From Mucilaginibacter jinjuensis (GTDB lineage: Bacteria; Bacteroidota; Bacteroidia; Sphingobacteriales; Sphingobacteriaceae), in assembly GCF_028596025.1 (NCBI RefSeq), contig NZ_CP117167.1:1550001-1614000 (forward strand): 64,000 bases of DNA, given 5' to 3'. This document shows, in pieces, positions 1-64,000 of the stretch. The notes beneath the pieces are model-generated. The model was not told the origin of the DNA. It made no database searches and saw only the letters and a program-made list of their open reading frames with translations. The first letter of the stretch is position 1. Every line of letters begins with the position of its first letter. The position numbers were made by a program, and so were the translations under genes.

Positions 1-1781
1 AGGTTGTTGGCCTGTATAAATACCGATATTTTACGGTTGATTTTGTAATTAGCGCCAGCGCTTACGTCGGCGAATGATTTTATAGTATATGGTGTTGTTT
101 TCTCCTGATCGGCCAGCGAAAGCGTGCTGCTGCTTACGTAAGGCAAGTCTTTAGTTTCGCCTCGAACTACTAAAGTTCCTGTAATATTCAACTGGTTGGT
201 AATATGTAAAACAGTACCTGCGCTGATGTTAAACTTAGGCATATTCCAGGCGTAAAGCTGGCTGTTCATGCTGTAGCTTTTAAATTCGCCTTTACCGAAA
301 ATGTCCACATCGTCTGATGCTTTATAATCCAGCTCACCTTTAAATCCGCTTACTTTCGATTTACCATTATCATAAACCACCTGGAACTGGTTGTTACCTG
401 TTACCGGCAACAAGTTGCTCACAAATAAAGCCATGTCTTTAATCTGGTAACGGAAAACTTCGGCTTTGAAACCTAAGCCTGGCGCTAAGGTTCCTTTTAC
501 ACCGGCGGTAAGGTCAAGCTGATCTACACTGTTCTTGATATTGATATCCTGACCGATGAAAGGGTTTTCGTCTGCAAAGTTTTTCAATGAAGCTTTGTTT
601 ACATCGCCTTTGGCCTCCACATATAAACGCACATAATCCGGGATTACCTGTAACTCTGCCTTAGCAGCCGGGAATACCGATACACGCGATGATGCACCAA
701 ATTCTGTTACGATATTAACGCCTGCATCAATCTTATAGTTATCGCCCTGAAATTTTAAGTAAGGGTTTAAACGCAGCAGGTTATTACCCATGCTATAAGC
801 GTTATCTTTTTGCGACGTCAGATCTAACGTTCCACCCAAACCGGCATAAAACTGTTTAATGGTTTGGTTTAAGAAACCGGTTAACACCAAATTATTTTCG
901 CGAGCCTGGAATGCATTGCTCCAAATATACCCTTTAGCTTTTAAAGCATAATCGAGTACGCGGTCGGTATCTTTATAATTCTTTACCAGTTCACCTTCAG
1001 CGCCAATAGTACTAAAGTGTTGATGGGCAGGATCGACAGTTACCGGCGGGGTTTGCGGTACAAAACCATAAAAATAGTTGCTGCCATAGTTGTAGGTAAG
1101 CTTACCACTTAAAGTATTTTGATCGCCGATTGATTTACCGAAAACGCCAACTTCTTCGCGGCTCTGGTTCTGCTTCTCGGCATCAGAACCTTGCTGACCG
1201 AAGTGTTTGGCCCAGGCACCAAACTGTAAAGCCTGGTCTTTACCGTTATCAACATAAGCTTCGGCAAAAGTGGTTTTTAAATTACCAACACCTACTTTAA
1301 CATAGTTATTGTAGTTGATAGAATCGCGCTCGGCAGCAAGCTTGGCAGCTTCTAATTGTTTAATAGCTGTGTTTTGCTCCAGGCGTTTATCAATGCTGGT
1401 GTAAGTGAGAGGCGCCTTGAAAGGGATCTTCTCTTCCAGATCGGGGTTACGGCGAATTTTTACCGCATCGGCCAGTACCGGTTTGTAGGTTGTGGTAATC
1501 ACAATTTCTTCCGATAAGCTGTTGTTCTTATTCGGGTCGGTATTGGGGTTATTGGCGCCACCTTTTTTAGAAGTATCGCGGGCGGCTGATTTTGCAGCCA
1601 CATCGCCCAGTTTTTTAGCGTTGGTATTTTTAGCAGGCACAGTAGCAGCAGGTTTCTTTGCAGCCGGTTTAGCTGTAGTTTTGGCCTTAGGCTTCTGTGT
1701 GGTTGTTTGTGCGTTAGCAGCGGAAAAGCAAGCAACTGATCCTAAAACAAGCAAGCTGAATATATATCTTGAGTTCTTCAT
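1..1781 (-). CDS. Outer-membrane beta-barrel protein (TonB-dependent-receptor-like), C-terminus off window
   Basis: The gene is read leftward from an ATG at 1779-1781, preceded by a good AAGGAG ribosome site, and stays open to the window edge (about 593 codons seen). The protein starts with a signal peptide (MKNSRYIFSLLVLGSVACFS... ending near ANAQ), then a low-complexity Lys/Ala/Pro-rich stretch, then SEEIVITTTYKPVLADAVKI, which resembles the start of receptor-type barrels. Alternating aromatic and polar strands follow, as expected for an outer-membrane barrel. No clear plug domain was recognised, so substrate is unknown. It lies 17 bp downstream of the large TPR gene, and the two are probably co-transcribed; this pairing is familiar in Bacteroidota. 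The family name is inferred from architecture only. Confidence 0.75.
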   Translation of the reverse strand, partial: MKNSRYIFSLLVLGSVACFSAANAQTTTQKPKAKTTAKPAAKKPAATVPAKNTNAKKLGDVAAKSAARDTSKKGGANNPNTDPNKNNSLSEEIVITTTYKPVLADAVKIRRNPDLEEKIPFKAPLTYTSIDKRLEQNTAIKQLEAAKLAAERDSINYNNYVKVGVGNLKTTFAEAYVDNGKDQALQFGAWAKHFGQQGSDAEKQNQSREEVGVFGKSIGDQNTLSGKLTYNYGSNYFYGFVPQTPPVTVDPAHQHFSTIGAEGELVKNYKDTDRVLDYALKAKGYIWSNAFQARENNLVLTGFLNQTIKQFYAGLGGTLDLTSQKDNAYSMGNNLLRLNPYLKFQGDNYKIDAGVNIVTEFGASSRVSVFPAAKAELQVIPDYVRLYVEAKGDVNKASLKNFADENPFIGQDINIKNSVDQLDLTAGVKGTLAPGLGFKAEVFRYQIKDMALFVSNLLPVTGNNQFQVVYDNGKSKVSGFKGELDYKASDDVDIFGKGEFKSYSMNSQLYAWNMPKFNISAGTVLHITNQLNITGTLVVRGETKDLPYVSSSTLSLADQEKTTPYTIKSFADVSAGANYKINRKISVFIQANN

Positions 1782-1798
1782 TAGTCGTTCTCTTCTCC

Positions 1799-4700
1799 TT
1801 AGTTATTTTTGTTTTTCTTAGTTGTTGCCGCAGGATTGGTAGCTGTGGTATCTGAATTACCCTCCGGTATAGCAGGCGAAAGTTTTTGCAATTTTTCTGT
1901 AGCTGTAGGGATAATGTCATCGTCGGCTTTGTAGTTATCGAGCACACTTTGTAGTGTAGCCTTTGCCTGGAAGTTATCTTTTAGCTTCACATAGTTATCT
2001 GCCAGTAATATGAATGATTTGGCTAACCAGTAATCGTAGTTAGGCATCTTGTTTACGAGGTCGAAGCAGGTTTTTTGCGACTCTTTGTATTTGCCTTTAT
2101 TATACTCTACCAAAGCAATATTGTACTTGGCCTCGGCAGCACTTATGGTTTTGGTGTTGGCTACGGTGTAGTTCAGTTCTTTTAGGGCAGCGCTGGTATC
2201 CGCTTTATCAAGGTAAGCTTTACCGGCGAACAAACCTGTTTTAAATTTATCCTCATCTGACGATTTTTCGTTCTCGCGGATCAGCTTCACATACTTAAGC
2301 ACATCGTCCGACATTTCCATTTGCGAGTAGCAAATTACCAGGTTGTTGATCGCGAAGTTGTAATCGGCCTTGTATTCTGAATTAGTTTCCAGACGTTTCA
2401 GGAACACTACAGCTTCGTTATACTTTTTCTGTTTCAGGTAGTAGTTAGCCATACTGATGAGCGACTTCTCGGTATAAGGACTGGTCCAGTCGTTCAAAAT
2501 CACGTTGTAGTCCATCAACGCCTCGTCGCCACGGTTTAAGTTAACCAATGCCTGGGCGCGGATAAATCGCATCTGCTTTTCGTAGATCGGCTTAGGGAAC
2601 TTATCGTAATAAGCGTTAACTGCTGATACTGTACCTTGCCAGTCGCCCTTTAAATAAAGGTTATTGGCCGCAGTCGACATAATGTCTTCCTGCTGCGAAG
2701 TAGTATAGTTACCGATAGGCGTGGTGGTGGCATAGCTGATAAAGGTTTGCGCATCGCCCTTATCGGTATAGATCTTCTCAATCTGTTTTAATGCCTGCTT
2801 ACCTTCATCTGTTTGCGGGTATTGCTGTACCACTTGCTTAAATGAGGTAACAGCCTCATCATCGCGGTTAGCATTGTAATCGATCAGACCGATAGATACC
2901 AGCGCACGCGGCACATAGCTGCTTTGCGGGTATTTCTGGATCATGGCCTGCATTTGCGTTTTGGCCAAATCTCCTTTGTTTTGGATGAAATTGGTATAAG
3001 CAATCTCGAAATCGGCATCATCCGCAAAATCCGAATTTGGGAAACGGGTTAGTACATCATTCAGCGTAGCAATCTTGGCATCCGGTGCGCCTGTTAAACC
3101 CTGGATCATACCACGCTGAAATAAGGCGTAATCCTGCCCCTTGCTTTGTTGCTCAATAATGCGGTTATAATATTCCAGCGCTCGGCTGTAGCTTTTCAAT
3201 ACAAAATAGCTGTCACCTAAGCGGGCAATGGCATCATTCTCTGTGTTTTTATCTTTCTCGGTTCCGTTTAAGAATTTCTCGAAATAGTTAGCCGCTTTGC
3301 TATAAGCTTCGGCGTTGAAGGCAGAATAAGCTAGCGCATAGTTAGCGAAATTGGCTACATCAGTTTCGCGCGCAGCAGGCATATCCAAAAATGCCTCAAA
3401 TTTAGCTACCGATTCGGGGTACTTACGCACCTCATACATGGCTTCTGCTTCCCAATAGGTAGTTAACGCGGTGATCTTATCATCCTCGGGGTAACGCAGT
3501 GAACGAATGAAAATACCAATAGCATTCTCAAATGCACGTTCGTTAATAAACTCCAGTCCACGGTAATAGGTAACCTTTTGGTAAGCCATTTTAGCAGATT
3601 CTGAGTTGTTGGCAATAGGTTCCAGGATCTCGACAGCTTCGCGATAATTGCGGGAGTTGAGTAATTCTTCACCCAGTAAGATCTTTACATCATCGGTACG
3701 GGTACTGCGCGGATAGTTCTTCAGATACAATCGTGTAGCATCCAAAGCTTGAGTATTAAAATCGAGTTCGTATGAAAGTTTGGCGTATTGGAAAAGCGCA
3801 TCTTCCTGTAATTGCTTATCGAAGGTTAATTTCGAGGCTACAAAGTAGGCGTTACGCGCACTTTGCTTGTTATTTAGTTTTAAGAAAACATCACCCAGCG
3901 TATAATTACCATTCTGGCTGTATATGTCGCCACCATCAACCAGTTTTTCCAGCTCAACAGAAGCTTTGGGGTAATCTTTAACCTCGTAATAAGCATAACC
4001 CATTTGGTAGCTATCCTGTGTGTTCTGGGTTTTGCCTTGGTCTTGGCTTTTAAAACGGCTGTAGTATTTAACTGAGTTAGGGTAATCGGCCTTGGCGAAA
4101 TAAGATGCGGCAATTATACGCAGCATTTCAGTTTCGTGCTGCTGATGGGTATTGTTGATGATCGGGATGGCGTAACTTAAAACATCATCGTAACGTTTAT
4201 CTAAAAAGTAAACGGCAGTAATGTAATAAGGATAGCTGCTCTCGTATTTTTTAGAGTTCTTTAGTTTTTCGAAGTTAACCAGCGCAACATGATAGTCCTT
4301 ATTTAAGTAAGCGATGTAGGCGAAGTAATAGGTAGCATCTTCGGTATATGGCGAGTGGGTATTGCGTACATCGCCAAACAGCGGTTGCGCATTTTTTAAA
4401 TCGCCGGTGGCAAAGTAGGCATAAGCCTTACGGAACTTATATTCGGTGTTTTCCTTGCCGCTTAGGTCGCTGGCTTTTACTTTATCAAACCAGCGCAAGG
4501 CATCGGCATAGCTGGCACGTTTAAAGTATGAGCGGCCCATCTGGAAGTAAGCCAGTTTAGTAAACGGGTTTTCGGGATGCTCTTTAATAAAGCGCAGAAA
4601 CATGCTTTCTGCATCATCGTTACCTAGCTCGAGGGCGCAAAGGGCTTCGTAGTATTGTGCGTTTTCCTGAACGAGCGTTAGTTCCGATTCGAATTTAGAT

Positions 4701-4897
4701 TGATTGGTGGTTTTGTAACCCAGTTTCTCTACCTGTCTAAATTGCTCTGCGGCAGCTACATATTCGCCTTTGTCAAGCAATTCGGTAGCGGTATGGTATG
4801 TGCGGTAAACCTGGAACGATGGATTTTGCTGGGCCTGCGTTGCAGTGAGTGTTAAACATAACGGAGCCAGTAAAGCAATGTATTTGGGTTTAATCAT
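1799..4897 (-). CDS. Large secreted tetratricopeptide-repeat protein
   Basis: The protein is 1032 residues with an N-terminal signal peptide ending near TATQAQ. The rest is almost wholly TPR-type helical repeats, recognisable by recurring motifs such as YYEALCALELGN, AYYEVKDYPKASVEL and ARLGDSYFVLKSYSRALEYY. The C-terminus is a short Asn/Thr/Lys-rich tail. TPR arrays mediate protein-protein contacts. With a signal peptide and an outer-membrane barrel gene 17 bp downstream, a periplasmic or outer-membrane scaffold role is likely, though no partner is shown by the sequence. It is the first gene of the two-gene leftward unit, and the 185 bp upstream is AT-rich and probably carries the promoter. 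Confidence 0.9.
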   Translation of the reverse strand: MIKPKYIALLAPLCLTLTATQAQQNPSFQVYRTYHTATELLDKGEYVAAAEQFRQVEKLGYKTTNQSKFESELTLVQENAQYYEALCALELGNDDAESMFLRFIKEHPENPFTKLAYFQMGRSYFKRASYADALRWFDKVKASDLSGKENTEYKFRKAYAYFATGDLKNAQPLFGDVRNTHSPYTEDATYYFAYIAYLNKDYHVALVNFEKLKNSKKYESSYPYYITAVYFLDKRYDDVLSYAIPIINNTHQQHETEMLRIIAASYFAKADYPNSVKYYSRFKSQDQGKTQNTQDSYQMGYAYYEVKDYPKASVELEKLVDGGDIYSQNGNYTLGDVFLKLNNKQSARNAYFVASKLTFDKQLQEDALFQYAKLSYELDFNTQALDATRLYLKNYPRSTRTDDVKILLGEELLNSRNYREAVEILEPIANNSESAKMAYQKVTYYRGLEFINERAFENAIGIFIRSLRYPEDDKITALTTYWEAEAMYEVRKYPESVAKFEAFLDMPAARETDVANFANYALAYSAFNAEAYSKAANYFEKFLNGTEKDKNTENDAIARLGDSYFVLKSYSRALEYYNRIIEQQSKGQDYALFQRGMIQGLTGAPDAKIATLNDVLTRFPNSDFADDADFEIAYTNFIQNKGDLAKTQMQAMIQKYPQSSYVPRALVSIGLIDYNANRDDEAVTSFKQVVQQYPQTDEGKQALKQIEKIYTDKGDAQTFISYATTTPIGNYTTSQQEDIMSTAANNLYLKGDWQGTVSAVNAYYDKFPKPIYEKQMRFIRAQALVNLNRGDEALMDYNVILNDWTSPYTEKSLISMANYYLKQKKYNEAVVFLKRLETNSEYKADYNFAINNLVICYSQMEMSDDVLKYVKLIRENEKSSDEDKFKTGLFAGKAYLDKADTSAALKELNYTVANTKTISAAEAKYNIALVEYNKGKYKESQKTCFDLVNKMPNYDYWLAKSFILLADNYVKLKDNFQAKATLQSVLDNYKADDDIIPTATEKLQKLSPAIPEGNSDTTATNPAATTKKNKNN

Positions 4898-5099
4898 AAT
4901 TGATAATAACGGCGCTGTAAACAGCTATAAAATGCGTTTCATGGTAAATTTCCACAAAGGTGGTAAAATACTTTTCTATAACGAAGGTAAAAAAATGATG
5001 GTATAGCTTCTCAGAAAAAAAGCGATAAATATGAAAATATAGGATATTGAAATATGTAAAAACAGCATACGTTTATAAGATGTGTTAAGGGGAACAAAG

Positions 5100-6221
5100 T
5101 TGAGATTGAGAAAGTTTACAATATTAGTTAATTTATTAACTGTTGCTGTGTTTTGGTTGATTTTCAGTGCGTTTCAATTGCCTCAAAATCAAGATGAAGG
5201 TGTTTTAGTATGGCGCGATGTGCCCCTGAAAATAAAGGCAGCTAACTTTTATATTACTAATGTTATTGATGAGCGGACGGATAAAAAAATAATTGCCCGT
5301 TTAATCCCGGTTACTGCTTCAAACAATAAAAATATAGCCGAACCGGTAGCATTGCAGGGCGGTGGTTTGCTTACAATTGAACGGTTTTTGAAAGAGAACC
5401 TGCCTTATCGGGATAACTATAAACCGGTTATTATCAAGGTGAAAAAGCTATTGATCAATGAAACAGCTTTGTCCGATGGAAGGGTTGATGGTAAAATTGA
5501 ATTGTCCCTGTCATTCGATCTGAAAACGGGTGAGGACATGGAAGCCCACCTTGTAAACTATACAGGAGGCGCGCATTACATCCGCGCAAATAACCAGGCA
5601 GATGTTGCCAGTTCTGCTTTGCGGACCACCATTGAAAATGCAGTGATATATTTTAATACCTGGATGGAAAAGCAGGCTGATGTAAACCCGCTATTGGCAA
5701 AAAATGTAAAGCTGATATTCACTGATTATCATGATGAGCAGCCCGAGGGGGATACCATTTATTACTCGCTCAAACGGCCAATTACATGGGATGATTTTAA
5801 AGATAAGCGAAACATTAGCAGTAGTTATTCGGCAGCGGTTATGCCGGGCTTGGGTTTTACCGAACAAACGTCAATCAATAAGGGCATTATAACTATTCAT
5901 ATAGCCATGAAGGTTTATCTGCCTAAAAGTGCAAGCTGGGTAAAGAGTGGTGCCGAAAATGCCTATAACCTTAACCACGAGCAGCGGCATTTTGATATTG
6001 TAAAATTGGTAAGTGAGAAATTTAAGCGGCAAATGCTTGCAGAGACTATACCTGTATTAAACTACGATGGCAGTATTAATACAGCTTATTTTGATGCATT
6101 GCGCGAAATGGACCGCATGCAAAAGCAATACGATAACGAAACCGACCATGGTGTAAATGCATCGGCCCAACAAAGGTGGAATGAGTTTATTGATAAAGAA
6201 CTGGCTGCTTTTAAAAATTAA
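5100..6221 (+). CDS. Putative secreted/membrane-anchored zinc protease, DUF922-like
   Basis: After an N-terminal hydrophobic segment (FTILVNLLTVAVFWLIF), the protein is extracytoplasmic. The sequence NHEQRHFDIV near the C-terminal third fits the HExxH...D zinc-protease signature of DUF922-type proteins (His299, Glu300 and His303 counted from the upstream GTG). The preceding segment RPITWDDFKDK is also typical of that family. Two starts are possible: GTG at 5082, and TTG at 5100, which has AAGGGG seven bases upstream. I prefer TTG because of that ribosome site. Protease activity is inferred from the motif. The stop codon overlaps the convergent response-regulator stop in a shared TTAA. Confidence 0.75.
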   Translation: MRLRKFTILVNLLTVAVFWLIFSAFQLPQNQDEGVLVWRDVPLKIKAANFYITNVIDERTDKKIIARLIPVTASNNKNIAEPVALQGGGLLTIERFLKENLPYRDNYKPVIIKVKKLLINETALSDGRVDGKIELSLSFDLKTGEDMEAHLVNYTGGAHYIRANNQADVASSALRTTIENAVIYFNTWMEKQADVNPLLAKNVKLIFTDYHDEQPEGDTIYYSLKRPITWDDFKDKRNISSSYSAAVMPGLGFTEQTSINKGIITIHIAMKVYLPKSASWVKSGAENAYNLNHEQRHFDIVKLVSEKFKRQMLAETIPVLNYDGSINTAYFDALREMDRMQKQYDNETDHGVNASAQQRWNEFIDKELAAFKN

Positions 6222-6589
6222 GCCGCAGCGTTTGGCAACTGCCTTTGTATTTTTTGCAGTAATACGTTAATATCAAAAGGCTTAGCTAAGAAATCATCGG
6301 GGGCACAATCTTGTTTCAATACATCGGCAATATTGTGGCTGGCCGAGATCATGATTACCGGTATGGTGCGTGTTTTATCTTGCGATTTAATGGTGCGGCA
6401 TAGGTCGCGGCCATCGGCAGTACCAAGCATAATGTCCATTAATATCAAATCGGGTTCGTTTTGGTTTATCCTGTCAAAAAGCAAACGGCCATCAGCCAGC
6501 GTATCTACTTCGTAGCCCGAATCCTCTAAAATAAATTGTAGTATATCTAAGATATCTTTATCGTCGTCAACCGCTAAAATCCTTGTCAT
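6218..6589 (-). CDS. Stand-alone receiver-domain response regulator
   Basis: A single CheY-like receiver domain of about 123 residues with no output domain. Acidic pocket residues are in RILAVDDDKD, the phosphoacceptor is Asp52 (LILMDIML), and the conserved Lys103 sits in FLAKPFD. An in-frame TTG twelve bases upstream (6601) could also start it, but the ATG places the family motif at its usual distance from the N-terminus. It would receive phosphate from a kinase such as the PAS kinase at 8860-11511, but that pairing is inference. A second paralogous receiver lies at 8298-8663. Confidence 0.9.
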   Translation of the reverse strand: MTRILAVDDDKDILDILQFILEDSGYEVDTLADGRLLFDRINQNEPDLILMDIMLGTADGRDLCRTIKSQDKTRTIPVIMISASHNIADVLKQDCAPDDFLAKPFDINVLLQKIQRQLPNAAA

Positions 6590-6778
6590 GTGTCGTTTCA
6601 ATTTGCGTTCAGATTTGCTTTTTTAGTTCAGATCTGGTCAGTCTGTATCAGCTTTCGTCTACTCTTATAGACATATATTACAAAGCGTAAGTTATACACA
6701 AATGTGCAATTACTGTACCATATTTTTAAATAGTTGTAAAAAGCACCTATCAATTAATTCACAGCTATATTAAGTTGT

Positions 6779-6786
6779 TATTTTTG
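6779..6786 (+). promoter_or_regulatory. Bacteroidota -7 promoter box TATTTTTG
   Basis: A full match to the Bacteroidota -7 consensus TAnnTTTG lies 31 bp upstream of the GH5 ATG, the usual leader distance. No clear -33 TTTG was found at the expected spacing, so the call rests on the -7 box and position. Confidence 0.45.
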
Positions 6787-6816
6787 TAAATACAATACCA
6801 TCACGTTACATTATTT

Positions 6817-8037
6817 ATGAAAAAATTTACCGCATTTGTATGCCTTATGGGGCTTATTTACACATCGGCTATCAGTCAGCCGAAAAAATTCATCAGTGTA
6901 AAAGGCAAAGAAATTGTTGATATTAATAATAAGCCTTTTTTAATCAAAGGCACAAATTTGGGTAACTGGCTTATCCCAGAGGGCTATATGTTTAAATTTA
7001 AAGACATTAGTTCGCCAAAACTGATCAATGAGGCTTTTAATGAACTCATTGGCCCTGAAGAGACTAAAGCCTTCTGGACTAAGTATCTCGATAACTATAT
7101 TACTGAAGGAGATATCCATTATTTAAAGAGCATTGGCTGTAACTCTATCCGGGTACCGTTTAACTATCGTTTGTTTACTAACGAAACTTATTTGGGTACT
7201 ACCGATGCCAATCGTGGGTTCAGGATCTTAGACCGCTTAATTGGCTGGTGTAAAAAAGAAAACCTGTATGTGATACTGGATATGCACGCTGCACCCGGCG
7301 GCCAAACCGGCGATAATATTGATGATGGCGATGGGTACCCTTTCCTTTTCACCAGTGCGGCATCGCGTAAGCTTACTGTGGATATCTGGACTAAGATTGC
7401 TGCCCGTTACTATAACGAGCCCATTGTTTTAGGATATGATTTACTGAACGAACCTATTGCGCATTATTTTAACACAGCAGAAATTAACCCATACCTGGAG
7501 CCTGTGTACAAAGAAATTGTAGCTGGCATTCGTACGGTTGATAAAAATCACCTCGTGTTTTTGGGTGGAGCGCAATGGGATAGTAACTTTAAAGTGTTTG
7601 GTAAACCATTTGATAGCAAAGCAGTGTATACGTTTCACAAATACTGGACGGCCAGCACGCAGGACGTAATACAGGATTATCTTGATTTTAGAGATAAATA
7701 TAATGTGCCGGTTTATTGCGGCGAAACCGGCGAGAATAAGAACGACTGGGATGAAGCCTTCCGCAAAATGCTGGAGAAAAATAATGTGGGCTGGCACTTC
7801 TGGCCATACAAAAAAATGGATGCCGAAAGCAGTTTCATGACCTTTAATAAACCTGATGGTTATGATACCATAGTTGAATATACCGAAAAGAAACGCGAAA
7901 GCTTTGAAGATATCCGTAAAGCTGCCCCTGCAGACCGGGCTGCCATTAAAAAGGCATTATATGATATGATTGAGAATAGCAAGTTTGCCAATGCACGCCC
8001 TAATAAGGCTTATAGTGATGCGTTAGGGTTGAAATAA
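6817..8037 (+). CDS. Secreted glycoside hydrolase family 5 (endo/exo-glucanase type)
   Basis: A 406-residue enzyme with a signal peptide ending near SAISQP. The GH5 TIM-barrel signatures are in order: GTNLGNWLIPEG (about 45-56), NSIRVPFNYR (109-118), VILDMHAAPGGQ (152-163), LLNEPIAH (209-216; acid/base Glu212) and VYCGETGEN (299-307; nucleophile Glu303). The closest general resemblance is to GH5 exo-beta-1,3-glucanase/cellulase proteins; the substrate cannot be fixed from the sequence. It is monocistronic, with a -7 box 31 bp upstream. Its last 21 codons plus stop are repeated immediately downstream as part of a 109-bp tandem duplication, which leaves this copy of the gene intact. Confidence 0.9.
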   Translation: MKKFTAFVCLMGLIYTSAISQPKKFISVKGKEIVDINNKPFLIKGTNLGNWLIPEGYMFKFKDISSPKLINEAFNELIGPEETKAFWTKYLDNYITEGDIHYLKSIGCNSIRVPFNYRLFTNETYLGTTDANRGFRILDRLIGWCKKENLYVILDMHAAPGGQTGDNIDDGDGYPFLFTSAASRKLTVDIWTKIAARYYNEPIVLGYDLLNEPIAHYFNTAEINPYLEPVYKEIVAGIRTVDKNHLVFLGGAQWDSNFKVFGKPFDSKAVYTFHKYWTASTQDVIQDYLDFRDKYNVPVYCGETGENKNDWDEAFRKMLEKNNVGWHFWPYKKMDAESSFMTFNKPDGYDTIVEYTEKKRESFEDIRKAAPADRAAIKKALYDMIENSKFANARPNKAYSDALGLK

Positions 8038-8191
8038 GGATCAGAATTTTCAGAATTTAAGAATGATCAGAATGCCTTAATGGAATAGCAAGTTTGCCAA
8101 TGCACGCCCTAATAAGGCTTATAGTGATGCGTTAGGGTTGAAATAAGGATCAGGATTTTCAGAATTTAAGAATGATCAGAATGCCTTAATG
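7974..8191 (+). repeat. 109-bp tandem duplication covering the GH5 3' end
   Basis: Copy 1 is 7974-8082 and copy 2 is 8083-8191; they differ at one base seen by eye (cagaatttt versus caggatttt). Each contains the last 21 GH5 codons, the TAA stop and about 45 bp of 3' flank with a tcagaatt-rich motif. The second copy therefore carries a non-translated fragment of the gene tail. The high identity implies a recent event or an assembly artefact. Confidence 0.93.
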
Positions 8192-8297
8192 GATTTAAAC
8201 TGGTCATTCTTAAATTATCTTAATAAAGGCAAGGGATAATGAAATAATTCTGCCAATTCTCTAATTCTGTTAATTCAGATTCAAGACAAGATTAATC

Positions 8298-8663
8298 TCA
8301 TTCAACATCCACCAGGTTATTTACCTTCTCAATCAGTTCAACCAGATCGAAGGGCTTGTCGATAATGGCATCACAACCGTAAGCAAACAAATCGTTGCTA
8401 TGGTTAACGTATGCCGAAAAAATAATGATAGGTATTGCGTTAAGAGCAGGGATAGCTTTAATCTGCCGGCATATTTCGCCGCCGTTAATATTTCCCAGCC
8501 GGTAATCTAGGATAATAAGATCGGGTTTAAACTCATTAACTACGGCAATATAATCGCTGGAATCGGATTTGGCCATTACCTCGAAATTTTCGTAGGCCAG
8601 GGTTTCCTGCACAATGTCAAGAATATCCTGATTGTCATCAATTATTAAAATTCTTTTTGCCAT
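8298..8663 (-). CDS. Stand-alone receiver-domain response regulator
   Basis: A 121-residue CheY-like receiver domain without an output module. Features are the acidic pair in RILIIDDNQD, phosphoacceptor Asp53 (LIILDYRLG) and Lys103 in IIDKPFD. It is divergent from the multi-PAS histidine kinase that starts 197 bp away, the natural candidate partner although direct pairing is not proven. It is similar in organisation to the receiver at 6218-6589, and both flank the GH5 gene. Confidence 0.92.
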   Translation of the reverse strand: MAKRILIIDDNQDILDIVQETLAYENFEVMAKSDSSDYIAVVNEFKPDLIILDYRLGNINGGEICRQIKAIPALNAIPIIIFSAYVNHSNDLFAYGCDAIIDKPFDLVELIEKVNNLVDVE

Positions 8664-8832
8664 ATTAAAAATTAATTGAGGATGCTTGTGATACGATACA
8701 ATAAGGATACGGGGTAATGAGCAGAATAGCTACACTTAATGAAACGTTCGGGCTAATAAAATCGTATCAGTTAATCAATTAATAAGTAAAGATATATATT
8801 AAAGGCTAATATTATATACAGCTATATTGTTT

Positions 8833-8840
8833 TAAATTTG
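8833..8840 (+). promoter_or_regulatory. Bacteroidota -7 promoter box TAAATTTG
   Basis: A full TAnnTTTG match lies 19 bp upstream of the GTG start of the PAS kinase. No good -33 box was seen. Confidence 0.4.
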
Positions 8841-8859
8841 TAAAATACTAATTACACCT

Positions 8860-11511
8860 GTGTTAACTAATACGCTGTCAGACAATCTGTTTCTAAGCAT
8901 CTTTGAAAAATCAACAAATGCACTGCTGGTTAAAGCCGATGCTGCTTTTACAGTTGTTGCGGTAAGTGATGCTTATTTGCAAATGGCGAGTATCAGCAGG
9001 GAAGAAATAGTAGGGCATGGCTTTTTTGAAATACTTACCAAACTCACCGAACATTTTTATGTTGCCGATGCACTAAGCAATTCTTTTCAGCAGGTTATAA
9101 AAACCCGCGAAATTGCTTATTTGCAATACCCTGATCATTTAAATGTATTTGTACACCAGAGCGGCCAGCATTACTGGTCGGTAACCAATAAGCCTGTATT
9201 AGATGAGGATGGTAAGGTGGCCTATATCATCCACACCCCCGTTAATATTACCGAACAAATAACCCAGGAGGTTGCCAAACAAGCACAATTACATGGCGAT
9301 GCCTTGTTCCGTAAACTGGTTATGCAGGCGCCGTTTGCCATTAGTGTTTGCAGTGGCTACGAGTTAGTTATTGAGACAGCCAATAAACAGATATTGGAAC
9401 TTTGGGGCAAATCTGAAGCTGTTTTAGGGAAGCCCCTGGCTGTAGCTGTGCCCGAACTGGAAGGCCAGCCCTTTGTACAACTGTTAAGAAATGTATTGGC
9501 CAGCGGTGAGCCGCATTATGGGACAGAAACCCCTGCTGTTTTAATGCGTAATGGCGTTAAAGATACCTTCTACTTTAACTTTGTTTATTACCCTTTAGAA
9601 GAAAATAACGAATATACCGGCGTAATTATCATCGCCACAGATGTTACCGAGCAGGTGCAGGCCAGGCATGTAATAGAAGAGAGCGAAAAGCAGTTCCGTA
9701 ACCTCATTTCACAGTCGTCTGTTGCGATGGGGATTATGCGCGGCCCCGATATGGTGATTGATCTGTATAACGATGCGCTGTTAAAAATATGGGATAAAAC
9801 CGGGCAGCAGGTTACAGGTAAAAAGCTGATTGATGTATTCCCCGAACTAAAAGATCAGCAGTATCCAGCCTTGCTTAAGCAGGTATATGAAACAGGTGAG
9901 CCTTTTGAGGGCAATGAAGTGCCTGCCTATATTGAAACCAATAGTGGGCTTGTACTATTATATATCACTTTTTCATACAGGCCGCTTTTTGATGTTGGGC
10001 ACCGGGTATGGGGCATTATGGTTACCGCCTATGATGTTACCGGGCAGGTAGAGGCACGCCATAAACTGGAGCTGGCCGAAGAAAGCTTACGACTGGCTAC
10101 TGAGGCTACAGGTTTCGGTACGTTTGATGTTGACCTTATTAAAGGCAGTATCGTTTATTCGCCACGGTTGGCTGAGATTTTCGGGTACGATAATACAAAG
10201 CAATTCACACATAAAGATCTGCAATCGCATGTACATCCCGAGGATATGGGTACCGTGCAAAAGGCTTTTCAAAAAGCATTAACCAACGGGGGATTGTACT
10301 TCTATGAAGTGCGCAATATATGGCCTGATAGATCGATCCACTGGTTCCGCACACAGGGCAGCTTGTTGTTTGATGACGATGGTAAACCTATCCGCATGGT
10401 AGGGGCCGTGGTGGATGTTACCTCGCAACGGCATATCATTAACGAACTAAAACGAAGTGAAGAAAACCTGCGCATGGCAACCCAGGCTGCAGAGTTGGGC
10501 ACCTTTGACTGGAATGTAGCCGAAGATAAACTGGAGTGGGACAAACGCCACAGACAGTTGTTTGGGTACTCGTTAACCGATACCATTACCTTAGATAGGT
10601 TTTTAAAAGGCCTCCACCCTGATGACCATGAGCGGGTGATTGAAGCGCTTGATTATGCCTGCAATAAACAACTAAGCGAAGGTGATTATGATGTTGATTA
10701 CCGAATTATTAGTTTCAACGAGAAAAAACTGCGCTGGATAAGGGCCAAGGGTAAGGCTGTGTTTGACGAGCAGGGTAACCCCTTGCGTTTGGTAGGTACA
10801 GTGGTTGATATTACCGACCGCAAGCAGGATGAGATCCGTAAGAATGATTTTATAGCCATGGCCAGTCATGAGCTTAAAACACCACTTACTTCGCTCAAAG
10901 CATATATCCAGATGCTGCTCTCGAGTGCGCGAAAATCTGATAACCAGTTTTTCAGTGCTTCGCTCGAAAAGGCAGATAACCAGATTGAGAAAATGACGAA
11001 GCTGATCTATGGTTTTCTCGATCTGTCGAAAATAGAATCGGGAAAGTTACAGCTTGAGCTCAGTAATTTTAATATCAACGATGCTATTAATGAAGCCGTT
11101 GTTGATGTAAGGCCTATTACACAAAGCCACCAGATTGTGCTTGAACCTACAGAAGATCTGATTGTACATGCCGATCGTGAAAAGATTATGCAGGTGGCTG
11201 TTAACCTCATCAATAATGCGGTTAAATATTCGCCCAAAGGTACTACGATAACTTTATCGACACTCGATACTGGGAATTGGGTTGAAGTGGCTGTGAAAGA
11301 TCAGGGTATCGGAATTAATACCTACGATCTGCAAAAAATATTTCAACGCTTTTACCGTGTACAGGATGAGAAGACCCGTGGCTTCTCGGGCTTTGGTATC
11401 GGGCTGTACCTCTCTGCCGAAATTATGGCTCTGCATCATGGCGAAATTGATGTAAAAAGCGAAGCGGGGCAAGGTTCAACCTTTTATTTCCGTTTACCGA
11501 AAGCCTTATAA
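8860..11511 (+). CDS. Multi-PAS hybrid-lacking sensor histidine kinase
   Basis: An 883-residue kinase with no membrane segment or signal peptide, so probably a cytoplasmic sensor. About five PAS/PAC modules come in order (roughly 10-140, 150-268, 272-400, 405-530, 535-650), several ending in the PAC-like motif VDVT or DITDR. A HisKA domain follows with phosphoacceptor His670 in MASHELKTPLTSL. The HATPase domain shows the N box (VNLINNAVKYSPKG), G1 (VKDQGIGI) and G2 (FGIGLYLSAEIM). There is no receiver domain, so it must signal in trans, plausibly to the receivers at 8298-8663 and 6218-6589. The start is GTG, with a -7 box upstream; no nearby in-frame ATG exists. Confidence 0.92.
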   Translation: MLTNTLSDNLFLSIFEKSTNALLVKADAAFTVVAVSDAYLQMASISREEIVGHGFFEILTKLTEHFYVADALSNSFQQVIKTREIAYLQYPDHLNVFVHQSGQHYWSVTNKPVLDEDGKVAYIIHTPVNITEQITQEVAKQAQLHGDALFRKLVMQAPFAISVCSGYELVIETANKQILELWGKSEAVLGKPLAVAVPELEGQPFVQLLRNVLASGEPHYGTETPAVLMRNGVKDTFYFNFVYYPLEENNEYTGVIIIATDVTEQVQARHVIEESEKQFRNLISQSSVAMGIMRGPDMVIDLYNDALLKIWDKTGQQVTGKKLIDVFPELKDQQYPALLKQVYETGEPFEGNEVPAYIETNSGLVLLYITFSYRPLFDVGHRVWGIMVTAYDVTGQVEARHKLELAEESLRLATEATGFGTFDVDLIKGSIVYSPRLAEIFGYDNTKQFTHKDLQSHVHPEDMGTVQKAFQKALTNGGLYFYEVRNIWPDRSIHWFRTQGSLLFDDDGKPIRMVGAVVDVTSQRHIINELKRSEENLRMATQAAELGTFDWNVAEDKLEWDKRHRQLFGYSLTDTITLDRFLKGLHPDDHERVIEALDYACNKQLSEGDYDVDYRIISFNEKKLRWIRAKGKAVFDEQGNPLRLVGTVVDITDRKQDEIRKNDFIAMASHELKTPLTSLKAYIQMLLSSARKSDNQFFSASLEKADNQIEKMTKLIYGFLDLSKIESGKLQLELSNFNINDAINEAVVDVRPITQSHQIVLEPTEDLIVHADREKIMQVAVNLINNAVKYSPKGTTITLSTLDTGNWVEVAVKDQGIGINTYDLQKIFQRFYRVQDEKTRGFSGFGIGLYLSAEIMALHHGEIDVKSEAGQGSTFYFRLPKAL

Positions 11512-11517
11512 AAAATA

Positions 11518-11545
11518 GCGCCACACTTTCTAAAAAGTGTGGCGC
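11518..11545 (-). terminator. Intrinsic terminator of the barrel gene (minus strand)
   Basis: A perfect 12-bp stem (gcgccacacttt / aaagtgtggcgc) with a CTAA loop. Read on the minus strand it is followed by a T-rich run, so it best serves the leftward gene ending at 11636, though it lies between convergent genes and may act both ways. Confidence 0.8.
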
Positions 11546-11635
11546 GTCTGCACTCACTTACATCCCCTCAATACTGGTATTATAACAAAGTACGTGCCTG
11601 TATTTTCCCTTTGGTTAATTTTTATAAAGTTTTAT

Positions 11636-12865
11636 TTAAAATGCCTCGCCCAAAGCCAGCACAAAACCCGAGTAGCCTTTGCTGAAACCATAATCTAAAG
11701 CAATATTGGTATTAGATCCTTTATTGAATTTTATCCGCAAACCACCACCACCAGCAGGGTGAATGTATTTAAACTGGTGGGTATTAGGTTCGGAAACCGA
11801 AGTACTGTTGGCAAATAATACGAAGCCCAGTAACCCGCTTGGTAAAATATCCCGTCGGTACTCAGCTTCCATATAAGCAAGGCTTTGCCCACGGTAACGA
11901 TTTTGCTGAATTCCCCGGCCAGATCGGTTATAAAAATCCCACCCGATACTTGGCAGATCAAGATATGGTACACCTTTGTCGAGAGTTGTCCAGTAATAAG
12001 TCCACAAGGCCAGCATATTTTGCTGGCGGGTTTGGGTAAAGTGAATGTACTTACGCACATCAACATACAGCGATTGCCAGGCGGCATTACTACCCAGCAT
12101 CGGTGTGTTATAACGATAAACCAGGTTTGAGTAGCAGCCTGGTAGGGGATTTAGCGAGTTATTGCGGGTATCGTACAGTAAATTAAATGTTACGCCCGAT
12201 GAAAACGAATTGGCATTACTGGTGCCGTATTGATAGCCGGTAAATTGTTGCAGGTTTTGTACGTTTTCGTGCTGGGCATCAACATCAACATGGTAATCCA
12301 TCGCATAACCAATACCTGCAAAAAAGTACGATGTAATACGTTTAAGGGCACTTTGGTAAAACCTGATGTACTTATAGTCGACACTTATTTTGTTGTTTTG
12401 CCGGGTTGCGCCACCAAGGCCCCAGGTATCTTGCGGGTATATCAGGAACCGTGTATCGCCCTGTATAAACCAGTTGTTATTATTAAGCCAGATGTTAGAA
12501 CGCAACGGTAAGCCAAAGCGGCCTGTAAAGTTAAAATAGGGCGTAAACGTTACGTTCGATATATTGGTGGTTTCTCTATCGCCAACATAAAAACCTGCTG
12601 TAGTAGAGGTAATTAATGCACGGCCGCCACCCGGTACTGCCGATGATATAGGAAGAATAGAAAAATAGATAGATTTTCTTGGCGCATCCTCCATGCTGGT
12701 ACTTGGGGCAGTATTTATCTTGAAGACATTTTTAAAGAGACCGATAAGATCCTTTTGCCCAACCGTATCAACTTCTTTTTGCGCCGAGCCAAACGAGTTG
12801 CTGCTTTGTGCAAACAGCAAGCCCGGAAGCAGCACAAGTAAAAGCCACGATACGAGTATCTTCAT
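11636..12865 (-). CDS. BamA/TamA-family outer-membrane barrel protein (bacterial surface antigen type)
   Basis: A 409-residue protein with a signal peptide ending near PGLLFAQ. The body is an Omp85-type C-terminal barrel: the segment GRGIQQNRYRGQSLAYMEAE is the recognisable motif, followed by EYRRDIL, and the chain ends in a beta-strand with terminal Phe (SGFVLALGEAF). There are no POTRA repeats before the barrel, so it is a barrel-only relative, not the essential BamA. Its cargo is unknown. It is monocistronic on the minus strand, with a strong terminator 90 bp past the stop. Confidence 0.82.
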   Translation of the reverse strand: MKILVSWLLLVLLPGLLFAQSSNSFGSAQKEVDTVGQKDLIGLFKNVFKINTAPSTSMEDAPRKSIYFSILPISSAVPGGGRALITSTTAGFYVGDRETTNISNVTFTPYFNFTGRFGLPLRSNIWLNNNNWFIQGDTRFLIYPQDTWGLGGATRQNNKISVDYKYIRFYQSALKRITSYFFAGIGYAMDYHVDVDAQHENVQNLQQFTGYQYGTSNANSFSSGVTFNLLYDTRNNSLNPLPGCYSNLVYRYNTPMLGSNAAWQSLYVDVRKYIHFTQTRQQNMLALWTYYWTTLDKGVPYLDLPSIGWDFYNRSGRGIQQNRYRGQSLAYMEAEYRRDILPSGLLGFVLFANSTSVSEPNTHQFKYIHPAGGGGLRIKFNKGSNTNIALDYGFSKGYSGFVLALGEAF

Positions 12866-13083
12866 TTAAGCGTTAATTGGAATTGTAATTTAGCAACTTA
12901 TTGCAAAAAGTCAGCCAAATGTCAAAAAATATTACACTGAATTTTAACGCCAATTTGGAGTAGAAAGTTGTAAGGAAACGGTGTTTTTTGTTTGAGTGTG
13001 AAATTTATTAGTTTCTTTCTGCGGGAGTTTGAACACGGCATCAGAGATACATCTTAGTCGACTCAGAAGAACTTAAAAAAACA

Positions 13084-13108
13084 AAGCCCCGGCCATTGGC
13101 CGGGGCTT
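13084..13108 (-). terminator. Intrinsic terminator of the glycine-zipper gene
   Basis: A GC-rich perfect stem (aagccccggcc / ggccggggctt, ATT loop), 20 bp beyond the stop at 13128. On the minus strand it is followed by a T-rich run. Confidence 0.88.
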
Positions 13109-13127
13109 ATAAATACTGCAAAATAAA

Positions 13128-13436
13128 TTAGTTATGATAACGGTATTTAGCCCTGCGTACAAGGGTGTGATGGGCTCTCCAGTTAGCACGGTGTTTTCTT
13201 TCTACATTTTTACGGTGCTCATTACCAATAATATAACCGCCGCCTGCGCCTATAGCACCGCCAACAAGGGCGCCACCTACGCCGTGGCCAATTAAGCCAC
13301 CTGCAACTGCGCCACCGGCACCGCCTATAATAGCCCCGCGACCCTGGTCGCTTAGTTTATGATGCTGTGCCTGGCTGGGATTACTAAATGCCAGTACACT
13401 AAATATTAAGCTAAAGCAAAAAAATATTTTTTTCAT
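13128..13436 (-). CDS. Small secreted glycine-zipper protein
   Basis: A 102-residue protein with a signal peptide (cleavage near PSQAQ). A glycine-zipper core from about residue 33 to 68 (GAIIGGAGGAVAGGLIGHGV and onward) is of the type found in envelope-associated or membrane-inserting proteins. The tail is basic with many His/Arg. It is monocistronic with its own terminator. The role is unknown; envelope or stress association is inferred only from the zipper. Confidence 0.8.
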   Translation of the reverse strand: MKKIFFCFSLIFSVLAFSNPSQAQHHKLSDQGRGAIIGGAGGAVAGGLIGHGVGGALVGGAIGAGGGYIIGNEHRKNVERKHRANWRAHHTLVRRAKYRYHN

Positions 13437-13645
13437 AGTTGTTGTTTCTTATTACAAGTTGACACATGCAAGTATTAGGCCATAATTAATTTAATGAAGA
13501 TTTAGTGAAGCAAGGTGTATACAAAAGGCTGAATAACAGTTTTAAGGCTTATCAGATTAGCATCTCAAAAAAGTGTTAAAATTTTTCTTTTCAATTAAAC
13601 CTGCTCAAACCTTCGCAGTCATAGCAAAATATAACCCCTATTATC

Positions 13646-14413
13646 ATGAAAAATATAAGACTTTTATCAGGAGTAATTCTACTCGCGGCGGTGAGCGCCT
13701 GCAACAAGTACGACCACGATTACAGACGACCAGATGTTGACCCGATGCAATCGACGGGCGGCAATGCAGCAACTATCATGGGGTCGTCGCTTGCTAAAGA
13801 TGCCAATGGTATTGTAAACCTGGTGGCCGATGTTACCCTCGATGCCCAATCGATGGTGAGCGCACACTCGGCCTGCGGCACCATTAAATCAGACAGTACG
13901 AGCAAGCAAAGTGCCGCCGGGGCAAGCACAACCTACAACTACGTTACTAAAAGTAATTTAACTGTACTGTGTAATAGCAGCAACCAGGCTGATAGCGCTT
14001 TAAACGTTGCTACCTACACCGGTACTTTCAGCAATGCCAGTTTAACTTCGTCAAATTCGGGTAGTTCTACTTTTAATATTGGCGGTATACTGGCGGCTGC
14101 CACCAATTATACTGTTGATGGTGAGTACAAGCGTACGGGTAATTACCAATACAATACGGGTGCTAAAAACACTACAACCAGCAGTACAGATATTGTACTT
14201 AATAAACTCTTAGTAAGTAAACCCTATCGGGGCATTGTAGGAGGGACAGCCACCTTTACCATTACAGGTACAAACAGCACCAGCACTACAGCCAGTGGTA
14301 ACTATAGCTATACCGGTACACTTACATTCAATAATACCAACTATGCCCAGTTAACGCTTAATGGTACTAATTATAAAGTTAATTTGATTACCGGGGCGGT
14401 GACAGCAGCGTAG
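13646..14413 (+). CDS. Secreted lipoprotein, unknown function
   Basis: A 255-residue protein whose N-terminus is a lipoprotein signal: hydrophobic stretch and lipobox AVSAC with Cys19. The mature part is Ser/Thr/Asn-rich, with repeated short beta-like segments (TYTGTFSNASL, NYSYTGTLTFNN), suggesting a beta-sandwich surface lipoprotein. I recognise no catalytic motif or family. Its downstream flank carries an intergenic repeat. Confidence 0.8.
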   Translation: MKNIRLLSGVILLAAVSACNKYDHDYRRPDVDPMQSTGGNAATIMGSSLAKDANGIVNLVADVTLDAQSMVSAHSACGTIKSDSTSKQSAAGASTTYNYVTKSNLTVLCNSSNQADSALNVATYTGTFSNASLTSSNSGSSTFNIGGILAAATNYTVDGEYKRTGNYQYNTGAKNTTTSSTDIVLNKLLVSKPYRGIVGGTATFTITGTNSTSTTASGNYSYTGTLTFNNTNYAQLTLNGTNYKVNLITGAVTAA

Positions 14414-14463
14414 GGAAGGGATAAAGGATTAAGGAAGAAAGACAAAAGACAGAACCATCATAC

Positions 14464-14569
14464 CGTAATTGCGGGGAACGAAGCGTTTGTCATGCTGAGC
14501 TCCGTCGAAGCATCCGACTTACAGAGTGGCTCTGTATTGTTCGCGATTGCTTCGTACCTCGCAATGACG
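14464..14569. repeat. Intergenic imperfect palindromic repeat
   Basis: The outer arms pair imperfectly (cgtaattgcggggaacgaag with the complement of cttcgtacctcgcaatgacg). Inside are a gtcatgctgagc...gtcgaagcatc motif, of a kind I have seen repeated in Bacteroidota intergenic DNA, and a small perfect hairpin acagag-TGG-ctctgt (14521-14535). It lies between convergent genes. Genome-wide copy number cannot be seen here. Confidence 0.65.
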
Positions 14570-14631
14570 TTTGTAGTTGCTACTTTTAGAGTGGAACGTT
14601 CCATTTTAAGTCCTTAAAACGTATCGGTAAT

Positions 14632-16617
14632 TTACCGGAGTAATGTAATATACCCTGCTTGTTTAATGGTATTATTATCCAATCCTATAGCATCAATAAC
14701 GTAGTAATAGATGCCAACAGGAACTTGCTGTGTGCCGTAATTGCCATCCCAGGGTTGCATTGGGTCGCGCGAGTCAAATACCACGTTGCCGTTGCGGTTA
14801 AAGATCTGGATATGGTAAACTTTAATGTTGGTGATGCTGGGCGCAAACTTATCGTTAACCCCATCATTATTTGGCGTAAAGGCATTGGGGATAAAAATAA
14901 CGTTGCCATACTTAATCACATAATCGCCTTCGGTAACAGAGATGGCGCAACCGTTTGTGCTGTTAGTTGCTGTAAGTTTTACATGGTAAGTGCCGCCAAC
15001 GGTATAAATGTGCTGCGGGCTAAAACCTGTGGAGGTGCTGCCGTCGCCAAACTCCCAAAGATAGGTATCGGCATTGGTTGACAGGTTGGTGAAAGTTGCT
15101 GTGGCCGGTACTAGTAATTCGGCAGGGAAAACCGGGGTAGCCGTAAAGGCTGCAACCGGGTTGGTACTTATAACCGGTAAATAGGTGCCGGGCGCACTTA
15201 AACAGGTGCCATCAACCGCGTTTACAATGTAAGCGCCGTTTGTATAGGTTGAAGTAATGGGTACCTGTATACTTGGCCCGGTTGCCATAAAACCGCCGGG
15301 GCCGGTCCACTGGTAAGTTAGGCCGGCTACAGGGGTGGTTGATAATATTATAACATCGCCCGGGCAATAAATGGTTTTATTAGCATTAATAACCGGTTGG
15401 GCAGGTGTAAGCACATCGGGCACATTTATCGATATGGTATTTGATGAGGGTGCGCCTATGCTGTTATAAACGGTAAGTGCAATATTATGGTTGCCGGGCG
15501 TGGTAAATTGTACAGTAAAATTAAAGTCGGCATCTACATTAATAATATTGGCATTAGGCCCAAAATCCCAGGTAAAGGCGTGGTCTTTGGTCTGAAAGTT
15601 GTTGAAAACATAAGTTTTATTTGATGCGCATGTTGGCGGCACTACATTAATAGTAACAGTGGGTGCGCCAAATGTACCCGTGCCAGCCACGTTATTTTGA
15701 TCGGTAAACTTAAGTGTCATGCCACCGCTGCTCGTAAAATTGTTGATCAGCAAGGCATAATTATTACCCGCAATCATATTAACATATTTAAGCTTACCAT
15801 CCTGTGTGCCGTCGCAGCCAGTGGCTTCATATAAATCTATCGAATGGAAATCGAGACCTGTTTGTGAGTAATTGGGGCCAATAGCACATATACCATGCCC
15901 GGCTGCGCATCTAATTGCACTGTCGGCCATAACGTTAGCGCAATCACCGGTTGTGCCCAGGTCATACAGTACAAAGTCAACATCATCGCTTGTCTTATCG
16001 GGTGTTATTGTAAAAACCAGTGTGCCGTTATTGGCCGCTTTCCATTTATACCAGGTAGAGTTTGATTCGCCGCCCAGGCAGGTGCCCGCACTTTCCGTAT
16101 TTTTTAAGCCTGCACCATAAAATTGCGATATCCCAATGTTATTGGTATTATATAAAAAATTGGCGGTTTCACAGTCTTTACCATCTGTAGAAGGGGCGAG
16201 GTAGTTATTAATGCAAAGTTTAAAAGTGCCGTTGTTTTGCCCGGTAACGGCAATATAATAGGTGCCACCGCTTGTTAAATTTTCGGCATGCAAGGTGGCA
16301 ACACCACCTGTTGTGCTGTTGGTTGAAGCAAGCGCTGCCGAAGTACAGTCGGTATAAATTTTAGCGTTGGGCGATGTTAAAGTACCACCTCCTGTATTGG
16401 CGCCGCTGATAACAACGTTAACCAAACCATAAAACGCAGTAAACTGAAACCAGGTAATGCCGGCCTGTTGAGGGTCGCTATTATTGTATTGTGCATTGGC
16501 AGAGCAATAGTCTGACAGGGTTGTGAGGCTTATAGGGTGCTGGCAATCTAACCCTGTTTGCGCAATGGCAAAAAGCGGAAAAACAAGCAAACAGTATATT
16601 AAAATTAGTTTCTTCAC
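14632..16617 (-). CDS. T9SS-exported protein with PKD domains and type B (gliding-motility) C-terminal domain
   Basis: A 661-residue protein with a signal peptide (to FPLFAIAQ). Two N-terminal segments resemble bacterial pre-peptidase-like beta-sandwiches (GGTYYIAVTGQNNGTFKLC). They are followed by PKD-like Ig folds (LWEFGDGSTSTGFSPQHIY is the classic PKD motif). The C-terminus is the CHU_C/type B sorting domain: IFIPNAFTPNNDGVNDKF, then IFNRNGNVVF, then PVGIYYYVIDA. Such proteins cross the outer membrane by the type IX system and remain on the surface or are released. The function beyond adhesion or display is not evident. Confidence 0.9.
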   Translation of the reverse strand: MKKLILIYCLLVFPLFAIAQTGLDCQHPISLTTLSDYCSANAQYNNSDPQQAGITWFQFTAFYGLVNVVISGANTGGGTLTSPNAKIYTDCTSAALASTNSTTGGVATLHAENLTSGGTYYIAVTGQNNGTFKLCINNYLAPSTDGKDCETANFLYNTNNIGISQFYGAGLKNTESAGTCLGGESNSTWYKWKAANNGTLVFTITPDKTSDDVDFVLYDLGTTGDCANVMADSAIRCAAGHGICAIGPNYSQTGLDFHSIDLYEATGCDGTQDGKLKYVNMIAGNNYALLINNFTSSGGMTLKFTDQNNVAGTGTFGAPTVTINVVPPTCASNKTYVFNNFQTKDHAFTWDFGPNANIINVDADFNFTVQFTTPGNHNIALTVYNSIGAPSSNTISINVPDVLTPAQPVINANKTIYCPGDVIILSTTPVAGLTYQWTGPGGFMATGPSIQVPITSTYTNGAYIVNAVDGTCLSAPGTYLPVISTNPVAAFTATPVFPAELLVPATATFTNLSTNADTYLWEFGDGSTSTGFSPQHIYTVGGTYHVKLTATNSTNGCAISVTEGDYVIKYGNVIFIPNAFTPNNDGVNDKFAPSITNIKVYHIQIFNRNGNVVFDSRDPMQPWDGNYGTQQVPVGIYYYVIDAIGLDNNTIKQAGYITLLR

Positions 16618-16658
16618 CGCTACTAATGTAATAGTTTAGCACGCAGTAAATCAAATAT

Positions 16659-18467
16659 TTAAACTACTTCCGGTTTCTTTTTTTCGCTCAGGCGATTTAT
16701 TTCTATCGCTGCGCTTATGAGTGCCAAATGGGTAAAAGCCTGTGGGAAATTACCTGTTTGTTCACCGCTTTTGCTTAACTGTTCTGAAAATAACCTCAGC
16801 GGGTTGGCATAGCCCAGTATCTTCGCAAATACTTCGTTAGCCTTATCCATTTCGCCGCTTTTGGCCAGGCATTCGGCATACCAGAAAGAGCACATGGTAA
16901 AGGTGCCTTCTTCGCTGCCCAGGCCATCTACATTGAGTTCGGTGTTGCGGTAGCGGTATATCAGCACGTCGAGTTTCAGGTCGCGTTCTACAGCGGCAAG
17001 GGTTTTCAACCAACGGGGTTCGTGCGGACTAATAAACCGCAGCATCGGCATCAACAGAACAGAAGCATCCAACTCGTCCGATCCTTTGTATTGTACAAAA
17101 GCCTCTTTTTCCTCGTTCCAGAAGTTGTTATAGATGTCTTCGAAGATCTCGTCCCTTATAGCAATCCACCGCTCATGCGGAAATGGGAACGAGCGGCTGT
17201 TACCTATCTTAATAGCCCTGTCGATAGCTACCCAGCACATTAGTCTCGAGTGCAGAAACTCGCGCTTCACACCGCGAATTTCCCACATACCATGGTCTGG
17301 TTCGTGCCAATGGGTGCATACAAATTCTACCTGGGTAACCAGCATCTGCCAAAATTCGTAGGTAATTTCGCCGCCGTATTTGTTGTACAGGTAAATGGTA
17401 TCCATCAATTCGCCATAAATATCCAGTTGTGTTTGATTGATGGCATCATTGCCGATGAGTACCGGTTTAGAGTTGCGGTAGCCCGACAGGTGCTTCAGCT
17501 CCGTTTCATTGGGTGACCGTTTGCCCTCCATGGTGTACATCACAAACATGTCTTTCGGGATGCAGTTTTCCAGTACCCAGTGCATAAAGGCGGCAGCATC
17601 GTCCATAAAACCTAAGCGCAAAAAGGCAAACATGGTAAAGGCCGTATCACGGATCCAGGTGTAGCGGTAATCCCAGTTGCGTTTGCCGCCAATGGTTTCG
17701 GGCAGGCCAAAAGTTGCTGCAGCCATTACCGAACCATGCCTTAAAGAAGTAAGTAATTTTAGGGTGATGCAAGAGCGCCGCACAATCTCAATCCAACGGC
17801 CGGTAAAATTGCACTGGTTAATCCAGGCTTTCCAGTAATCATAAGTCTGCCCGTAACAGGTAATACAGTAGGGGTGCAGCTCGTGCAGAAAACTGCTGTT
17901 CTCAATATTATCCTGCATCACAAAACATAACATCTCGTCCTGATTCAGCTCGAAGTCATGGTCGATGTCGTTATCCTTAATCGTTAGTGGAATTTCAGAA
18001 AAGAGGTGGAGCTTTTGTCCGTCGTCACTTGTAAAATCAACGCGGTTATTTTCGGCTTGTTCAGCCTTGTGTTCAATCCTTGCATAATCAAAACGCGGGT
18101 GGCATTGTATGGTATATTTAATTTTTCCGCGAATGGTTTTGAGTTTACGCACCAGGGTAATGCGCTTATGCTCTTTATCAATCGCCATAAAATCGGTGAG
18201 CTCGGCAATGCCATCCTCAGAGAAAAAACGGGTTACCAGAATGGCCGAATCGGTAAGATAGAGTTGTTTGCTGCGCGGATTGCTTAATTGTGGGCGGATA
18301 CAGAAATAGCCGCCTTTATCAGCATCCAACAATGCACCGAAAACGGTGGGCGAATCATACTGGGGCAGGCACATATAATCGATAGAACCCCGGTTTGATA
18401 CCAGCGCAACGGTGTTGAGGTTGCCTATTACCCCGTAATTTTCTATCGGTTCATAATTATTCTCCAT
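16659..18467 (-). CDS. Glycoside hydrolase family 15 (glucoamylase/trehalase-like)
   Basis: A 602-residue cytoplasmic protein (no signal peptide). It has the bacterial GH15 layout: an N-terminal beta domain beginning YEPIENYGVIGN and SIDYMCLPQYDSPTVFGALL, then an (alpha/alpha)6 barrel with KRNWDYRYTWIRDTAF (about 262-277) and a late GLGSEEGTFTMCSFWYAECL segment carrying conserved acidic residues. Family members hydrolyse alpha-glucans, isomalto-oligosaccharides or trehalose; the sequence alone does not separate these. The reading direction and 42-bp gap to the T9SS gene would allow co-transcription. Confidence 0.9.
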   Translation of the reverse strand: MENNYEPIENYGVIGNLNTVALVSNRGSIDYMCLPQYDSPTVFGALLDADKGGYFCIRPQLSNPRSKQLYLTDSAILVTRFFSEDGIAELTDFMAIDKEHKRITLVRKLKTIRGKIKYTIQCHPRFDYARIEHKAEQAENNRVDFTSDDGQKLHLFSEIPLTIKDNDIDHDFELNQDEMLCFVMQDNIENSSFLHELHPYCITCYGQTYDYWKAWINQCNFTGRWIEIVRRSCITLKLLTSLRHGSVMAAATFGLPETIGGKRNWDYRYTWIRDTAFTMFAFLRLGFMDDAAAFMHWVLENCIPKDMFVMYTMEGKRSPNETELKHLSGYRNSKPVLIGNDAINQTQLDIYGELMDTIYLYNKYGGEITYEFWQMLVTQVEFVCTHWHEPDHGMWEIRGVKREFLHSRLMCWVAIDRAIKIGNSRSFPFPHERWIAIRDEIFEDIYNNFWNEEKEAFVQYKGSDELDASVLLMPMLRFISPHEPRWLKTLAAVERDLKLDVLIYRYRNTELNVDGLGSEEGTFTMCSFWYAECLAKSGEMDKANEVFAKILGYANPLRLFSEQLSKSGEQTGNFPQAFTHLALISAAIEINRLSEKKKPEVV

Positions 18468-18608
18468 GTGCCTTATCTCGTTATCTTATCCGAGAGAGAC
18501 AGCCGCACACGCTTTTTGTTTTATAAGCTATCGGCAAACACAAACACATAAGTTTTGGTTCTATCAATAAGTTAACAGACCAAACTGTTAATACTGATAA
18601 ACCGAAAT

Positions 18609-19346
18609 ATGACCATTAACGACGATAAGCAAGCGCATGCCTTTTATGCAGAAGCCCTTACAACGCTTACAGAAAGCGGCATAGATTATATGCTGGGCGG
18701 CGCTTTTGCTGTGTTTCATTACACCGGCCTGTTTCGGGATACCAAAGACCTGGATGTGTACTGCCGCTATGCCGACTGTACCAAAATTTTGAAGTTTTTT
18801 GCCGATAAAGGGTATACAGTTGAATACACAGATGTGCGTTGGCTGGCCAAAATTTTTAAAGGCGATTATTTTATCGATGTGATATTTGATACCGTTAATA
18901 ATATCTGCAAGGTTGATGACAGTTGGTTTGACCATGCCACTAATGCCCATTTTTTTGACTGTGATGTAAAGATCATCCCGGGCGAAGAACTATTCTGGTG
19001 CAAAATTTATGTGCAGAACCGCGAGCGGTATGATGGTGCAGATATGAACCACATACTGTTGAAAGCCGGGAAAGATTTCGACTGGCAACGCCTGTTTAAC
19101 CGGGTTGAGCAGCACTGGCATTTGTTGCTGGCGCAGATCCTGCAGTTTCAGTTTGTATACCCGTCTGAATACCGGGAAATTATCCCTAAGTGGATTTTTG
19201 ACGAACTGATGCGAAAAGCGAATGAACAATATGATTTACCCGAACCCGTGGTGCGCGTTTGCCGTGGACCGATGATTGACCAAACCCAATACGCGGTTGA
19301 TATTAAGGAGTGGGATTATAAATCGTACACAATAATTACTGTTTAA
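18609..19346 (+). CDS. Nucleotidyltransferase-fold protein
   Basis: A 245-residue protein with the minimal polymerase-beta-type nucleotidyltransferase signature: GG at 30-31 (YMLGGAFAV), then TKDLDVY with Asp47 and Asp49 as metal ligands, and a third acidic residue at Asp90 in YFIDVIFD. It resembles proteins annotated as nucleotidyltransferases of unknown substrate, including AbiEii/MNT-like families, but no antitoxin is adjacent. The phosphoesterase gene starts 6 bp after its stop, so the two are almost certainly co-transcribed and functionally linked. The transferred nucleotide and acceptor are unknown. Confidence 0.8.
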   Translation: MTINDDKQAHAFYAEALTTLTESGIDYMLGGAFAVFHYTGLFRDTKDLDVYCRYADCTKILKFFADKGYTVEYTDVRWLAKIFKGDYFIDVIFDTVNNICKVDDSWFDHATNAHFFDCDVKIIPGEELFWCKIYVQNRERYDGADMNHILLKAGKDFDWQRLFNRVEQHWHLLLAQILQFQFVYPSEYREIIPKWIFDELMRKANEQYDLPEPVVRVCRGPMIDQTQYAVDIKEWDYKSYTIITV

Positions 19347-19352
19347 TTTTTT

Positions 19353-20096
19353 ATGGAAGATACCAAAGTAACCCGCATAGCTGCTGTTGCCGATATTCAC
19401 GTACGCGAAATCGATAAAGGCAAATGGACTGATTATTTTAAAGAAGTATCAACAAAAGCAGATGTATTACTGATTTGCGGCGATTTAACCGATACCGGCG
19501 ATGAAGATGAAGCCACCATATTAGCCGAAGAGCTGCGTGCTTGCACCATACCCGTTGTTTGCGTACTGGGCAATCACGATTACGAAAAGGGCAGGCAAAA
19601 ATTGATTCGCCAAACTATCCAAAGCCAAAATGTACATGTGCTGGATGGAGAAGCTATTACCATTGGTAATGTTGGCTTTGCCGGTATAAAAGGTTTTGGA
19701 GGAGGTTTTGATAACCACATGCTTACCATGTTTGGCGAAAATGCCATGAAAGCCTTTGTACAGGAAGCTGTTGACGAAGCCCTGCACCTGGAACGTGCCC
19801 TTAGTAAACTGGAGGCAGATCCATTTGTAGAGCATAAAATTGCAGTTTTGCATTACGCGCCAATTAAGGCAACGGTGGTAGGAGAGCCTGAAGCTATTTA
19901 TCCGTTCCTGGGGTCCTCGCGTTTGGTAGAGCCTCTGATCCGTAAGGGGGTAACTGCCTGTTTCCACGGCCATGCGCACGCAGGTACTTTAGAAGGGGAT
20001 ATTAACGGAAGTATTAAGGTATATAATGTGGCCAAACCGATACTGGTAAAGGCAGGCTACCAATGCCCGTATTATTTATATGAGCTACCGGTTTAA
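19353..20096 (+). CDS. Calcineurin-like metallophosphoesterase
   Basis: A 247-residue enzyme with all phosphoesterase blocks: ADIH (Asp14, His16), GDLTD (Asp44), GNHD (73-76), a central His in VLHYAP, and the terminal GHAHAG block. It has no signal peptide, so it is cytoplasmic. It follows the nucleotidyltransferase gene by 6 bp. A joint role in adding and removing a nucleotide or phosphate is attractive but only inferred from the operon. Confidence 0.9.
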   Translation: MEDTKVTRIAAVADIHVREIDKGKWTDYFKEVSTKADVLLICGDLTDTGDEDEATILAEELRACTIPVVCVLGNHDYEKGRQKLIRQTIQSQNVHVLDGEAITIGNVGFAGIKGFGGGFDNHMLTMFGENAMKAFVQEAVDEALHLERALSKLEADPFVEHKIAVLHYAPIKATVVGEPEAIYPFLGSSRLVEPLIRKGVTACFHGHAHAGTLEGDINGSIKVYNVAKPILVKAGYQCPYYLYELPV

Positions 20097-20282
20097 TTAA
20101 CTGGTAGCACGCCTGTGCATATTAAGGCTTTGTTCGGTTTTGCGTTCTTCTTCCTGTAATATGGCCAGGGTGCGCATTATTTTGTTTTTGCCGACTTGCA
20201 GATTGTTTTTTTGATCTAATAAATACTCAACAGCTTTTTTAATACTGTCCAGTTTCGCTTTATCCTTCTTTAACTGTGTCAT
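20097..20282 (-). CDS. Small charged coiled-coil protein
   Basis: A 61-residue protein rich in Lys, Glu and Gln with heptad-like leucines (LKKDKAKLDSIKKAVEYLL). Its stop abuts the convergent phosphoesterase stop. A second small coiled-coil gene ends 16 bp upstream in the same orientation, suggesting a two-gene unit. No family is recognised; being short and low-complexity it is a moderate-confidence gene. Confidence 0.55.
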   Translation of the reverse strand: MTQLKKDKAKLDSIKKAVEYLLDQKNNLQVGKNKIMRTLAILQEEERKTEQSLNMHRRATS

Positions 20283-20298
20283 TTCTTATTCAATTAAA

Positions 20299-20523
20299 CT
20301 ATGATCTGTTTTTCAATGCGTCTACTAACTTTTTCAATTCGGCGTTTAGTATACGTTCAATCTCCAATTGCTTTGCGGCCAAATCCATTTGCAGCTGCTT
20401 GATATTATCCAGAACAGCGGCAGTTTCATGGTACTCCCTTTTCTTGCGCAGAGAAGCCTCCTGGTTTCTGATCTTCGAAATCAGTTGTTCTTCCTGCATT
20501 CTATGGTGGAGCAACGATTGCAT
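20299..20523 (-). CDS. Small coiled-coil protein
   Basis: A 74-residue, strongly charged, predicted helical protein (EEQLISKIRNQEASLRKKRE) with no recognised domain. It is placed 16 bp upstream of the 61-residue coiled-coil gene, same strand. Two adjacent helical proteins could form a hetero-oligomer; this is inference. Confidence 0.55.
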   Translation of the reverse strand: MQSLLHHRMQEEQLISKIRNQEASLRKKREYHETAAVLDNIKQLQMDLAAKQLEIERILNAELKKLVDALKNRS

Positions 20524-20729
20524 ATAGGTAGATGAACGGCTGTAAACAATGATTAATACGTTATCGCGTTTGTTTATGTTTTGCTTTATACGAAATAATT
20601 ATTAACAAATTTATTAACACATTAACGTTCAGGAATATTTATTGCAACTCGGATAGGAATTTAAGTTTGATGCAACCAATGTGGCAGATTAAGCATCTTG
20701 CCTGTATTATATTAAACTTTAGCCTTGTT

Positions 20730-21281
20730 ATGATCAACAAATTATCAACCTTAAAAATAAAGATGATGCTTACTGCTCTCATCTTACTTACCGTTTTTTC
20801 TGTGCATGCACAACATACTACAACTATTGGCAATACACCTCGTACGGGTTCAAGCAATAGCACATTTGCGGTAATAAAAGGGCAGCAGGTAGGCATTAAA
20901 ATGAATGCCGGCAAGAAAATGGTTAAGCTGTTGAAATTAAACTTCGGGGTAGAAAACCACAGTAACGATACCCTGAAGTTTAAAGTAAATGTATATGGCT
21001 TTAACGGAACACTGCCCGATGATAACCTGGTTAAACAAATTATTACAGGCGGTATACCTAAAGGAAATAGCCGTGTTATTGTAGATCTGTCGCCCTATGA
21101 TATTGAGGTAAATGGCAACATCCTAGTATCAATCGAATGGTTAAATACCCAGCAGGTTACAGAGCCATCTTTTCACATCGGTTTGTTTAACGGAGGTACC
21201 TGGAATTATGAAAATAATGCATGGAAGCATACGCCAGTAGCCGGGGTTGATTTTAGTGTATTGGTTGAGAAACTAAAGTAA
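20730..21281 (+). CDS. Secreted protein of unknown function
   Basis: From the ATG at 20730 the protein starts MINKLSTLKIKMMLTALILL and has a signal peptide ending near SVHAQ. An in-frame start at 20667 would add 21 residues that push the signal sequence inwards, so I reject it. The mature domain of about 155 residues is beta-rich (VEVNGNILVSIEWL-like pattern) and may be a carbohydrate-active or beta-sandwich module; none is recognised. It is followed by a good terminator. Confidence 0.72.
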   Translation: MINKLSTLKIKMMLTALILLTVFSVHAQHTTTIGNTPRTGSSNSTFAVIKGQQVGIKMNAGKKMVKLLKLNFGVENHSNDTLKFKVNVYGFNGTLPDDNLVKQIITGGIPKGNSRVIVDLSPYDIEVNGNILVSIEWLNTQQVTEPSFHIGLFNGGTWNYENNAWKHTPVAGVDFSVLVEKLK

Positions 21282-21298
21282 CAATATGCACCTTTACT

Positions 21299-21334
21299 AA
21301 AACCGGATGCTTGCGATGAGTAATCCGGTTTTTT
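21299..21334 (+). terminator. Intrinsic terminator
   Basis: Stem aaaaccgga / tccggtttt followed by T residues, 18 bp after the stop of the secreted protein gene. The arms are separated by about 16 bases. Confidence 0.75.
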
Positions 21335-21367
21335 AGGATTAAACTATATTTTCCTATTTTCACAACC

Positions 21368-21766
21368 ATGAAAAAGGCACTGCTTACTATTACTGCTACA
21401 ATTATTTTATTCGCCACCGCATGTACAGGCGGCTTGAATACACAACAATTATACGGTAAATGGAAGTATGTTAAAGTAGGCGTACCCAACAGCAGCCCGC
21501 CCGATACCGTAACCACTGCCGACCTGGAAGAGAACAAGCCCTATATCGAAATTAAACCTGATGGTAACCTCAATATCTTTTGGGGAGGTAAGCTTTTATC
21601 GCACGGCACTTATAAAATCTCGGGCAAAAACCTCAATGTGCATGAGTTACTGCCCAATGGTAAAAGCAGGGATTTTCCATTCTATGTTTCTTCGCTTAGC
21701 GATAAACAGATCACTTTCGAAACGCTGGATAAAGATGGTTCGCGCGTAACGGCGGTGAAGCAATAA
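21368..21766 (+). CDS. Small lipoprotein, lipocalin-like
   Basis: A 132-residue protein with a lipoprotein signal (FATAC, Cys19). The mature sequence begins LYGKWKYVKV, then has alternating strands with YIEIKPDGNLNIFWGGK and THETYKISGKN-like turns, resembling the lipocalin-like lipoproteins common in Bacteroidota. The ligand is unknown. Confidence 0.75.
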   Translation: MKKALLTITATIILFATACTGGLNTQQLYGKWKYVKVGVPNSSPPDTVTTADLEENKPYIEIKPDGNLNIFWGGKLLSHGTYKISGKNLNVHELLPNGKSRDFPFYVSSLSDKQITFETLDKDGSRVTAVKQ

Positions 21767-21828
21767 ATTGCTTTTTTTCTGCCAAACTGTAAGCAGATAA
21801 ATGTGTTGTGGATTTATTATAACACCTT

Positions 21829-23328
21829 ATGATAATCAACAAACTGCTTATCCGCTTATCATTTATTGTGCTCTTATGTTTATTTGCTTATGACGGAGGG
21901 GCACAAACCGTCTATAAAACAGTAAATGACATCCCCAATCCTAAAGTTGACAGAACGGGCTCAGTAAGTAACCCAGATGGTATACTTAGTGAACCCGAGA
22001 CCGATTCGCTTAACCGGTTGCTTACGCAGCTGGAACAAAAGCAGGGTGTTGAAACTGCCGTTGTGGTTATACATAATTTTAACACCGATCAGGACGATTT
22101 TAACTTCGCTGTAAACCTGTTTAAATTATGGGGAATAGGTAGAAAGAAAGCCAATAACGGTTTACTATTATTGGTTGCTACCGACCGCAAGGCCTACCGT
22201 TTTATAACAGGCTACGGCCTGGAAGGGCTTTTGCCTGATGCCGATTTGAAATTGATTGGCGAACACCAAATGGTACCTGCCTTTAAGCAAGGCAATTACG
22301 GCGAAGGTGTTGTTAATGCCATAACCACTATTTCAAACTACCTTAATCAGCCGGCCAATCATAAAGAACTGGCAGATTTACTGGCAAAAAGTAAGCAAAA
22401 GATAGCATGGCAATTACCTGCGGCCATATCCGGCCTGTTAATCATCATACTAATTTGGGTGCTGCGTGTCATCAATAAGCGCAAAGCCATTACTCATAAA
22501 ATAAAGCAGGCTAAAAAATTATCAGCATACGATATTATAGCGACGGTTATAGGTGTAATTCTTTTTTTAGGGATAATTGCGATTGTCATCATTTCGGGGC
22601 TTAATAAATTTGCCTGGTTTAAGGCACTTCCTGTACAGAATGTGCCTTGGCTGGTATATGATGTTAGCGCTTTAATTATACTAACAAAGTATCTCGGTAA
22701 TTTAGGCATTATCCGCAGGCAACACCAGGACGATTTTAATTTTAATGAAGCCGAAAAAAGTTACCTGAAGGCAACCTGGTGGTGTATTGTATTTTCTCCC
22801 CCTGTAATTATAGTATTGCTGATTGAGTATATCAGGCTTCGTAATAGTGCAAAACGCTTTACTGCGATTGCTGATGCAGCTGGTAAATCAATGATAAGGG
22901 TTGATCGCGACGTTAATAGGGAAGGTAAGCCATACCTTAGCCCGGGACAAAGAACCGAAGAAAAACTGGACGTGTATTGTTATGATATATGGGTATCTGC
23001 CAGCAACGATAAAGAGTTTAAGGTAATACAGAATCAAGGTTCTTCATTTGGCAGTCACGATGTTTGCCCGCAATGCGGCTTTAAAACATTAAAAAAGGCC
23101 GAAACAGAAGTGCTGGTACACCCAACCCACACTAAAGAGGGCGAGGGCAAAAAAGTACGTCATTGCGAGCAATGCGATTATGAAGAGCTAATTAAAATGG
23201 TAGTAATTGCAACCCTGTCCCAATCGAACAGTAGTTCATCATCTGATAGCGGGAGTAGTTCATCGTCAGATTCGGGAAGTTATGGCGGTGGTGATACCGG
23301 TGGTGGCGGGGCGGGTGGCACCTGGTAA
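21829..23328 (+). CDS. TPM-domain (YgcG-like) membrane protein with zinc-ribbon region
   Basis: A 499-residue protein with a signal peptide (to YDGGAQ) and then a TPM/TLP18.3-type domain (about 30-170), recognisable by GILSEPETDSLNRLL and TGYGLEGLLPDADLKLIG. Hydrophobic segments near 195-212, 235-260, 270-290 and 315-335 anchor it in the membrane. A C-terminal cytoplasmic part carries CPQCGFKTL and CEQCDYE, four cysteines that could bind zinc, and the end is Ser-rich then Gly-rich (GGGDTGGGGAGG), as in other YgcG-like proteins. Its role is unknown; the TPM fold is linked to phosphatase or envelope stress functions elsewhere. Confidence 0.85.
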   Translation: MIINKLLIRLSFIVLLCLFAYDGGAQTVYKTVNDIPNPKVDRTGSVSNPDGILSEPETDSLNRLLTQLEQKQGVETAVVVIHNFNTDQDDFNFAVNLFKLWGIGRKKANNGLLLLVATDRKAYRFITGYGLEGLLPDADLKLIGEHQMVPAFKQGNYGEGVVNAITTISNYLNQPANHKELADLLAKSKQKIAWQLPAAISGLLIIILIWVLRVINKRKAITHKIKQAKKLSAYDIIATVIGVILFLGIIAIVIISGLNKFAWFKALPVQNVPWLVYDVSALIILTKYLGNLGIIRRQHQDDFNFNEAEKSYLKATWWCIVFSPPVIIVLLIEYIRLRNSAKRFTAIADAAGKSMIRVDRDVNREGKPYLSPGQRTEEKLDVYCYDIWVSASNDKEFKVIQNQGSSFGSHDVCPQCGFKTLKKAETEVLVHPTHTKEGEGKKVRHCEQCDYEELIKMVVIATLSQSNSSSSSDSGSSSSSDSGSYGGGDTGGGGAGGTW

Positions 23329-23381
23329 TTTTACAAGTAATTTGCTACCTTGATTATCGTAAGGTGTCTGCCTGTAACAAC

Positions 23382-23747
23382 CTATTTATGAAACTGTCCG
23401 AAGTGCAATAATGCACCGGCCGGGTCGATCACGAAACACTCATCACCCCAATCGTTTCTTTTTATTGGGTGTAATTTTGCGCCCGGATATTTTTGAGGGA
23501 GCTGCAATTGTGTGAGCCATTCAAAGCAAGCCTCTACATTTTTAACCTCGATGAAAAGCATGGTGTTGTTGAGCCAATCTTCCACATAAGCATCCTGCAA
23601 GTAGAAACCCAATTCATTGAACCGGAGCAGCGACAAGTTATCAGAAAGCGGGAACTCCTGAAAACCTAATTCGGCATAAAATGCTTTAGAAACGGCGAAG
23701 TCCTTAGAGCCGATAAATGTGCGTAAAGAAACAATTTCAGGTTGCAT
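23382..23747 (-). CDS. VOC-family (glyoxalase/bleomycin-resistance-like) protein
   Basis: A single VOC beta-alpha-beta-beta-beta module: LRTFIGSKDFAVSKAFYAEL, then FQEFPLSDNLSLLRF, and the second half with FIEVKNVEACFEWL and ECFVIDPAGALLHFGQ. I start it at MQPEIVSL; in-frame starts further out at 23759 (ATG) and 23771 (TTG) add only four or eight residues. Members are metal-dependent dioxygenases, lyases or binding proteins; the substrate is not identified. Confidence 0.8.
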   Translation of the reverse strand: MQPEIVSLRTFIGSKDFAVSKAFYAELGFQEFPLSDNLSLLRFNELGFYLQDAYVEDWLNNTMLFIEVKNVEACFEWLTQLQLPQKYPGAKLHPIKRNDWGDECFVIDPAGALLHFGQFHK

Positions 23748-23897
23748 ATTGGCTTGCATTGATTTCGCCAATAATACAAAATCATCATTGAAACTAAGGT
23801 GTTACAACAACACTAATTACAAGGATTTTGCTACTTTAGCTAATGCGCAGATGAGAAACGCTGCCTATGATACCATTTTAACCTTTTATTATCCTCA

Positions 23898-25214
23898 ATG
23901 GCCTTACTGACCATCCTGATCTGCATTGTACTGCTTGTGCTTTTAGTGAGCTGGGCTAAAGTTAACCCTTTCCTGGCCTTATTGCTGGTATCCGTAATTG
24001 CCGGTCTGGCCCTGGGTATCCCGCTGGATAAGGTGAGCGCATCGGTACAAAAAGGAATGGGCGATACTATGGGTTCGCTGCTTATTATCATTTGCCTCGG
24101 TGCTATGCTGGGCAAGCTGATTGCAACCAGCGGAGCCGCCCAAAAAATTGCCGATGTACTGGTTAAAACCGGCGGCGAAAAAAACATTCAATGGGCATTG
24201 GTACTTGCTGGTTTTATAGTGGGTATCCCATTGTTTTATGGGATAGGCTTTGTGCTGGTTGTTCCCCTGATATTTTCTATTTCCTATAAATATAAGATCA
24301 ATGCAGTGTATATCGGCTTGCCTATGCTGGCAGCCTTGTCGGTTACGCATGGCTTTTTGCCGCCGCATCCGTCGCCAACTGCGTTGGTAAAACTGTTCCA
24401 TGCCGATATGGGGATGACGCTGGTTTATGGTATCATCATCGCTATACCGACTATCATACTGGCTGGTCCGCTTTATGCACGGACTTTGAAGAACATCAAA
24501 TCAGAACCATTAGCCACCTTCCGTGCCGCCGAGTTATCTACCGCCGAAATGCCCAACGCTTTCAATAGCTTTTTTACGGCATTACTGCCCGTAATATTAC
24601 TGATGCTGGCGGCTGCTTATCCGCATTTAAACATAAAAGATGAATTCACCAATAAACTGGTAGCTTTCGTTGGCGATCCCGCCATTGTAATGCTGATTGC
24701 TTTGATCTTCGGCACGTTTTCGCTGGGTATCGCCAGGGGCAAAAAAATGAGTGCCCTGAGCGATGTGTATGTTGATGCACTAAAAGATATTGCAGTTATC
24801 CTGCTTATCATCGCAGCCTCGGGAGCCTTTAAACAGGTCTTGATCGACAGCGGCGTAAGCAGTATTATTGCCGACCAGATCCAAACCCTTAATATCCCAC
24901 CATTGATTATGGGCTGGTTGATTGCGGCCATTATCCGCATCAGCTTAGGCTCGAGTACGGTAGCCGGGTTAACTGCTGCGGCTATTGTTGCGCCGATGAT
25001 CTCCAAGTACCATATCAACCCTAACTTAATGGTATTATCTATCGGTGCAGGCAGCCTGGTACTCTCGCACGTAAACGACTCAGGATTCTGGCTCTACAAA
25101 GAATACTTCAACCTCAGCATTAAAGACACCCTCCGTTCATGGACCATGATGGAAACTTTGGTTGCTGTGATAGGATTGGTTGGGGTGTTGGTTTTGAATG
25201 TGTTTGTGGGGTGA
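23898..25214 (+). CDS. GntP-family gluconate:H+ symporter
   Basis: A 438-residue integral membrane protein with about 12-14 hydrophobic spans. It carries the family hallmark GFLPPHPSP (about 151-160) and other conserved stretches (ALGIPLDKVSASVQKGMGDT, GSSTVAGLTAAAIVAP, HVNDSGFWL). GntP carriers import gluconate or related sugar acids with protons at the inner membrane. There is no gluconate kinase or regulator nearby, so the exact substrate is uncertain. Confidence 0.9.
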   Translation: MALLTILICIVLLVLLVSWAKVNPFLALLLVSVIAGLALGIPLDKVSASVQKGMGDTMGSLLIIICLGAMLGKLIATSGAAQKIADVLVKTGGEKNIQWALVLAGFIVGIPLFYGIGFVLVVPLIFSISYKYKINAVYIGLPMLAALSVTHGFLPPHPSPTALVKLFHADMGMTLVYGIIIAIPTIILAGPLYARTLKNIKSEPLATFRAAELSTAEMPNAFNSFFTALLPVILLMLAAAYPHLNIKDEFTNKLVAFVGDPAIVMLIALIFGTFSLGIARGKKMSALSDVYVDALKDIAVILLIIAASGAFKQVLIDSGVSSIIADQIQTLNIPPLIMGWLIAAIIRISLGSSTVAGLTAAAIVAPMISKYHINPNLMVLSIGAGSLVLSHVNDSGFWLYKEYFNLSIKDTLRSWTMMETLVAVIGLVGVLVLNVFVG

Positions 25215-25275
25215 TTGATTTCGGAATTCGGATGTTCGATTTCGGATTTGATAATAATAACATTCACATTGCTGC

Positions 25276-25385
25276 CGCAAGTTTAGTGCAGCGTAACTTG
25301 TGGTAAATCTTTGATAAGGTTCACCTTATAGGAAGATGAAAGCTTCCCAATGTACAGTCACAAGTTACGCAGCGCTAAACTTGCG
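25276..25385. repeat. Palindromic intergenic repeat, copy 1
   Basis: 27-bp arms (25276-25302 and 25359-25385) pair with two mismatches. Between them are smaller inverted motifs, aaggt-TC-acctt and ggaag...cttcc. The right half is closely repeated at 26387-26461, defining a family with two copies in the window. Confidence 0.8.
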
Positions 25386-25465
25386 ACAGCGGACAATTAA
25401 GCCCATCTCGAACACAAAGCCCATTTCTGCGTTTAGATGATGTAACACTCATTTAAAAAGTAAGA

Positions 25466-25861
25466 ATGACGATCTACCTGCAAATTATATGGCTTTTTCT
25501 CCTGGCGCTGCCAATTGCCTGCGTGGCCTGGACAGTTACGCACGAGGAGGTATTCAGGGAGCCGAGAGAATATTGCGTGCGAAGATGCAAAACAGGGAAG
25601 AGTTTGCCGGAAAGGAAGTTCTTCTACCTCTTTACCTGCGAATATTGTTTCAGCCATTATGTTACCGTTCTGTTTCTGATACTTACGGGTTATAAGCTAT
25701 TGATGGTTGACTGGCGCGGCTACGTTATTGCCGGGTTTGCGCTGGTTTGGATAGCCAACGTTTATATGAGTTTGTTTGGGCTTATCCGTCAGGATATTTC
25801 AAAAGAAAAGACGGAGATTAAGTTGATGCAGGAAAACTTGCCTGATGATAAAGCTAAGTAG
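25466..25861 (+). CDS. Small integral membrane protein, unknown
   Basis: A 131-residue protein with three hydrophobic segments (about 4-24, 60-80 and 83-105). Between the first two lies a conserved-looking loop with EEVFREPREYC and the motif FTCEYCFSHYVT, where the cysteines might bind metal or be redox active. The loop arrangement resembles phage/bacterial membrane proteins of the DUF1360 type, but I am not certain. The tail is charged and cytoplasmic. No operon partner is evident; the next gene starts 60 bp later. Confidence 0.65.
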   Translation: MTIYLQIIWLFLLALPIACVAWTVTHEEVFREPREYCVRRCKTGKSLPERKFFYLFTCEYCFSHYVTVLFLILTGYKLLMVDWRGYVIAGFALVWIANVYMSLFGLIRQDISKEKTEIKLMQENLPDDKAK

Positions 25862-25920
25862 GTTTGCGATAGCGAAAATCGTGTACTTGCGCTTATATAG
25901 CCGAAAACTTATATTCGCTT

Positions 25921-26334
25921 ATGATTAAGTGGCAAGACACTAAGTATTATGATTGGGCAACCATTCTCAAAACTTCTATTTTTCTGATCGGTGTCTTCCT
26001 GCTTTTTTTCTTTCTGTTTAACAGGGGGCATTATGCCTTATTGTTGCAGCAGCGGGGTAAAAATGTTATAACAACAGCCTTGGTTACCAATAGAAGCTCC
26101 AGTACAGATTTTGTACAAACGAAATCGCAGGGGAATGTATATAAAACCAACGGTGTCACTGTTTATTATACCTATACCGTGAAAGATGTGGTTTACAACC
26201 AAAAGCAAGTATTGTATTATTCATTGATAGACGGGCCGGTCTTGAATTTAATTTACCGGTCAAAACTGCCTTTTAAAGTAAGGGTCGTTTATGATTATAA
26301 TAATCCTTACAAATCGTCATTGGTTTTTAATTAA
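25921..26334 (+). CDS. Membrane protein, DUF3592-like
   Basis: A 137-residue protein with a single N-terminal membrane helix (about 15-37), followed by a beta-rich soluble domain (ITTALVTNRSSSTDF, GVTVYYTYTV, KVRVVYDYNNP) similar to DUF3592-type membrane proteins. Its function is unknown. It lies 60 bp after another small membrane protein on the same strand and is followed by a hairpin and a repeat. Confidence 0.65.
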   Translation: MIKWQDTKYYDWATILKTSIFLIGVFLLFFFLFNRGHYALLLQQRGKNVITTALVTNRSSSTDFVQTKSQGNVYKTNGVTVYYTYTVKDVVYNQKQVLYYSLIDGPVLNLIYRSKLPFKVRVVYDYNNPYKSSLVFN

Positions 26335-26353
26335 ATAATTAACTCGCTTGGCT

Positions 26354-26461
26354 ACCGTCCCGATTATCATCGGGATGGTAAAACAGTGATAAGGTTTCAC
26401 CTTATCGGAAGCTGAAAGCTTCCACAAGATTCGTCACAAGTTACGCTGCGCTAAACTTGCG
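26354..26461. repeat. Palindromic intergenic repeat, copy 2, with adjacent hairpin
   Basis: Hairpin accgtcccgat/atcgggatggt (26354-26379) is followed by a repeat-family copy. It includes perfect small stems gataaggt-TTC-accttatc and ggaagct-GAA-agcttcc, then a 27-base arm (26435-26461) nearly identical to the right arm of the copy at 25276-25385. Its left arm is missing. Confidence 0.75.
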
Positions 26462-26481
26462 CCAGCATATAAGGTCAATAT

Positions 26482-28242
26482 TCAACTCGCCCTCTTCCCC
26501 TGCAACAGCATATCCATCGCATCATTTAAGGATCCTGCCCTAATTACCTCGCCCGAGTTCACAAAGTAAATTTCATCCGCATTTTCAATGGTGTTCAAGC
26601 GGTGGGCTATGATTACGCGGGTTGTTGTGGCGGGCAGGTTATTCAGGATGTCGCTCAATAGCTTTTCTGTAATGGTATCTATGTTAGCCGTTGCTTCATC
26701 CAAAATCAATATCTGCGGGTTGCGCAATACGGCACGCATAAAGGCAATCAATTGTTTCTGACCCAGGCTGATGCTATCACCACCAGAAATGATCGGGGTT
26801 TCGAGACCGCTTTCAAATATAGCCAGCAGGTTGCCGAGGTTGGCATCTTTAATTACCGTTTCCAGTTGTTCGTTGGTATAGTCTTTATACAAGTCGTTGC
26901 CATACAAAATATTGTCTTTTACGGTACCGGTGAACAAGAAAGGCTCCTGCAAAATAAAGCCGATCTTTTGGCTGCGTTCTTCAGAAGTATAAGTGCGAAT
27001 GTCTTTGCCATCCAGCAATACCAAGCCTTTTGACGGATCGTACAAACGGGCAATTAACGATGCCGTGGTTGTTTTACCACCACCTGTAGGGCCAACCAAT
27101 GCGTAAGTTTTACCCTGCTCCAGCTTAAAGCTGATATTGTGCAAGATCTCCCGGCTTTCGTCATAACCAAAGTGTACATTCCTAAATTCCAATAATGTGG
27201 CAGATGGTTCTGTGATGCCCTCAGCAATTAAAGGCAAATCAGTTTCGAGGGATAAGATCTGCGAAATCCTGTCCCAACCTGCCATCGCTACCTGGAAGTT
27301 AGTCCACAGGGCTGCTAACTGGCGCAGTGGGTTATAAAAGTTGGTGGCGTACGATAAATAACTCACCAGTAAACCGATAGAAAACTCGCCGATCGAGATC
27401 AGGTAAATACCAAACGACAGCACAATTAATTGCGCAATACTGGCAAACAAGCCATATACAGGCACAAACACGTTATTGGCTAACCCTGCGCCAATGGCGG
27501 TTCTGTAATTTTCGCGGTTAGCTATATCAAAACGCTTGCGGAAATAATCGCGGCGATTAAAGGCAATGATCACCTTAAAGTTATTGAGGCTTTCCTGTAT
27601 CTCGGCACTCATGCCACCCACGCTTTTTAAGTTGAGGGCATTGGTGCGTTTAATCCATGGTGATAGGATCAGCGTTAGGAAAAGGATCACCAGGGCAGGG
27701 CATAGGGCTGCTGCACCCAATTTAATATTGATCAACAGCAAAAATATTCCCGCACCAATCATGGTAGAGATATTGCCGATAAACTGCATCAGTGATTGCG
27801 AGAAAAACTGGTTGAGTTTATCGGTATCGTTGTTTACACGTGAAATCAGGTCGCCTGCCTTGTTCTGGTTAAAGAAACCTACCGGCAATTGCTGTAGCTT
27901 ATTGAAGATAGAATTGCGGAGTGTAAACAGCATACGCTGGCCCACGCCACCCATCAATGTGGTTTGCTTATAACTGGTAAACAAGGCTACAACGTACATA
28001 CAAAGCAGGATGGCGGCATTGTGCAATACCCCGGTATAATCTTTATGTTGTACATATTTATCAATGGTATGCCCAATAATAAGTGGGCCCAGTAGGTTGA
28101 GCGTAGAGTTGGTTAATATGGCTCCAAGTGCAATCAGTAAGGTGCGCTTCTCGTGCGCTATAAGTTGAAACAGCTTTTTAAGCCCGGCAAACGTTGATGT
28201 TTTTTGCTGCTCTTTGCTGAGTTTGTTTAAATCGTAATTCAT
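26482..28242 (-). CDS. Heterodimeric ABC exporter, catalytically competent half (TMD-NBD)
   Basis: A 586-residue half-transporter with an N-terminal six-helix exporter domain and a C-terminal ATPase. Walker A is GPTGGGKTT, the Walker B is ILILDEATANID with catalytic Glu516, and the H-loop His547 sits in IIAHRLNT. The signature is ISLGQKQ rather than the usual LSGGQ. The partner gene ends 18 bp upstream. In known asymmetric exporters, the competent subunit carries a deviant signature which lines the dead site of its partner, as seen here. The cargo is unknown (drug or lipid type). Confidence 0.93.
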   Translation of the reverse strand: MNYDLNKLSKEQQKTSTFAGLKKLFQLIAHEKRTLLIALGAILTNSTLNLLGPLIIGHTIDKYVQHKDYTGVLHNAAILLCMYVVALFTSYKQTTLMGGVGQRMLFTLRNSIFNKLQQLPVGFFNQNKAGDLISRVNNDTDKLNQFFSQSLMQFIGNISTMIGAGIFLLLINIKLGAAALCPALVILFLTLILSPWIKRTNALNLKSVGGMSAEIQESLNNFKVIIAFNRRDYFRKRFDIANRENYRTAIGAGLANNVFVPVYGLFASIAQLIVLSFGIYLISIGEFSIGLLVSYLSYATNFYNPLRQLAALWTNFQVAMAGWDRISQILSLETDLPLIAEGITEPSATLLEFRNVHFGYDESREILHNISFKLEQGKTYALVGPTGGGKTTTASLIARLYDPSKGLVLLDGKDIRTYTSEERSQKIGFILQEPFLFTGTVKDNILYGNDLYKDYTNEQLETVIKDANLGNLLAIFESGLETPIISGGDSISLGQKQLIAFMRAVLRNPQILILDEATANIDTITEKLLSDILNNLPATTTRVIIAHRLNTIENADEIYFVNSGEVIRAGSLNDAMDMLLQGKRAS

Positions 28243-28260
28243 TTTGTGTTGAGCAGTAAA

Positions 28261-30012
28261 TTAGTGGGTAACGCCGGTTTCGTAATTGCTGGTACTTTGT
28301 TGCGAGTTAAAGATCTGCACGTAATCTGTACTGGTTTTCATCAGCTCATCATGCAGGCCGCTGGCTACAATTTCGCCCTGCATCAGCAGGATGATCTGGT
28401 CGTAATGTTCAACCGAGGCTATCTTCTGGGTAACAGAGATCAGCGTTAGACCCGGGTAGTTTTTCTGGATATTGGTGAGGATCTTTTTCTCGGTATTGTT
28501 ATCAACCCGGGCAGTAAAATCGTCCAGTAATAAAACTTTAGGATTAACGGCTAAGGCACGTGCCAGCATAATGCGCTGCTTTTGCCCGCCTGAAAGGCTC
28601 GAGCCCCGTTCAGATACGATGGTGCTCAACCCATCCGGCAGGTTATTGATAAAATCGCGCAGTTCGGCCGTATCAATGGCTTTTTCCAGCGATTCATCCG
28701 TCACCTTATCATTAAAAGCAATATTTTCCCGAATACTCATGTTGAAAATGATACTATCCTGAAATACAAAGCCAACCTGGCTGTGGAAGTTCTCACTATC
28801 GTAAGAATTGATCGGTTGCCCATCAAATAATATCGAACCGGAACCTGGATTAATTAACCCGGTTAATAAATAAAGTAACTGTGTTTTACCTGCAGCGGTT
28901 GGACCTATAATGGCAATTTTTGATCCTGCCGATACTTTTAGTGATATATCTTTTAGTGCCGGTTTTTGTCCGTAACTAACCGATACATTTTGTAGTTCCA
29001 CATCGCCACGCAGGGTTTCTTTTAATGTTCCACCCTCTGCTACATCTGGTGCGTTTAACACCACATTAATACGTTGGAAGGATGCGGTAGCCTGGGCAAT
29101 AATATTGCTCATAAACCCAATCACAAAAATTGGGAAGATAATGAGCGATAAATAACTGTTAAAGGCGGCAAAGCTACCCAGCGTCATGCTGCCGGTAATT
29201 ACAAAGTGCCCACCCATTACCAAAATGGTTAAAGCCGCCATGTTAGCAGTAAAGGTTACAATAGGGATCAGCCCGGCGAAAAAGCCCAAAATACGCAGCC
29301 CGTAACTTTTAGCTTCGGTATTGGCCTCTAAAAACTTATGATATTCTAGTTGTTGGGAGTTGATTACGCGGATGAGTGCCGCACCTAAAATACTTTCGTT
29401 AATTACCTTGTTTAGCTGGTCGATAACGCCGCGGCTCTTGATAAACAGGGCGCGCACATTCTTCAAAACATAAAAAAATGTACCACCTATGATAGGGATA
29501 ATGGCAATTACCGCCAGCCCTAACTTCCAGTTGATAGTAAGCAGCAGGATGCTACCGCCTATAATAATAAAGAAAGACGATACCAAAGATACCAGTGCCT
29601 GCGATACGAAGAGCTTGATCGAATCTACATCCGCAGTTAAGTTAGTTAGCAGTTTTGATGGGTTAACCTGCTCAATAAAAGCGTGGCTTTGGCGTGATAT
29701 TTTGTCGGATAAGCGCTGTCTTAAATCTCGTGCCACTCGTTCAGAGGCATAGGTTTGGATCACCGTTTGCAGATAGCCGAAAATGAAGATGAGCAATACG
29801 GCCAGCGAAAACTTTTTGATCAGCGTGTCGAATACAAATACTTTCTTCGTATAATCATCAATACCTCCGGCAATAATTTTAGGCAGCCAAAGGTTAATGC
29901 CATTACTTAGCAAGGCAAAAAGCAGGAGCAGCACAACCAGGCCCATATAAGGTTTCAGGATACTAAAAACACCGGGTGGTTTGGCGGCTGGCTTAGGGGT
30001 ACTTGTTTGCAT
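28261..30012 (-). CDS. Heterodimeric ABC exporter, degenerate-ATPase half (TMD-NBD)
   Basis: A 583-residue half-transporter, upstream partner of the previous gene. Walker A (GPTAAGKTQ) and signature (LSGGQKQ) look canonical. The Walker B ends VLLLDDF, with Asp498 in place of the catalytic Glu, and the H-loop His is replaced by Gln529 in SVTQKIAS. It should therefore bind but barely hydrolyse ATP at its own Walker site. This matches known asymmetric exporters such as TM287/288. The start ATG is at 30012, and a 280-bp intergenic region separates it from the divergent DUF2130 gene. Confidence 0.93.
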   Translation of the reverse strand: MQTSTPKPAAKPPGVFSILKPYMGLVVLLLLFALLSNGINLWLPKIIAGGIDDYTKKVFVFDTLIKKFSLAVLLIFIFGYLQTVIQTYASERVARDLRQRLSDKISRQSHAFIEQVNPSKLLTNLTADVDSIKLFVSQALVSLVSSFFIIIGGSILLLTINWKLGLAVIAIIPIIGGTFFYVLKNVRALFIKSRGVIDQLNKVINESILGAALIRVINSQQLEYHKFLEANTEAKSYGLRILGFFAGLIPIVTFTANMAALTILVMGGHFVITGSMTLGSFAAFNSYLSLIIFPIFVIGFMSNIIAQATASFQRINVVLNAPDVAEGGTLKETLRGDVELQNVSVSYGQKPALKDISLKVSAGSKIAIIGPTAAGKTQLLYLLTGLINPGSGSILFDGQPINSYDSENFHSQVGFVFQDSIIFNMSIRENIAFNDKVTDESLEKAIDTAELRDFINNLPDGLSTIVSERGSSLSGGQKQRIMLARALAVNPKVLLLDDFTARVDNNTEKKILTNIQKNYPGLTLISVTQKIASVEHYDQIILLMQGEIVASGLHDELMKTSTDYVQIFNSQQSTSNYETGVTH

Positions 30013-30292
30013 GTGGTATTACTTTATTGGTAATGACGATTGAGGCCGTGAAAGATTTTAAACCCCTAAAATAAAAATCAGAACCCAGTCCCCGAAACTA
30101 ATTATTTTATTGAAGGCGGTTGGCCGGTTTTTAAAGCTTTACGTATCAATGAAATTACCACAAGTTGAGGTTTTTCATTGGTTATTTTGACAGCCATTCA
30201 ACACACCTCAAAATGAAAATTGCTAAAAATATTAACAAAACCGCTATCTTTAAACCTGTAAAATATCAGTATCCAAAAGCTTATTTTAAATC

Positions 30293-31546
30293 ATGGCAAC
30301 AGAAGTAAAGTGTCCGAGTTGTGGTCATCCATTTCCGATTGAGGAAGTGATGACCGAGGAGTATAGAAAGCAGCTTCGTGTTAAAATGCAGGAATATACC
30401 CGGCAAAAAGAAGACGAATACCGTAAAAAGGAGGAAGACTTTAATGCCCGCCAGCACGAGCAGCAATTGAAATTCGACCAGCGTTTACTGGACGAGAAAA
30501 AGCAATTGCAATTAACCCTCGAAGAAAACCTGCGCCGTACCATTGCCGCCGATTTTGAAAACCAGATGCTGATGCTGCAAAGCAACGCCAAGGATACTGA
30601 AGAGAAACTAAAAGCCAGCCGTTTAAAAGAACTCGAGTTTTTGCAGAAGGAACAAGCCCTGAAGCAAAAAGAAGAAGATATGCAGCTGGAAATGCAGCGC
30701 AAGTTGCAGGAGCAGCGTAATGATTTGGTAGAGCAGATCCGCAAGCAAGAGGCGGATAAGCATACTATAAAAGATACCGAAACCCAGTTGCGTATGAAAG
30801 AACTGGAAATGCAGCTGGAGCAACAAAAAAAGCTGGCCGAAGAAATGAAGCGTAAAGCCGAACAAGGCTCTATGCAATTACAGGGCGAAGCGCAGGAACT
30901 GGTATTGGAAGAATTATTGCGTACCCATTTTCCGTTTGATATGATAGGAGAGGTGGGCAAGGGCGTACGTGGTGCCGATTGTATCCAAACCGTGCGTAAC
31001 CAATTTGGACAAGAGTGCGGTCGTATTATTTACGAGAGCAAGCGTACCAAAGATTTTGGCGGCGACTGGATAGAAAAACTGAAAAAAGATAAGCGTAGCA
31101 CAGGTGCAGAAGTGGCTGTAATTGTGACCCAATGCTACCCTAAAGGTATGGATTGCTTTGGTGAAAAGGACGGCGTTTGGATTTGCTCTTTCGACGAGGT
31201 TAAAGCTGTGGCTTATATTCTGCGCGATTTTGTGATCAAGCTTTCGGATGAGGTGCGCAAGCATGATAACAAAGGTGATAAAATGCATTTGTTGTATGAT
31301 TTCCTGACCAGCAATGAGTTCTCTGAACAATGGAAAGCCATTCGCGAAGGTTTTATGAGCATGCGTATGTCGATCCTCAAAGAACGCGAAGCGATGGAAA
31401 AACTCTGGAAAAGCCGTGAAAAACAACTGGAGAAAGTGTTGTTAAGCGCAGCTCATATCAAAGGCTCGATAGAAGGTATTGCCGGTAGCGATAATATCCA
31501 GTTAAGCTTAACGGACGATGAGGATGAAGCAATAATGATTGATTAG
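30293..31546 (+). CDS. DUF2130 coiled-coil protein with PD-(D/E)XK-like motif
   Basis: A 417-residue protein. The N-terminus has CPSCGHPF (Cys7, Cys10), half of a zinc ribbon. Residues about 25-200 are a long, highly charged coiled coil. The DUF2130 domain (about 200-375) contains GADCIQTV with Asp229 followed by IIYESKRT with Glu248 and Lys250, preceded by Glu204/206 in a helix. This matches the E...D...ExK order of restriction-endonuclease-like nucleases. Nuclease activity is my inference. The C-terminal tail is acidic. It is divergent from the exporter genes. Confidence 0.85.
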   Translation: MATEVKCPSCGHPFPIEEVMTEEYRKQLRVKMQEYTRQKEDEYRKKEEDFNARQHEQQLKFDQRLLDEKKQLQLTLEENLRRTIAADFENQMLMLQSNAKDTEEKLKASRLKELEFLQKEQALKQKEEDMQLEMQRKLQEQRNDLVEQIRKQEADKHTIKDTETQLRMKELEMQLEQQKKLAEEMKRKAEQGSMQLQGEAQELVLEELLRTHFPFDMIGEVGKGVRGADCIQTVRNQFGQECGRIIYESKRTKDFGGDWIEKLKKDKRSTGAEVAVIVTQCYPKGMDCFGEKDGVWICSFDEVKAVAYILRDFVIKLSDEVRKHDNKGDKMHLLYDFLTSNEFSEQWKAIREGFMSMRMSILKEREAMEKLWKSREKQLEKVLLSAAHIKGSIEGIAGSDNIQLSLTDDEDEAIMID

Positions 31547-31703
31547 GTAAACTAAATCTGTTTTGTAAAATGCAATAAAAGTTTGCCATACTGAAATTTA
31601 GTTAATGTCCTAATTTGATTGTTGAAAATTTCGCAATAGTTAAAATTTGCTTTTAATGATAGTTTAAGGTGCTTAACTTAGTTGATATAAACCTATTATC
31701 AAC

Positions 31704-32120
31704 ATGAAAAAAATCCTTATTCTCTCTGGCATTGCTGCGCTTTGCCTGGTTGGCGAAACCAATGTTTCTTCTGCTTCTAATTCAGTAAAAAGTATTAATG
31801 CAAAACATCTGAAGACTAAAAAATCTAAGCTTGTTTTCGACCAAGTTAATGGCAGTTACTTTAACAGTAACTCTTTCCCCATTACTGTTTTATTTATGCA
31901 ATTCGGGCACCCGCAAACTGTACTTAACATACCTCCGGGTTACAGTTCTGGTACTTATTCAGTTCCGGCCGGTACTTATGATGTTCAGTTTTCATCAAGC
32001 GGGCCTGTTTATTACGAAGTAACAGGGTATGCAAACCAGCAAGGCTCAAATGTTACATTCCCGGGTGTAACATTCTCAAGCAGTAGCCCGGTTACATTTA
32101 CCTGCGATTTACCTCAGTAA
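31704..32120 (+). CDS. Small secreted protein, unknown function
   Basis: A 138-residue protein with a signal peptide (MKKILILSGIAALCLVGE...). The mature part is Ser/Thr/Asn-rich with a beta pattern (YSVPAGTYDVQFSSSGPVYY). No family is recognised. It is followed by a 14-bp-stem bidirectional terminator. Confidence 0.68.
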   Translation: MKKILILSGIAALCLVGETNVSSASNSVKSINAKHLKTKKSKLVFDQVNGSYFNSNSFPITVLFMQFGHPQTVLNIPPGYSSGTYSVPAGTYDVQFSSSGPVYYEVTGYANQQGSNVTFPGVTFSSSSPVTFTCDLPQ

Positions 32121-32134
32121 TTTCTACAAAATCC

Positions 32135-32179
32135 TTAAGCCTGTAGCCGGCATCAAAAAATGACTGGCTACAGGCTTAA
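32135..32179. terminator. Bidirectional intrinsic terminator between convergent genes
   Basis: Perfect 14-bp arms (ttaagcctgtagcc / ggctacaggcttaa, 17-base loop) between the stops of the 31704 and 32186 genes. Confidence 0.8.
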
Positions 32180-32185
32180 TGTATT

Positions 32186-32953
32186 TTATGCCGATTTCAA
32201 ACTCGCATTCGTAGGCTCGTCATGGTGGCTCATTCTTGCTGCTTCAATATGGTAGTATTTGTGCAGGCGACAGATCTTAAATATGGCGGTAAGTACAATT
32301 ACGCCCGTTAGCGGGCCAGCCCAAAAAATCCAATACCCGGTATAATTATTGCTGATAACCGCCGGGCCAAAGCTTCGTGCTGGGTTGGTACTACAGCCAG
32401 AGTAGGCGGTCTCTGCCCAAACCATAAAGCTGTATAAAAAAGGCATAGTAAAAGGTGTGTAATTACGTAGTTTAGGGCTGCCTACAAATACAAATATCAC
32501 CAATATCAAGGCTGCTGTCGTAATCACTTCACCCAAGAAAGCACCCATATTGCCGCCTATGCCGGGGAGGGTATTTCCGTAACCAACGCTTTTGCCTTGT
32601 TGCCCCCATAATAAAAGAGGGATGCAACCTACCACCGCTCCCAGCATCTGGCTAACGATATAACCAACCAATGCATGTGGTTTCATTTTATGCCGAAGCC
32701 AGAAAGCTATGCTTACCGCAGGGTTAATATGTGCGCCGCTAATTTTGCCCACCGGCGATATAGTAACCGCACAGCCCGTACAGCCAAATAGCAATCCGGT
32801 AAGCAAACGCCTGGCCTGCACGGATGGAATATAATGCGCTACGATTGATCCCTGACCCCAATCCAGGATCACAGAACTTAACCCAATGCCTAATAATAAG
32901 GCTGTGCCAATAAACTCTGCTATAAAATTAACGTACAGGGGTTTGGGGTGCAT
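32186..32953 (-). CDS. MIP-family aquaporin
   Basis: A 255-residue channel with six membrane spans and two half-helices carrying NPA boxes: SGAHINPAVSIAF and CSTNPARSFGPAVI. The residue after NPAR is Ser, as in water-selective aquaporins; glycerol facilitators usually have Asp (NPARD). A water channel is therefore more likely, but selectivity was not tested. It is monocistronic, with a 120-bp gap to the next gene that contains an inverted ggacaaaggac-like motif. Confidence 0.88.
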   Translation of the reverse strand: MHPKPLYVNFIAEFIGTALLLGIGLSSVILDWGQGSIVAHYIPSVQARRLLTGLLFGCTGCAVTISPVGKISGAHINPAVSIAFWLRHKMKPHALVGYIVSQMLGAVVGCIPLLLWGQQGKSVGYGNTLPGIGGNMGAFLGEVITTAALILVIFVFVGSPKLRNYTPFTMPFLYSFMVWAETAYSGCSTNPARSFGPAVISNNYTGYWIFWAGPLTGVIVLTAIFKICRLHKYYHIEAARMSHHDEPTNASLKSA

Positions 32954-33072
32954 ATCGGGACTTAAAAGACTTATGGATTAAGGACAAAGGACGAAAGATG
33001 TTTGGCTTAATGTAAAATATAACAGAATCTTAATATCCTTTTTCTTTTGTCCTTTATCTATTATTTGTCCAA

Positions 33073-33471
33073 TTAATATCCGGTCTGTGGTATAGGTTCA
33101 GCTACCATTTCATTTCCGGCCAGGTCATAATAGGTACACATCATTTTTTGAGTATCGATGGTCCATTTTTCTACACCTGCTGCCGCAGCCTGCCTGCAAA
33201 AAGTCATAAAATCTGTTTGGCCTTGCTGGTGTATTTTTATGGTATGCTCAAGATCTGCAGGGGATGATTTTTGAGAGATGGGAAGCAGGTCATACCTGGC
33301 GCCCGAGTCTATTTTAAAATCATTTGCGCCATAATACACGGTACGGCCATCTTCTACAATGTACTCATACCTTAATAAATCTAATTCTTTAATTTCCTGT
33401 ACATACTTTGGGAAATCGGCCCCGGTTTTAACCTTTGCGTGGGCTGCCTTTAGTTGTGCTTCTGTAAACAT
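33073..33471 (-). CDS. DUF1398 family protein
   Basis: A 132-residue cytoplasmic protein starting MFTEAQLKAAHAKVKTGADF and containing DLLRYEYIVEDGRTVYYG and QTDFMTFCRQAAAAGVEKW. This layout is the DUF1398 (YbcV-like) family, for which no function is known. The C-terminal Tyr-rich TYYDLAGNEMVAEPIPQTGY is typical. It is monocistronic. Confidence 0.85.
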   Translation of the reverse strand: MFTEAQLKAAHAKVKTGADFPKYVQEIKELDLLRYEYIVEDGRTVYYGANDFKIDSGARYDLLPISQKSSPADLEHTIKIHQQGQTDFMTFCRQAAAAGVEKWTIDTQKMMCTYYDLAGNEMVAEPIPQTGY

Positions 33472-33592
33472 ATTTTTCTGCTTTGAATGTACATCAAAAA
33501 TGGGTCATTTCACCCTGCGGTAACTTGTTCTTATTGAGATATTTGTTTGTAAATTTATTAAGAGTTTAACCAATTAAATAGACCTTACAGTT

Positions 33593-34774
33593 ATGGCAAC
33601 AAAAACACTGACCCCAGCACAGAAAACTGCCTATAAAAACCTGAACATCGACCCTAAAAATCGAATCATCGTTAGCTTAGATGGTGGTGGCATCAGGGGG
33701 ATCCTGACCTTGCAATTGCTTAAAAAAATAGAGGAAATTGCAGGAATACCTTTAAACCAATTTTGCGATCTTTTTGCCGGTACCTCAACCGGGGGCATTA
33801 TTGCGGGTTTATTGGCCAGCGGCCATACGGCGGTAGAAATTGAGAAGCTTTATATTCAGCTGGTATCTAAAGTGTTTCTGAAGCGTGGCTTTTTAGGAAA
33901 CCGGTTTTTAAACCCGCCCGCTTATGATAAAAAGAATTACCGCGAAGCCTTAAAGCTGGTTTTGGGAGATGATACCCTAAAGGATGTGTGTATTAAAAAT
34001 GATGTCGACGTTTTTATAACTTCTAAGGATCTGACAGATAATGAAGAAACCTATTTTACCTGTTTTAATACAACAGAGGTAAAAGGTACTTACCAGGATG
34101 CCCTACTGAGAACTGTTTTGGAAGCCACTATGAGTGCGCCAACCTACTTTAGCCCCTTGGAAAGGTTTGTAGATGGCGGTACTACAACTTATAACAACCC
34201 ATCGCTGGCTGCCATTATGGAAGCCGTTAATTATGACGGTACAGGTAAATACAGCCTGCCCAATATTACCATGTTTAGTTTGGGGACGGGCAAGCTGGTT
34301 AAATCTGTACAGCCACAGCAAGCAGCCCATCCAGATGGGCCGGATGTTTACTTCTGGCTGAACTATGTGATGGACGAATCGAGCCAGGATGCCAGTACCA
34401 TGCAGGTAGACTTATTCAGGGCAGGGATTATTAAACTGGATTACCGGAGGTTTCAGATCTCATTTGATACAGCAGCCATACAAAAACTGCCCAACCTGGA
34501 TATATCGGCCCTGCATTTTACCAATGCCGATAGCCTGCACAGTTTAACAGACGATGATTTAAACGTGCAAATGGATGATGTAAGCAAATTTGATTTGATG
34601 AAGGCCATAGGTGAGGCAATGACCGAATATATTATGGATGACTGTAAATTTCAGCGCGATTTGAATAAGACCCCAAGTTTAAGAGATGAACTGGTTACGG
34701 CGTTTAACAGCGTAGGCACCATTAAAGCAAATGTTACCAATGCCGGATGGATTGATGGCCAACCTTCGAGTTAA
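33593..34774 (+). CDS. Patatin-like phospholipase
   Basis: A 393-residue protein with the patatin catalytic layout: oxyanion loop DGGGIRG (30-36), nucleophile elbow GTSTG with Ser65, and catalytic Asp194 in FVDGGTTTYNNP. A Ser-Asp dyad acts on acyl esters, usually phospholipid or lipid. It resembles CapV-type bacterial patatins in domain layout, but no cyclic-nucleotide synthase (CD-NTase) is encoded beside it, so an immune role is not supported. It is monocistronic with no signal peptide. Confidence 0.88.
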   Translation: MATKTLTPAQKTAYKNLNIDPKNRIIVSLDGGGIRGILTLQLLKKIEEIAGIPLNQFCDLFAGTSTGGIIAGLLASGHTAVEIEKLYIQLVSKVFLKRGFLGNRFLNPPAYDKKNYREALKLVLGDDTLKDVCIKNDVDVFITSKDLTDNEETYFTCFNTTEVKGTYQDALLRTVLEATMSAPTYFSPLERFVDGGTTTYNNPSLAAIMEAVNYDGTGKYSLPNITMFSLGTGKLVKSVQPQQAAHPDGPDVYFWLNYVMDESSQDASTMQVDLFRAGIIKLDYRRFQISFDTAAIQKLPNLDISALHFTNADSLHSLTDDDLNVQMDDVSKFDLMKAIGEAMTEYIMDDCKFQRDLNKTPSLRDELVTAFNSVGTIKANVTNAGWIDGQPSS

Positions 34775-34905
34775 AGCATAGGAGGTGGCGGAAAGAGGTA
34801 GATTGAATGTGTATATGCACAGAATTGTTACTGATGGATACTTTATTGCAGATAAACCATTGCTGCATTTAAGTATCAAACTATCATTAACTTAAAATCT
34901 ACCTT

Positions 34906-35235
34906 ATGAAAAATTTAAAAATGCAATTCGCAGCGGGGCTGTTTGCGGTTGTCCTGTTGGCCTCATGCGCCACTACTTCTTACATCGGCGATACACTAAC
35001 ACCATCAGAAAAGATCGATGTTTACTATGCTGCCCGCGACGTTAAACGTGAGTATAAAGTAATAGGGCATATTTCGGCAGCAACCGGCACAAGTGAAAAT
35101 GATGCAAAAGCAAAAATTGTTGAGAAAGCGAAAGCCGTTGGCGCAGACGGAGTGATAATCCTGGGGCTCGATTTTACAGGTGGCAAGGATTCTACACCTT
35201 TTGAAAAAGCGGATGCCATAAAGTATAATAACTAA
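34906..35235 (+). CDS. Small lipoprotein, unknown
   Basis: A 109-residue protein with a lipoprotein signal (lipobox LASC). The domain about 25-105 (DVKREYKVIGHISAATGTSE, KAKAVGADGVIILGLDFTG) resembles small Bacteroidota lipoproteins with a YbjQ-type or similar alpha-beta fold. It is followed by a rho-independent terminator. Its function is unknown. Confidence 0.78.
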   Translation: MKNLKMQFAAGLFAVVLLASCATTSYIGDTLTPSEKIDVYYAARDVKREYKVIGHISAATGTSENDAKAKIVEKAKAVGADGVIILGLDFTGGKDSTPFEKADAIKYNN

Positions 35236-35253
35236 TGTATTTGTAAAAGAAAA

Positions 35254-35279
35254 GGGCCGTTAATAGACGGCCCTTTTTT
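35254..35279 (+). terminator. Intrinsic terminator
   Basis: Stem gggccgt / acggccc then TTTTTT, 18 bp after the lipoprotein stop. The next gene converges on it, so it may serve both. Confidence 0.9.
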
Positions 35280-35286
35280 GGGAATC

Positions 35287-35577
35287 CTATTTAAGAAAAT
35301 GTAGCACCAACTGCGCCCACTCATCATCCAATGATAGTTCGGGGCGGGTTTTATGCGCTTTGTTATACCAGTAATCGGCATTCCATATATCGCCTTCTTT
35401 GCGGTGCAAATAGGCGTGTACCCATGCCGATGACAGATCGCTCAACTGATCAACTTGCGCATGTGCCTTATGCCAGTCTCCTTTAGCATCATACCAAAGG
35501 CTTTTTAACTGCACAGAAAGCTCCTTGGCCGGCTGGTCGAGTTTTAATGATGCTTTAAAATCTGCCAGCGTTTTCAT
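35287..35577 (-). CDS. Conserved small protein, unknown
   Basis: From ATG at 35577 the protein begins MKTLADFKASLKLDQPAKE and is about 96 residues with many Trp and His (SLWYDAKGDWHKAHAQVDQL, DADYWYNKAHK-like). A start at 35610 would add 11 residues with no ribosome-site support. Helical, TPR-like spacing can be seen but no domain is certain. It converges on the lipoprotein gene. Confidence 0.7.
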   Translation of the reverse strand: MKTLADFKASLKLDQPAKELSVQLKSLWYDAKGDWHKAHAQVDQLSDLSSAWVHAYLHRKEGDIWNADYWYNKAHKTRPELSLDDEWAQLVLHFLK

Positions 35578-35654
35578 GATTATATTGATTTTGTTATAAA
35601 AACAATGCAATATAAAAGGCTTTTACCAAACTTTCTAAACCAAGGGCTCCCGGC

Positions 35655-37709
35655 TTATTTAGAAGCCGGGTTTTTCCCCACAAAGTCTACCACATAAGTG
35701 CGGTTATCCCTATGCGTGTTATAGGTGCTTTTTTGAATGTCGTTTATAACAAAACCAATGCCTCTGTTTGGCGGGCTTGATAAGCTATTATTGCAGATAT
35801 TATGAAGCCTGATACCTTGTTTATCCGGCACCTCGACCGAACTATTTATCCTGATCTCGTTATGCAATACATCATAAATACCAAATGCCCATGCCTCGTG
35901 GTTATTCACGGTATTTGCAACCTTGTAAGCTGCATAACCATCGCGCGTGCCGGCTTCGCTCATATATGCTGCCTGGTTAGGGGCATCGTAAGGGGTTTCG
36001 CACTGCAGGAAATAAGTTTTGCCATATTCACCTGTCCAGTAAACCTGGTATTGCTGGAAATGCTCCACAAACATCCCGTACATGGTTACATAATCGCCAT
36101 TAACAACCAGTCCGTTTGTTGCTGTGTTAACATCCCAGCCTACGCTGCCCTTTACGCCATGATCGGCTCTCCAGATCCAGAAATGATCACCGATAACATC
36201 ATTACTGTTAACAACAGCCGACTGGTCTACATGCACATTGCCCGGTCGGAAGCCGCCGATCCTGAAAAACAGATCGGCCAGCAGGGTAGGGTTCTCATTA
36301 TGCCTTATTTTATTTTTTTCCTGCCCAACCTGGATCAGACTATGTGAACTGTAATGCGCGTCGAAAAGTAATGATGCAATAGTCACACCATCGACATCAT
36401 CAACCACAATAGCCGAGGTTGAATTTTCCTGATCGGGTATTAGTGTAGCGAAACCCAGCCCGAGGATAATGGTATTAGGTTGGGTTACATGAAGCGGCTC
36501 CGAAAGCTTGTACATGCCGGGAGTGATCAGCAAGTGCTTACCTGCTTTAAGCTGCTTGTTCATTTCTTGTGCAGTAGCGCCCGGTTTAGCCACAAAGAAG
36601 CTCTTCAGTACATCTATGGCTTCTCCTTCACCCATTTCATCCTTGGTGTATGATAGGCCTTTATGATCATGTTTTAGCGCCGGGCGGAATACCTTGTAGC
36701 GCTGATCCTTGTCTATAAATAAAAAGGGTTTCTCGCGGATAACCGGTGTGTTAGGTATAATGGTTACGTTACCGCCTTTGTCCCAGTTGTTCTGGTAGGT
36801 GCTCATATCTGCACCGGGCCCAAAATTAACCCCCTGGAAACAATAATTGTATTTAATTTCCTGAAACTGGCCACGTCCTTTATTCAGAAAAGAATTGCGG
36901 GTATACCATTGCTGTTGATGATCTGACCCTGCTGCACTTTGGAAATCACAGTCGGCTGCATAGCCGCCGCTTACCCATCCATTTCCCCATTGATAGCGTA
37001 CCACACGGGTAGAATAGATTCTGCGTAATGGAGCGGCCTGAGAAACTGCCCATTTGAAAGTTTCATCCTCATTGTAGGTTTCCGGGCCAATAACCGAAAG
37101 GTTCTCTGCCGACCGCCAGAAAGTGACGGTGCCGTTTCCATCTTTGCCGCGTGGTGGCGTATGGAGGTTAGAGACCTGCACTTCATAAGGTGTTCTTCCC
37201 AAACCTGCTATATGCATGTAGAAAGGGATTTTAAACAATCCTGCGTTTTTATAATCGCCCGGTTTAAAGAACATGGCATACCGGTTAGGGCTAAATTCCT
37301 TGCCGAACATCTGATCATGAATAGCGTTCATCTCGCGACTAATGGCCTGCATGCTATCGGTAGGGTTATAGATGTATGTGTTTTCGCCGAAGAGTTCGGT
37401 TTCCAAGCTTGTTTGGGCAACAGGGCGGTTGTTATCTGATACCTGGTAATAATAATCATATAGATTTCCCTTTGCTGTTTTATCAGTAAAAGAAGGGGTA
37501 GCGGTAGTGCCTATTGTTTCGTAGTTGCCAAAACGGCCTTTTGCCCTTTTGATAAGATATGGGCCTTTTGAGTTTTTATCAGCGGCGTTTTTACTGAAAT
37601 TTAGAACGATTCGGCCATTTTTTACATCGCATTCTTTTGTCTGCGCCTGGCTGGCAGAAGTAAAAATGAATAGCAGTATTAAAGAAATAAAAGGCAATCT
37701 TGTTATCAT
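35655..37709 (-). CDS. Secreted right-handed beta-helix protein, likely carbohydrate-active
   Basis: About 684 residues with a signal peptide from MITRLPFISLILLF to ASQAQ; the preceding in-frame ATG at 37733 would put residues before the signal and is less likely. An N-terminal beta-sandwich or Fn3-like segment is followed by a large repeat region with GLGFATLIPD, VDDVDGVTIASLLFDA and NGLVVNGDYVTMYGM. These match the pattern of parallel beta-helix polysaccharide lyases and GH55-like enzymes. No catalytic residues can be assigned. There is no partner in the neighbourhood. Confidence 0.75.
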   Translation of the reverse strand: MITRLPFISLILLFIFTSASQAQTKECDVKNGRIVLNFSKNAADKNSKGPYLIKRAKGRFGNYETIGTTATPSFTDKTAKGNLYDYYYQVSDNNRPVAQTSLETELFGENTYIYNPTDSMQAISREMNAIHDQMFGKEFSPNRYAMFFKPGDYKNAGLFKIPFYMHIAGLGRTPYEVQVSNLHTPPRGKDGNGTVTFWRSAENLSVIGPETYNEDETFKWAVSQAAPLRRIYSTRVVRYQWGNGWVSGGYAADCDFQSAAGSDHQQQWYTRNSFLNKGRGQFQEIKYNYCFQGVNFGPGADMSTYQNNWDKGGNVTIIPNTPVIREKPFLFIDKDQRYKVFRPALKHDHKGLSYTKDEMGEGEAIDVLKSFFVAKPGATAQEMNKQLKAGKHLLITPGMYKLSEPLHVTQPNTIILGLGFATLIPDQENSTSAIVVDDVDGVTIASLLFDAHYSSHSLIQVGQEKNKIRHNENPTLLADLFFRIGGFRPGNVHVDQSAVVNSNDVIGDHFWIWRADHGVKGSVGWDVNTATNGLVVNGDYVTMYGMFVEHFQQYQVYWTGEYGKTYFLQCETPYDAPNQAAYMSEAGTRDGYAAYKVANTVNNHEAWAFGIYDVLHNEIRINSSVEVPDKQGIRLHNICNNSLSSPPNRGIGFVINDIQKSTYNTHRDNRTYVVDFVGKNPASK

Positions 37710-37733
37710 AAAACCAATTTTAAAGCCCGGCAT

Positions 37734-38361
37734 CTACCGGATGTTTTGTAAATAATAAAATCTAAGCCAGACAAGCTCTGCGTGGATACGTGTTGTAAAT
37801 GTATCCCGGTGTTTTTACGCGTTGGCGTTGAAAATAACTATGTCCTTCTTAGGTTTGATGAAGCAAATCTATAGAAATGTAAACCAATTAAACAAGGTTC
37901 TTTTTGTGCAAGTGTTTGATTTTCAATTGATAAATATCTTTTTAATACGCATTAAGAGCCCAGTAGTCATAAAATTCAGGTCTGGAAATCAATTGCTTAG
38001 CAGAAGCAAAGGAAAAACGACAATTGCAGGCAATGCGCTTAAATACAAGTAAACTTTTTTAAATGAAGGAATAAGAGATGTGTTTTCATGCTAATTTAGC
38101 AACACACTAATAAAATTATAGTTGTATTTCGTCGATCGGTAGTTCCTTGATTCGCTATTGATTAATCGTTTAATTTTTACGGACCAAGCTTTTCCATTTT
38201 GCGGCAATGGACAACGCCTTAACTAGTAGAGCCACCCTGAGGTTGATAAACTGTTTGGGAGCTATCGCTGTTTGGCCGTCCTGATAGGCATGTCGTTACC
38301 CTGACGAAAACTATGCTGACGGAGCAATAAGGATTTTAGTCTACAAATAAATCAATTAATA
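37734..38361. other. AT-rich intergenic region, no supported gene
   Basis: The region holds stop-rich, AT-rich sequence. One short rightward frame (37822-38052) has no ribosome site or recognisable protein. No terminator-like stem stood out. It marks the left edge of the AT-rich acyltransferase block. Confidence 0.6.
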
Positions 38362-39534
38362 TTATATGATATCCTTCACGCGTGCTTCCCTTTGCTTGGC
38401 GTATGAGCTCATGAATGGACGCTCGCAGATGATATGGAATATATATCCAACGCCAATTCCGATAATTACCTGAACGATAAGCGTGATCCAGTATTTATCA
38501 CCTATGAAGCCCATTTTAATCATTAATTGTCGTGGAATTGCTATTACAGTAGGATGTGATAAATATATACTGTAAGACATGGTTCCCAAAAAAGATAAGA
38601 TTTTAATGAAACGATTCTTGATCAGGATGCTATCAAACCGGTACAAAAGTAATAGAACAAGTGAAAAGACGAATCCAAATATAGCTTGTGTTCTGCTCGC
38701 CGGGTGACCAAGTGTGTAATGTCCCGCGTGTAAGCTTGCGAAAAGAAGTACAAGCACAGATGTTATGTCAAAGAAGAGTTTGGATTGGAAATTGTCAGGA
38801 TTTTTAATCCTTATATAAACAAATGCCCCCATGCCAAACAGATACCACAGATCAAGTGGAAATGGACAAGTATCAGGTGCAAGTATTAACCATATCAATG
38901 ATAGCTGAGTAAGTATAAATAGTATACCGTGCAGGCTGTAATTGAGTTTTTTTTGTAAAAATATGCATGCCGCAATAATAATATAAAATGCTATTTCATA
39001 ACAAAGAGACCAATATATGGCTTGAATCGGTTTTATATTGAATGGGACTTGCGTGAGAGTCAAGTTTGAAAAGTAATAAAGAAACGAATTATTTATAAAT
39101 TCTGGCCCATGGCTTGGTTTTGGAATAAACTTTAAATGAGCGGCTAATATAAAAACTAACGTTAGCGCAATGGCAAGTACTATTGACGCATAATAAGGCG
39201 GAAAAATGCGTCGAAAACGAGCCTTTAGAAAATTCATAGCCGACTTTTGTTTCGCTATAGCATTATCGGCGGCCAGTACGATACAGTATCCGGATATAAC
39301 GAAAAACATTGCTACTCCCAACTGTCCGGACATGCTAAACATGTAGAGGTAATTTCCGGATAGTAGTGCCATGCCATTTGGAAGAACACGAATGTCTGTT
39401 ATAACCGTAGAACAGGCATGGGCCATCACAACCCAAATGGCGGCAAGGGCTCGCCATGCATCCAATTGCTGATATACAGAAGATTTATTAGCAATTACAT
39501 GGGGGATAGTTTTTTTTTCGCTAAATATTTGCAT
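38362..39534 (-). CDS. Acyltransferase-3 family membrane protein
   Basis: A 390-residue integral membrane protein with about ten hydrophobic spans. It begins YQQLDAWRALAAIWVVMAHA, with the family R-x10-H pattern (Arg in AWRAL, His in MAHA), and continues GQLGVAMFFVISGYCIV, the classic acyltransferase-3 motif. Such enzymes O-acetylate surface polysaccharides or lipids; the acceptor is unknown. It is the downstream partner of a second acyltransferase (75-bp gap). The gene is AT-rich compared with its flanks. Confidence 0.87.
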   Translation of the reverse strand: MQIFSEKKTIPHVIANKSSVYQQLDAWRALAAIWVVMAHACSTVITDIRVLPNGMALLSGNYLYMFSMSGQLGVAMFFVISGYCIVLAADNAIAKQKSAMNFLKARFRRIFPPYYASIVLAIALTLVFILAAHLKFIPKPSHGPEFINNSFLYYFSNLTLTQVPFNIKPIQAIYWSLCYEIAFYIIIAACIFLQKKLNYSLHGILFILTQLSLIWLILAPDTCPFPLDLWYLFGMGAFVYIRIKNPDNFQSKLFFDITSVLVLLFASLHAGHYTLGHPASRTQAIFGFVFSLVLLLLYRFDSILIKNRFIKILSFLGTMSYSIYLSHPTVIAIPRQLMIKMGFIGDKYWITLIVQVIIGIGVGYIFHIICERPFMSSYAKQREARVKDII

Positions 39535-39608
39535 TGGATATTGCAGGTAAATTAGTAGGCGTAAGTTTAGAGCGTTAAAGAATTAAATTTTCAAATTCTC
39601 CTATCTGC

Positions 39609-40715
39609 TTATAATCGAACAAATTGGCTGTTTTTAGCTGCTTTGTTTCTTTTGTAAAGATTTAGAATCAGATTTTTAACAGGTAATTCAATTGAATAAT
39701 AAGTTATTATCGATACAGAAATTAATACCACCACAAAAATACTTAGCGATAATGAGTCTGTTATTGGGCGAATGAAACTTGTAAAATAGATGTATACCGG
39801 ATATTGAAGAATGTAAATGCCGTAACTAATCTCACCAGACATGATAATGAATTTATTGTTAAAGAAAGGAGTTTTAGTCTTGTCAAAACTGGTAATTGCA
39901 AGTACTAACAAAAAGTAAGCAATAGCTAATATTCCTCCGTTAAGCAGATAATGATCTATTGGTAGTAGCTGTTTGGTGAAAAAGATAATCAGAAAGCAAA
40001 AACACACGCATAATACGCTGTTGAGTGGCTTTTGAAAAAAACTTATCTTATTATCAATAAATACTTTTCCGCAAATAGTTCCTAGTAAAAATATTGAAAT
40101 TTTAAAAATTGGGTGCAAATATAGAATGGAGGTGATCTTTTTTATAGCAGGAGACAACCCCTCATGATGTTCGATTTTGAATAATATTCCCGTGATGATT
40201 AGTGCCAAGACAAAATAGGCAATTACCAGTTTTTTATAATAACGATAGTCTTTCTTCATTAATACAAAGGTGAATGGGAAAAACGCGTAGAAGAAAAATT
40301 CGGAAGAAAGTGTCCAGCCGGGATAATTAAAGGAGCCTGCATATAACCACCGTTGAATTCCTAAGGTTTCAAAAATCAACCTATATTTTACAGTATTGGT
40401 ATCAATCGGCCTGATTAGATAGTGAAAAATAGCCAAAGCAATTATCGCGAATAAATATAATGGATAAATCCTGGCCAGACGTTTTACATAGAAATCCCAT
40501 TTTGAAAAAGTTGCTGATCCGTCTTTCAAGAAATTACCATTGGCCAATACCATTACAAAACCGGAGATGAAAAAGAAAAAGTTTACTGCTTCGTTGCCAT
40601 TCTTTATTATAAAATTTATGTCGTGCTGTATTGATTTTGGAGTATAGTGATATAAAACGACGGTTAATGCGGCTAAGAATCTTAAGGGATACAATGAATT
40701 TGTGTTTCTATGCAT
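39609..40715 (-). CDS. Acyltransferase-3 family membrane protein
   Basis: A 368-residue relative of the preceding gene, with about ten spans. The N-terminus has LYPLRFLAALTVVLYHYTP (Arg and His of the family signature) and EAVNFFFFISGFVMVLANG. The C-terminal basic tail is cytoplasmic. Both genes are likely co-transcribed leftward and may modify a surface glycan. They are strongly AT-rich, which with their isolation suggests acquisition by transfer (inference). Confidence 0.87.
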   Translation of the reverse strand: MHRNTNSLYPLRFLAALTVVLYHYTPKSIQHDINFIIKNGNEAVNFFFFISGFVMVLANGNFLKDGSATFSKWDFYVKRLARIYPLYLFAIIALAIFHYLIRPIDTNTVKYRLIFETLGIQRWLYAGSFNYPGWTLSSEFFFYAFFPFTFVLMKKDYRYYKKLVIAYFVLALIITGILFKIEHHEGLSPAIKKITSILYLHPIFKISIFLLGTICGKVFIDNKISFFQKPLNSVLCVCFCFLIIFFTKQLLPIDHYLLNGGILAIAYFLLVLAITSFDKTKTPFFNNKFIIMSGEISYGIYILQYPVYIYFTSFIRPITDSLSLSIFVVVLISVSIITYYSIELPVKNLILNLYKRNKAAKNSQFVRL

Positions 40716-40801
40716 AATAGAAGCTGTTAAAATTGTGGCGGTATTTTAAGGCTGAAAGATAGGATATAAAATAAAAATGTGTTCCAAAAATCATAAATAA
40801 A

Positions 40802-40828
40802 AAAGTCTCCCCTTTTGGGAGAGACTTT
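40802..40828 (-). terminator. Intrinsic terminator, end of the Mla-type operon
   Basis: Hairpin aaagtctc...gagacttt with CCC/GGG inside. On the minus strand it is followed by a T-run. It lies about 170 bp beyond the MCE-gene stop at 41001 and before the acyltransferase start. Confidence 0.65.
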
Positions 40829-41000
40829 CAGGAACTCGAGTCAATAGTTTAGTTTAATTAGGGATAAATAGCTTAATAAGCGTTCGAGTTGCTGTTAGTT
40901 TAGTTAGTTAATGCGTTAATAGAACACAATTATAATGTTTATTGTAATTAAATCAAAATTTTATAAGAAAAAGCTTAATATTTTGTCTTTTTTTATACAA

Positions 41001-42020
41001 TTAGTGTGTTTTGTTCGCTTTTTCTATCGAATCCTGCTGTTGTTTCTGTAGTTCCTTTTGCTGTTTGTCTTTTTTCTTGAAATATCCCTTTAAAAAGAAG
41101 TTGTGTTGGGCTGCTTCGAGGTCATCATTTAATTTTACTGAGCTTTGTTGTAGCTGTTCTATGGTATTTTGAACTTTAACCGCCGCTTTTGGGTCATTTA
41201 ATAAAACACCAATGGCATTATCAGTGGTATTTAGCTTATTGCTTGCTTTATTTAGGTTATCTGCAAAATCACTGGCTGTTTTGGTGGTTTGCTGTAATTC
41301 TGCAACCGCACGTTGAAATTGTTTGAACGTAGCTGTATCTGTAGCAAATTTATTGGCTAAGCCATCTTTGCTATTCAATTTGATGCCATATAAATTTAGC
41401 TGATCGGCCATTTTTGCTGTGTTGGCGGTGGTGCGGTTCAGGTTATCAACCATAGTTCTGAAACGGGTAGAAAGTACAGAATCGCTAATTAATTGCCCAA
41501 CCAAACCTTTACCGGTTACTATATTATGGCTTAGCGCCTTAAAATCTGTAGTAATAGCCAACAGGTTGGTGTTGTTTTGCTGCAGGGTTTTCATAATGTC
41601 ATCGGTGCTCATCAGGGCTTCCGCCTTTAACCTGTCGCCATCCTCAATAACTGGCGCGTTGGGGCTTCCGCCATCAATCACCAAAATCTTGTTACCGATA
41701 AAACCTTCTGAGCTTACCCTTACACCTGCATTGCGGTGAATATATTGCTGAGCATTTTTATCGATGTTCATGGTTACATAAACCTGCGAAATGCCGGTAA
41801 ATCTGATATTGCTAATAGTGCCTACCCGTACACCTGAAAACCAGATGTTGTTGCCCTTCATCAACCCGTTCACGTCGTTAAATACAGCGCTGATGTGCAC
41901 ACCATTGCTAAAGCTTTTGCGCGAATTGCCGAAGGTGAAAACGGCAACAATAAATATCACCAATCCTACGGCTATAAATATGCCTACCCAAACGGCTTTT
42001 TTGTTGTCTGCGTTATCCAT
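41001..42020 (-). CDS. mlaD: MlaD-family (MCE-domain) lipid-transport protein
   Basis: A 339-residue protein with one N-terminal membrane helix (AVWVGIFIAVGLVIFIVAVF) and an MCE domain about 35-125 (SAVFNDVNGLMKGNNIWFSG, VYVTMNIDKN). A long Gln/Asn-rich coiled-coil tail follows (EKQQKELQKQQQ-like). MCE proteins form hexameric rings that carry phospholipid between membranes. Its ATG overlaps the ATPase stop by one base (TAATG), showing translational coupling. The symbol is by homology only. Confidence 0.9.
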   Translation of the reverse strand: MDNADNKKAVWVGIFIAVGLVIFIVAVFTFGNSRKSFSNGVHISAVFNDVNGLMKGNNIWFSGVRVGTISNIRFTGISQVYVTMNIDKNAQQYIHRNAGVRVSSEGFIGNKILVIDGGSPNAPVIEDGDRLKAEALMSTDDIMKTLQQNNTNLLAITTDFKALSHNIVTGKGLVGQLISDSVLSTRFRTMVDNLNRTTANTAKMADQLNLYGIKLNSKDGLANKFATDTATFKQFQRAVAELQQTTKTASDFADNLNKASNKLNTTDNAIGVLLNDPKAAVKVQNTIEQLQQSSVKLNDDLEAAQHNFFLKGYFKKKDKQQKELQKQQQDSIEKANKTH

Positions 42021-42793
42021 TAATGTGTAAAGTTATAATCGTAAAATGCTTTTACTCGTTCATCATTTGTGTCAAATACCTCTTCGAAACTTCCCTGACG
42101 TTCAAATTTACCATCCAGCAGCATCACAATGCGGTCGCCGGTCATTTTGGCGCAGGTTAAATCGTGGGTTATTATAATTGCCGAAGTATGGTATAGTTGC
42201 TGTACTTCGTTTATCAGTTCGTTAATCTCTATACAGGTAATAGGGTCCAGGCCTGCAGTTGGCTCATCATACAGTACAATTTCGGGTTTTAAAATTAAAG
42301 TGCGTGCAATACCTATCCGTTTTCTTTGTCCGCCCGAAAGTTCTGACGGCATCTGGTTGATGGTTTGCAGCAGGCCCACATTATCCAATACCTCTGCTAC
42401 CTGCATGTCAATTTCCTTGCGGGTTAATTTAGGGCTGTTACGTACCAGCGGAAACTCGATGTTTTTACGCACCGTCATACTATCATACAAAGCACTGTTC
42501 TGAAAAGAGAAACCTACTTTGATACGCAAGGCGCGTAACTCTTTTTCCGACAGGTTGTTCATGTCCTTACCCAGAACCAGTACTTCGCCGGCATCGGCTT
42601 TCAGCAAGCCAGATATAATTTTAATCAGCACTGATTTACCTGTACCTGAACGACCCAGTACTACCAGGTTTTCGCCCTGGTAAAGGTCGAGGTCAACACC
42701 GCGCAAAACGTGGTTGGTTTCAAAGGATTTCTTCAATCCCCTGATGTTAATCACCGTTTGGTTATAATCTATATTTGTATTTGGTTTCGCCAT
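42020..42793 (-). CDS. mlaF: MlaF-type ABC transporter ATPase
   Basis: A 257-residue ATPase with Walker A GRSGTGKSV (48-56), Q-loop FSFQNSALYDSMTV, signature SGGQRKRIGIARTL, Walker B IVLYDEPTAGLDP and the H-loop His in IIITHDL. It energises the MlaE permease and MCE protein for phospholipid transport at the inner membrane. It sits between the two, with a 3-bp gap to the permease and a one-base overlap to mlaD. Confidence 0.93.
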   Translation of the reverse strand: MAKPNTNIDYNQTVINIRGLKKSFETNHVLRGVDLDLYQGENLVVLGRSGTGKSVLIKIISGLLKADAGEVLVLGKDMNNLSEKELRALRIKVGFSFQNSALYDSMTVRKNIEFPLVRNSPKLTRKEIDMQVAEVLDNVGLLQTINQMPSELSGGQRKRIGIARTLILKPEIVLYDEPTAGLDPITCIEINELINEVQQLYHTSAIIITHDLTCAKMTGDRIVMLLDGKFERQGSFEEVFDTNDERVKAFYDYNFTH

Positions 42794-42796
42794 AAA

Positions 42797-43609
42797 TTAT
42801 CTAAACCAGCCCACTATTTGTACAATCACAATTTCTTCAATAAATACCAAAAACATAGCTGTTACTACCGCCGAGTTAGCTGCTTTACCTACACCCTCTG
42901 TTCCGCGCGATGAGTTATAGCCTTTATAGCTGCCCACTAAACCTATGGTAAATCCAAAAACGATAGATTTAATCAGTGATGATTCAAAATCAAGAAAGCT
43001 TAAAGGTTCAAAAACCTGCGCAATAAAAGTGCTATAGCTGGTGCCCTCGTTTTGGTGAACGTTTAAATAGCCACCTAAAATGGCCACAAAAGCAGCATAA
43101 GTTGACAGGATAGGCACTGTAATAGTAGTTGCCAATACGCGGATACATACCAAATATTTAAAAGGGTTGGTGCCCGAAACTTCCATGGCATCAATTTGCT
43201 CGGTTACCCGCATCGAGCCCAACTCTGCGCCTATACTCGAGCCCACGCGTCCGGCAGTGATGAGCGCCGTTACTAAGGGTGCCAACGCGCGCATAATGGC
43301 AATAGATACCAGTGATGGCAGCCATGATGTTGCCCCAAACTCGGATAGGGAAGGGCGTGATTGTTTGGTGAAAATTAACCCGACAATAAACCCGGTTAAG
43401 GTAATTAAGGCTAATGAGCGCACACCCACTTCATAGCATTGCCTTAAAAGTTCTTTGGCTTCATAAGGAGGCGTAAAAGCTTCCTTAAAAAATCGAAGGA
43501 TGAAGCGGGTTACATTATATAGGTCAGTAAAAGCACCGGACAGGCTTTGTAGTAATTTATGCTTGCGTTTAACCGGTACTTGTTCTGCTGTGCTATCTGG
43601 TATATCCAT
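42797..43609 (-). CDS. mlaE: MlaE-family ABC transporter permease
   Basis: A 270-residue membrane protein with about five or six spans. It holds the MlaE motif SMRVTEQIDAMEVSGTNPFK and the conserved GRVGSSIGAELG. The order is permease, ATPase, MCE protein. The rightward AraC gene starts 216 bp away. A retrograde or anterograde phospholipid traffic role for outer-membrane asymmetry is known for the family. Confidence 0.93.
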   Translation of the reverse strand: MDIPDSTAEQVPVKRKHKLLQSLSGAFTDLYNVTRFILRFFKEAFTPPYEAKELLRQCYEVGVRSLALITLTGFIVGLIFTKQSRPSLSEFGATSWLPSLVSIAIMRALAPLVTALITAGRVGSSIGAELGSMRVTEQIDAMEVSGTNPFKYLVCIRVLATTITVPILSTYAAFVAILGGYLNVHQNEGTSYSTFIAQVFEPLSFLDFESSLIKSIVFGFTIGLVGSYKGYNSSRGTEGVGKAANSAVVTAMFLVFIEEIVIVQIVGWFR

Positions 43610-43825
43610 TAATCATTTTATGGTTGATGGTTGTTTAAACTAACCATGTTTACTTACAAATGCTAACCGATGTTGTTTTAACGGCCGGTGTAAATTAAGC
43701 AGTTTTTACGTTATACAGGCAAACGTACTCCTAATAATACTAAGTATAAATAACGTTTTTGTAAAAAGATAGTAAATATTGTGTGCTAATGGTTAAATTC
43801 GTACCACCAATTTTAACTATTTATT

Positions 43826-44701
43826 ATGACAGGGAATGTGATGCGCGAGATCACTCCGCTTACTCCAAGTGATTGTTTTACCATTTTTTCGAGAACGAAG
43901 CAAAAGTTCGACTTTCCGCTCCATTACCACGAGGAGTACGAACTTAACCTGATATTAAATGCTAAAGGTGCCAAACGTGTAGTAGGCGGCCATATTGATG
44001 TTATTGAGGAAGTAGAACTAGTGCTCATTGGCCCTAATTTATACCATGCCTGGTTTACCCATCAGTGCGAGAGCGAAGCCATTACCGAGGTTACCATCCA
44101 GTTTCATAAAGACCTTTTCGATGACCGTTTCCTGAAACGGAACCAACTGAATTTTGTCCGAAACATGCTCGATCATTCGCAGCGCGGTGTGCTTTTTTCG
44201 CCGGAAACCATCGCTTTGTTGAAAGATAGGATCCTTTCATTGGATAAAAAAAGTGGCTTTGATTCTGTGTTAGAGCTACTTTCTATTTTACATGATCTTT
44301 CTGTTTCGCGCAACTTTAAAACCCTGTCTGATCTTAGTTTTTCTAACGATCGTTTCCAGTACAATAGCCGTAGGATTGAGCGCGTGTTTGAATACATGAA
44401 CAATAATTACAACCGCCAGGTAACCCTGGCCGAGGTATCTAAGCTGGCTAATATGCCCGAAGCATCGTTTAGCCGCTTCATTAAAAAGCGTACTGGTAAA
44501 ACGTTTATTGATACCCTGAATGAGATCCGTTTGGGTCACGCAGCGCGTATGCTCATTGATACAACTAACACCATTGCCGAAATTGCGTACAAGTGCGGCT
44601 TCAATAATATCTCTAATTTTAACCGCATATTTAAGCGTAAAAAATTCTGTATCCCTAAAGAGTTCAGGGAAACCTATGCAGGTAACCGGGTATTTATTTA
44701 G
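43826..44701 (+). CDS. AraC-family transcriptional regulator
   Basis: A 291-residue protein. The N-terminal cupin sensor domain (about 1-160; HYHEEYELNLILNAKG, FQHK-type His residues) is followed by two C-terminal HTH motifs (about 195-290; VTLAEVSKLANMPEASFSRF and TIAEIAYKCGFNNISNFNRI). It is placed just before the sodium-symporter mannan genes on the same strand and very probably regulates them, responding to a manno-oligosaccharide or similar sugar (inference). Confidence 0.92.
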   Translation: MTGNVMREITPLTPSDCFTIFSRTKQKFDFPLHYHEEYELNLILNAKGAKRVVGGHIDVIEEVELVLIGPNLYHAWFTHQCESEAITEVTIQFHKDLFDDRFLKRNQLNFVRNMLDHSQRGVLFSPETIALLKDRILSLDKKSGFDSVLELLSILHDLSVSRNFKTLSDLSFSNDRFQYNSRRIERVFEYMNNNYNRQVTLAEVSKLANMPEASFSRFIKKRTGKTFIDTLNEIRLGHAARMLIDTTNTIAEIAYKCGFNNISNFNRIFKRKKFCIPKEFRETYAGNRVFI

Positions 44702-44760
44702 TGCTTTTACACTGAGTTAAGCAATCGATTAAAAATTGTGTACTTAGTTTGGTTAAAAAA

Positions 44761-44786
44761 GTATTAGTTACCGGTACGTTTAATAC
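44761..44786. promoter_or_regulatory. Candidate operator with inverted repeat
   Basis: gtatta...taatac arms flank a 14-base centre containing the perfect 8-bp palindrome TACCGGTA (44769-44776). It lies 80-100 bp upstream of the symporter ATG and downstream of the AraC stop. Dyad symmetry is unusual for AraC sites, so the protein that binds is unassigned. Confidence 0.35.
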
Positions 44787-44866
44787 ATAGTTTTACCCCA
44801 GCCAATAATTAGGGTTGAGTTGATAATTTATTTACATTATCGACCCATTATAAGCCTGAATAACCA

Positions 44867-46699
44867 ATGAAACTATCGTTACTGGACGCTTTTATTATTA
44901 TCATTTACCTTATATCAACCATTTTTATTGGTTTATGGTACCGTAAAAAGGCGACCCAGAATAAGGATAGCTACATGTTGGGCGGCCGTACATTGCCCTG
45001 GTATAAGCTGGGCTTAAGTGATGCCTCGGATATGTTCGATATCAGCGGTACCATGTGGATGGTGAGCCTCTGCTTTGCTTACGGCATGAAAAGCATCTGG
45101 ATACCCTGGCTTTGGCCGGTGTTTAACCAGATCTTTTTAATGATGTACCTTTCGCGCTGGCTACGCCGCTCTAACGCCGGTACCGGTGCCGAATGGCTGG
45201 AAACACGTTTTGGCAAAACTGGACCCAGCGTTGGCAATTCGCACAAAGTAGTTATCGCTTTTGCGCTGTTAAGCTGCCTGGGTTATCTCGCTTACGGCTT
45301 TATCGGTCTGGGTAAATTCATCGAAATTTTTGTGCCCTGGGATGCTGTGAAAGCTTACGTTCCCTTTAATGTTCCTCCTCAATATGTTGCCCATTTCTAC
45401 GGTATTATATTCACCCTGTTTGCCATGTTCTACTCTATTTTGGGTGGGATGCATAGTATTGTACTGGGCGATGTGATCAAATATTGCATCATGACGGTGG
45501 CCTGTATCTGGGTGGCCATTATTGCTATTATCCGTTTACAAGGTCATCATCTGAATGTACCCGATGGCTGGTATAGTCCATTTTTCGGCTGGAAACTAGG
45601 CATGAACTGGACTGGTATCATTAGTGATGTAAACCAGAAGATAAAGAGCGATGGCTACTCGCTGTTCGGCATCTTTTTTATGATGATCACTTTCAAAGGT
45701 ATCTTCGCTGCCTTGGCCGGGCCTGCACCTAACTATGATATGCAGAAGATCCTCTCCACCCGCTCTCCCGAAGAAGCCAGTAAGATGAGTGGTTTTGTAA
45801 ATGTGATTTTGCTACCCATTCGTTATTCGCTTATCATTGGTTTAACCGTTTTGGCGTTGCTGTACTATAACCAGATGAACCTGAAAGATGCTAACGGCAC
45901 TATCGATTTTGAACGGATTTTGCCTGCGGTAATCAATAACTTTTTACCGGTTGGCTTGGTAGGTTTGCTGCTTACCGGGTTGCTGGGGGCATTTATGGGT
46001 ACTTTTAGCGGTACGTTAAATGCAGCGCAGGCTTATATCGTAAACGACATATACCTTAAATATATCGATCCAACGGCATCAACCAAAAAGATCATTTCCA
46101 TGAACTATCTGGTAGGTATTGTGGTGGTGATCATCGGCGTGTTCCTCGGCTTTTTTGCCAAGGATGTAAATGCTGTTTTGTTGTGGATCGTGTCTGCCCT
46201 ATACGGCGGTTACGTAGCATCTAACGTGCTGAAATGGCATTGGTGGCGCTTTAATGCAAGCGGTTTCTTTTGGGGGATGCTTACCGGGATATTAACCGCC
46301 CTGGTTTTCTCAAAACTTATTGATGATGCACAATTACTTTACTGGTTCCCGGTGTTGTTTGCCTTATCGCTGGCGGGTTCAATTATCGGTACTTATATCG
46401 CGCCGCCTACAGATATGGAGGTGCTTAAATCTTTCTACTCCAATGTGCGCCCATGGGGTTTCTGGGGGCCGGTGCATGATGCTGTAATGGCCGAAGATCC
46501 CAATTTTCAACGGAATAAAAACTTCAAGCTTAATATGTTTAACGTGGTTTTGGGCACTATAGCGCAACTCTGCTTTACCATTTTACCTATGTACCTGGTG
46601 CTGATGCAAAAAATGGCATTAGCTATTACGGTGGGTATTTTGGCGGTAATTGCGGCTATCCTCAAAAAAACATGGTGGAACAAACTGAGCGATTATTAA
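44867..46699 (+). CDS. Sodium:solute symporter (SSS family), probable manno-oligosaccharide importer
   Basis: A 610-residue membrane protein with about 13-14 spans. The SSS signature features are [20 protein letters not shown] at the N-terminus, [16 protein letters not shown], and a central [21 protein letters not shown]. Na+-driven uptake of sugar, most likely mannobiose or mannosylglucose, is inferred from the phosphorylase and epimerase genes that follow. The next gene starts only 4 bp after its stop. The C-terminal hydrophobic ending and short tail are typical. Confidence 0.92.
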
Positions 46700-46703
46700 T
46701 AAT

Positions 46704-47885
46704 ATGATGACAGAACAATTCAACCTGCGCTTATCACAATTAACACAAGCCTGGCAGCAACTGGTAGAGAAACCTAATCACAAAGTTGAGCTCGGTAATG
46801 GTATTTACGACCGTTATGCAAACCCGGTTATCACAGCGGCGCATGCACCTGTTTTCTGGCGTTATGATCTCGATCCCGAAACTAATCCGTACCTGATGGA
46901 GCGTTTCGGTATCAATGCTGCTTTTAATGCCGGTGCTATGAAGTGGAACGGTAAATATGTGATGGCTGTGCGTACCGAAGGGCTCGACCGTAAATCATTT
47001 TTTGCGATTGCCGAAAGCCCTAACGGGATAGATAATTTCCAATTCTGGGATTATCCTGTCAATCTGCCCGAAACAGAAGACCCGGATACCAACGTTTATG
47101 ATATGCGCTTAACCCAGCACGAGGATGGTTGGATTTATGGCTTGTTCTGTACCGAGCGCCGCGACCCGGCTGCTCCGCTTCACGATCAATCAATGGCTGT
47201 TGCTGCCTGTGGCATTGCGCGAACTAAAGATTTGATTAATTGGGAGCGTTTGCCTGACTTGAAAACATCATCGGCACAGCAACGTAATGTGGTATTACAC
47301 CCTGAGTTTGTAGAAGGTAAGTATGCCATGTACACCCGACCGCAGGATAGTTTTATTGAAGCCGGTACCGGTGGCGGTATAGGTTTCGGTTTGGCCGAGA
47401 GTATGGAAAATGCCGAAATAGGCGAGGAGAAGATCATCGATACCAAACAATATCATACCGTTTACGAAGCCAAAAACGGACAAGGTCCTGCACCGATAAA
47501 AACCCCGGAAGGTTGGTTACACCTGGCGCATGGTGTGCGTAATACTGCGGCCGGTTTACGTTATGTGTTATATATGTTTATGACGGATCTGCACGATCTC
47601 ACCAAAGTAATTTACAAACCGGCAGGTTATTTTATTGCTCCTGAAGGCGAAGAACGCGTGGGTGATGTATCGAACGTAACCTTCAGTAATGGTTGGATTT
47701 TGGATGATGATGGCAAGGTGTTTATCTACTATGCATCGTCAGATACCCGCATGCACGTGGCTACCAGTACGGTTGATAAGCTGGTTGACTATGTGAAAAA
47801 CACACCTGCAGATGGCCTGCGTTCGGCTGCATCTGTGCAGACTTTGTATAGCATCATCGATAAAAATAAAAAATTAAATAAGTAG
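46704..47885 (+). CDS. GH130 phosphorylase (4-O-beta-D-mannosyl-D-glucose phosphorylase type)
   Basis: A 393-residue enzyme of the five-bladed propeller GH130 family: [33 protein letters not shown] and [19 protein letters not shown] match the mannosylglucose phosphorylase subgroup. It should phosphorolyse 4-O-beta-mannosyl-glucose to mannose-1-phosphate and glucose. It has no signal peptide, so it is cytoplasmic. It lies between the symporter (4 bp) and the epimerase (26 bp), which makes the substrate from mannobiose. The chemistry follows from the family and gene order. Confidence 0.92.
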
Positions 47886-47911
47886 TTTCGGGTCAACCTT
47901 TTACTAAACCT

Positions 47912-49123
47912 ATGACAACTGATTTATCCGCAGCGCTGCAGACTTATAAAGATGAACTGAATACTGAACTGATCCGCATAATGGATTACTGGTCGAGATA
48001 TACGGTTGATGATACTAATGGCGGTTTCTTTGGCAAGATAGATCAGCATAATAACATCGCACCGAATGCGCCTAAAGGCTCTGTGTTGAATGCACGTATT
48101 TTATGGTCGTTCTCTGCTGCTTACAATCAGGACCAAACACCTTATTATTTAGACCTGGCGCAACGGGCTTATGAATATATTGTAGATCATTTTATCGATC
48201 ACGAACACGGTGGTGTTTACTGGACGGTTGATTACCAGGGTAAGCCTTTAGATACCAAAAAGCAGGTTTATGCCATCGCTTTCACTATTTATGGTTTAAG
48301 CGAATATTATATCGCATCGAAAGATGAGCATGTAAAGAATTTGGCAATCAGGCTCTACCATCTATTAGTTGAGAAAAGTTTTGATGCCGAACATACCGGC
48401 TATTTTGAAGCTTTCGACCGTGAATGGAAGCCCATTGCAGATTTGAGATTGAGCGCTAAAGATGCCAATGAGAAAAAGACCATGAACACGCATTTACATG
48501 TACTGGAAGGTTATGCCAACCTGTACCGCATTTGGCCCGATAGTGGTTTACGTAAACAGATCCTCACTTTACTTTACGATTTTATAGATCATTTCATCGA
48601 CACTCGAAAACACACGCTCAATTTGTTTTTTGATGAAAACTGGAAATTACGGTCAGACCTGGTTTCTTACGGTCATGATATAGAAGCTGCATGGCTCGTT
48701 CTGCGCGCAGCAGAAATTATTGGGGATGAAGAACTGGTTTCTAAACTGCAAGCCATTGCTGTTGATATTGCAAAAACCACCGAAAAAGGCCTGGATAAAG
48801 ATGGTGGTATGTGGTATGAGTATGAACCGGCAAAAGATCACCTCATTAAAGAAAAGCACTGGTGGGTGCAGGCAGAGGCCATGATAGGCTATCTCAATGC
48901 TTACCAGATCAGCAATGATGAAAAGTTTGCACAATTATCCCTAAATAATTGGAACTTCGTTAAAGACAAGATTTTGGACGAGAAGAATGGCGAATGGCAC
49001 TGGGGCGTAAACCAACACGGCCAGGTAATGCCTGATGAAGATAAAGCAGGTTTGTGGAAATGCCCGTACCATAATACCCGCGCCTGTATTGAAATTATAA
49101 ACCGAATTAATAGTATTGCTTAA
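47912..49123 (+). CDS. AGE-family epimerase, cellobiose 2-epimerase type
   Basis: A 403-residue (alpha/alpha)6-barrel protein with the family's catalytic histidines in NTHLHVLEGYANLYRIW, YGHDIEAAWL and KHWWVQAEAM. By homology it interconverts the 2-epimers of beta-1,4-linked disaccharides (mannobiose to mannosylglucose). It is placed right after the GH130 phosphorylase that uses this product. It has no signal peptide. Two related reactions, N-acetylglucosamine 2-epimerisation and cellobiose epimerisation, cannot be separated by sequence alone; the context favours the disaccharide one. Confidence 0.9.
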   Translation: MTTDLSAALQTYKDELNTELIRIMDYWSRYTVDDTNGGFFGKIDQHNNIAPNAPKGSVLNARILWSFSAAYNQDQTPYYLDLAQRAYEYIVDHFIDHEHGGVYWTVDYQGKPLDTKKQVYAIAFTIYGLSEYYIASKDEHVKNLAIRLYHLLVEKSFDAEHTGYFEAFDREWKPIADLRLSAKDANEKKTMNTHLHVLEGYANLYRIWPDSGLRKQILTLLYDFIDHFIDTRKHTLNLFFDENWKLRSDLVSYGHDIEAAWLVLRAAEIIGDEELVSKLQAIAVDIAKTTEKGLDKDGGMWYEYEPAKDHLIKEKHWWVQAEAMIGYLNAYQISNDEKFAQLSLNNWNFVKDKILDEKNGEWHWGVNQHGQVMPDEDKAGLWKCPYHNTRACIEIINRINSIA

Positions 49124-49132
49124 TAAATTATC

Positions 49133-50404
49133 ATGAAGTTTAACCACCTAAAAAGCCTGGTTCTTTTTTTTGCGGCCAGTTTTATAACTGTTAATATTAC
49201 AGTTGCGCAAGACGCCGCCGCGCCTGTAAAAGTTATAAGGCAGGCAGAGGCCGATAACAGCCAGCTGGCATTAACCCCGCCAATGGGCTTTAATACCTGG
49301 AATACTTTCCAAACCAATATTAATGAGCAGATGCTGAAGGAAATGGTGGATACCTACGTATCATCGGGCATGCGCGATGCGGGTTACCGTTACTTTGTAC
49401 TGGATGATGGTTGGATGACCATGGACCGTGATGCCAACGGTGATTTGGTGGCCGACCCCAAAAAGTTCCCTCATGGCATGAAGGCTTTTGCCGATTATGT
49501 GCATTCAAAAGGCTTAAAGTTTGGGATTTACAACTGTGCAGGCGACCGTACCTGCGCCGGTTACCCGGGTACACGTGGTCATGAGTATCAGGATGCACAC
49601 TTATATGCCTCATGGGATGTTGATTACCTGAAATACGACTGGTGTAATACCGATAGCCTGAATGCCCGCGAAGCTTATATTACCATGAGTAAAGCTTTAA
49701 AGGCAACCGGCAGACCAATTGTGTTTAGCCTTTGTGAGTGGGGCAACCACCAACCCTGGTTATGGGGTAAAGGTGTTGGCCAGCTTTGGCGCAGTACCGG
49801 TGATATTTGCAACCAGTTTGATAAAGATAAAAACATTGGCGCCTGGACGGCTTTAAGTGTGATGACGATTTTGGATAAACAGGATAAAATTCGCCAGTAT
49901 GCAGGCCCCGGTCACTGGAATGATCCCGATATGCTGGAGGTTGGTAATGGCATGAGCGTAAGCGAAGACCGTGCGCATTTCTCGTTATGGTGTATGTTGG
50001 CTGCCCCGTTAATGGCAGGTAATGATCTGCGTAAAATGTCGCCGCAAACGCATGAAATCTTGACTAACAAAGAAGCTATTGCTGTAGATCAGGACTCGTT
50101 AGGCATCCAGGGATTTAGGTTTTATGCCTTTGATGGTTTAGAAATGTGGGTGAAGCCATTAAGTAAACAAGATGTAGCTATATGCTTTTTGAATCGCAGC
50201 ACGCACCCACAAAATATAGATTATACCTGGGAGGCACATGTGTTGCAGGATGCTGTTTCGCACTTAAACATCAATTTTACTGAAGGGGAATATAAGGTTC
50301 GTGACCTATGGGCTAAGAAAGATTTAGGCACCACTAAAAAAGCATTTAAACAAACCATAGCATCGCATGATGTGGTGATGCTACGTTTGCATAAAGGAAA
50401 CTAA
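49133..50404 (+). CDS. Secreted GH27 alpha-galactosidase
   Basis: A 423-residue enzyme with a signal peptide (to TVAQ). The catalytic nucleophile is Asp169 in LKYDWCN; the acid/base is Asp224 in WRSTGDICN. The N-terminal strand PPMGFNTWNTF and DDGWM motif are also GH27 hallmarks. It should remove alpha-1,6-galactose branches from galactomannan in the periplasm or outside. Gene position (9 bp past the epimerase stop) closes the mannan operon. The C-terminal beta domain is typical. Confidence 0.93.
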   Translation: MKFNHLKSLVLFFAASFITVNITVAQDAAAPVKVIRQAEADNSQLALTPPMGFNTWNTFQTNINEQMLKEMVDTYVSSGMRDAGYRYFVLDDGWMTMDRDANGDLVADPKKFPHGMKAFADYVHSKGLKFGIYNCAGDRTCAGYPGTRGHEYQDAHLYASWDVDYLKYDWCNTDSLNAREAYITMSKALKATGRPIVFSLCEWGNHQPWLWGKGVGQLWRSTGDICNQFDKDKNIGAWTALSVMTILDKQDKIRQYAGPGHWNDPDMLEVGNGMSVSEDRAHFSLWCMLAAPLMAGNDLRKMSPQTHEILTNKEAIAVDQDSLGIQGFRFYAFDGLEMWVKPLSKQDVAICFLNRSTHPQNIDYTWEAHVLQDAVSHLNINFTEGEYKVRDLWAKKDLGTTKKAFKQTIASHDVVMLRLHKGN

Positions 50405-50420
50405 GTATTCATAAAAATAA

Positions 50421-50451
50421 AAAGCCCTCTTGATAAAATCGGGAGGGCTTT
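50421..50451. terminator. Intrinsic terminator between convergent genes
   Basis: Stem aaagccctc / gagggcttt with a 13-base loop, 17 bp past the galactosidase stop. The minus strand continues into T-rich sequence, so it can serve the leftward gene as well. Confidence 0.8.
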
Positions 50452-50481
50452 CTCGTTTGTGATGGTTATTATTAAGCAGTA

Positions 50482-51069
50482 TTACATGCTTAAAATATTG
50501 TTGCTCTCTACAGCGGCTGTAAATGAAGGGCGGGCTTCGTACAAATGTTGTACTATAAAAGCATTTCTTATTACGTTAGTTTGATTGTCATAATGCAGGT
50601 TTAAATCTTGTGTAGATCCGCTCATGCTTACCTTAGCATTATCCTTTACAGTTAAAGTAGCTGCATAGGTATCTAAGTTCAGGTTAGCTTCTGCCTGATT
50701 ATGCAGATCAACATTGAATTCGATTTTTGAAAGATGACCAAATGACTTTACAACCGAATTATCATAAGCAGAAACCGAACGCAGATCTGAAGAACTTACC
50801 CATACAATTAGTTTTTCGTTAGTGTATGAGGCAATACGTAATACACCATTTTGGCTTTGTACCAATGCGCTTTCAGAATAATATTTGTTGTAAACTTTAA
50901 TCTGGTCTGACGGTGCATCTGAGATATAAAGTTCCACATTACCGCGAACTTCAATTTTACTGATGGCAGCTTTTTCTTTTAATAGCGTAGCGTTATTGTT
51001 TGCAAAGGTTTTTGAGGTTGATCCTAACACAATAAGCATTGTGATTAAGGATAAAATTTTGATTTTCAT
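50482..51069 (-). CDS. Secreted DUF2807-type beta-helix protein
   Basis: A 195-residue protein with a signal peptide (to KTFANN). The body is a small beta-solenoid of the auto-transporter-adhesin-head type: KIEVRGNVELYISDAPSDQI, NEKLIVWVSSSDLRSVSAYD and DNAKVSMSGSTQDLNLHYD. Bacteroidota have many such proteins, with no established function. A perfect palindrome 160 bp upstream may control it. Confidence 0.8.
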   Translation of the reverse strand: MKIKILSLITMLIVLGSTSKTFANNNATLLKEKAAISKIEVRGNVELYISDAPSDQIKVYNKYYSESALVQSQNGVLRIASYTNEKLIVWVSSSDLRSVSAYDNSVVKSFGHLSKIEFNVDLHNQAEANLNLDTYAATLTVKDNAKVSMSGSTQDLNLHYDNQTNVIRNAFIVQHLYEARPSFTAAVESNNILSM

Positions 51070-51230
51070 TTTGATTAATTTTATTGTGATGTTAAAACTT
51101 GCATCTGGTTGTTTTTCAGATACAAGCTCAAACAGGCAGGTTTCTTAGGGGCTTTCGGACAGATAAGCGGATAAAATCCTTTCCCGTTTTGCTGCACAAA
51201 GATAAAGTGTATTTAGAGTTAATTTTTCAT

Positions 51231-51253
51231 CTTAGTGTAAATATTACACTAAG
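51231..51253. promoter_or_regulatory. Perfect 10-bp-arm palindrome, candidate operator
   Basis: cttagtgtaa-ata-ttacactaag: perfect arms of 10 with a 3-base centre. It lies about 160 bp upstream of the leftward DUF2807 ATG and at the left edge of the mobile island. Such symmetric sites are typical of dimeric repressors; the regulator is unknown. Confidence 0.5.
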
Positions 51254-51551
51254 ATATTTGAAAAAAATGTATTGTCTTTTAGAAACTACTGTTTCTTAGT
51301 TTAATTATTTGCAATAGAAGCGGGCAATAATAAAATTAGCGATAATGCAGTTTTTTTCGACTTGATTGATAACGCTTTACTCAACGGCCTCTAATGTTTT
51401 TTCTAATGGAAATGCTAATTTATAATTTTCTATCGCCTCGCTAAAGGGAGCGAAAAAAGTAATCCCGGTATATATGCCCTGAAGAATGTGTAGCCTTTTA
51501 TAACTTATTGTTCTTAACGGATGTCACAATGTAAATGTGCAGTGTCAATAT
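51254..51551. other. AT-rich boundary of the mobile island
   Basis: No gene is supported. A leftward frame ending at 51377 (about 47 codons) reads like a protein tail (FFAPFSEAIENYKLAF) but has no start, so it may be a relic of a lost gene. Confidence 0.4.
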
Positions 51552-52184
51552 TCAATTGCCATACCTGAGTTGTTCGTAAAAAGACGTGAATCCTCCTCTT
51601 GGTTTCTCTTTTTTGAAATGGCGTGTACTGCCGGTTCCCAAAAGGGTTTTACATGAAAATTTTTCTGCAGCAATTGAAAACGTTCGCTGTCCGCTATTAA
51701 TATACAGCAGACCCTTATGGTAGGAAAATTGCCAGTACTTCCGTTTCAGCCACAGAGGGACCTGACAATCCATGACCTGTCCGGTTAAGTCGTTTCCAAA
51801 TCCTAAATGGAGCTTCGCATTTGGAAACGTTGCGCACAGGCGAACGATCTGGCTGGGTTCTGGGGATAAGCCAACAGCAGATACACCAATACTGTCAGAA
51901 CAACTCATCCACTCGGTATGCAGACTGAAATAACAAAGCGATTCCAATGCGGAATAAAAAAGGAAATGCTGACGTACAGCGGGCGAAGATATTGGATATG
52001 CTGTCCATATCGCCTGACAGTTTGGGATACTGTATTTTCCCTTCTGAAAGATTTCGTGGTCCTGAACGTCGTCGCCAGTGTAATACGGAAAAACCGCTGA
52101 ATTCTCGGTGAGTATTCCCAGATAGGGTAGAAAGTAATTCAGCACGATGGGCCTGATACCTAAATTCAGCAGTATATTGCTCAT
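51552..52184 (-). CDS. Toprim-like mobile-element protein
   Basis: A 210-residue protein without a recognised full domain. The order of motifs resembles Toprim domains found next to ArdC genes: ALESLCYFSLH with a conserved Glu, then VSAVGLSPEPSQIVRLC, then LHLGFGNDLTGQVMDC in place of the usual DND-G. The acidic pair is partly degenerate (GND), so activity is doubtful. It is 80 bp downstream of the ArdC gene, same strand. My assignment is tentative. Confidence 0.6.
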   Translation of the reverse strand: MSNILLNLGIRPIVLNYFLPYLGILTENSAVFPYYTGDDVQDHEIFQKGKYSIPNCQAIWTAYPISSPAVRQHFLFYSALESLCYFSLHTEWMSCSDSIGVSAVGLSPEPSQIVRLCATFPNAKLHLGFGNDLTGQVMDCQVPLWLKRKYWQFSYHKGLLYINSGQRTFSIAAEKFSCKTLLGTGSTRHFKKEKPRGGFTSFYEQLRYGN

Positions 52185-52264
52185 TAATAATCTATAAGTT
52201 TCAAAAAACTGATGATGTTTAATTCCGAAATACAGGTGCCTGAAGCTGATATCAGTTTTTATCG

Positions 52265-53488
52265 TTATCTGACAGCTGAATTTCGGGCCGGGAGAATTTC
52301 AGATGATTTGTCCGGGGTAATAATTGCATGGACGGGGGCTGATTTTGCGGCAACTAACGATTGGTATAGACCATCACTTTTTGAAAGGACGAAGGACGTG
52401 CCCGTGTTTTCATTTTCTAGGAGATAGCGGGCCCTTTTTAAATGGCTTAATACCCGGTATACAACGTTATTATAAAGGATCTTTTCTCCGTTTGAAAAGT
52501 GAGTACTCTTTTGCTTTCCAGGGTTGGGACCTAATGTACCGGTCTGATCCTGCGTTAAATTTAAGTCCATTTTTCTTTCCATGCCAACCAGATAATTTAG
52601 AATTTTTTCCGCATCGGCTGCCGCAGCGTGGATTTCAAAAGGGGAATTTTCCAGTAAGCTGATCCAGCTGTTGATATAGGAAGCGTGCTGGCCAGGATCA
52701 TGCCCGATATGCAGTTCCCTTCCGATGAGCAAGGAGGCGATTTCTGCGCGAAGCTCTTCACGTGCGTACCCGGGCGTGCCATACTGGTTAAAAAGGCTTC
52801 TGTCCAGCCGGGTTGGATGACCGGTCCAGTGACCGAGTTCATGTAAGAGCGTGGCATAATACTGGTCCGCAGTATCAAACTGATGCCGCATAGGCATGGT
52901 AATATGATCCCGGACCGGGTTATAAACGGCACGATCCCCAGCTGTGTGCTCAATTTGTGCACCTGATTGTTGGATCAGAGACTCAGCGCGATGATGAGGA
53001 TCCCATTCCGGTGATTTAGGCAGAACCTGCAAAAGAGGAGGGATCCCGGATATTTGAGCAGCATTGAATACCCAGGCGTTAGTAATGATCGGCCGCGGAA
53101 GTGCGGCAAGCATTTGTACTGGTTCCGAGGCTTCGTTTAAAACAGGCCTTCCGGTTTCATCGCGTTTTGTTATAAAATCCTTAAACTTCACGAATTGAAT
53201 CTGTGTACCCTGAGCTCCCTTTTTTACCTGCCATCCCACAGCAGCAGCTTGCTTAAAAGTAACCCACCTCGGATCAGTATAGTCGGACGTCAGCAGCGAC
53301 AGGGTATTGATACCTTTATAGCGGTTGCCGGTCACTGCATTATAAGGAAGCTGGAAGGAATCCGGATCTCCGGCCCGCCAGGGCTTAAGCCAAGGTGCCG
53401 TGCCGTTTTTTAACTGCGCAATAAGTTTTTCGGCAACCAGTGTATGCAATGCTTTGGCAGGCGCTCTGCCATGTTCATTAATGGGCAT
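52265..53488 (-). CDS. ArdC-like antirestriction protein with zincin metallopeptidase domain
   Basis: A 407-residue protein. Its N-terminal ArdC ssDNA-binding domain includes KLIAQLKNGTAPWLKPW and LPYNAVTGNRYKGINTLSLL (about 22-70). A zinc-protease domain has HELGH at 216-220 followed by WTGHPTRLDR and the downstream Glu in REELRAEIASLL. It protects incoming conjugative DNA from restriction in other systems. A C-terminal extension of about 130 residues is longer than in the shortest family members. It is 3 bp from the upstream 70-residue gene. Confidence 0.88.
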   Translation of the reverse strand: MPINEHGRAPAKALHTLVAEKLIAQLKNGTAPWLKPWRAGDPDSFQLPYNAVTGNRYKGINTLSLLTSDYTDPRWVTFKQAAAVGWQVKKGAQGTQIQFVKFKDFITKRDETGRPVLNEASEPVQMLAALPRPIITNAWVFNAAQISGIPPLLQVLPKSPEWDPHHRAESLIQQSGAQIEHTAGDRAVYNPVRDHITMPMRHQFDTADQYYATLLHELGHWTGHPTRLDRSLFNQYGTPGYAREELRAEIASLLIGRELHIGHDPGQHASYINSWISLLENSPFEIHAAAADAEKILNYLVGMERKMDLNLTQDQTGTLGPNPGKQKSTHFSNGEKILYNNVVYRVLSHLKRARYLLENENTGTSFVLSKSDGLYQSLVAAKSAPVHAIITPDKSSEILPARNSAVR

Positions 53489-53491
53489 TTG

Positions 53492-53701
53492 TTAAAAGTT
53501 TGTGGTGAATGGATCGGAGATTTCTAATTCATCCGGAAAGTCATCGTCCCATGTCTGTGTTAAGGCTTGATCGTAGATATCTGCATCTTCTACGCCGTAA
53601 ATGGCGGCCTCTTCCGGAGTTAGTCCGATGACCTGTCCCTGCGCCAGTAGCTGTAGTTTATTTTCCAGCGCCGCCAGATGTTTGTTGGTTTGGTTATTCA
53701 T
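53492..53701 (-). CDS. Small mobile-element protein, unknown
   Basis: From the ATG at 53701 the protein is about 69 residues (MNNQTNKHLAALENKLQLL), with an acidic C-terminal half (VEDADIYDQALTQTWDDDFP). It ends 3 bp before the ArdC start and is surely co-transcribed. An in-frame start at 53758 would add a hydrophobic stretch but no ribosome site. An antirestriction-associated or regulatory role is a guess. Confidence 0.6.
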   Translation of the reverse strand: MNNQTNKHLAALENKLQLLAQGQVIGLTPEEAAIYGVEDADIYDQALTQTWDDDFPDELEISDPFTTNF

Positions 53702-53946
53702 AATAATTACATGAGTTAATAAATGAAGTGTCAGTCGAATGGGGAAGACGGATATCAAAATACCGGCGGCAGCCCGTATTTAATAGGCTGTACTGATGGT
53801 CAGTCTATACACAATAGAAATGGCCAAATCGCTGGTAAAGACGCAGAGACCCACAAAATACAGCGTAAGATGGTTAGGCTTTCGATCAGGATTTGGGCAG
53901 TAATGACAATCGCTGTGATTGGTTAGGTAGTTAAAAGGTTTGGTTT

Positions 53947-54372
53947 TCAGCGTGTCCTGTTAGGGTGCTCTATATCTCTTTTATTTTCAATGCCGAGATC
54001 AATCCAATCCTTTAGACTGACGATTGTGGCAAAAAATAGGGAGGCATTACTAAAGGCGATCTGCATGGCCTCGCGTTGATACTTCAGTTGACCGGTGGAC
54101 TGCAGCAGATAAATTTCCAGAATAGCCAGGAGATCTGCAGGCTGTAGTCGCTGATGTTCGGTTCGCAATTTATCTACGATAAATGGTGCAGGTATTAGCA
54201 TCAATAATGCATCGGAACTATATAAGCCAAGCTGACCATTTGGAAAAAGCACATAAATTTCATCCAGCTCCGGAATGATATGACAAATAGTGCCTAATTC
54301 ACCTTGTTTGCTGATAGGATCATGATCTAACGTAGGATGTACCATCACCATCTTTTCTTTTAATTCTTCCAT
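53947..54372 (-). CDS. Mobile-element protein, paralogue A of a tandem pair
   Basis: A 141-residue protein of the same length as its upstream neighbour, and alike throughout: both begin MEEL, then MVMVHPTLDHDP versus VVLVNPALPYDP, then GELGTI versus GQLGVI, then DEIYVLFPNGQL versus DEIQVGFGNGPI. The N-terminal half looks like a small beta-barrel (SH3-like); the C-terminal half is helical. No known family is identified. The 22-bp gap indicates co-transcription. Confidence 0.65.
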   Translation of the reverse strand: MEELKEKMVMVHPTLDHDPISKQGELGTICHIIPELDEIYVLFPNGQLGLYSSDALLMLIPAPFIVDKLRTEHQRLQPADLLAILEIYLLQSTGQLKYQREAMQIAFSNASLFFATIVSLKDWIDLGIENKRDIEHPNRTR

Positions 54373-54394
54373 AAATCAAATGCTGATGTCGGAA

Positions 54395-54820
54395 TTACCG
54401 GCCGAAAGAAAACCTTAGTTGCTGTTGCTGCTCGGCGATGATGCCTAACTTTTCATTCAATGGCAAAGTGCTGTAAGCCAATGTCGCAGGAGAGCTCAAT
54501 GACAGTTCGAACGCTTCCCGAAGCTGCTTGGGGCCCGGCACATCCTGAATCAACATGCTTATTTTTAACAGGTTTTTAAAGTCCGCGATATCCATTTCCT
54601 TAACATGCGTGAGAATATCCTGATACAATTGGTGATGCGGCTTTAGGGACAATAAGGCGTTGGGGGCATAAACGCTGATTGGGCCATTGCCGAATCCGAC
54701 TTGTATTTCATCGATGCTTAAGTCTGTAGTGGCGATCACACCGAGCTGACCTTGCCTCCGGGCGGGGTCATAGGGCAGCGCCGGGTTGACCAGCACAACC
54801 GTTCCTGTTAATTCTTCCAT
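54395..54820 (-). CDS. Mobile-element protein, paralogue B of a tandem pair
   Basis: A 141-residue paralogue of the following gene (about a quarter identical by eye, same length and motifs). The region VVLVNPALPYDPARRQGQLG is the shared beta-rich core; the C-terminal half is helical and ends in Gln-rich AEQQQQLRFSF. It lies 41 bp after the truncated coupling-protein gene. Its function is unknown. Confidence 0.65.
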   Translation of the reverse strand: MEELTGTVVLVNPALPYDPARRQGQLGVIATTDLSIDEIQVGFGNGPISVYAPNALLSLKPHHQLYQDILTHVKEMDIADFKNLLKISMLIQDVPGPKQLREAFELSLSSPATLAYSTLPLNEKLGIIAEQQQQLRFSFGR

Positions 54821-54860
54821 ATTTGATTGGTGTTAAGTAATTGATGACCTTTTTTGGCCG

Positions 54861-55690
54861 TTAATTTTTAAAACCTGCGCGCATTGAACCTTTATTCATT
54901 GGTATAGCAGGTACGTCGACTGTTTTCTTAAAACTTTTAACCAATTGCTGGACTTCCCAGTTAATTTTAAGAAAGTTATCCTGTAAGATTTCGGCCTTCC
55001 TGTGGTTGAAGTCATAGTATATTGGCAGGTCCGGGTAGACTGCTTCCTCTTTCCGGATATTTTCCAGATCAAGGTTAACTTTGCAATTCACCGCGGTCGT
55101 TTCAAATTGTCCGTTAAAATTCGTCACGGCGTCTGTCGCCAATACGCCAATGAGTTCCCCCGCTTTCAGCGAAGCGATTTTACCAGCAGGGATCAGGGGT
55201 TCTATTTTCTCGCTCAGGGAAGCTGAAGTCTTATTCCGGTCAATCGACAAACTCTCACTGGGTTGTTTAATCTTGCCGCATAGCCGTTCCAGCCAGTCGA
55301 GTGTCTCCTTATTCCGGACGGATCCTGAGAGGATATTCCCAACCACCGCTGCGATTGTACTGGCGGTATCCTTTCCATATTGCTGCTGGAACTGCGGCAA
55401 TTCCTGAAGTCCCATCAGCACGGCAACCTGATTACTTCTTGCCGTAGCGACCAGGTTCTCCACGCGGTGAACATAGAGCGTAGGTACTTCGTCGATAATT
55501 AGGCCTGTAGGTGAATTCCCCTTGGTATTTACCAGACGTGTGAGGCGGTTTAAAACTACAGAATAGCAGGCAGCATTAATGTTTTGGGTGTTTGGATCAT
55601 TAGCCAGTATAAGGATAGAAGGTTGTTCAGGGTCGCTGATCTTCAAGTTAAAATCGTCACCGGAGAAAACCCAGAACGATAAAGAGCAGT
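54861..55690 (-). pseudogene. Truncated TraG/VirD4-type conjugative coupling protein (C-terminal part)
   Basis: The sequence encodes the C-terminal half of a type IV coupling ATPase. It includes LSFWVFSGDDFNLKISDPEQ, then LILANDPNTQ, the Walker B strand GLIIDEVPTLYV, and ARSNQVAVLMGLQELPQF. The N-terminal membrane segment and Walker A are missing. The reading frame is open upstream to a stop at 55773, but the added residues beyond about 55690 do not resemble the family, so the break lies near 55690-55770. If translated, the nearest start is TTG at 55646. It is a gene relic. Confidence 0.75.
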
Positions 55691-55774
55691 CAGCCTGGTT
55701 GATTTGCCCGGCGCTGCTAGCGGAGCAAGAGGAGCCGCAGGTTTCTGGAGTCCGCTTGTACCATACGCGGCATT

Positions 55775-55801
55775 ATTTAATCGTTTTAAGCACGATTAAA
55801 T
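55775..55801. repeat. Inverted repeat beside the coupling-protein breakpoint
   Basis: atttaatcg / cgattaaat perfect 9-bp arms with a 9-base spacer, at the position where coupling-protein homology ends. It may mark a deletion or element end. The rest of 55802-56085 holds no supported gene. Confidence 0.5.
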
Positions 55802-56085
55802 CTTTGCCTGGCCAACGATACAAAGGTTGGAAGCTGCCGTTGCACCAATTGGGTCGGACCCTTAAATAGATTTTGGTTTTTATTTAGTGCTCTTTAAGTC
55901 AGTGTTTTAGTTCGTTGTCGTCCTCCGCCAAATAGGCAGGATTAGTATTAGCAAGAAAATGTAAGGACCCTAAAAAGTATGAAAAACAATCCGTCAGGAT
56001 TAAAATATGCAGCCTGGCGTTGGCAGGGATTATATCATTTGAAATCAATTGCCAAACCTGATTGCTAATTTAATTAGTATATTGC

Positions 56086-56093
56086 TATGTTTG
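56086..56093 (+). promoter_or_regulatory. Bacteroidota -7 promoter box TATGTTTG
   Basis: A full TAnnTTTG match, but only 13 bp before the ATG at 56107; a possible -33 TTG lies 21 bp upstream of it. The short leader makes it uncertain. Confidence 0.3.
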
Positions 56094-56106
56094 AATTTAA
56101 AATCAT

Positions 56107-56709
56107 ATGGCAGATAACTCAACATTAATTGCAATAAGTGCATTTTCAGGACTGGCAGGTGCGCTGTTAACCCAAATGATCTCAGGGCTATTCGCTTATT
56201 TCAGTGAGAGGCGAAAGTATAATAACGGTGTCCGCGACTTACACCGGGCGAAAAAGATAGAGATTGGAGAGAACTTTTATTACATAACTGGAGAAAAGAT
56301 GACTATTGTTAAAAAGAACATTGGCTATTGGAAGAACTGGAACAATTCGAGAAGTGAAGCCAGTTTGGATTATCTTAAAAAGGAGATGATCACATTCAAA
56401 GCCTATATTGATAAGTTGAACGAAGAAAACTGGAAATATAATCTCATAAGCTTGTACTATAATGTCTCTTTCACAAGCAGCGAGGTGTTGGAGGCTAACG
56501 AACAATCTCATCTTTACTATCTCAGTGTATTAGACCTGATGGATAAAATAAAAAAAGCAAATGGGGATGAAACGGAGGTGTTATATCAGCAATATGCTAT
56601 AGCTATTTTTGACATGTGTGCTCACTACGAAAATGTATATGAGAAAATGAAGGAAGACATGAACATTGTTAAAAATCAGCTTTTAACAGATTTTGGCCTA
56701 ACTGTTTAA
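56107..56709 (+). CDS. Membrane-anchored unknown protein in the island
   Basis: A 200-residue protein with one N-terminal membrane helix (LIAISAFSGLAGALLTQMIS), then a helical cytoplasmic region rich in Lys, Glu, Tyr and Asn. AT-rich codons contrast with the older chromosomal genes. It resembles orphan island proteins of unknown role. Its stop lies 3 bp from the convergent transposase stop. A defence or partner function cannot be read from the sequence. Confidence 0.6.
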   Translation: MADNSTLIAISAFSGLAGALLTQMISGLFAYFSERRKYNNGVRDLHRAKKIEIGENFYYITGEKMTIVKKNIGYWKNWNNSRSEASLDYLKKEMITFKAYIDKLNEENWKYNLISLYYNVSFTSSEVLEANEQSHLYYLSVLDLMDKIKKANGDETEVLYQQYAIAIFDMCAHYENVYEKMKEDMNIVKNQLLTDFGLTV

Positions 56710-56712
56710 TAG

Positions 56713-58215
56713 TCAACTTTGATAGCTGGGCTTACATTGATTAGCCTTATCAAATACCGGAGCAACCAATTCTTTTCCCCATATTTTCTTGCCTGCCTTT
56801 TTGGGGTTCATTTGGTAATAGGTGTTCCTGCTTTGAAAATAAAGGTCGATAGCTTGTCTGCAGGCTTTTACAGATGGATAATCGCTATTATGTATGACCG
56901 CGCGGGCAAGGCCACTAAATACCGATTCAATCACATTTAAAAATTGTGCACGACAGGGTAATGTTGCCAGTACGATCTTTGGCAAACGTTGTAATTTTTG
57001 AAATGCTTCGCTGTTGAGTATATCAATATACTCAACAAGTTGCTTCGACGTATGCCAACTAGCAGCATCCCAGGACAGATAAATAGTATCTTGATCCATA
57101 TACTGAATTAATAGCTTATCGATGAGCTTAATCATTTCATCCGTATTCTTGTTGGGTGAATAAAAGTGCGTCACCTGGTTAGTGGAAAGTTCTATTGCGG
57201 CTGTGCAAATGATATAGCCCTTACTTTTCTGAGTTTGAGGGATGATTTTACGTGTCCCTTGTTTCATTAATTTTCGGCCTCCTTTCATTTTTATAGCAAA
57301 AGGCCCGTATTCATCGATGGAGAAGAACTTTTCTTTTGTTCCAAGATTTGCAAGAATGTCCTGAATGACTTGGAACTTTTCCTTGTACAAAGGGTCGGGA
57401 CTGGTGAGTTTTGTCTTGGAACTGATATAACGGTATCCTCGTTGCCTCAGATACCTGCTGATCATATGCGTTCCCATCGAAACATGGTATACCTGTTTGT
57501 AAATAGTAGCTAAATCTTCAAGTCGCCAGGAAGTGCGGTTAATATGGTAAATGTGTGGTGATTGATGAAGCAGATCGACCAGGTTATCAGTTTTAGTTTT
57601 AATGGCTGATTTCTTTGCCTCACCTACGCAACATTTTCTTTTAAATCCGTCTAAACCGTACTTTTTATAAGTCTTATACCAGCGTAGCAAGGTCTCCCTG
57701 CACACTTCGATCTTGGCCTGGGTCTTATCAATAGGAATGTATTCTGCTGCATCTTGTAGCGCTACGGCTATTTGCCATCTTCTATGGTCATTTCCATTAC
57801 GCCATTCTGTTAATATGATTTGTTCTTCCTCCGGAAAATAAACGCGCTCTTGTCGGTTGATATGATGATCCAGGCAATATTGTATTAAAAGATCTTTAAA
57901 GACGGTTTGTGTGTATCCTTCAGGATAAATGAGCTTGTATTCCTTCCAGATTTCTGTAGCAATAATCTGGTGGTCCTCATACTCCCTTAGTATATAGGGG
58001 AGTACTTTTTCAAATTCTAAATAACGATCTGTCGGTCTGTGAACCGGGGTTTGTACCGGCATAAAGAAACCAAAGTCCATCAATTTGTCAGGATAAAACT
58101 TTTCTATCTTTCTGAACTCAGTGACATATAATGTAACCGTCTTACGGCCAATGCCCCATTTTAAGTATAAGAAGAACAAAACGAATAGTTTTGAACAGTC
58201 CGGCATGCCCTGCAT
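56713..58215 (-). CDS. DDE transposase: IstA-like N-terminus with IS630-like catalytic domain
   Basis: About 500 residues; ATG at 58215, with an in-frame TTG at 58221. The N-terminus (KLFVLFFLYLKWGIGRKTVT then EIWKEYKLIYPEGYTQTVFK) resembles the IS21 IstA start. From about residue 150 come IS630-like HTH segments (RETLLRWYKTYKKYGLDGFK) and a DDE domain: Asp303 (SIDEYGPF), Asp385 (LSWDAASWH) and Glu432 (LNVIESVFSG). It is longer than the usual IS630 transposases of about 340 residues. Terminal inverted repeats were not resolved by eye. Confidence 0.8.
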   Translation of the reverse strand: MQGMPDCSKLFVLFFLYLKWGIGRKTVTLYVTEFRKIEKFYPDKLMDFGFFMPVQTPVHRPTDRYLEFEKVLPYILREYEDHQIIATEIWKEYKLIYPEGYTQTVFKDLLIQYCLDHHINRQERVYFPEEEQIILTEWRNGNDHRRWQIAVALQDAAEYIPIDKTQAKIEVCRETLLRWYKTYKKYGLDGFKRKCCVGEAKKSAIKTKTDNLVDLLHQSPHIYHINRTSWRLEDLATIYKQVYHVSMGTHMISRYLRQRGYRYISSKTKLTSPDPLYKEKFQVIQDILANLGTKEKFFSIDEYGPFAIKMKGGRKLMKQGTRKIIPQTQKSKGYIICTAAIELSTNQVTHFYSPNKNTDEMIKLIDKLLIQYMDQDTIYLSWDAASWHTSKQLVEYIDILNSEAFQKLQRLPKIVLATLPCRAQFLNVIESVFSGLARAVIHNSDYPSVKACRQAIDLYFQSRNTYYQMNPKKAGKKIWGKELVAPVFDKANQCKPSYQS

Positions 58216-58221
58216 AGACAA

Positions 58222-58662
58222 CAGAGGTGGAAGTGTGCACGTTTATACTTCTTACTTCTGGCGTCCGATGAAAGGCGAAGCTGCTGGTGATAATGTGTAC
58301 GCGAAGCTGCGCATTAGTCGTGTTGCAACCGAACTTTACCAACAATTATTATATCTCTGGGTTCAGGACAGATAATGCGAAATCGGGTAAGATCTATAAA
58401 GACACACTCTACACAGATGATTTATTTGTTAGTGACGGGTTTCACAACATCTATGTTCGCGCTAATCAGGACTAATATAAAAAGACGTTTTTTAATTCTG
58501 TTTAAAGGACTATGTTGTATTGAAATCAATAAAAAAGCCCTTTAAGATCCAACGGTTTATAAATCCATTCACAAACTAGTGCTATACCTGAAAAGAGATG
58601 GCATAAACATCCATCGTGACAGTTCGGAACCAAAGAACACACGCGTTAGGTAAATAGTCAGT
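58222..58662. other. Gene-remnant region without supported intact genes
   Basis: Short rightward frames (about 58121-58375 and 58287-58475) look like broken pieces of one gene (VHVYTSYFWRPMKGEAAG; then KIYKDTLYTDDLFVSDGFHN). A further frame near 58545-58650 ends in NIHRDSSEPKN. No family is recognised. Confidence 0.45.
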
Positions 58663-58710
58663 ATGGTAAAAAGAAAGGGTTGTCTTCAGACAACCCTTTC
58701 TTTTTACCAT
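58663..58710 (-). terminator. Long perfect hairpin terminator of the Hc1-like gene
   Basis: 23-bp perfect arms starting atggtaaaaagaaagggttg, with a 2-base centre. It lies 19 bp beyond the Hc1-like stop. Long A/T-rich stems give a T-run on both strands, so it may work both ways. Confidence 0.75.
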
Positions 58711-58729
58711 AGGCAGTTATTAACTTGAA

Positions 58730-58909
58730 TTATTTTGATTCGCTCTTTTTGTCAGTTACTTCCGTCCTGATTTCCTGCGCAAGTGTTTTCAATTGTTGCA
58801 TCGCGTTACGTACTCTTGTTCCCGCTGCTTTGTTGCCTTTCACGAAGAATGCTACAAAGTCAGCTTTCGTAGCGGCGACGACCGCTTTTACCTGATTGAA
58901 TTTTTACAT
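58730..58909 (-). pseudogene. Histone H1-like (Hc1) gene, stopped at codon 2
   Basis: Read leftward, codon 1 is ATG (58907-58909) and codon 2 is TAA (58904-58906). The rest is an intact-looking 57-residue Hc1-type protein: KFNQVKAVVAATKADFVAFF, then VKGNKAAGTRVRNAMQQLKT, then LAQEIRTEVTDKKSESK. Family members I know start M-x-K-F with x usually Glu or Gln, so TAA fits a GAA or CAA to TAA change. No alternative start lies in the first 30 codons. The coding region is otherwise undamaged and its terminator remains, so the loss is recent, or a sequencing error. Confidence 0.75.
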
Positions 58910-59100
58910 TGTTGATGTAATTTAAATAAAAAAACAGCCGCGAGTATAGGTAAAAACTTGAAGACCAGTTAATTTTACAAGGTAAGTCATTTATACCTGA
59001 TCTCTATCCGTTTACACGGAAAACGTAAGTTCTCCGTTAAATTAAATTTTTACCCGATTCAGTTTGCCTGTAAGTTGCTGACACATATTTGATGCCTTGC

Positions 59101-59349
59101 TCAGGAACTTAACCCGGCTAATTTTTCAGCAACTGCGTTAAGCAGGGCTGCAAAAGGCGGATCTGCCGAGATTGCTGATTTAGGGTGTACTAATGCCCGG
59201 TAACCGCCTTCTTCGTCGGGATCGAAGGTGAAGGTGATTTCATCAATCAGCACAGCGATGCGGTGGGTATAACCCCAGCGCTCAAACCGTGCCTTAAATT
59301 CGTATTCTTTGCGCTGGTAAATGACGGGTATTAGAAATGATTCATTCAT
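59101..59349 (-). CDS. Small conserved island protein, unknown
   Basis: From the ATG at 59349 the product is about 82 residues, starting MNESFLIPVIYQRKEYEFKA. It continues RWGYTHRIAVLIDEITFTFD and DEEGGYRALVHP, a beta-rich pattern seen in small Bacteroidota proteins I know only as hypothetical. A start at 59406 would add 19 residues but no ribosome site. Function unknown; no operon partner. Confidence 0.65.
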   Translation of the reverse strand: MNESFLIPVIYQRKEYEFKARFERWGYTHRIAVLIDEITFTFDPDEEGGYRALVHPKSAISADPPFAALLNAVAEKLAGLSS

Positions 59350-59406
59350 ACATAAAAACCTCAGCCCGATTGAGTTAGCGATCCGGTGCTCCCCGCTTTT
59401 CTGCAA

Positions 59407-59915
59407 TCGGCTTTCATCAGCAAGAAAGGCATGTCCCTTGCTAAAATTTCTAACTTCTATATCGTAACCGGCACTAATAGGTAAGGTTGAGGTCGACGTA
59501 TTTCACTAAGATCTCCCTCACTTAAGCAATTCCTTTTTCCTCGTCTTTAAAATTGGCTTTCTTTTTAGGAACACATGCCGGATTATTAACAATCTTACCA
59601 ATCGGCGGAAGAACGTTATGAGTCACTTACAGAACGTTATGCACAATTAGCCAGTCGCTTTTAATCGGCTTGTCCCAGAACATAGTGGTCAAGTTCAACA
59701 GAATCTCCAGATTAGAAGAAGGAAACGCCTTTTTTAGAAAAGCGCTTGAACTTGATAACAGATACCACAAAACTATTATAGAGGCAGGTTGGTTTTCGAT
59801 CAAGGGTTATATGAATTATGTCGATCACACTTACCATCGTTTAACCAGATATTGATTTGAGCCAACGCATTAGGGAAACGCGGTGTAAAATTGCCGATCA
59901 GAAAGCCGTTTATAA
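59407..59915. other. Intergenic region with gene-tail fragments
   Basis: No intact gene. A short rightward frame at 59596-59664 (YQSAEERYESLTERYAQLAS, then RF and stop) looks like the tail of a lost helical protein. A second frame (59670-59855) has no recognisable product or ribosome site. Confidence 0.5.
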
Positions 59916-60341
59916 TTAATTAACTTCACCTAACGCTGCTTTCCGTTTGGCCCTCATGGCTTCTTGTATGCCGGTTATAGTACTTTCCCGATTTGTTCTC
60001 AATTGCTGGATAAATGACGAGTTGCCTTCCGGATTCATATATTTCCCGCCAAAAGCGAACATATCTAAAATAATAGGAATGGTTTCGATACCTTTTTCGG
60101 TCAAATAATACAGGAACTTAGAGGCATTTTGAGGTGAAGCTTTTTTTACAAGAAAACCTTCACGAACCAATAATGCAAGCTTTGCCGTCAAAACGGATGG
60201 CGCGATCTTTTCGTCAGAAGCCTTCCATTCCAGGAAAGATGATTTTCCATGCGTAATCATATCCCTTAATATCAGGAATGACCATTTATCTCCAAATACG
60301 TCCAATGTGTAACTGATTGGACAGTCTGATCTATGTTCCAT
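59916..60341 (-). CDS. HxlR-family transcriptional regulator
   Basis: A 141-residue winged-helix protein: MEHRSDCPISYTLDVFGDKW, LRDMITHGKSSFLEWKAS, then the wing LVREGFLVKKAS and YLTEKGIETIPIILDM. Cys7 in the DCPI motif is the conserved redox-sensing cysteine of many family members, which detect electrophiles or disulphide stress. It is divergent from the oxidoreductase operon, 232 bp apart, with an inverted repeat and promoter between. It most likely represses that operon (inference). Confidence 0.92.
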   Translation of the reverse strand: MEHRSDCPISYTLDVFGDKWSFLILRDMITHGKSSFLEWKASDEKIAPSVLTAKLALLVREGFLVKKASPQNASKFLYYLTEKGIETIPIILDMFAFGGKYMNPEGNSSFIQQLRTNRESTITGIQEAMRAKRKAALGEVN

Positions 60342-60497
60342 ATACCTACGTTCAGGTTCACACCACTTTAATCCCGCAAAATTACAAAAGTCATTTTAAA
60401 TATTTGTTCGCTGATTGTCAATACTTAAGCTGCCGCTTAATCTTATTGACTTTGTAACTGCTGTGTCAAGAAAGCGTTAAAAATCGTTAAAATATCG

Positions 60498-60526
60498 AAA
60501 AGTAGTATCGATTTAATACTACTTTT
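60498..60526. promoter_or_regulatory. Inverted repeat, candidate HxlR operator
   Basis: Perfect 11-bp arms aaaagtagtat / atactactttt with a 7-base centre. It sits between HxlR and the operon and ends 2 bp before the -7 box of the operon promoter, an ideal position for repression. Confidence 0.68.
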
Positions 60527-60528
60527 TC

Positions 60529-60536
60529 TACGTTTG
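60529..60536 (+). promoter_or_regulatory. Bacteroidota -7 promoter box TACGTTTG of the MRJP/oxidoreductase operon
   Basis: A full TAnnTTTG match 37 bp before the MRJP-like ATG at 60574. The -33 zone is covered by the inverted repeat, so binding of a repressor would hide the promoter. Confidence 0.6.
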
Positions 60537-60573
60537 TACCGTCGACAACAAAAAGATTTAAAAAATTAAAAAA

Positions 60574-61725
60574 ATGAAAATGAAATATCTATTCCTTGGG
60601 CTCTTAATGACAGGCTCAACGATTAATTTAACAAAGGCAAATCCATTAACCGTATCACGCAAAACAAACGTAGACAGTTCAGAAATAGTTAAAACCAAAC
60701 CTGCTGCCGGATTAGAAGAAGTTTACACAGACGCCGATTATCAGTTGGCAGGTGTAGCCATTTCTCCAAAAGGAAGAATGTTTGTTAGTTATCCTTACTG
60801 GCTTGAAAAGCATAGTTATTCTGTAGTCGAAATTGGTGCAGACAAAAAACCGCATCCATTTCCTAATGCAGCCTGGAATAGTTTCAAAAAAGGCGATGAC
60901 GGCAGTCAAAAATTCGTGAGTGTACAGGCTATTTACGCCGATGACAAAAACAACCTTTGGATTTTAGACCCTGCAAATATCAGCTTTGGCGATGTTTATC
61001 AGCAAAGCAACAAATTGGTACAAGTTGATTTAAGCACAAACAAGGTTAAACGGGTTATCCGTTTTTCTGCGGACGTTGCCGGAAGCAAAAGCTTTTTGAA
61101 CGATGTACGCGTTGACAATGCTCATGGCTTTGCTTATTTATCAAATACCACCCTGGGTGGTTTGGTGATCATCGACCTGAACACCGGCAAATCAAGGGCG
61201 GTTTTAAGCGGCCACGCTTCTGCATTTACAGATCCGGCTTATCACTTTACCTTAAATGGCAAAGAATTGGCTACCCCACAAGGTGCTTTTAAAGCTAATA
61301 CAGATGGTATTGCTTTATCTCCTGACAATGCCTGGGTTTATTACAAGTCTTTAACTGATAACCACCTACATCGCGTGAGCACAAAAGTACTACGTAACTT
61401 TAACAGCACTGAAAGTGATGTAGAGGGCCAGGTAGAAAAGGTTGGCGATTTTGTAACCTCTGACGGCATGGTTTTCGATAAGGCCGGTAACCTCTATCTG
61501 GGTGACATCGAGAACTCCCGCATTGTACGTATCTCCCCGGATAAAACAATGACTACCCTTGTAGTAGATAAAGATAACCTGATCTGGCCGGATAGCTATG
61601 CGATCAGCAAAGACGGTTACCTGTACATCACCTGTTCACAGATCCATGAAATGTTATTCTTCAATAACGGAGAAAACAAAACCCAATATCCATATAAAGT
61701 TTTCAGGCTGAAATTGAATAATTAA
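60574..61725 (+). CDS. Secreted major-royal-jelly-protein (yellow)-like six-bladed propeller protein
   Basis: A 383-residue protein with a signal peptide ending near TKANP. It has the MRJP layout: LAGVAISPKGRMFVSYPYWL, QAIYADDKNNLWILDPAN, FLNDVRVDNAHGFAYLSNT, then IALSPDNAWVYYKSL and MVFDKAGNLYLGDIENSRI. Related SMP-30/strictosidine-synthase-type propellers act as lactonases or binders; the substrate is unknown. It is the first gene of the HxlR-controlled operon. The next gene starts 69 bp later. A second, lipid-anchored MRJP-like gene closes the cluster. Confidence 0.85.
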   Translation: MKMKYLFLGLLMTGSTINLTKANPLTVSRKTNVDSSEIVKTKPAAGLEEVYTDADYQLAGVAISPKGRMFVSYPYWLEKHSYSVVEIGADKKPHPFPNAAWNSFKKGDDGSQKFVSVQAIYADDKNNLWILDPANISFGDVYQQSNKLVQVDLSTNKVKRVIRFSADVAGSKSFLNDVRVDNAHGFAYLSNTTLGGLVIIDLNTGKSRAVLSGHASAFTDPAYHFTLNGKELATPQGAFKANTDGIALSPDNAWVYYKSLTDNHLHRVSTKVLRNFNSTESDVEGQVEKVGDFVTSDGMVFDKAGNLYLGDIENSRIVRISPDKTMTTLVVDKDNLIWPDSYAISKDGYLYITCSQIHEMLFFNNGENKTQYPYKVFRLKLNN

Positions 61726-61794
61726 GCCTTCAATAAACTGAATAGGTAGCCGGTTTCATCCCGCTACTTCATCCTTACCATAAATCAAACGATA

Positions 61795-62715
61795 ATGAAA
61801 GCATTAAGCATTACCGGGCAAATTGCACCGGCAGCCTATGTATTGTCCTGTGTTCCGGTGCCAACGATAAATCCAGACCAGGTTTTGGTAAAAATCAGGG
61901 CAGCCGGGATCAATCCTATCGACTGGCAGACCATAGAATATGGCTTTTTCGATATGCTCGGTCTAAGCGTTCCCTATACCATGGGGTATGATATCGCCGG
62001 CGTTGTTGAAAAGGTAGGCGAAAACGTATCCGGATTTAAAGCCGGTGACGAAGTGATGGGATCACTCGCTATCTCTCATCCTGGAAGTTTTGCAGAATAT
62101 GCAGCAGCAGATGCGCAAATTCTTATCCACAAACCGGAAGCGCTTTCATTTGCGGAGGCCGCAGCTGTTACGCTGGCCGGAGAAACAGCCTATCAGGCAT
62201 TATTTGACCATCTGCAAATTCAGCCTGGCCAAAAAGTATTGATCCAGGCGGCTGCGGGAGGCGTAGGTATTTTCGCCGTGCAACTTGCTTTACAGACCTG
62301 CGCCTATGTTGTGGCCGTAGGATCAAACCGAAATACGGATTTTTTAAAAGCACTGGGCGCTGATGAAGTGGTGGATTATCATGCAGGTTTCGGTTCACTC
62401 AGTACTGATTTTGATGCCATACTCGACAGCATGAATAGTGCAGAACAAACATTGCCGCTACTTAAAAAGGGAGGCAAATACGTATCCATCACACAACCTG
62501 CTTCTGCTGACCTCGCTGAAAAACATCAGGTAACTGCTACTCACTTTCTATACACGCCAAATGCGGCTCACTTACAGGAATTGGTTAGCAGGATCGGAAA
62601 AAGCCAGCTCCAGATTTACATTGACAAAACTTTTGCCTTAAATGATATCAACGAAGGTATCAACTATCAAAAAAACGGACACACCCGTGGAAAGAACGTC
62701 ATCATCGTGGAATAA
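61795..62715 (+). CDS. NADP-dependent MDR oxidoreductase (quinone-oxidoreductase-like)
   Basis: A 306-residue MDR protein with the GroES-like domain (KIRAAGINPIDWQTIEYGFF, YTMGYDIAGVVEKVGENV) and the Rossmann segment with AAAGGVGIFAVQLA (about 152-165). It lacks catalytic zinc ligands, as expected for quinone oxidoreductases. It likely reduces quinone or another electrophile with NADPH, consistent with the HxlR context. The exact substrate is unknown. Confidence 0.9.
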   Translation: MKALSITGQIAPAAYVLSCVPVPTINPDQVLVKIRAAGINPIDWQTIEYGFFDMLGLSVPYTMGYDIAGVVEKVGENVSGFKAGDEVMGSLAISHPGSFAEYAAADAQILIHKPEALSFAEAAAVTLAGETAYQALFDHLQIQPGQKVLIQAAAGGVGIFAVQLALQTCAYVVAVGSNRNTDFLKALGADEVVDYHAGFGSLSTDFDAILDSMNSAEQTLPLLKKGGKYVSITQPASADLAEKHQVTATHFLYTPNAAHLQELVSRIGKSQLQIYIDKTFALNDINEGINYQKNGHTRGKNVIIVE

Positions 62716-62771
62716 CCGGTTTTGGCTTTATCAATCATAAAAATTAATTCATCATATAATTCAAAAGAAAA

Positions 62772-63539
62772 ATGAACAGCACAAATAAAACCGTCCTGAT
62801 AACAGGTGGCGGATCAAGAATTGGATTCCAAACAGCAAAATTATTTAGTGGAAAAGGCAGCAAGGTTATTATCGTTGGCCGTAACGAAGCAAAATTACAG
62901 GCAGCCGCCAAAGAACTGAACAACGTCGACTACTTTGTAGCGGACGTTACCAATGAGGCAGACGTAGACCGTATAGTTGAGCACATCCAAAGCAATTACC
63001 CTTCATTGGATGTGTTAATCAATAACGCCGCTGCTAAATTTGTAAATCGTGTAGGAAGTGGTGCAGCTATCCGCCTGGAAGCGGCCGAAGAAATGAACAC
63101 CAACTACATTTCTGTCATTAACCTGACTGAGCGCCTATTGCCCATTCTGAAACAACAGCAGGAATCGGCAGTGATCAACATCACCACCGCGGTAGCGTTG
63201 GTTCCCAGCACAATTATCCCGACCTATTCCGCCAGTAAAGCGGCCCTCCGGTCTTATACACAGGCCCTGCGGTTTACCCTGGAATTAGATGGCGTTAAAA
63301 ACGTGAAAGTTTTTGAAGTACTACCTCCACTGGTTAATACGGAGCTTTCCAAAGACAACGGCGGTGAACGGGGTATTGCACCTGAAGAAGTTGCCAATGA
63401 TCTGCTGGCAGGCCTTGAAAACGACAATCTGGAAGTGCGTGTATCCGTAACGGAAGGCTTTTACCAGGCATTTTTTGGCAATTCGGCAAATGCTATAGTT
63501 GCGCTTTACAAAGCGGAAAGAGGCGAATCGTTCAATTAG
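62772..63539 (+). CDS. SDR-family oxidoreductase with altered glycine motif
   Basis: A 255-residue SDR of the DltE-like group. The cofactor loop is TGGGSRIG (11-18), where Arg16 replaces the middle Gly of TGxxxGxG. The Asn motif is VLINNAAAK (81-89), and the active site Tyr152/Lys156 lies in PTYSASKAA, with Thr139 in the usual Ser place. It follows the MDR gene by 56 bp. It probably reduces a carbonyl substrate, but the altered glycine may affect cofactor binding. Confidence 0.88.
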   Translation: MNSTNKTVLITGGGSRIGFQTAKLFSGKGSKVIIVGRNEAKLQAAAKELNNVDYFVADVTNEADVDRIVEHIQSNYPSLDVLINNAAAKFVNRVGSGAAIRLEAAEEMNTNYISVINLTERLLPILKQQQESAVINITTAVALVPSTIIPTYSASKAALRSYTQALRFTLELDGVKNVKVFEVLPPLVNTELSKDNGGERGIAPEEVANDLLAGLENDNLEVRVSVTEGFYQAFFGNSANAIVALYKAERGESFN

Positions 63540-63574
63540 CACATCGAACTTAAAGTTTTTAACAATAAAATATA

Positions 63575-64000
63575 ATGAAAAATTCATTTTGGGGCCTCAT
63601 TCTAATCGGTTCAGTAATTATCTCCCTGCAAGCCTGCAAAAAGGATAACACTGCAAATAAACCCAACACTGCTACGCTGGAACAAGTTTATGCGGACAGC
63701 ACCTATGAACTTGCGGGCATCTCCGTTACGCCTTCAGGCAGGTTCTTTGTCAGCTATCCTTACTGGCTAGATAAACACGGCAATTCAGTTGTCGAAATTG
63801 GTGGTGATAAAAAGCCTCACCCGTTTCCCGATGCAACATGGAATAGTTTTCAGCAAGGCCAGGACGGCAATCAGAAATTCGTTAGTGTTCAGGCCCTTTA
63901 TGCAGACGATCAAAACAATCTCTGGATTTTAGACCCAGCCAATATCGGTTTTGGCAACGTGTACCTGACCGCTAATAAATTAGTTCAGGTTGACCTTGGC
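63575..64000 (+). CDS. Lipid-anchored MRJP-like protein, C-terminus off window
   Basis: 142 codons seen. It begins MKNSFWGLILIGSVIISLQA with the lipobox SLQAC (Cys21). The following sequence matches the first MRJP-like protein (60574) closely: LEQVYADSTYELAGISVTPS, YPYWLDKHGNSVVEIGGDKK, then QALYADDQNNLWILDPAN. It is a paralogue differing mainly by its lipoprotein anchor, apparently in the same operon (36 bp after the SDR stop). Confidence 0.88.
   Translation, partial: MKNSFWGLILIGSVIISLQACKKDNTANKPNTATLEQVYADSTYELAGISVTPSGRFFVSYPYWLDKHGNSVVEIGGDKKPHPFPDATWNSFQQGQDGNQKFVSVQALYADDQNNLWILDPANIGFGNVYLTANKLVQVDLG

Follow-up and report, generated by a model that had tools for sequence, protein, structure and literature searches.

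The 64,000-nucleotide window analysed here (Mucilaginibacter jinjuensis, NZ_CP117167.1, positions 1,550,001 to 1,614,000) runs, near its end, into a set of genes that poses a question. Why are two propeller proteins of the MRJP/Yellow family encoded on either side of two reductases, beside a divergent HxlR-family regulator?

Organization of the locus

Pfam profiles bear out the gene content and order proposed in an earlier note on this DNA, with a divergent HxlR gene followed by MRJP1, MDR, SDR and MRJP2 on one strand. The features are as follows.

59916-60341, minus strand: HxlR-family regulator gene, divergent (PF01638, 49.7 bits)
60377-60384, minus strand: possible -7 box of the HxlR gene, TAATTTTG, a pattern match only, 35 bp before the HxlR start
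60498-60526, no strand: candidate operator, inverted repeat AAAAGTAGTAT N7 ATACTACTTTT with perfect 11-bp arms and a 7-bp loop
60529-60536, plus strand: possible -7 box of the operon, TACGTTTG
60574-61725, plus strand: MRJP1, Yellow/MRJP-family propeller (PF03022, 100 bits)
61795-62715, plus strand: MDR, quinone/enone oxidoreductase-like (Pfam ADH_N and ADH_zinc_N_2)
62772-63539, plus strand: SDR, short-chain dehydrogenase (PF00106, 141 bits)
63575-64690 (window ends at 64000), plus strand: MRJP2, MRJP-family lipoprotein, 371 aa in the genome (PF03022, 105.5 bits)
64775-65494, plus strand: p239 gene, in the same-strand run, past the window end
65567-66046, plus strand: 159-aa protein with a signal-like start, in the same-strand run, past the window end

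The six genes from MRJP1 to the 159-aa protein are separated by gaps of 35-84 bp. The HxlR gene falls just outside the interval that the earlier note had described (60342-64000), and its 3' end is 1.7 kb away from an IS630 transposase. PADLOC returned no match for four proteins, leaving a link to defence systems unsupported.

Two MRJP/Yellow-family propellers with export-type N-termini

MRJP1 and MRJP2 both score far above the curated PF03022 cut-off of 19.8 bits. Reading of the N-termini gives MRJP1 a signal-peptide-like start and no lipobox, MRJP2 a lipobox (...SLQAC), and the MDR and SDR neither feature, in keeping with the proposed placement of a secreted and an anchored propeller outside and the reductases inside. 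The two propellers are sisters in the MRJP tree (100/100) and their genes are 71% identical over 951 bp of DNA; judged from these comparisons, the pair is a local duplication, and the split into a secreted and an anchored copy may therefore be recent and incidental.

The AF2 model of MRJP1 (mean pLDDT 89.2) has a predicted fold closest to MRJP/Yellow structures. Bacterial Ava_4197 (2qe8) ranks highest at Z 44.2, followed by the Aedes dopachrome conversion enzyme at Z 39.3; the first five matches (2qe8, 9w1k, 5yyl, 7asd, and 3q6k) span Z 34.7-44.2, and the next scores 29.2. In the structural alignments, MRJP1 shares 17-20% identity with the insect proteins and 31% with Ava_4197. Dopachrome conversion enzymes turn dopachrome into dihydroxyindole, and many of the plasmid records listed annotate MRJP-type genes as "L-dopachrome tautomerase-related". 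A common fold, by itself, shows no function, and our literature search returned no function test of a bacterial MRJP, no tested substrate of a bacterial Yellow protein, and no paper on the active site of the insect enzyme.

A recurrent pairing of MRJP and MDR genes

By reading, the window MDR is zinc-less, with two Cys and no GHE motif, which we take to be a mark of zinc-type MDRs. It reaches 140 bits against Quinone_pig3 (TIGR02824), short of the cut-off of 296.8, and is therefore quinone/enone-oxidoreductase-like and outside that subfamily. Its nearest solved relatives are 4ida, 3tqh, and 5a3j, with quinone oxidoreductases among the nearest.

We searched for MRJPs in overlapping samples of 60 relatives and of 395 class, 149 genus, 395 phylum, 398 G820-genus, and 150 G324-family genomes. 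Of 65 MRJP genes, a zinc-less-looking MDR lies within two genes of nine of the ten nearest MRJP1 and of none of the 55 others, where L037 and L038 match by construction because the four reference MDRs used for labelling were drawn from both (two from L037, one from L038, and one from the window). L037, whose related MDRs lie only five and six genes off, is scored as a miss, and L036, which covers the same stretch as L100 (same protein start), is omitted from the counts. When any MDR-family gene is counted, the comparison becomes 9/10 versus 9/55 (one-sided p 1.3e-5), and 13/55 outside the branch within three genes. These outside neighbours are distant, at 22-30% to the reference MDRs; most carry the GHE motif with 4-12 Cys and are zinc type by reading, one being annotated as zinc-dependent, while those of L141-L143 are without GHE. 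The MRJP-MDR pairing is above chance, as estimated from the MDR density of the window's own genome (about 0.011 MDR per 5 kb).

The ten MRJPs nearest MRJP1, with MRJP1 itself inside this MDR-linked group, are set apart by a single branch (support 78/99, recovered in 79% of 200 bootstrap trees); for this tree, three cupin-MRJP fusions were trimmed of their first 150 residues. A lipobox is present in eight of these ten and in 1/16 others. In seven genomes the paired MDRs also group together (91/86), with forks resembling those of their MRJPs. These sequence comparisons support the MRJP and a zinc-less-looking MDR as a recurrent pair, co-inherited in the seven genomes.

The window MDR does not belong to the co-inherited subfamily. 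It lies outside that group, at 33-37% identity to the seven members and 30-37% to nine MDRs from related clusters, and occupies a long, unplaced branch in a tree from which 7/25 MDR rows had been removed. At E<=1e-75 it is found in 1/149 genus genomes, its own. SDRs of this type are widespread in the genus, with 65/149 genomes (own included) having one at E<=1e-60; within 1.5-kb flanks of 30 SDR loci, 26 show no HxlR and 29 no MRJP.

The surroundings of the pair at other loci

The recurrence of the full four-gene order with HxlR was dropped, as this genome alone has it among the 63 loci whose neighbourhoods were compared (excluding MRJP matches L112, L119, and L120). The nearest parallel, L124, has an MRJP fragment, an MDR, and an MRJP, with HxlR, AraC, and SDR genes close by; a looser one, L054, combines an MRJP (39%) with an FMN reductase, HxlR, TetR, and an SDR (53%). 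A scan of named genomes turned up one locus, in Flavobacterium beibuense, and the literature search found no description of such an operon.

Regulators and partner genes vary from locus to locus. By similarity, an AraC-like gene lies within six genes at 7/8 other branch loci, versus 3/55 outside-branch MRJP genes, and Pfam confirmed one such protein per locus for all seven. The three related loci scanned more widely (L037, L093, and L124) contain stress-type genes, with OsmC and ferritin-like genes at L037 and DUF417 and CMD genes at L093 and L124. On this comparative evidence, the window copy is an odd local variant, with another MDR subfamily, an HxlR regulator, and a local MRJP duplication.

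The HxlR regulator and the divergent promoter region

The window HxlR has a single Cys in the whole protein, Cys7, which the earlier note had called redox-type. This position is Cys in 34/48 aligned HxlR-profile rows (4/48 being fragments or outliers) and in 10/13 of the HxlR genes recovered from the same genome, the ORF scan having missed three of 16. Because it is so widespread, Cys7 does not discriminate YodB-type redox sensors, and we dropped it as special evidence for redox sensing. The protein does combine the HxlR profile with an N-terminal Cys near residues 5-7, as in YodB-type regulators; the second, C-terminal Cys of a YodB-type intersubunit disulfide is absent. Judged from its sequence, 1-Cys or alkylation sensing is possible, and a single-Cys HxlR could also answer to some signal other than an electrophile.

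The regulator sits in a "GDKW" HxlR clade (8 rows, support 100/99), from which relatives are found next to an SDR gene, p239, or a gene of epimerase or F420_oxidored type. Its nearest solved relatives by sequence are 4gcv, PA1607 (2f2e), and YybR (4a5m), also called HypR; YodB is likewise among its relatives. According to the available part of PMC6798810, HxlR/DUF24 relatives sense quinones or hypochlorite, and an N-terminal Cys5-7 does the sensing in YodB, CatR, and QsrR.

The perfect inverted repeat between HxlR and MRJP1 is real, as had been claimed. Arms of at least 11 bp arise in 14/2000 dinucleotide shuffles of the 232-bp gap and in 7/275 tiles of that size across the window, and the repeat is therefore unusual, yet not unique. 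With HxlR divergent, the repeat was ruled out as a terminator serving an upstream gene. The -7-like box said to follow is also there, starting 2 bp past the repeat end and fitting TAnnTTTG, which we take to be the consensus; the 5473 bases that run from MRJP1 through the sixth gene contain one other plus-strand match.

After removal of four fragment or outlier HxlR rows, AAGTA...TACTT pairs were found in 5/44 HxlR upstream regions, the window's included, against 0.47 expected from single-base shuffles, although GTGAT and CAGGC rank above TACTT by ratio in the pentamer screen (single-base shuffles). A perfect TACTT-N9-AAGTA dyad is present in 4/8 members of the HxlR clade. The window has none (its best, 8/10, is at chance level) and instead carries a perfect dyad with the half-sites in the opposite order from that at close HxlR relatives; the repeat is therefore a candidate HxlR site. 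A sigma-70/terminator scan gave 10 sites of each kind, whereas shuffled sequence gave 13.1 promoter-like and 6.1 terminator-like ones. A predicted hairpin (-19.5 kcal/mol) between MRJP2 and p239 may terminate the transcript.

A tentative model and its alternatives

Our preferred reading, which we hold tentatively and at somewhat less than even confidence, is that the operon counters stress from a reactive electrophile, with a quinone, aminochrome, or enone as the likeliest candidates. HxlR would repress the operon from the dyad and release it once Cys7 is oxidised or alkylated. The exported Yellow-type propeller, as predicted, would bind or isomerise the electrophile in the envelope, much as the insect dopachrome conversion enzyme acts on an indole quinone, and the MDR and SDR would reduce any electrophile reaching the cytoplasm. 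The window locus would be a local variant in which HxlR, an SDR, and an unrelated MDR stand in place of the relatives' AraC-type regulators and other MDR, and in which the MRJP gene was duplicated. The two-compartment response to a reactive molecule envisaged in the earlier note thus fares unevenly: the recurrent MRJP-MDR pair and the stress-type neighbours speak for it, and the off-subfamily window MDR and an order seen once, an outcome that the earlier note had itself listed as refuting, speak against it.

Two alternatives turn on what the propellers do. They could be secreted propellers of lactonase/hydrolase type, the operon being catabolic and not a stress response; a natural product or plant metabolite would then be broken down or modified, with the MDR and SDR as pathway dehydrogenases. 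Pfam SGL indeed matches MRJP1 (28.8 bits, cut-off 26.3), lactonase-labelled structures (2p4o, Z 28.4; 8djf, 26.0; 7ris, 25.5) and Drp35 are among the fold matches, and alpha/beta hydrolases, a thioesterase, and a metallo-beta-lactamase-fold hydrolase occur at L037 and L124. We nevertheless consider this unlikely, as the five MRJP/Yellow entries all score above the lactonase-labelled ones, and the alignment reads L-A/T-G-V in the MRJP family at the position where SMP-30-type enzymes have a metal-binding Glu. Alternatively, the propellers may be non-catalytic sponges or sensors of a small aromatic amine, sterol, or pigment, as in LJM11 and bee MRJP1, with the reductases merely sharing a stress promoter. 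One free and one anchored copy would suit capture, and the MRJP1 fold is close to those of bee MRJP1 (5yyl, Z 39.1) and a sandfly salivary protein (3q6k, Z 34.7), both of which we take to be binding proteins. This explanation, too, seems improbable; alone, it leaves the joint inheritance of MRJP and MDR in seven genomes unexplained.

The locus might also have no shared pathway at all, being an opportunistic cluster of often-shuffled stress and oxidoreductase genes (MDR, SDR, HxlR, AraC, p239) brought together by gain and loss in flexible genomes. The genome is rich in these families (14 MDR-family matches to PF13602, 16 HxlR, and 4 MRJP), a search of the 148 other genus genomes at E<=1e-75 gives no relative of the window MDR, and regulators and partners differ between loci; the nearby transposase and the MDR-family genes close to 9/55 other MRJPs fit as well. 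Against these stand the above-chance pairing and its co-inheritance, and we regard mere adjacency as a doubtful account. The electrophile-stress reading remains the one we favour. A more ambitious version of it, to which we give a small chance, is that the pair represents an undescribed two-compartment electrophile defence of Bacteroidota, in which an envelope Yellow/MRJP lipoprotein converting quinoids or aminochromes is locked to a cytoplasmic zinc-less MDR under interchangeable AraC or HxlR control. If true, this would suggest that quinone handling was the ancestral job of Yellow/MRJP proteins, long predating insect melanin and royal jelly.

The co-inherited pair, with the stress-type neighbours at the loci scanned, offers a concrete candidate function for bacterial MRJPs. 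It also bears on the origin of the insect Yellow/royal-jelly family, for which possible gene transfer from bacteria is discussed in the available part of PMC6678240.

Comparison with known systems

The window MRJPs share their fold and Pfam MRJP domain with the insect dopachrome conversion enzyme, bee MRJP1, LJM11, and Ava_4197; unlike these, the branch to which they belong is mostly of lipoprotein type and linked to an MDR. Counterparts of a Flavobacterium cupin-MRJP fusion adjoin the pair's MRJP at L093, L098, and L101; roles in plant-host interaction were suggested for that fusion, and the available part of the report mentions no MDR link (PMC6801697).

L093 and L124 resemble the E. coli Rcl/Rcr oxidant-defence operons (RclR; RclC/RcrB) in having AraC-type regulators and DUF417 proteins, the latter corresponding to RclC/RcrB in the accessible text of PMC9600549 and PMC12096828. 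The window locus differs in having HxlR as its regulator, and the ten neighbouring proteins scanned there, eight on the window side and two downstream, included no DUF417 protein. Closest in regulation are the quinone and oxidant regulons of YodB/CatR/QsrR/HypR (MarR/DUF24 family) in Bacillus and Staphylococcus, which, like the window locus, combine an HxlR-family regulator bearing an N-terminal Cys with quinone-reductase-type targets. Their targets, as far as the available part of PMC6798810 describes them, are azoreductases, nitroreductases, and dioxygenases, with no exported propeller among them.

Gene organization of the locus

The window belongs to a complete 6.16-Mb genome of the Bacteroidota, and our gene calls agree with the gene set given in the earlier note: a minus-strand HxlR regulator gene faces four plus-strand genes, MRJP1, MDR, SDR and MRJP2, in which two Yellow/MRJP-family propellers enclose two reductase-type genes. 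The HxlR gene itself falls outside the interval which that note assigned to the operon. MRJP2 is truncated by the window edge; its genome copy encodes 371 aa and ends at window coordinate 64690. The same-strand run continues with a fifth gene, p239, and a sixth.

Genes of the locus and its genome continuation (L005), in window coordinates
59916-60341, minus strand, HxlR, divergent from MRJP1
64775-65494 (L005 8776-9495), plus strand, p239, after MRJP2
65567-66046, plus strand, sixth gene, 159-aa protein with a signal-like start

The intergenic gaps from MRJP1 to the sixth gene measure 69, 56, 35, 84 and 72 bp. Because a hairpin of -19.5 kcal/mol, without a T run, sits between MRJP2 and p239, a transcript could end there. 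A long hairpin 3' of the sixth gene, CTTTTTCTCATC / GATGAGAAAAAG (L005 about 10111-10149), is another possible transcript end. Beyond HxlR, 1.7 kb from its 3' end, lies an IS630-family transposase (56713-58221, minus strand; NCBIfam NF033545, 131.9 bits, cut-off 100), a possible route for local rearrangement.

A recurrent pair of MRJP lipoprotein and MDR

We searched for MRJP1-like genes in overlapping samples of 60 relatives and 395 class, 149 genus and 395 phylum genomes, as well as in 398 genomes of the genus of genome G820, 150 of the family of genome G324, one named-genome scan and a plasmid collection, and compared the neighbourhoods of 65 MRJP genes at 63 loci. Recurrence of the five-gene order was not borne out, with no second HxlR-MRJP-MDR-SDR-MRJP among the 63 loci.

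A zinc-less-looking MDR lies within two genes of 9 of the 10 MRJPs closest to MRJP1 (at least 369 bits), two of the nine being the window's own, whereas none of the other 55 has an MDR at least 33% identical to the reference MDRs at that distance (one-sided p 3e-10); counting any MDR-family gene gives 9/10 versus 9/55 (p 1.3e-5), and collapsing the window's own pair and the near-identical G997 and G1244 gives 7/8 versus 0/54 (p 1.6e-8, counts typed by hand), all with related loci treated as independent. These MDRs have 306-318 aa, 0-3 Cys and no GHE motif. The sole miss, locus L037, carries related MDRs five and six genes away. The ten MRJPs fall on one side of a branch with support of 78/99, recovered in 79% of 200 bootstrap trees. 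Using what we take to be the lipobox pattern, we found a match in 8 of these 10 versus 1 of 16 other rows, with a near-miss in the L098 MRJP and none in MRJP1. This recurrent pair deserves follow-up more than the four-gene order does.

The MDRs of seven loci (G036, G912, G1365, G950, G820, G997 and G1244) form one group (91/86), with inner forks that repeat those of the MRJPs: G912 with G1365, and G950 with G820 with G997/G1244. The MDR of the window shares 33-37% identity with these seven and 30-37% with all nine cluster MDRs compared; it lies outside the group on a long branch left unplaced in the tree, and a search of 149 genus genomes at E<=1e-75 finds it in its own genome alone. The window locus thus has the module's MRJP but a different MDR and regulator. 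In a sequence search of solved structures, this MDR comes nearest to 4ida, a ripening-induced protein, and to 3tqh and 5a3j, a quinone oxidoreductase and a homologue. In the tree MRJP1 pairs with MRJP2 as its sister (100/100); their DNA shares 71% identity across 951 bp and, on the present sampling, the two arose by duplication within this lineage. Since the branch relatives have the lipobox Cys, MRJP1 probably lost it after the duplication.

Gene neighbourhoods of related loci

AraC-like genes, recognized by similarity, lie within six genes at 7 of the 8 other branch loci versus 3 of the 55 MRJPs outside the branch. Pfam confirmed one AraC-like protein from each of these seven loci, that of L093 lying beyond six genes. 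L037 also has OsmC, a ferritin-like (Dps-type) protein, two cupins, a TPP enzyme, PEBP and a thioesterase; L124 has DUF417, CMD, a metallo-beta-lactamase-fold hydrolase and HxlR; and L093 has DUF417, CMD, PEBP and a cupin-MRJP fusion. Excerpts of two papers link the E. coli DUF417 proteins RclC and RcrB to HOSCN/HOCl resistance (PMC9600549, PMC12096828).

Proteins of about 500 aa, with an N-terminal cupin and a C-terminal MRJP domain, are encoded directly 3' of the pair's MRJP at three loci.

Cupin-MRJP proteins
L093 9915-11417
L098 7319-8830
L101 6913-8400

On the far side of the L124 MDR, adjoining the metallo-beta-lactamase-fold gene, a short interrupted MRJP-like frame (11441-11776) looks like a decayed second MRJP.

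The window SDR is of a common kind, present in 65 of 149 genus genomes. Among 30 SDR loci with 1.5-kb flanks, HxlR occurs at four and an MRJP at the window's alone. Wider flanks of one of these loci, L054 (5436-9159), reveal a looser parallel to the window's gene company: its SDR, which shares 53% identity with the window SDR, has an MRJP (39% identical), an FMN reductase, HxlR and TetR no more than four genes away. The window SDR (62772-63539) reads NITTAVA...YSASK, with Thr where what we take to be the SDR motif has its catalytic Ser.

The HxlR regulator and its candidate operator

The window HxlR belongs to a clade of eight (100/99) and, in a sequence search of solved structures, lies near 4gcv, PA1607 and YybR. 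Relatives in the clade adjoin SDR (L162, L183), epimerase-type (L163), F420_oxidored-type (L185) or p239 (L184, L242) genes. Cys7, its sole Cys, had been read as a redox mark; since 34 of 48 aligned HxlR rows have Cys at this position, it does not single this protein out as a redox sensor. The sensing residues named in excerpts of one source are YodB Cys6, CatR Cys7 and QsrR Cys5, in Bacillus and Staphylococcus (PMC6798810).

The inverted repeat described at 60498-60526 is present, with perfect 11-bp arms. When the 232-bp gap is shuffled 2000 times with its dinucleotides preserved, 14 of the shuffled sequences have arms this long, as do 7 of 275 window tiles of equal size. At 60529-60536, TACGTTTG matches what we take to be the -7 consensus of this phylum; it is one of two plus-strand matches between 60529 and the end of the sixth gene.

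We screened 1,024 pentamers as inverted pairs in the upstream regions of 44 HxlR genes from this and other genomes. TACTT...AAGTA occurs in 10 of 44 regions versus 0.73 in single-base shuffles, the top count among the best 15 of the 1,024 pentamers and third by ratio. The window has the half-sites in the other order, AAGTA...TACTT, an arrangement shared by 5 of 44 regions, counting its own, versus 0.47. A perfect TACTT-N9-AAGTA dyad is found in 5 of 45 HxlR regions overall versus 0.1 of 44 shuffled, and in four of the eight clade members (5' of HxlR in L162, L163, L184 and L242), making it a candidate operator of this clade. In the window this dyad is imperfect: the best site, at 60520-60538, agrees at 8 of 10 positions, which is chance level. 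HxlR may thus plausibly control these genes, with the window repeat as a candidate operator.

Predicted structures of MRJP1 and p239

The MRJP1 model has a mean pLDDT of 89.2, with ten-residue blocks from residue 51 onward mostly at 90-98. Its best match is Ava_4197 (2qe8; Z 44.2, rmsd 1.7 over 317), followed by the Aedes dopachrome conversion enzyme (9w1k, Z 39.3), bee MRJP1 (5yyl, Z 39.1; 7asd, Z 37.8) and 3q6k (Z 34.7); the remaining listed matches reach at most 29.2.

p239 encodes 239 aa, by reading without a signal peptide, and has no match in Pfam or NCBIfam; its predicted fold is LolA-like (3buu, E 4.5e-9, TM 0.56). A search at E<=1e-15 recovers it from 12 of 120 genomes of the genus, its own included; it is divergent from same-clade HxlR genes in L242 and L251, and at some other loci stands beside SDR, MDR or CMD-like genes.

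Functional interpretation and comparison with known systems

The earlier note proposed an HxlR-controlled two-compartment response, with propellers outside and MDR and SDR inside. We tentatively favour a response to a small-molecule electrophile in which a Yellow-type protein would act in the envelope and the reductases in the cytoplasm; the chemistry, the operator and co-transcription are inferred. Counting against this reading are an order found once, an unrelated MDR and an imperfect operator.

Among open-licence papers we found no link of MRJP to MDR or HxlR. In the excerpts available, one paper describes Flavobacterium MRJPs, including one that carries a cupin domain, and suggests that they have a part in plant-host interaction (PMC6801697); another considers whether the Yellow family came from bacteria (PMC6678240); and a third assigns an L-dopachrome tautomerase-related protein to a eumelanin route proposed for an acetic acid bacterium (PMC12654741).
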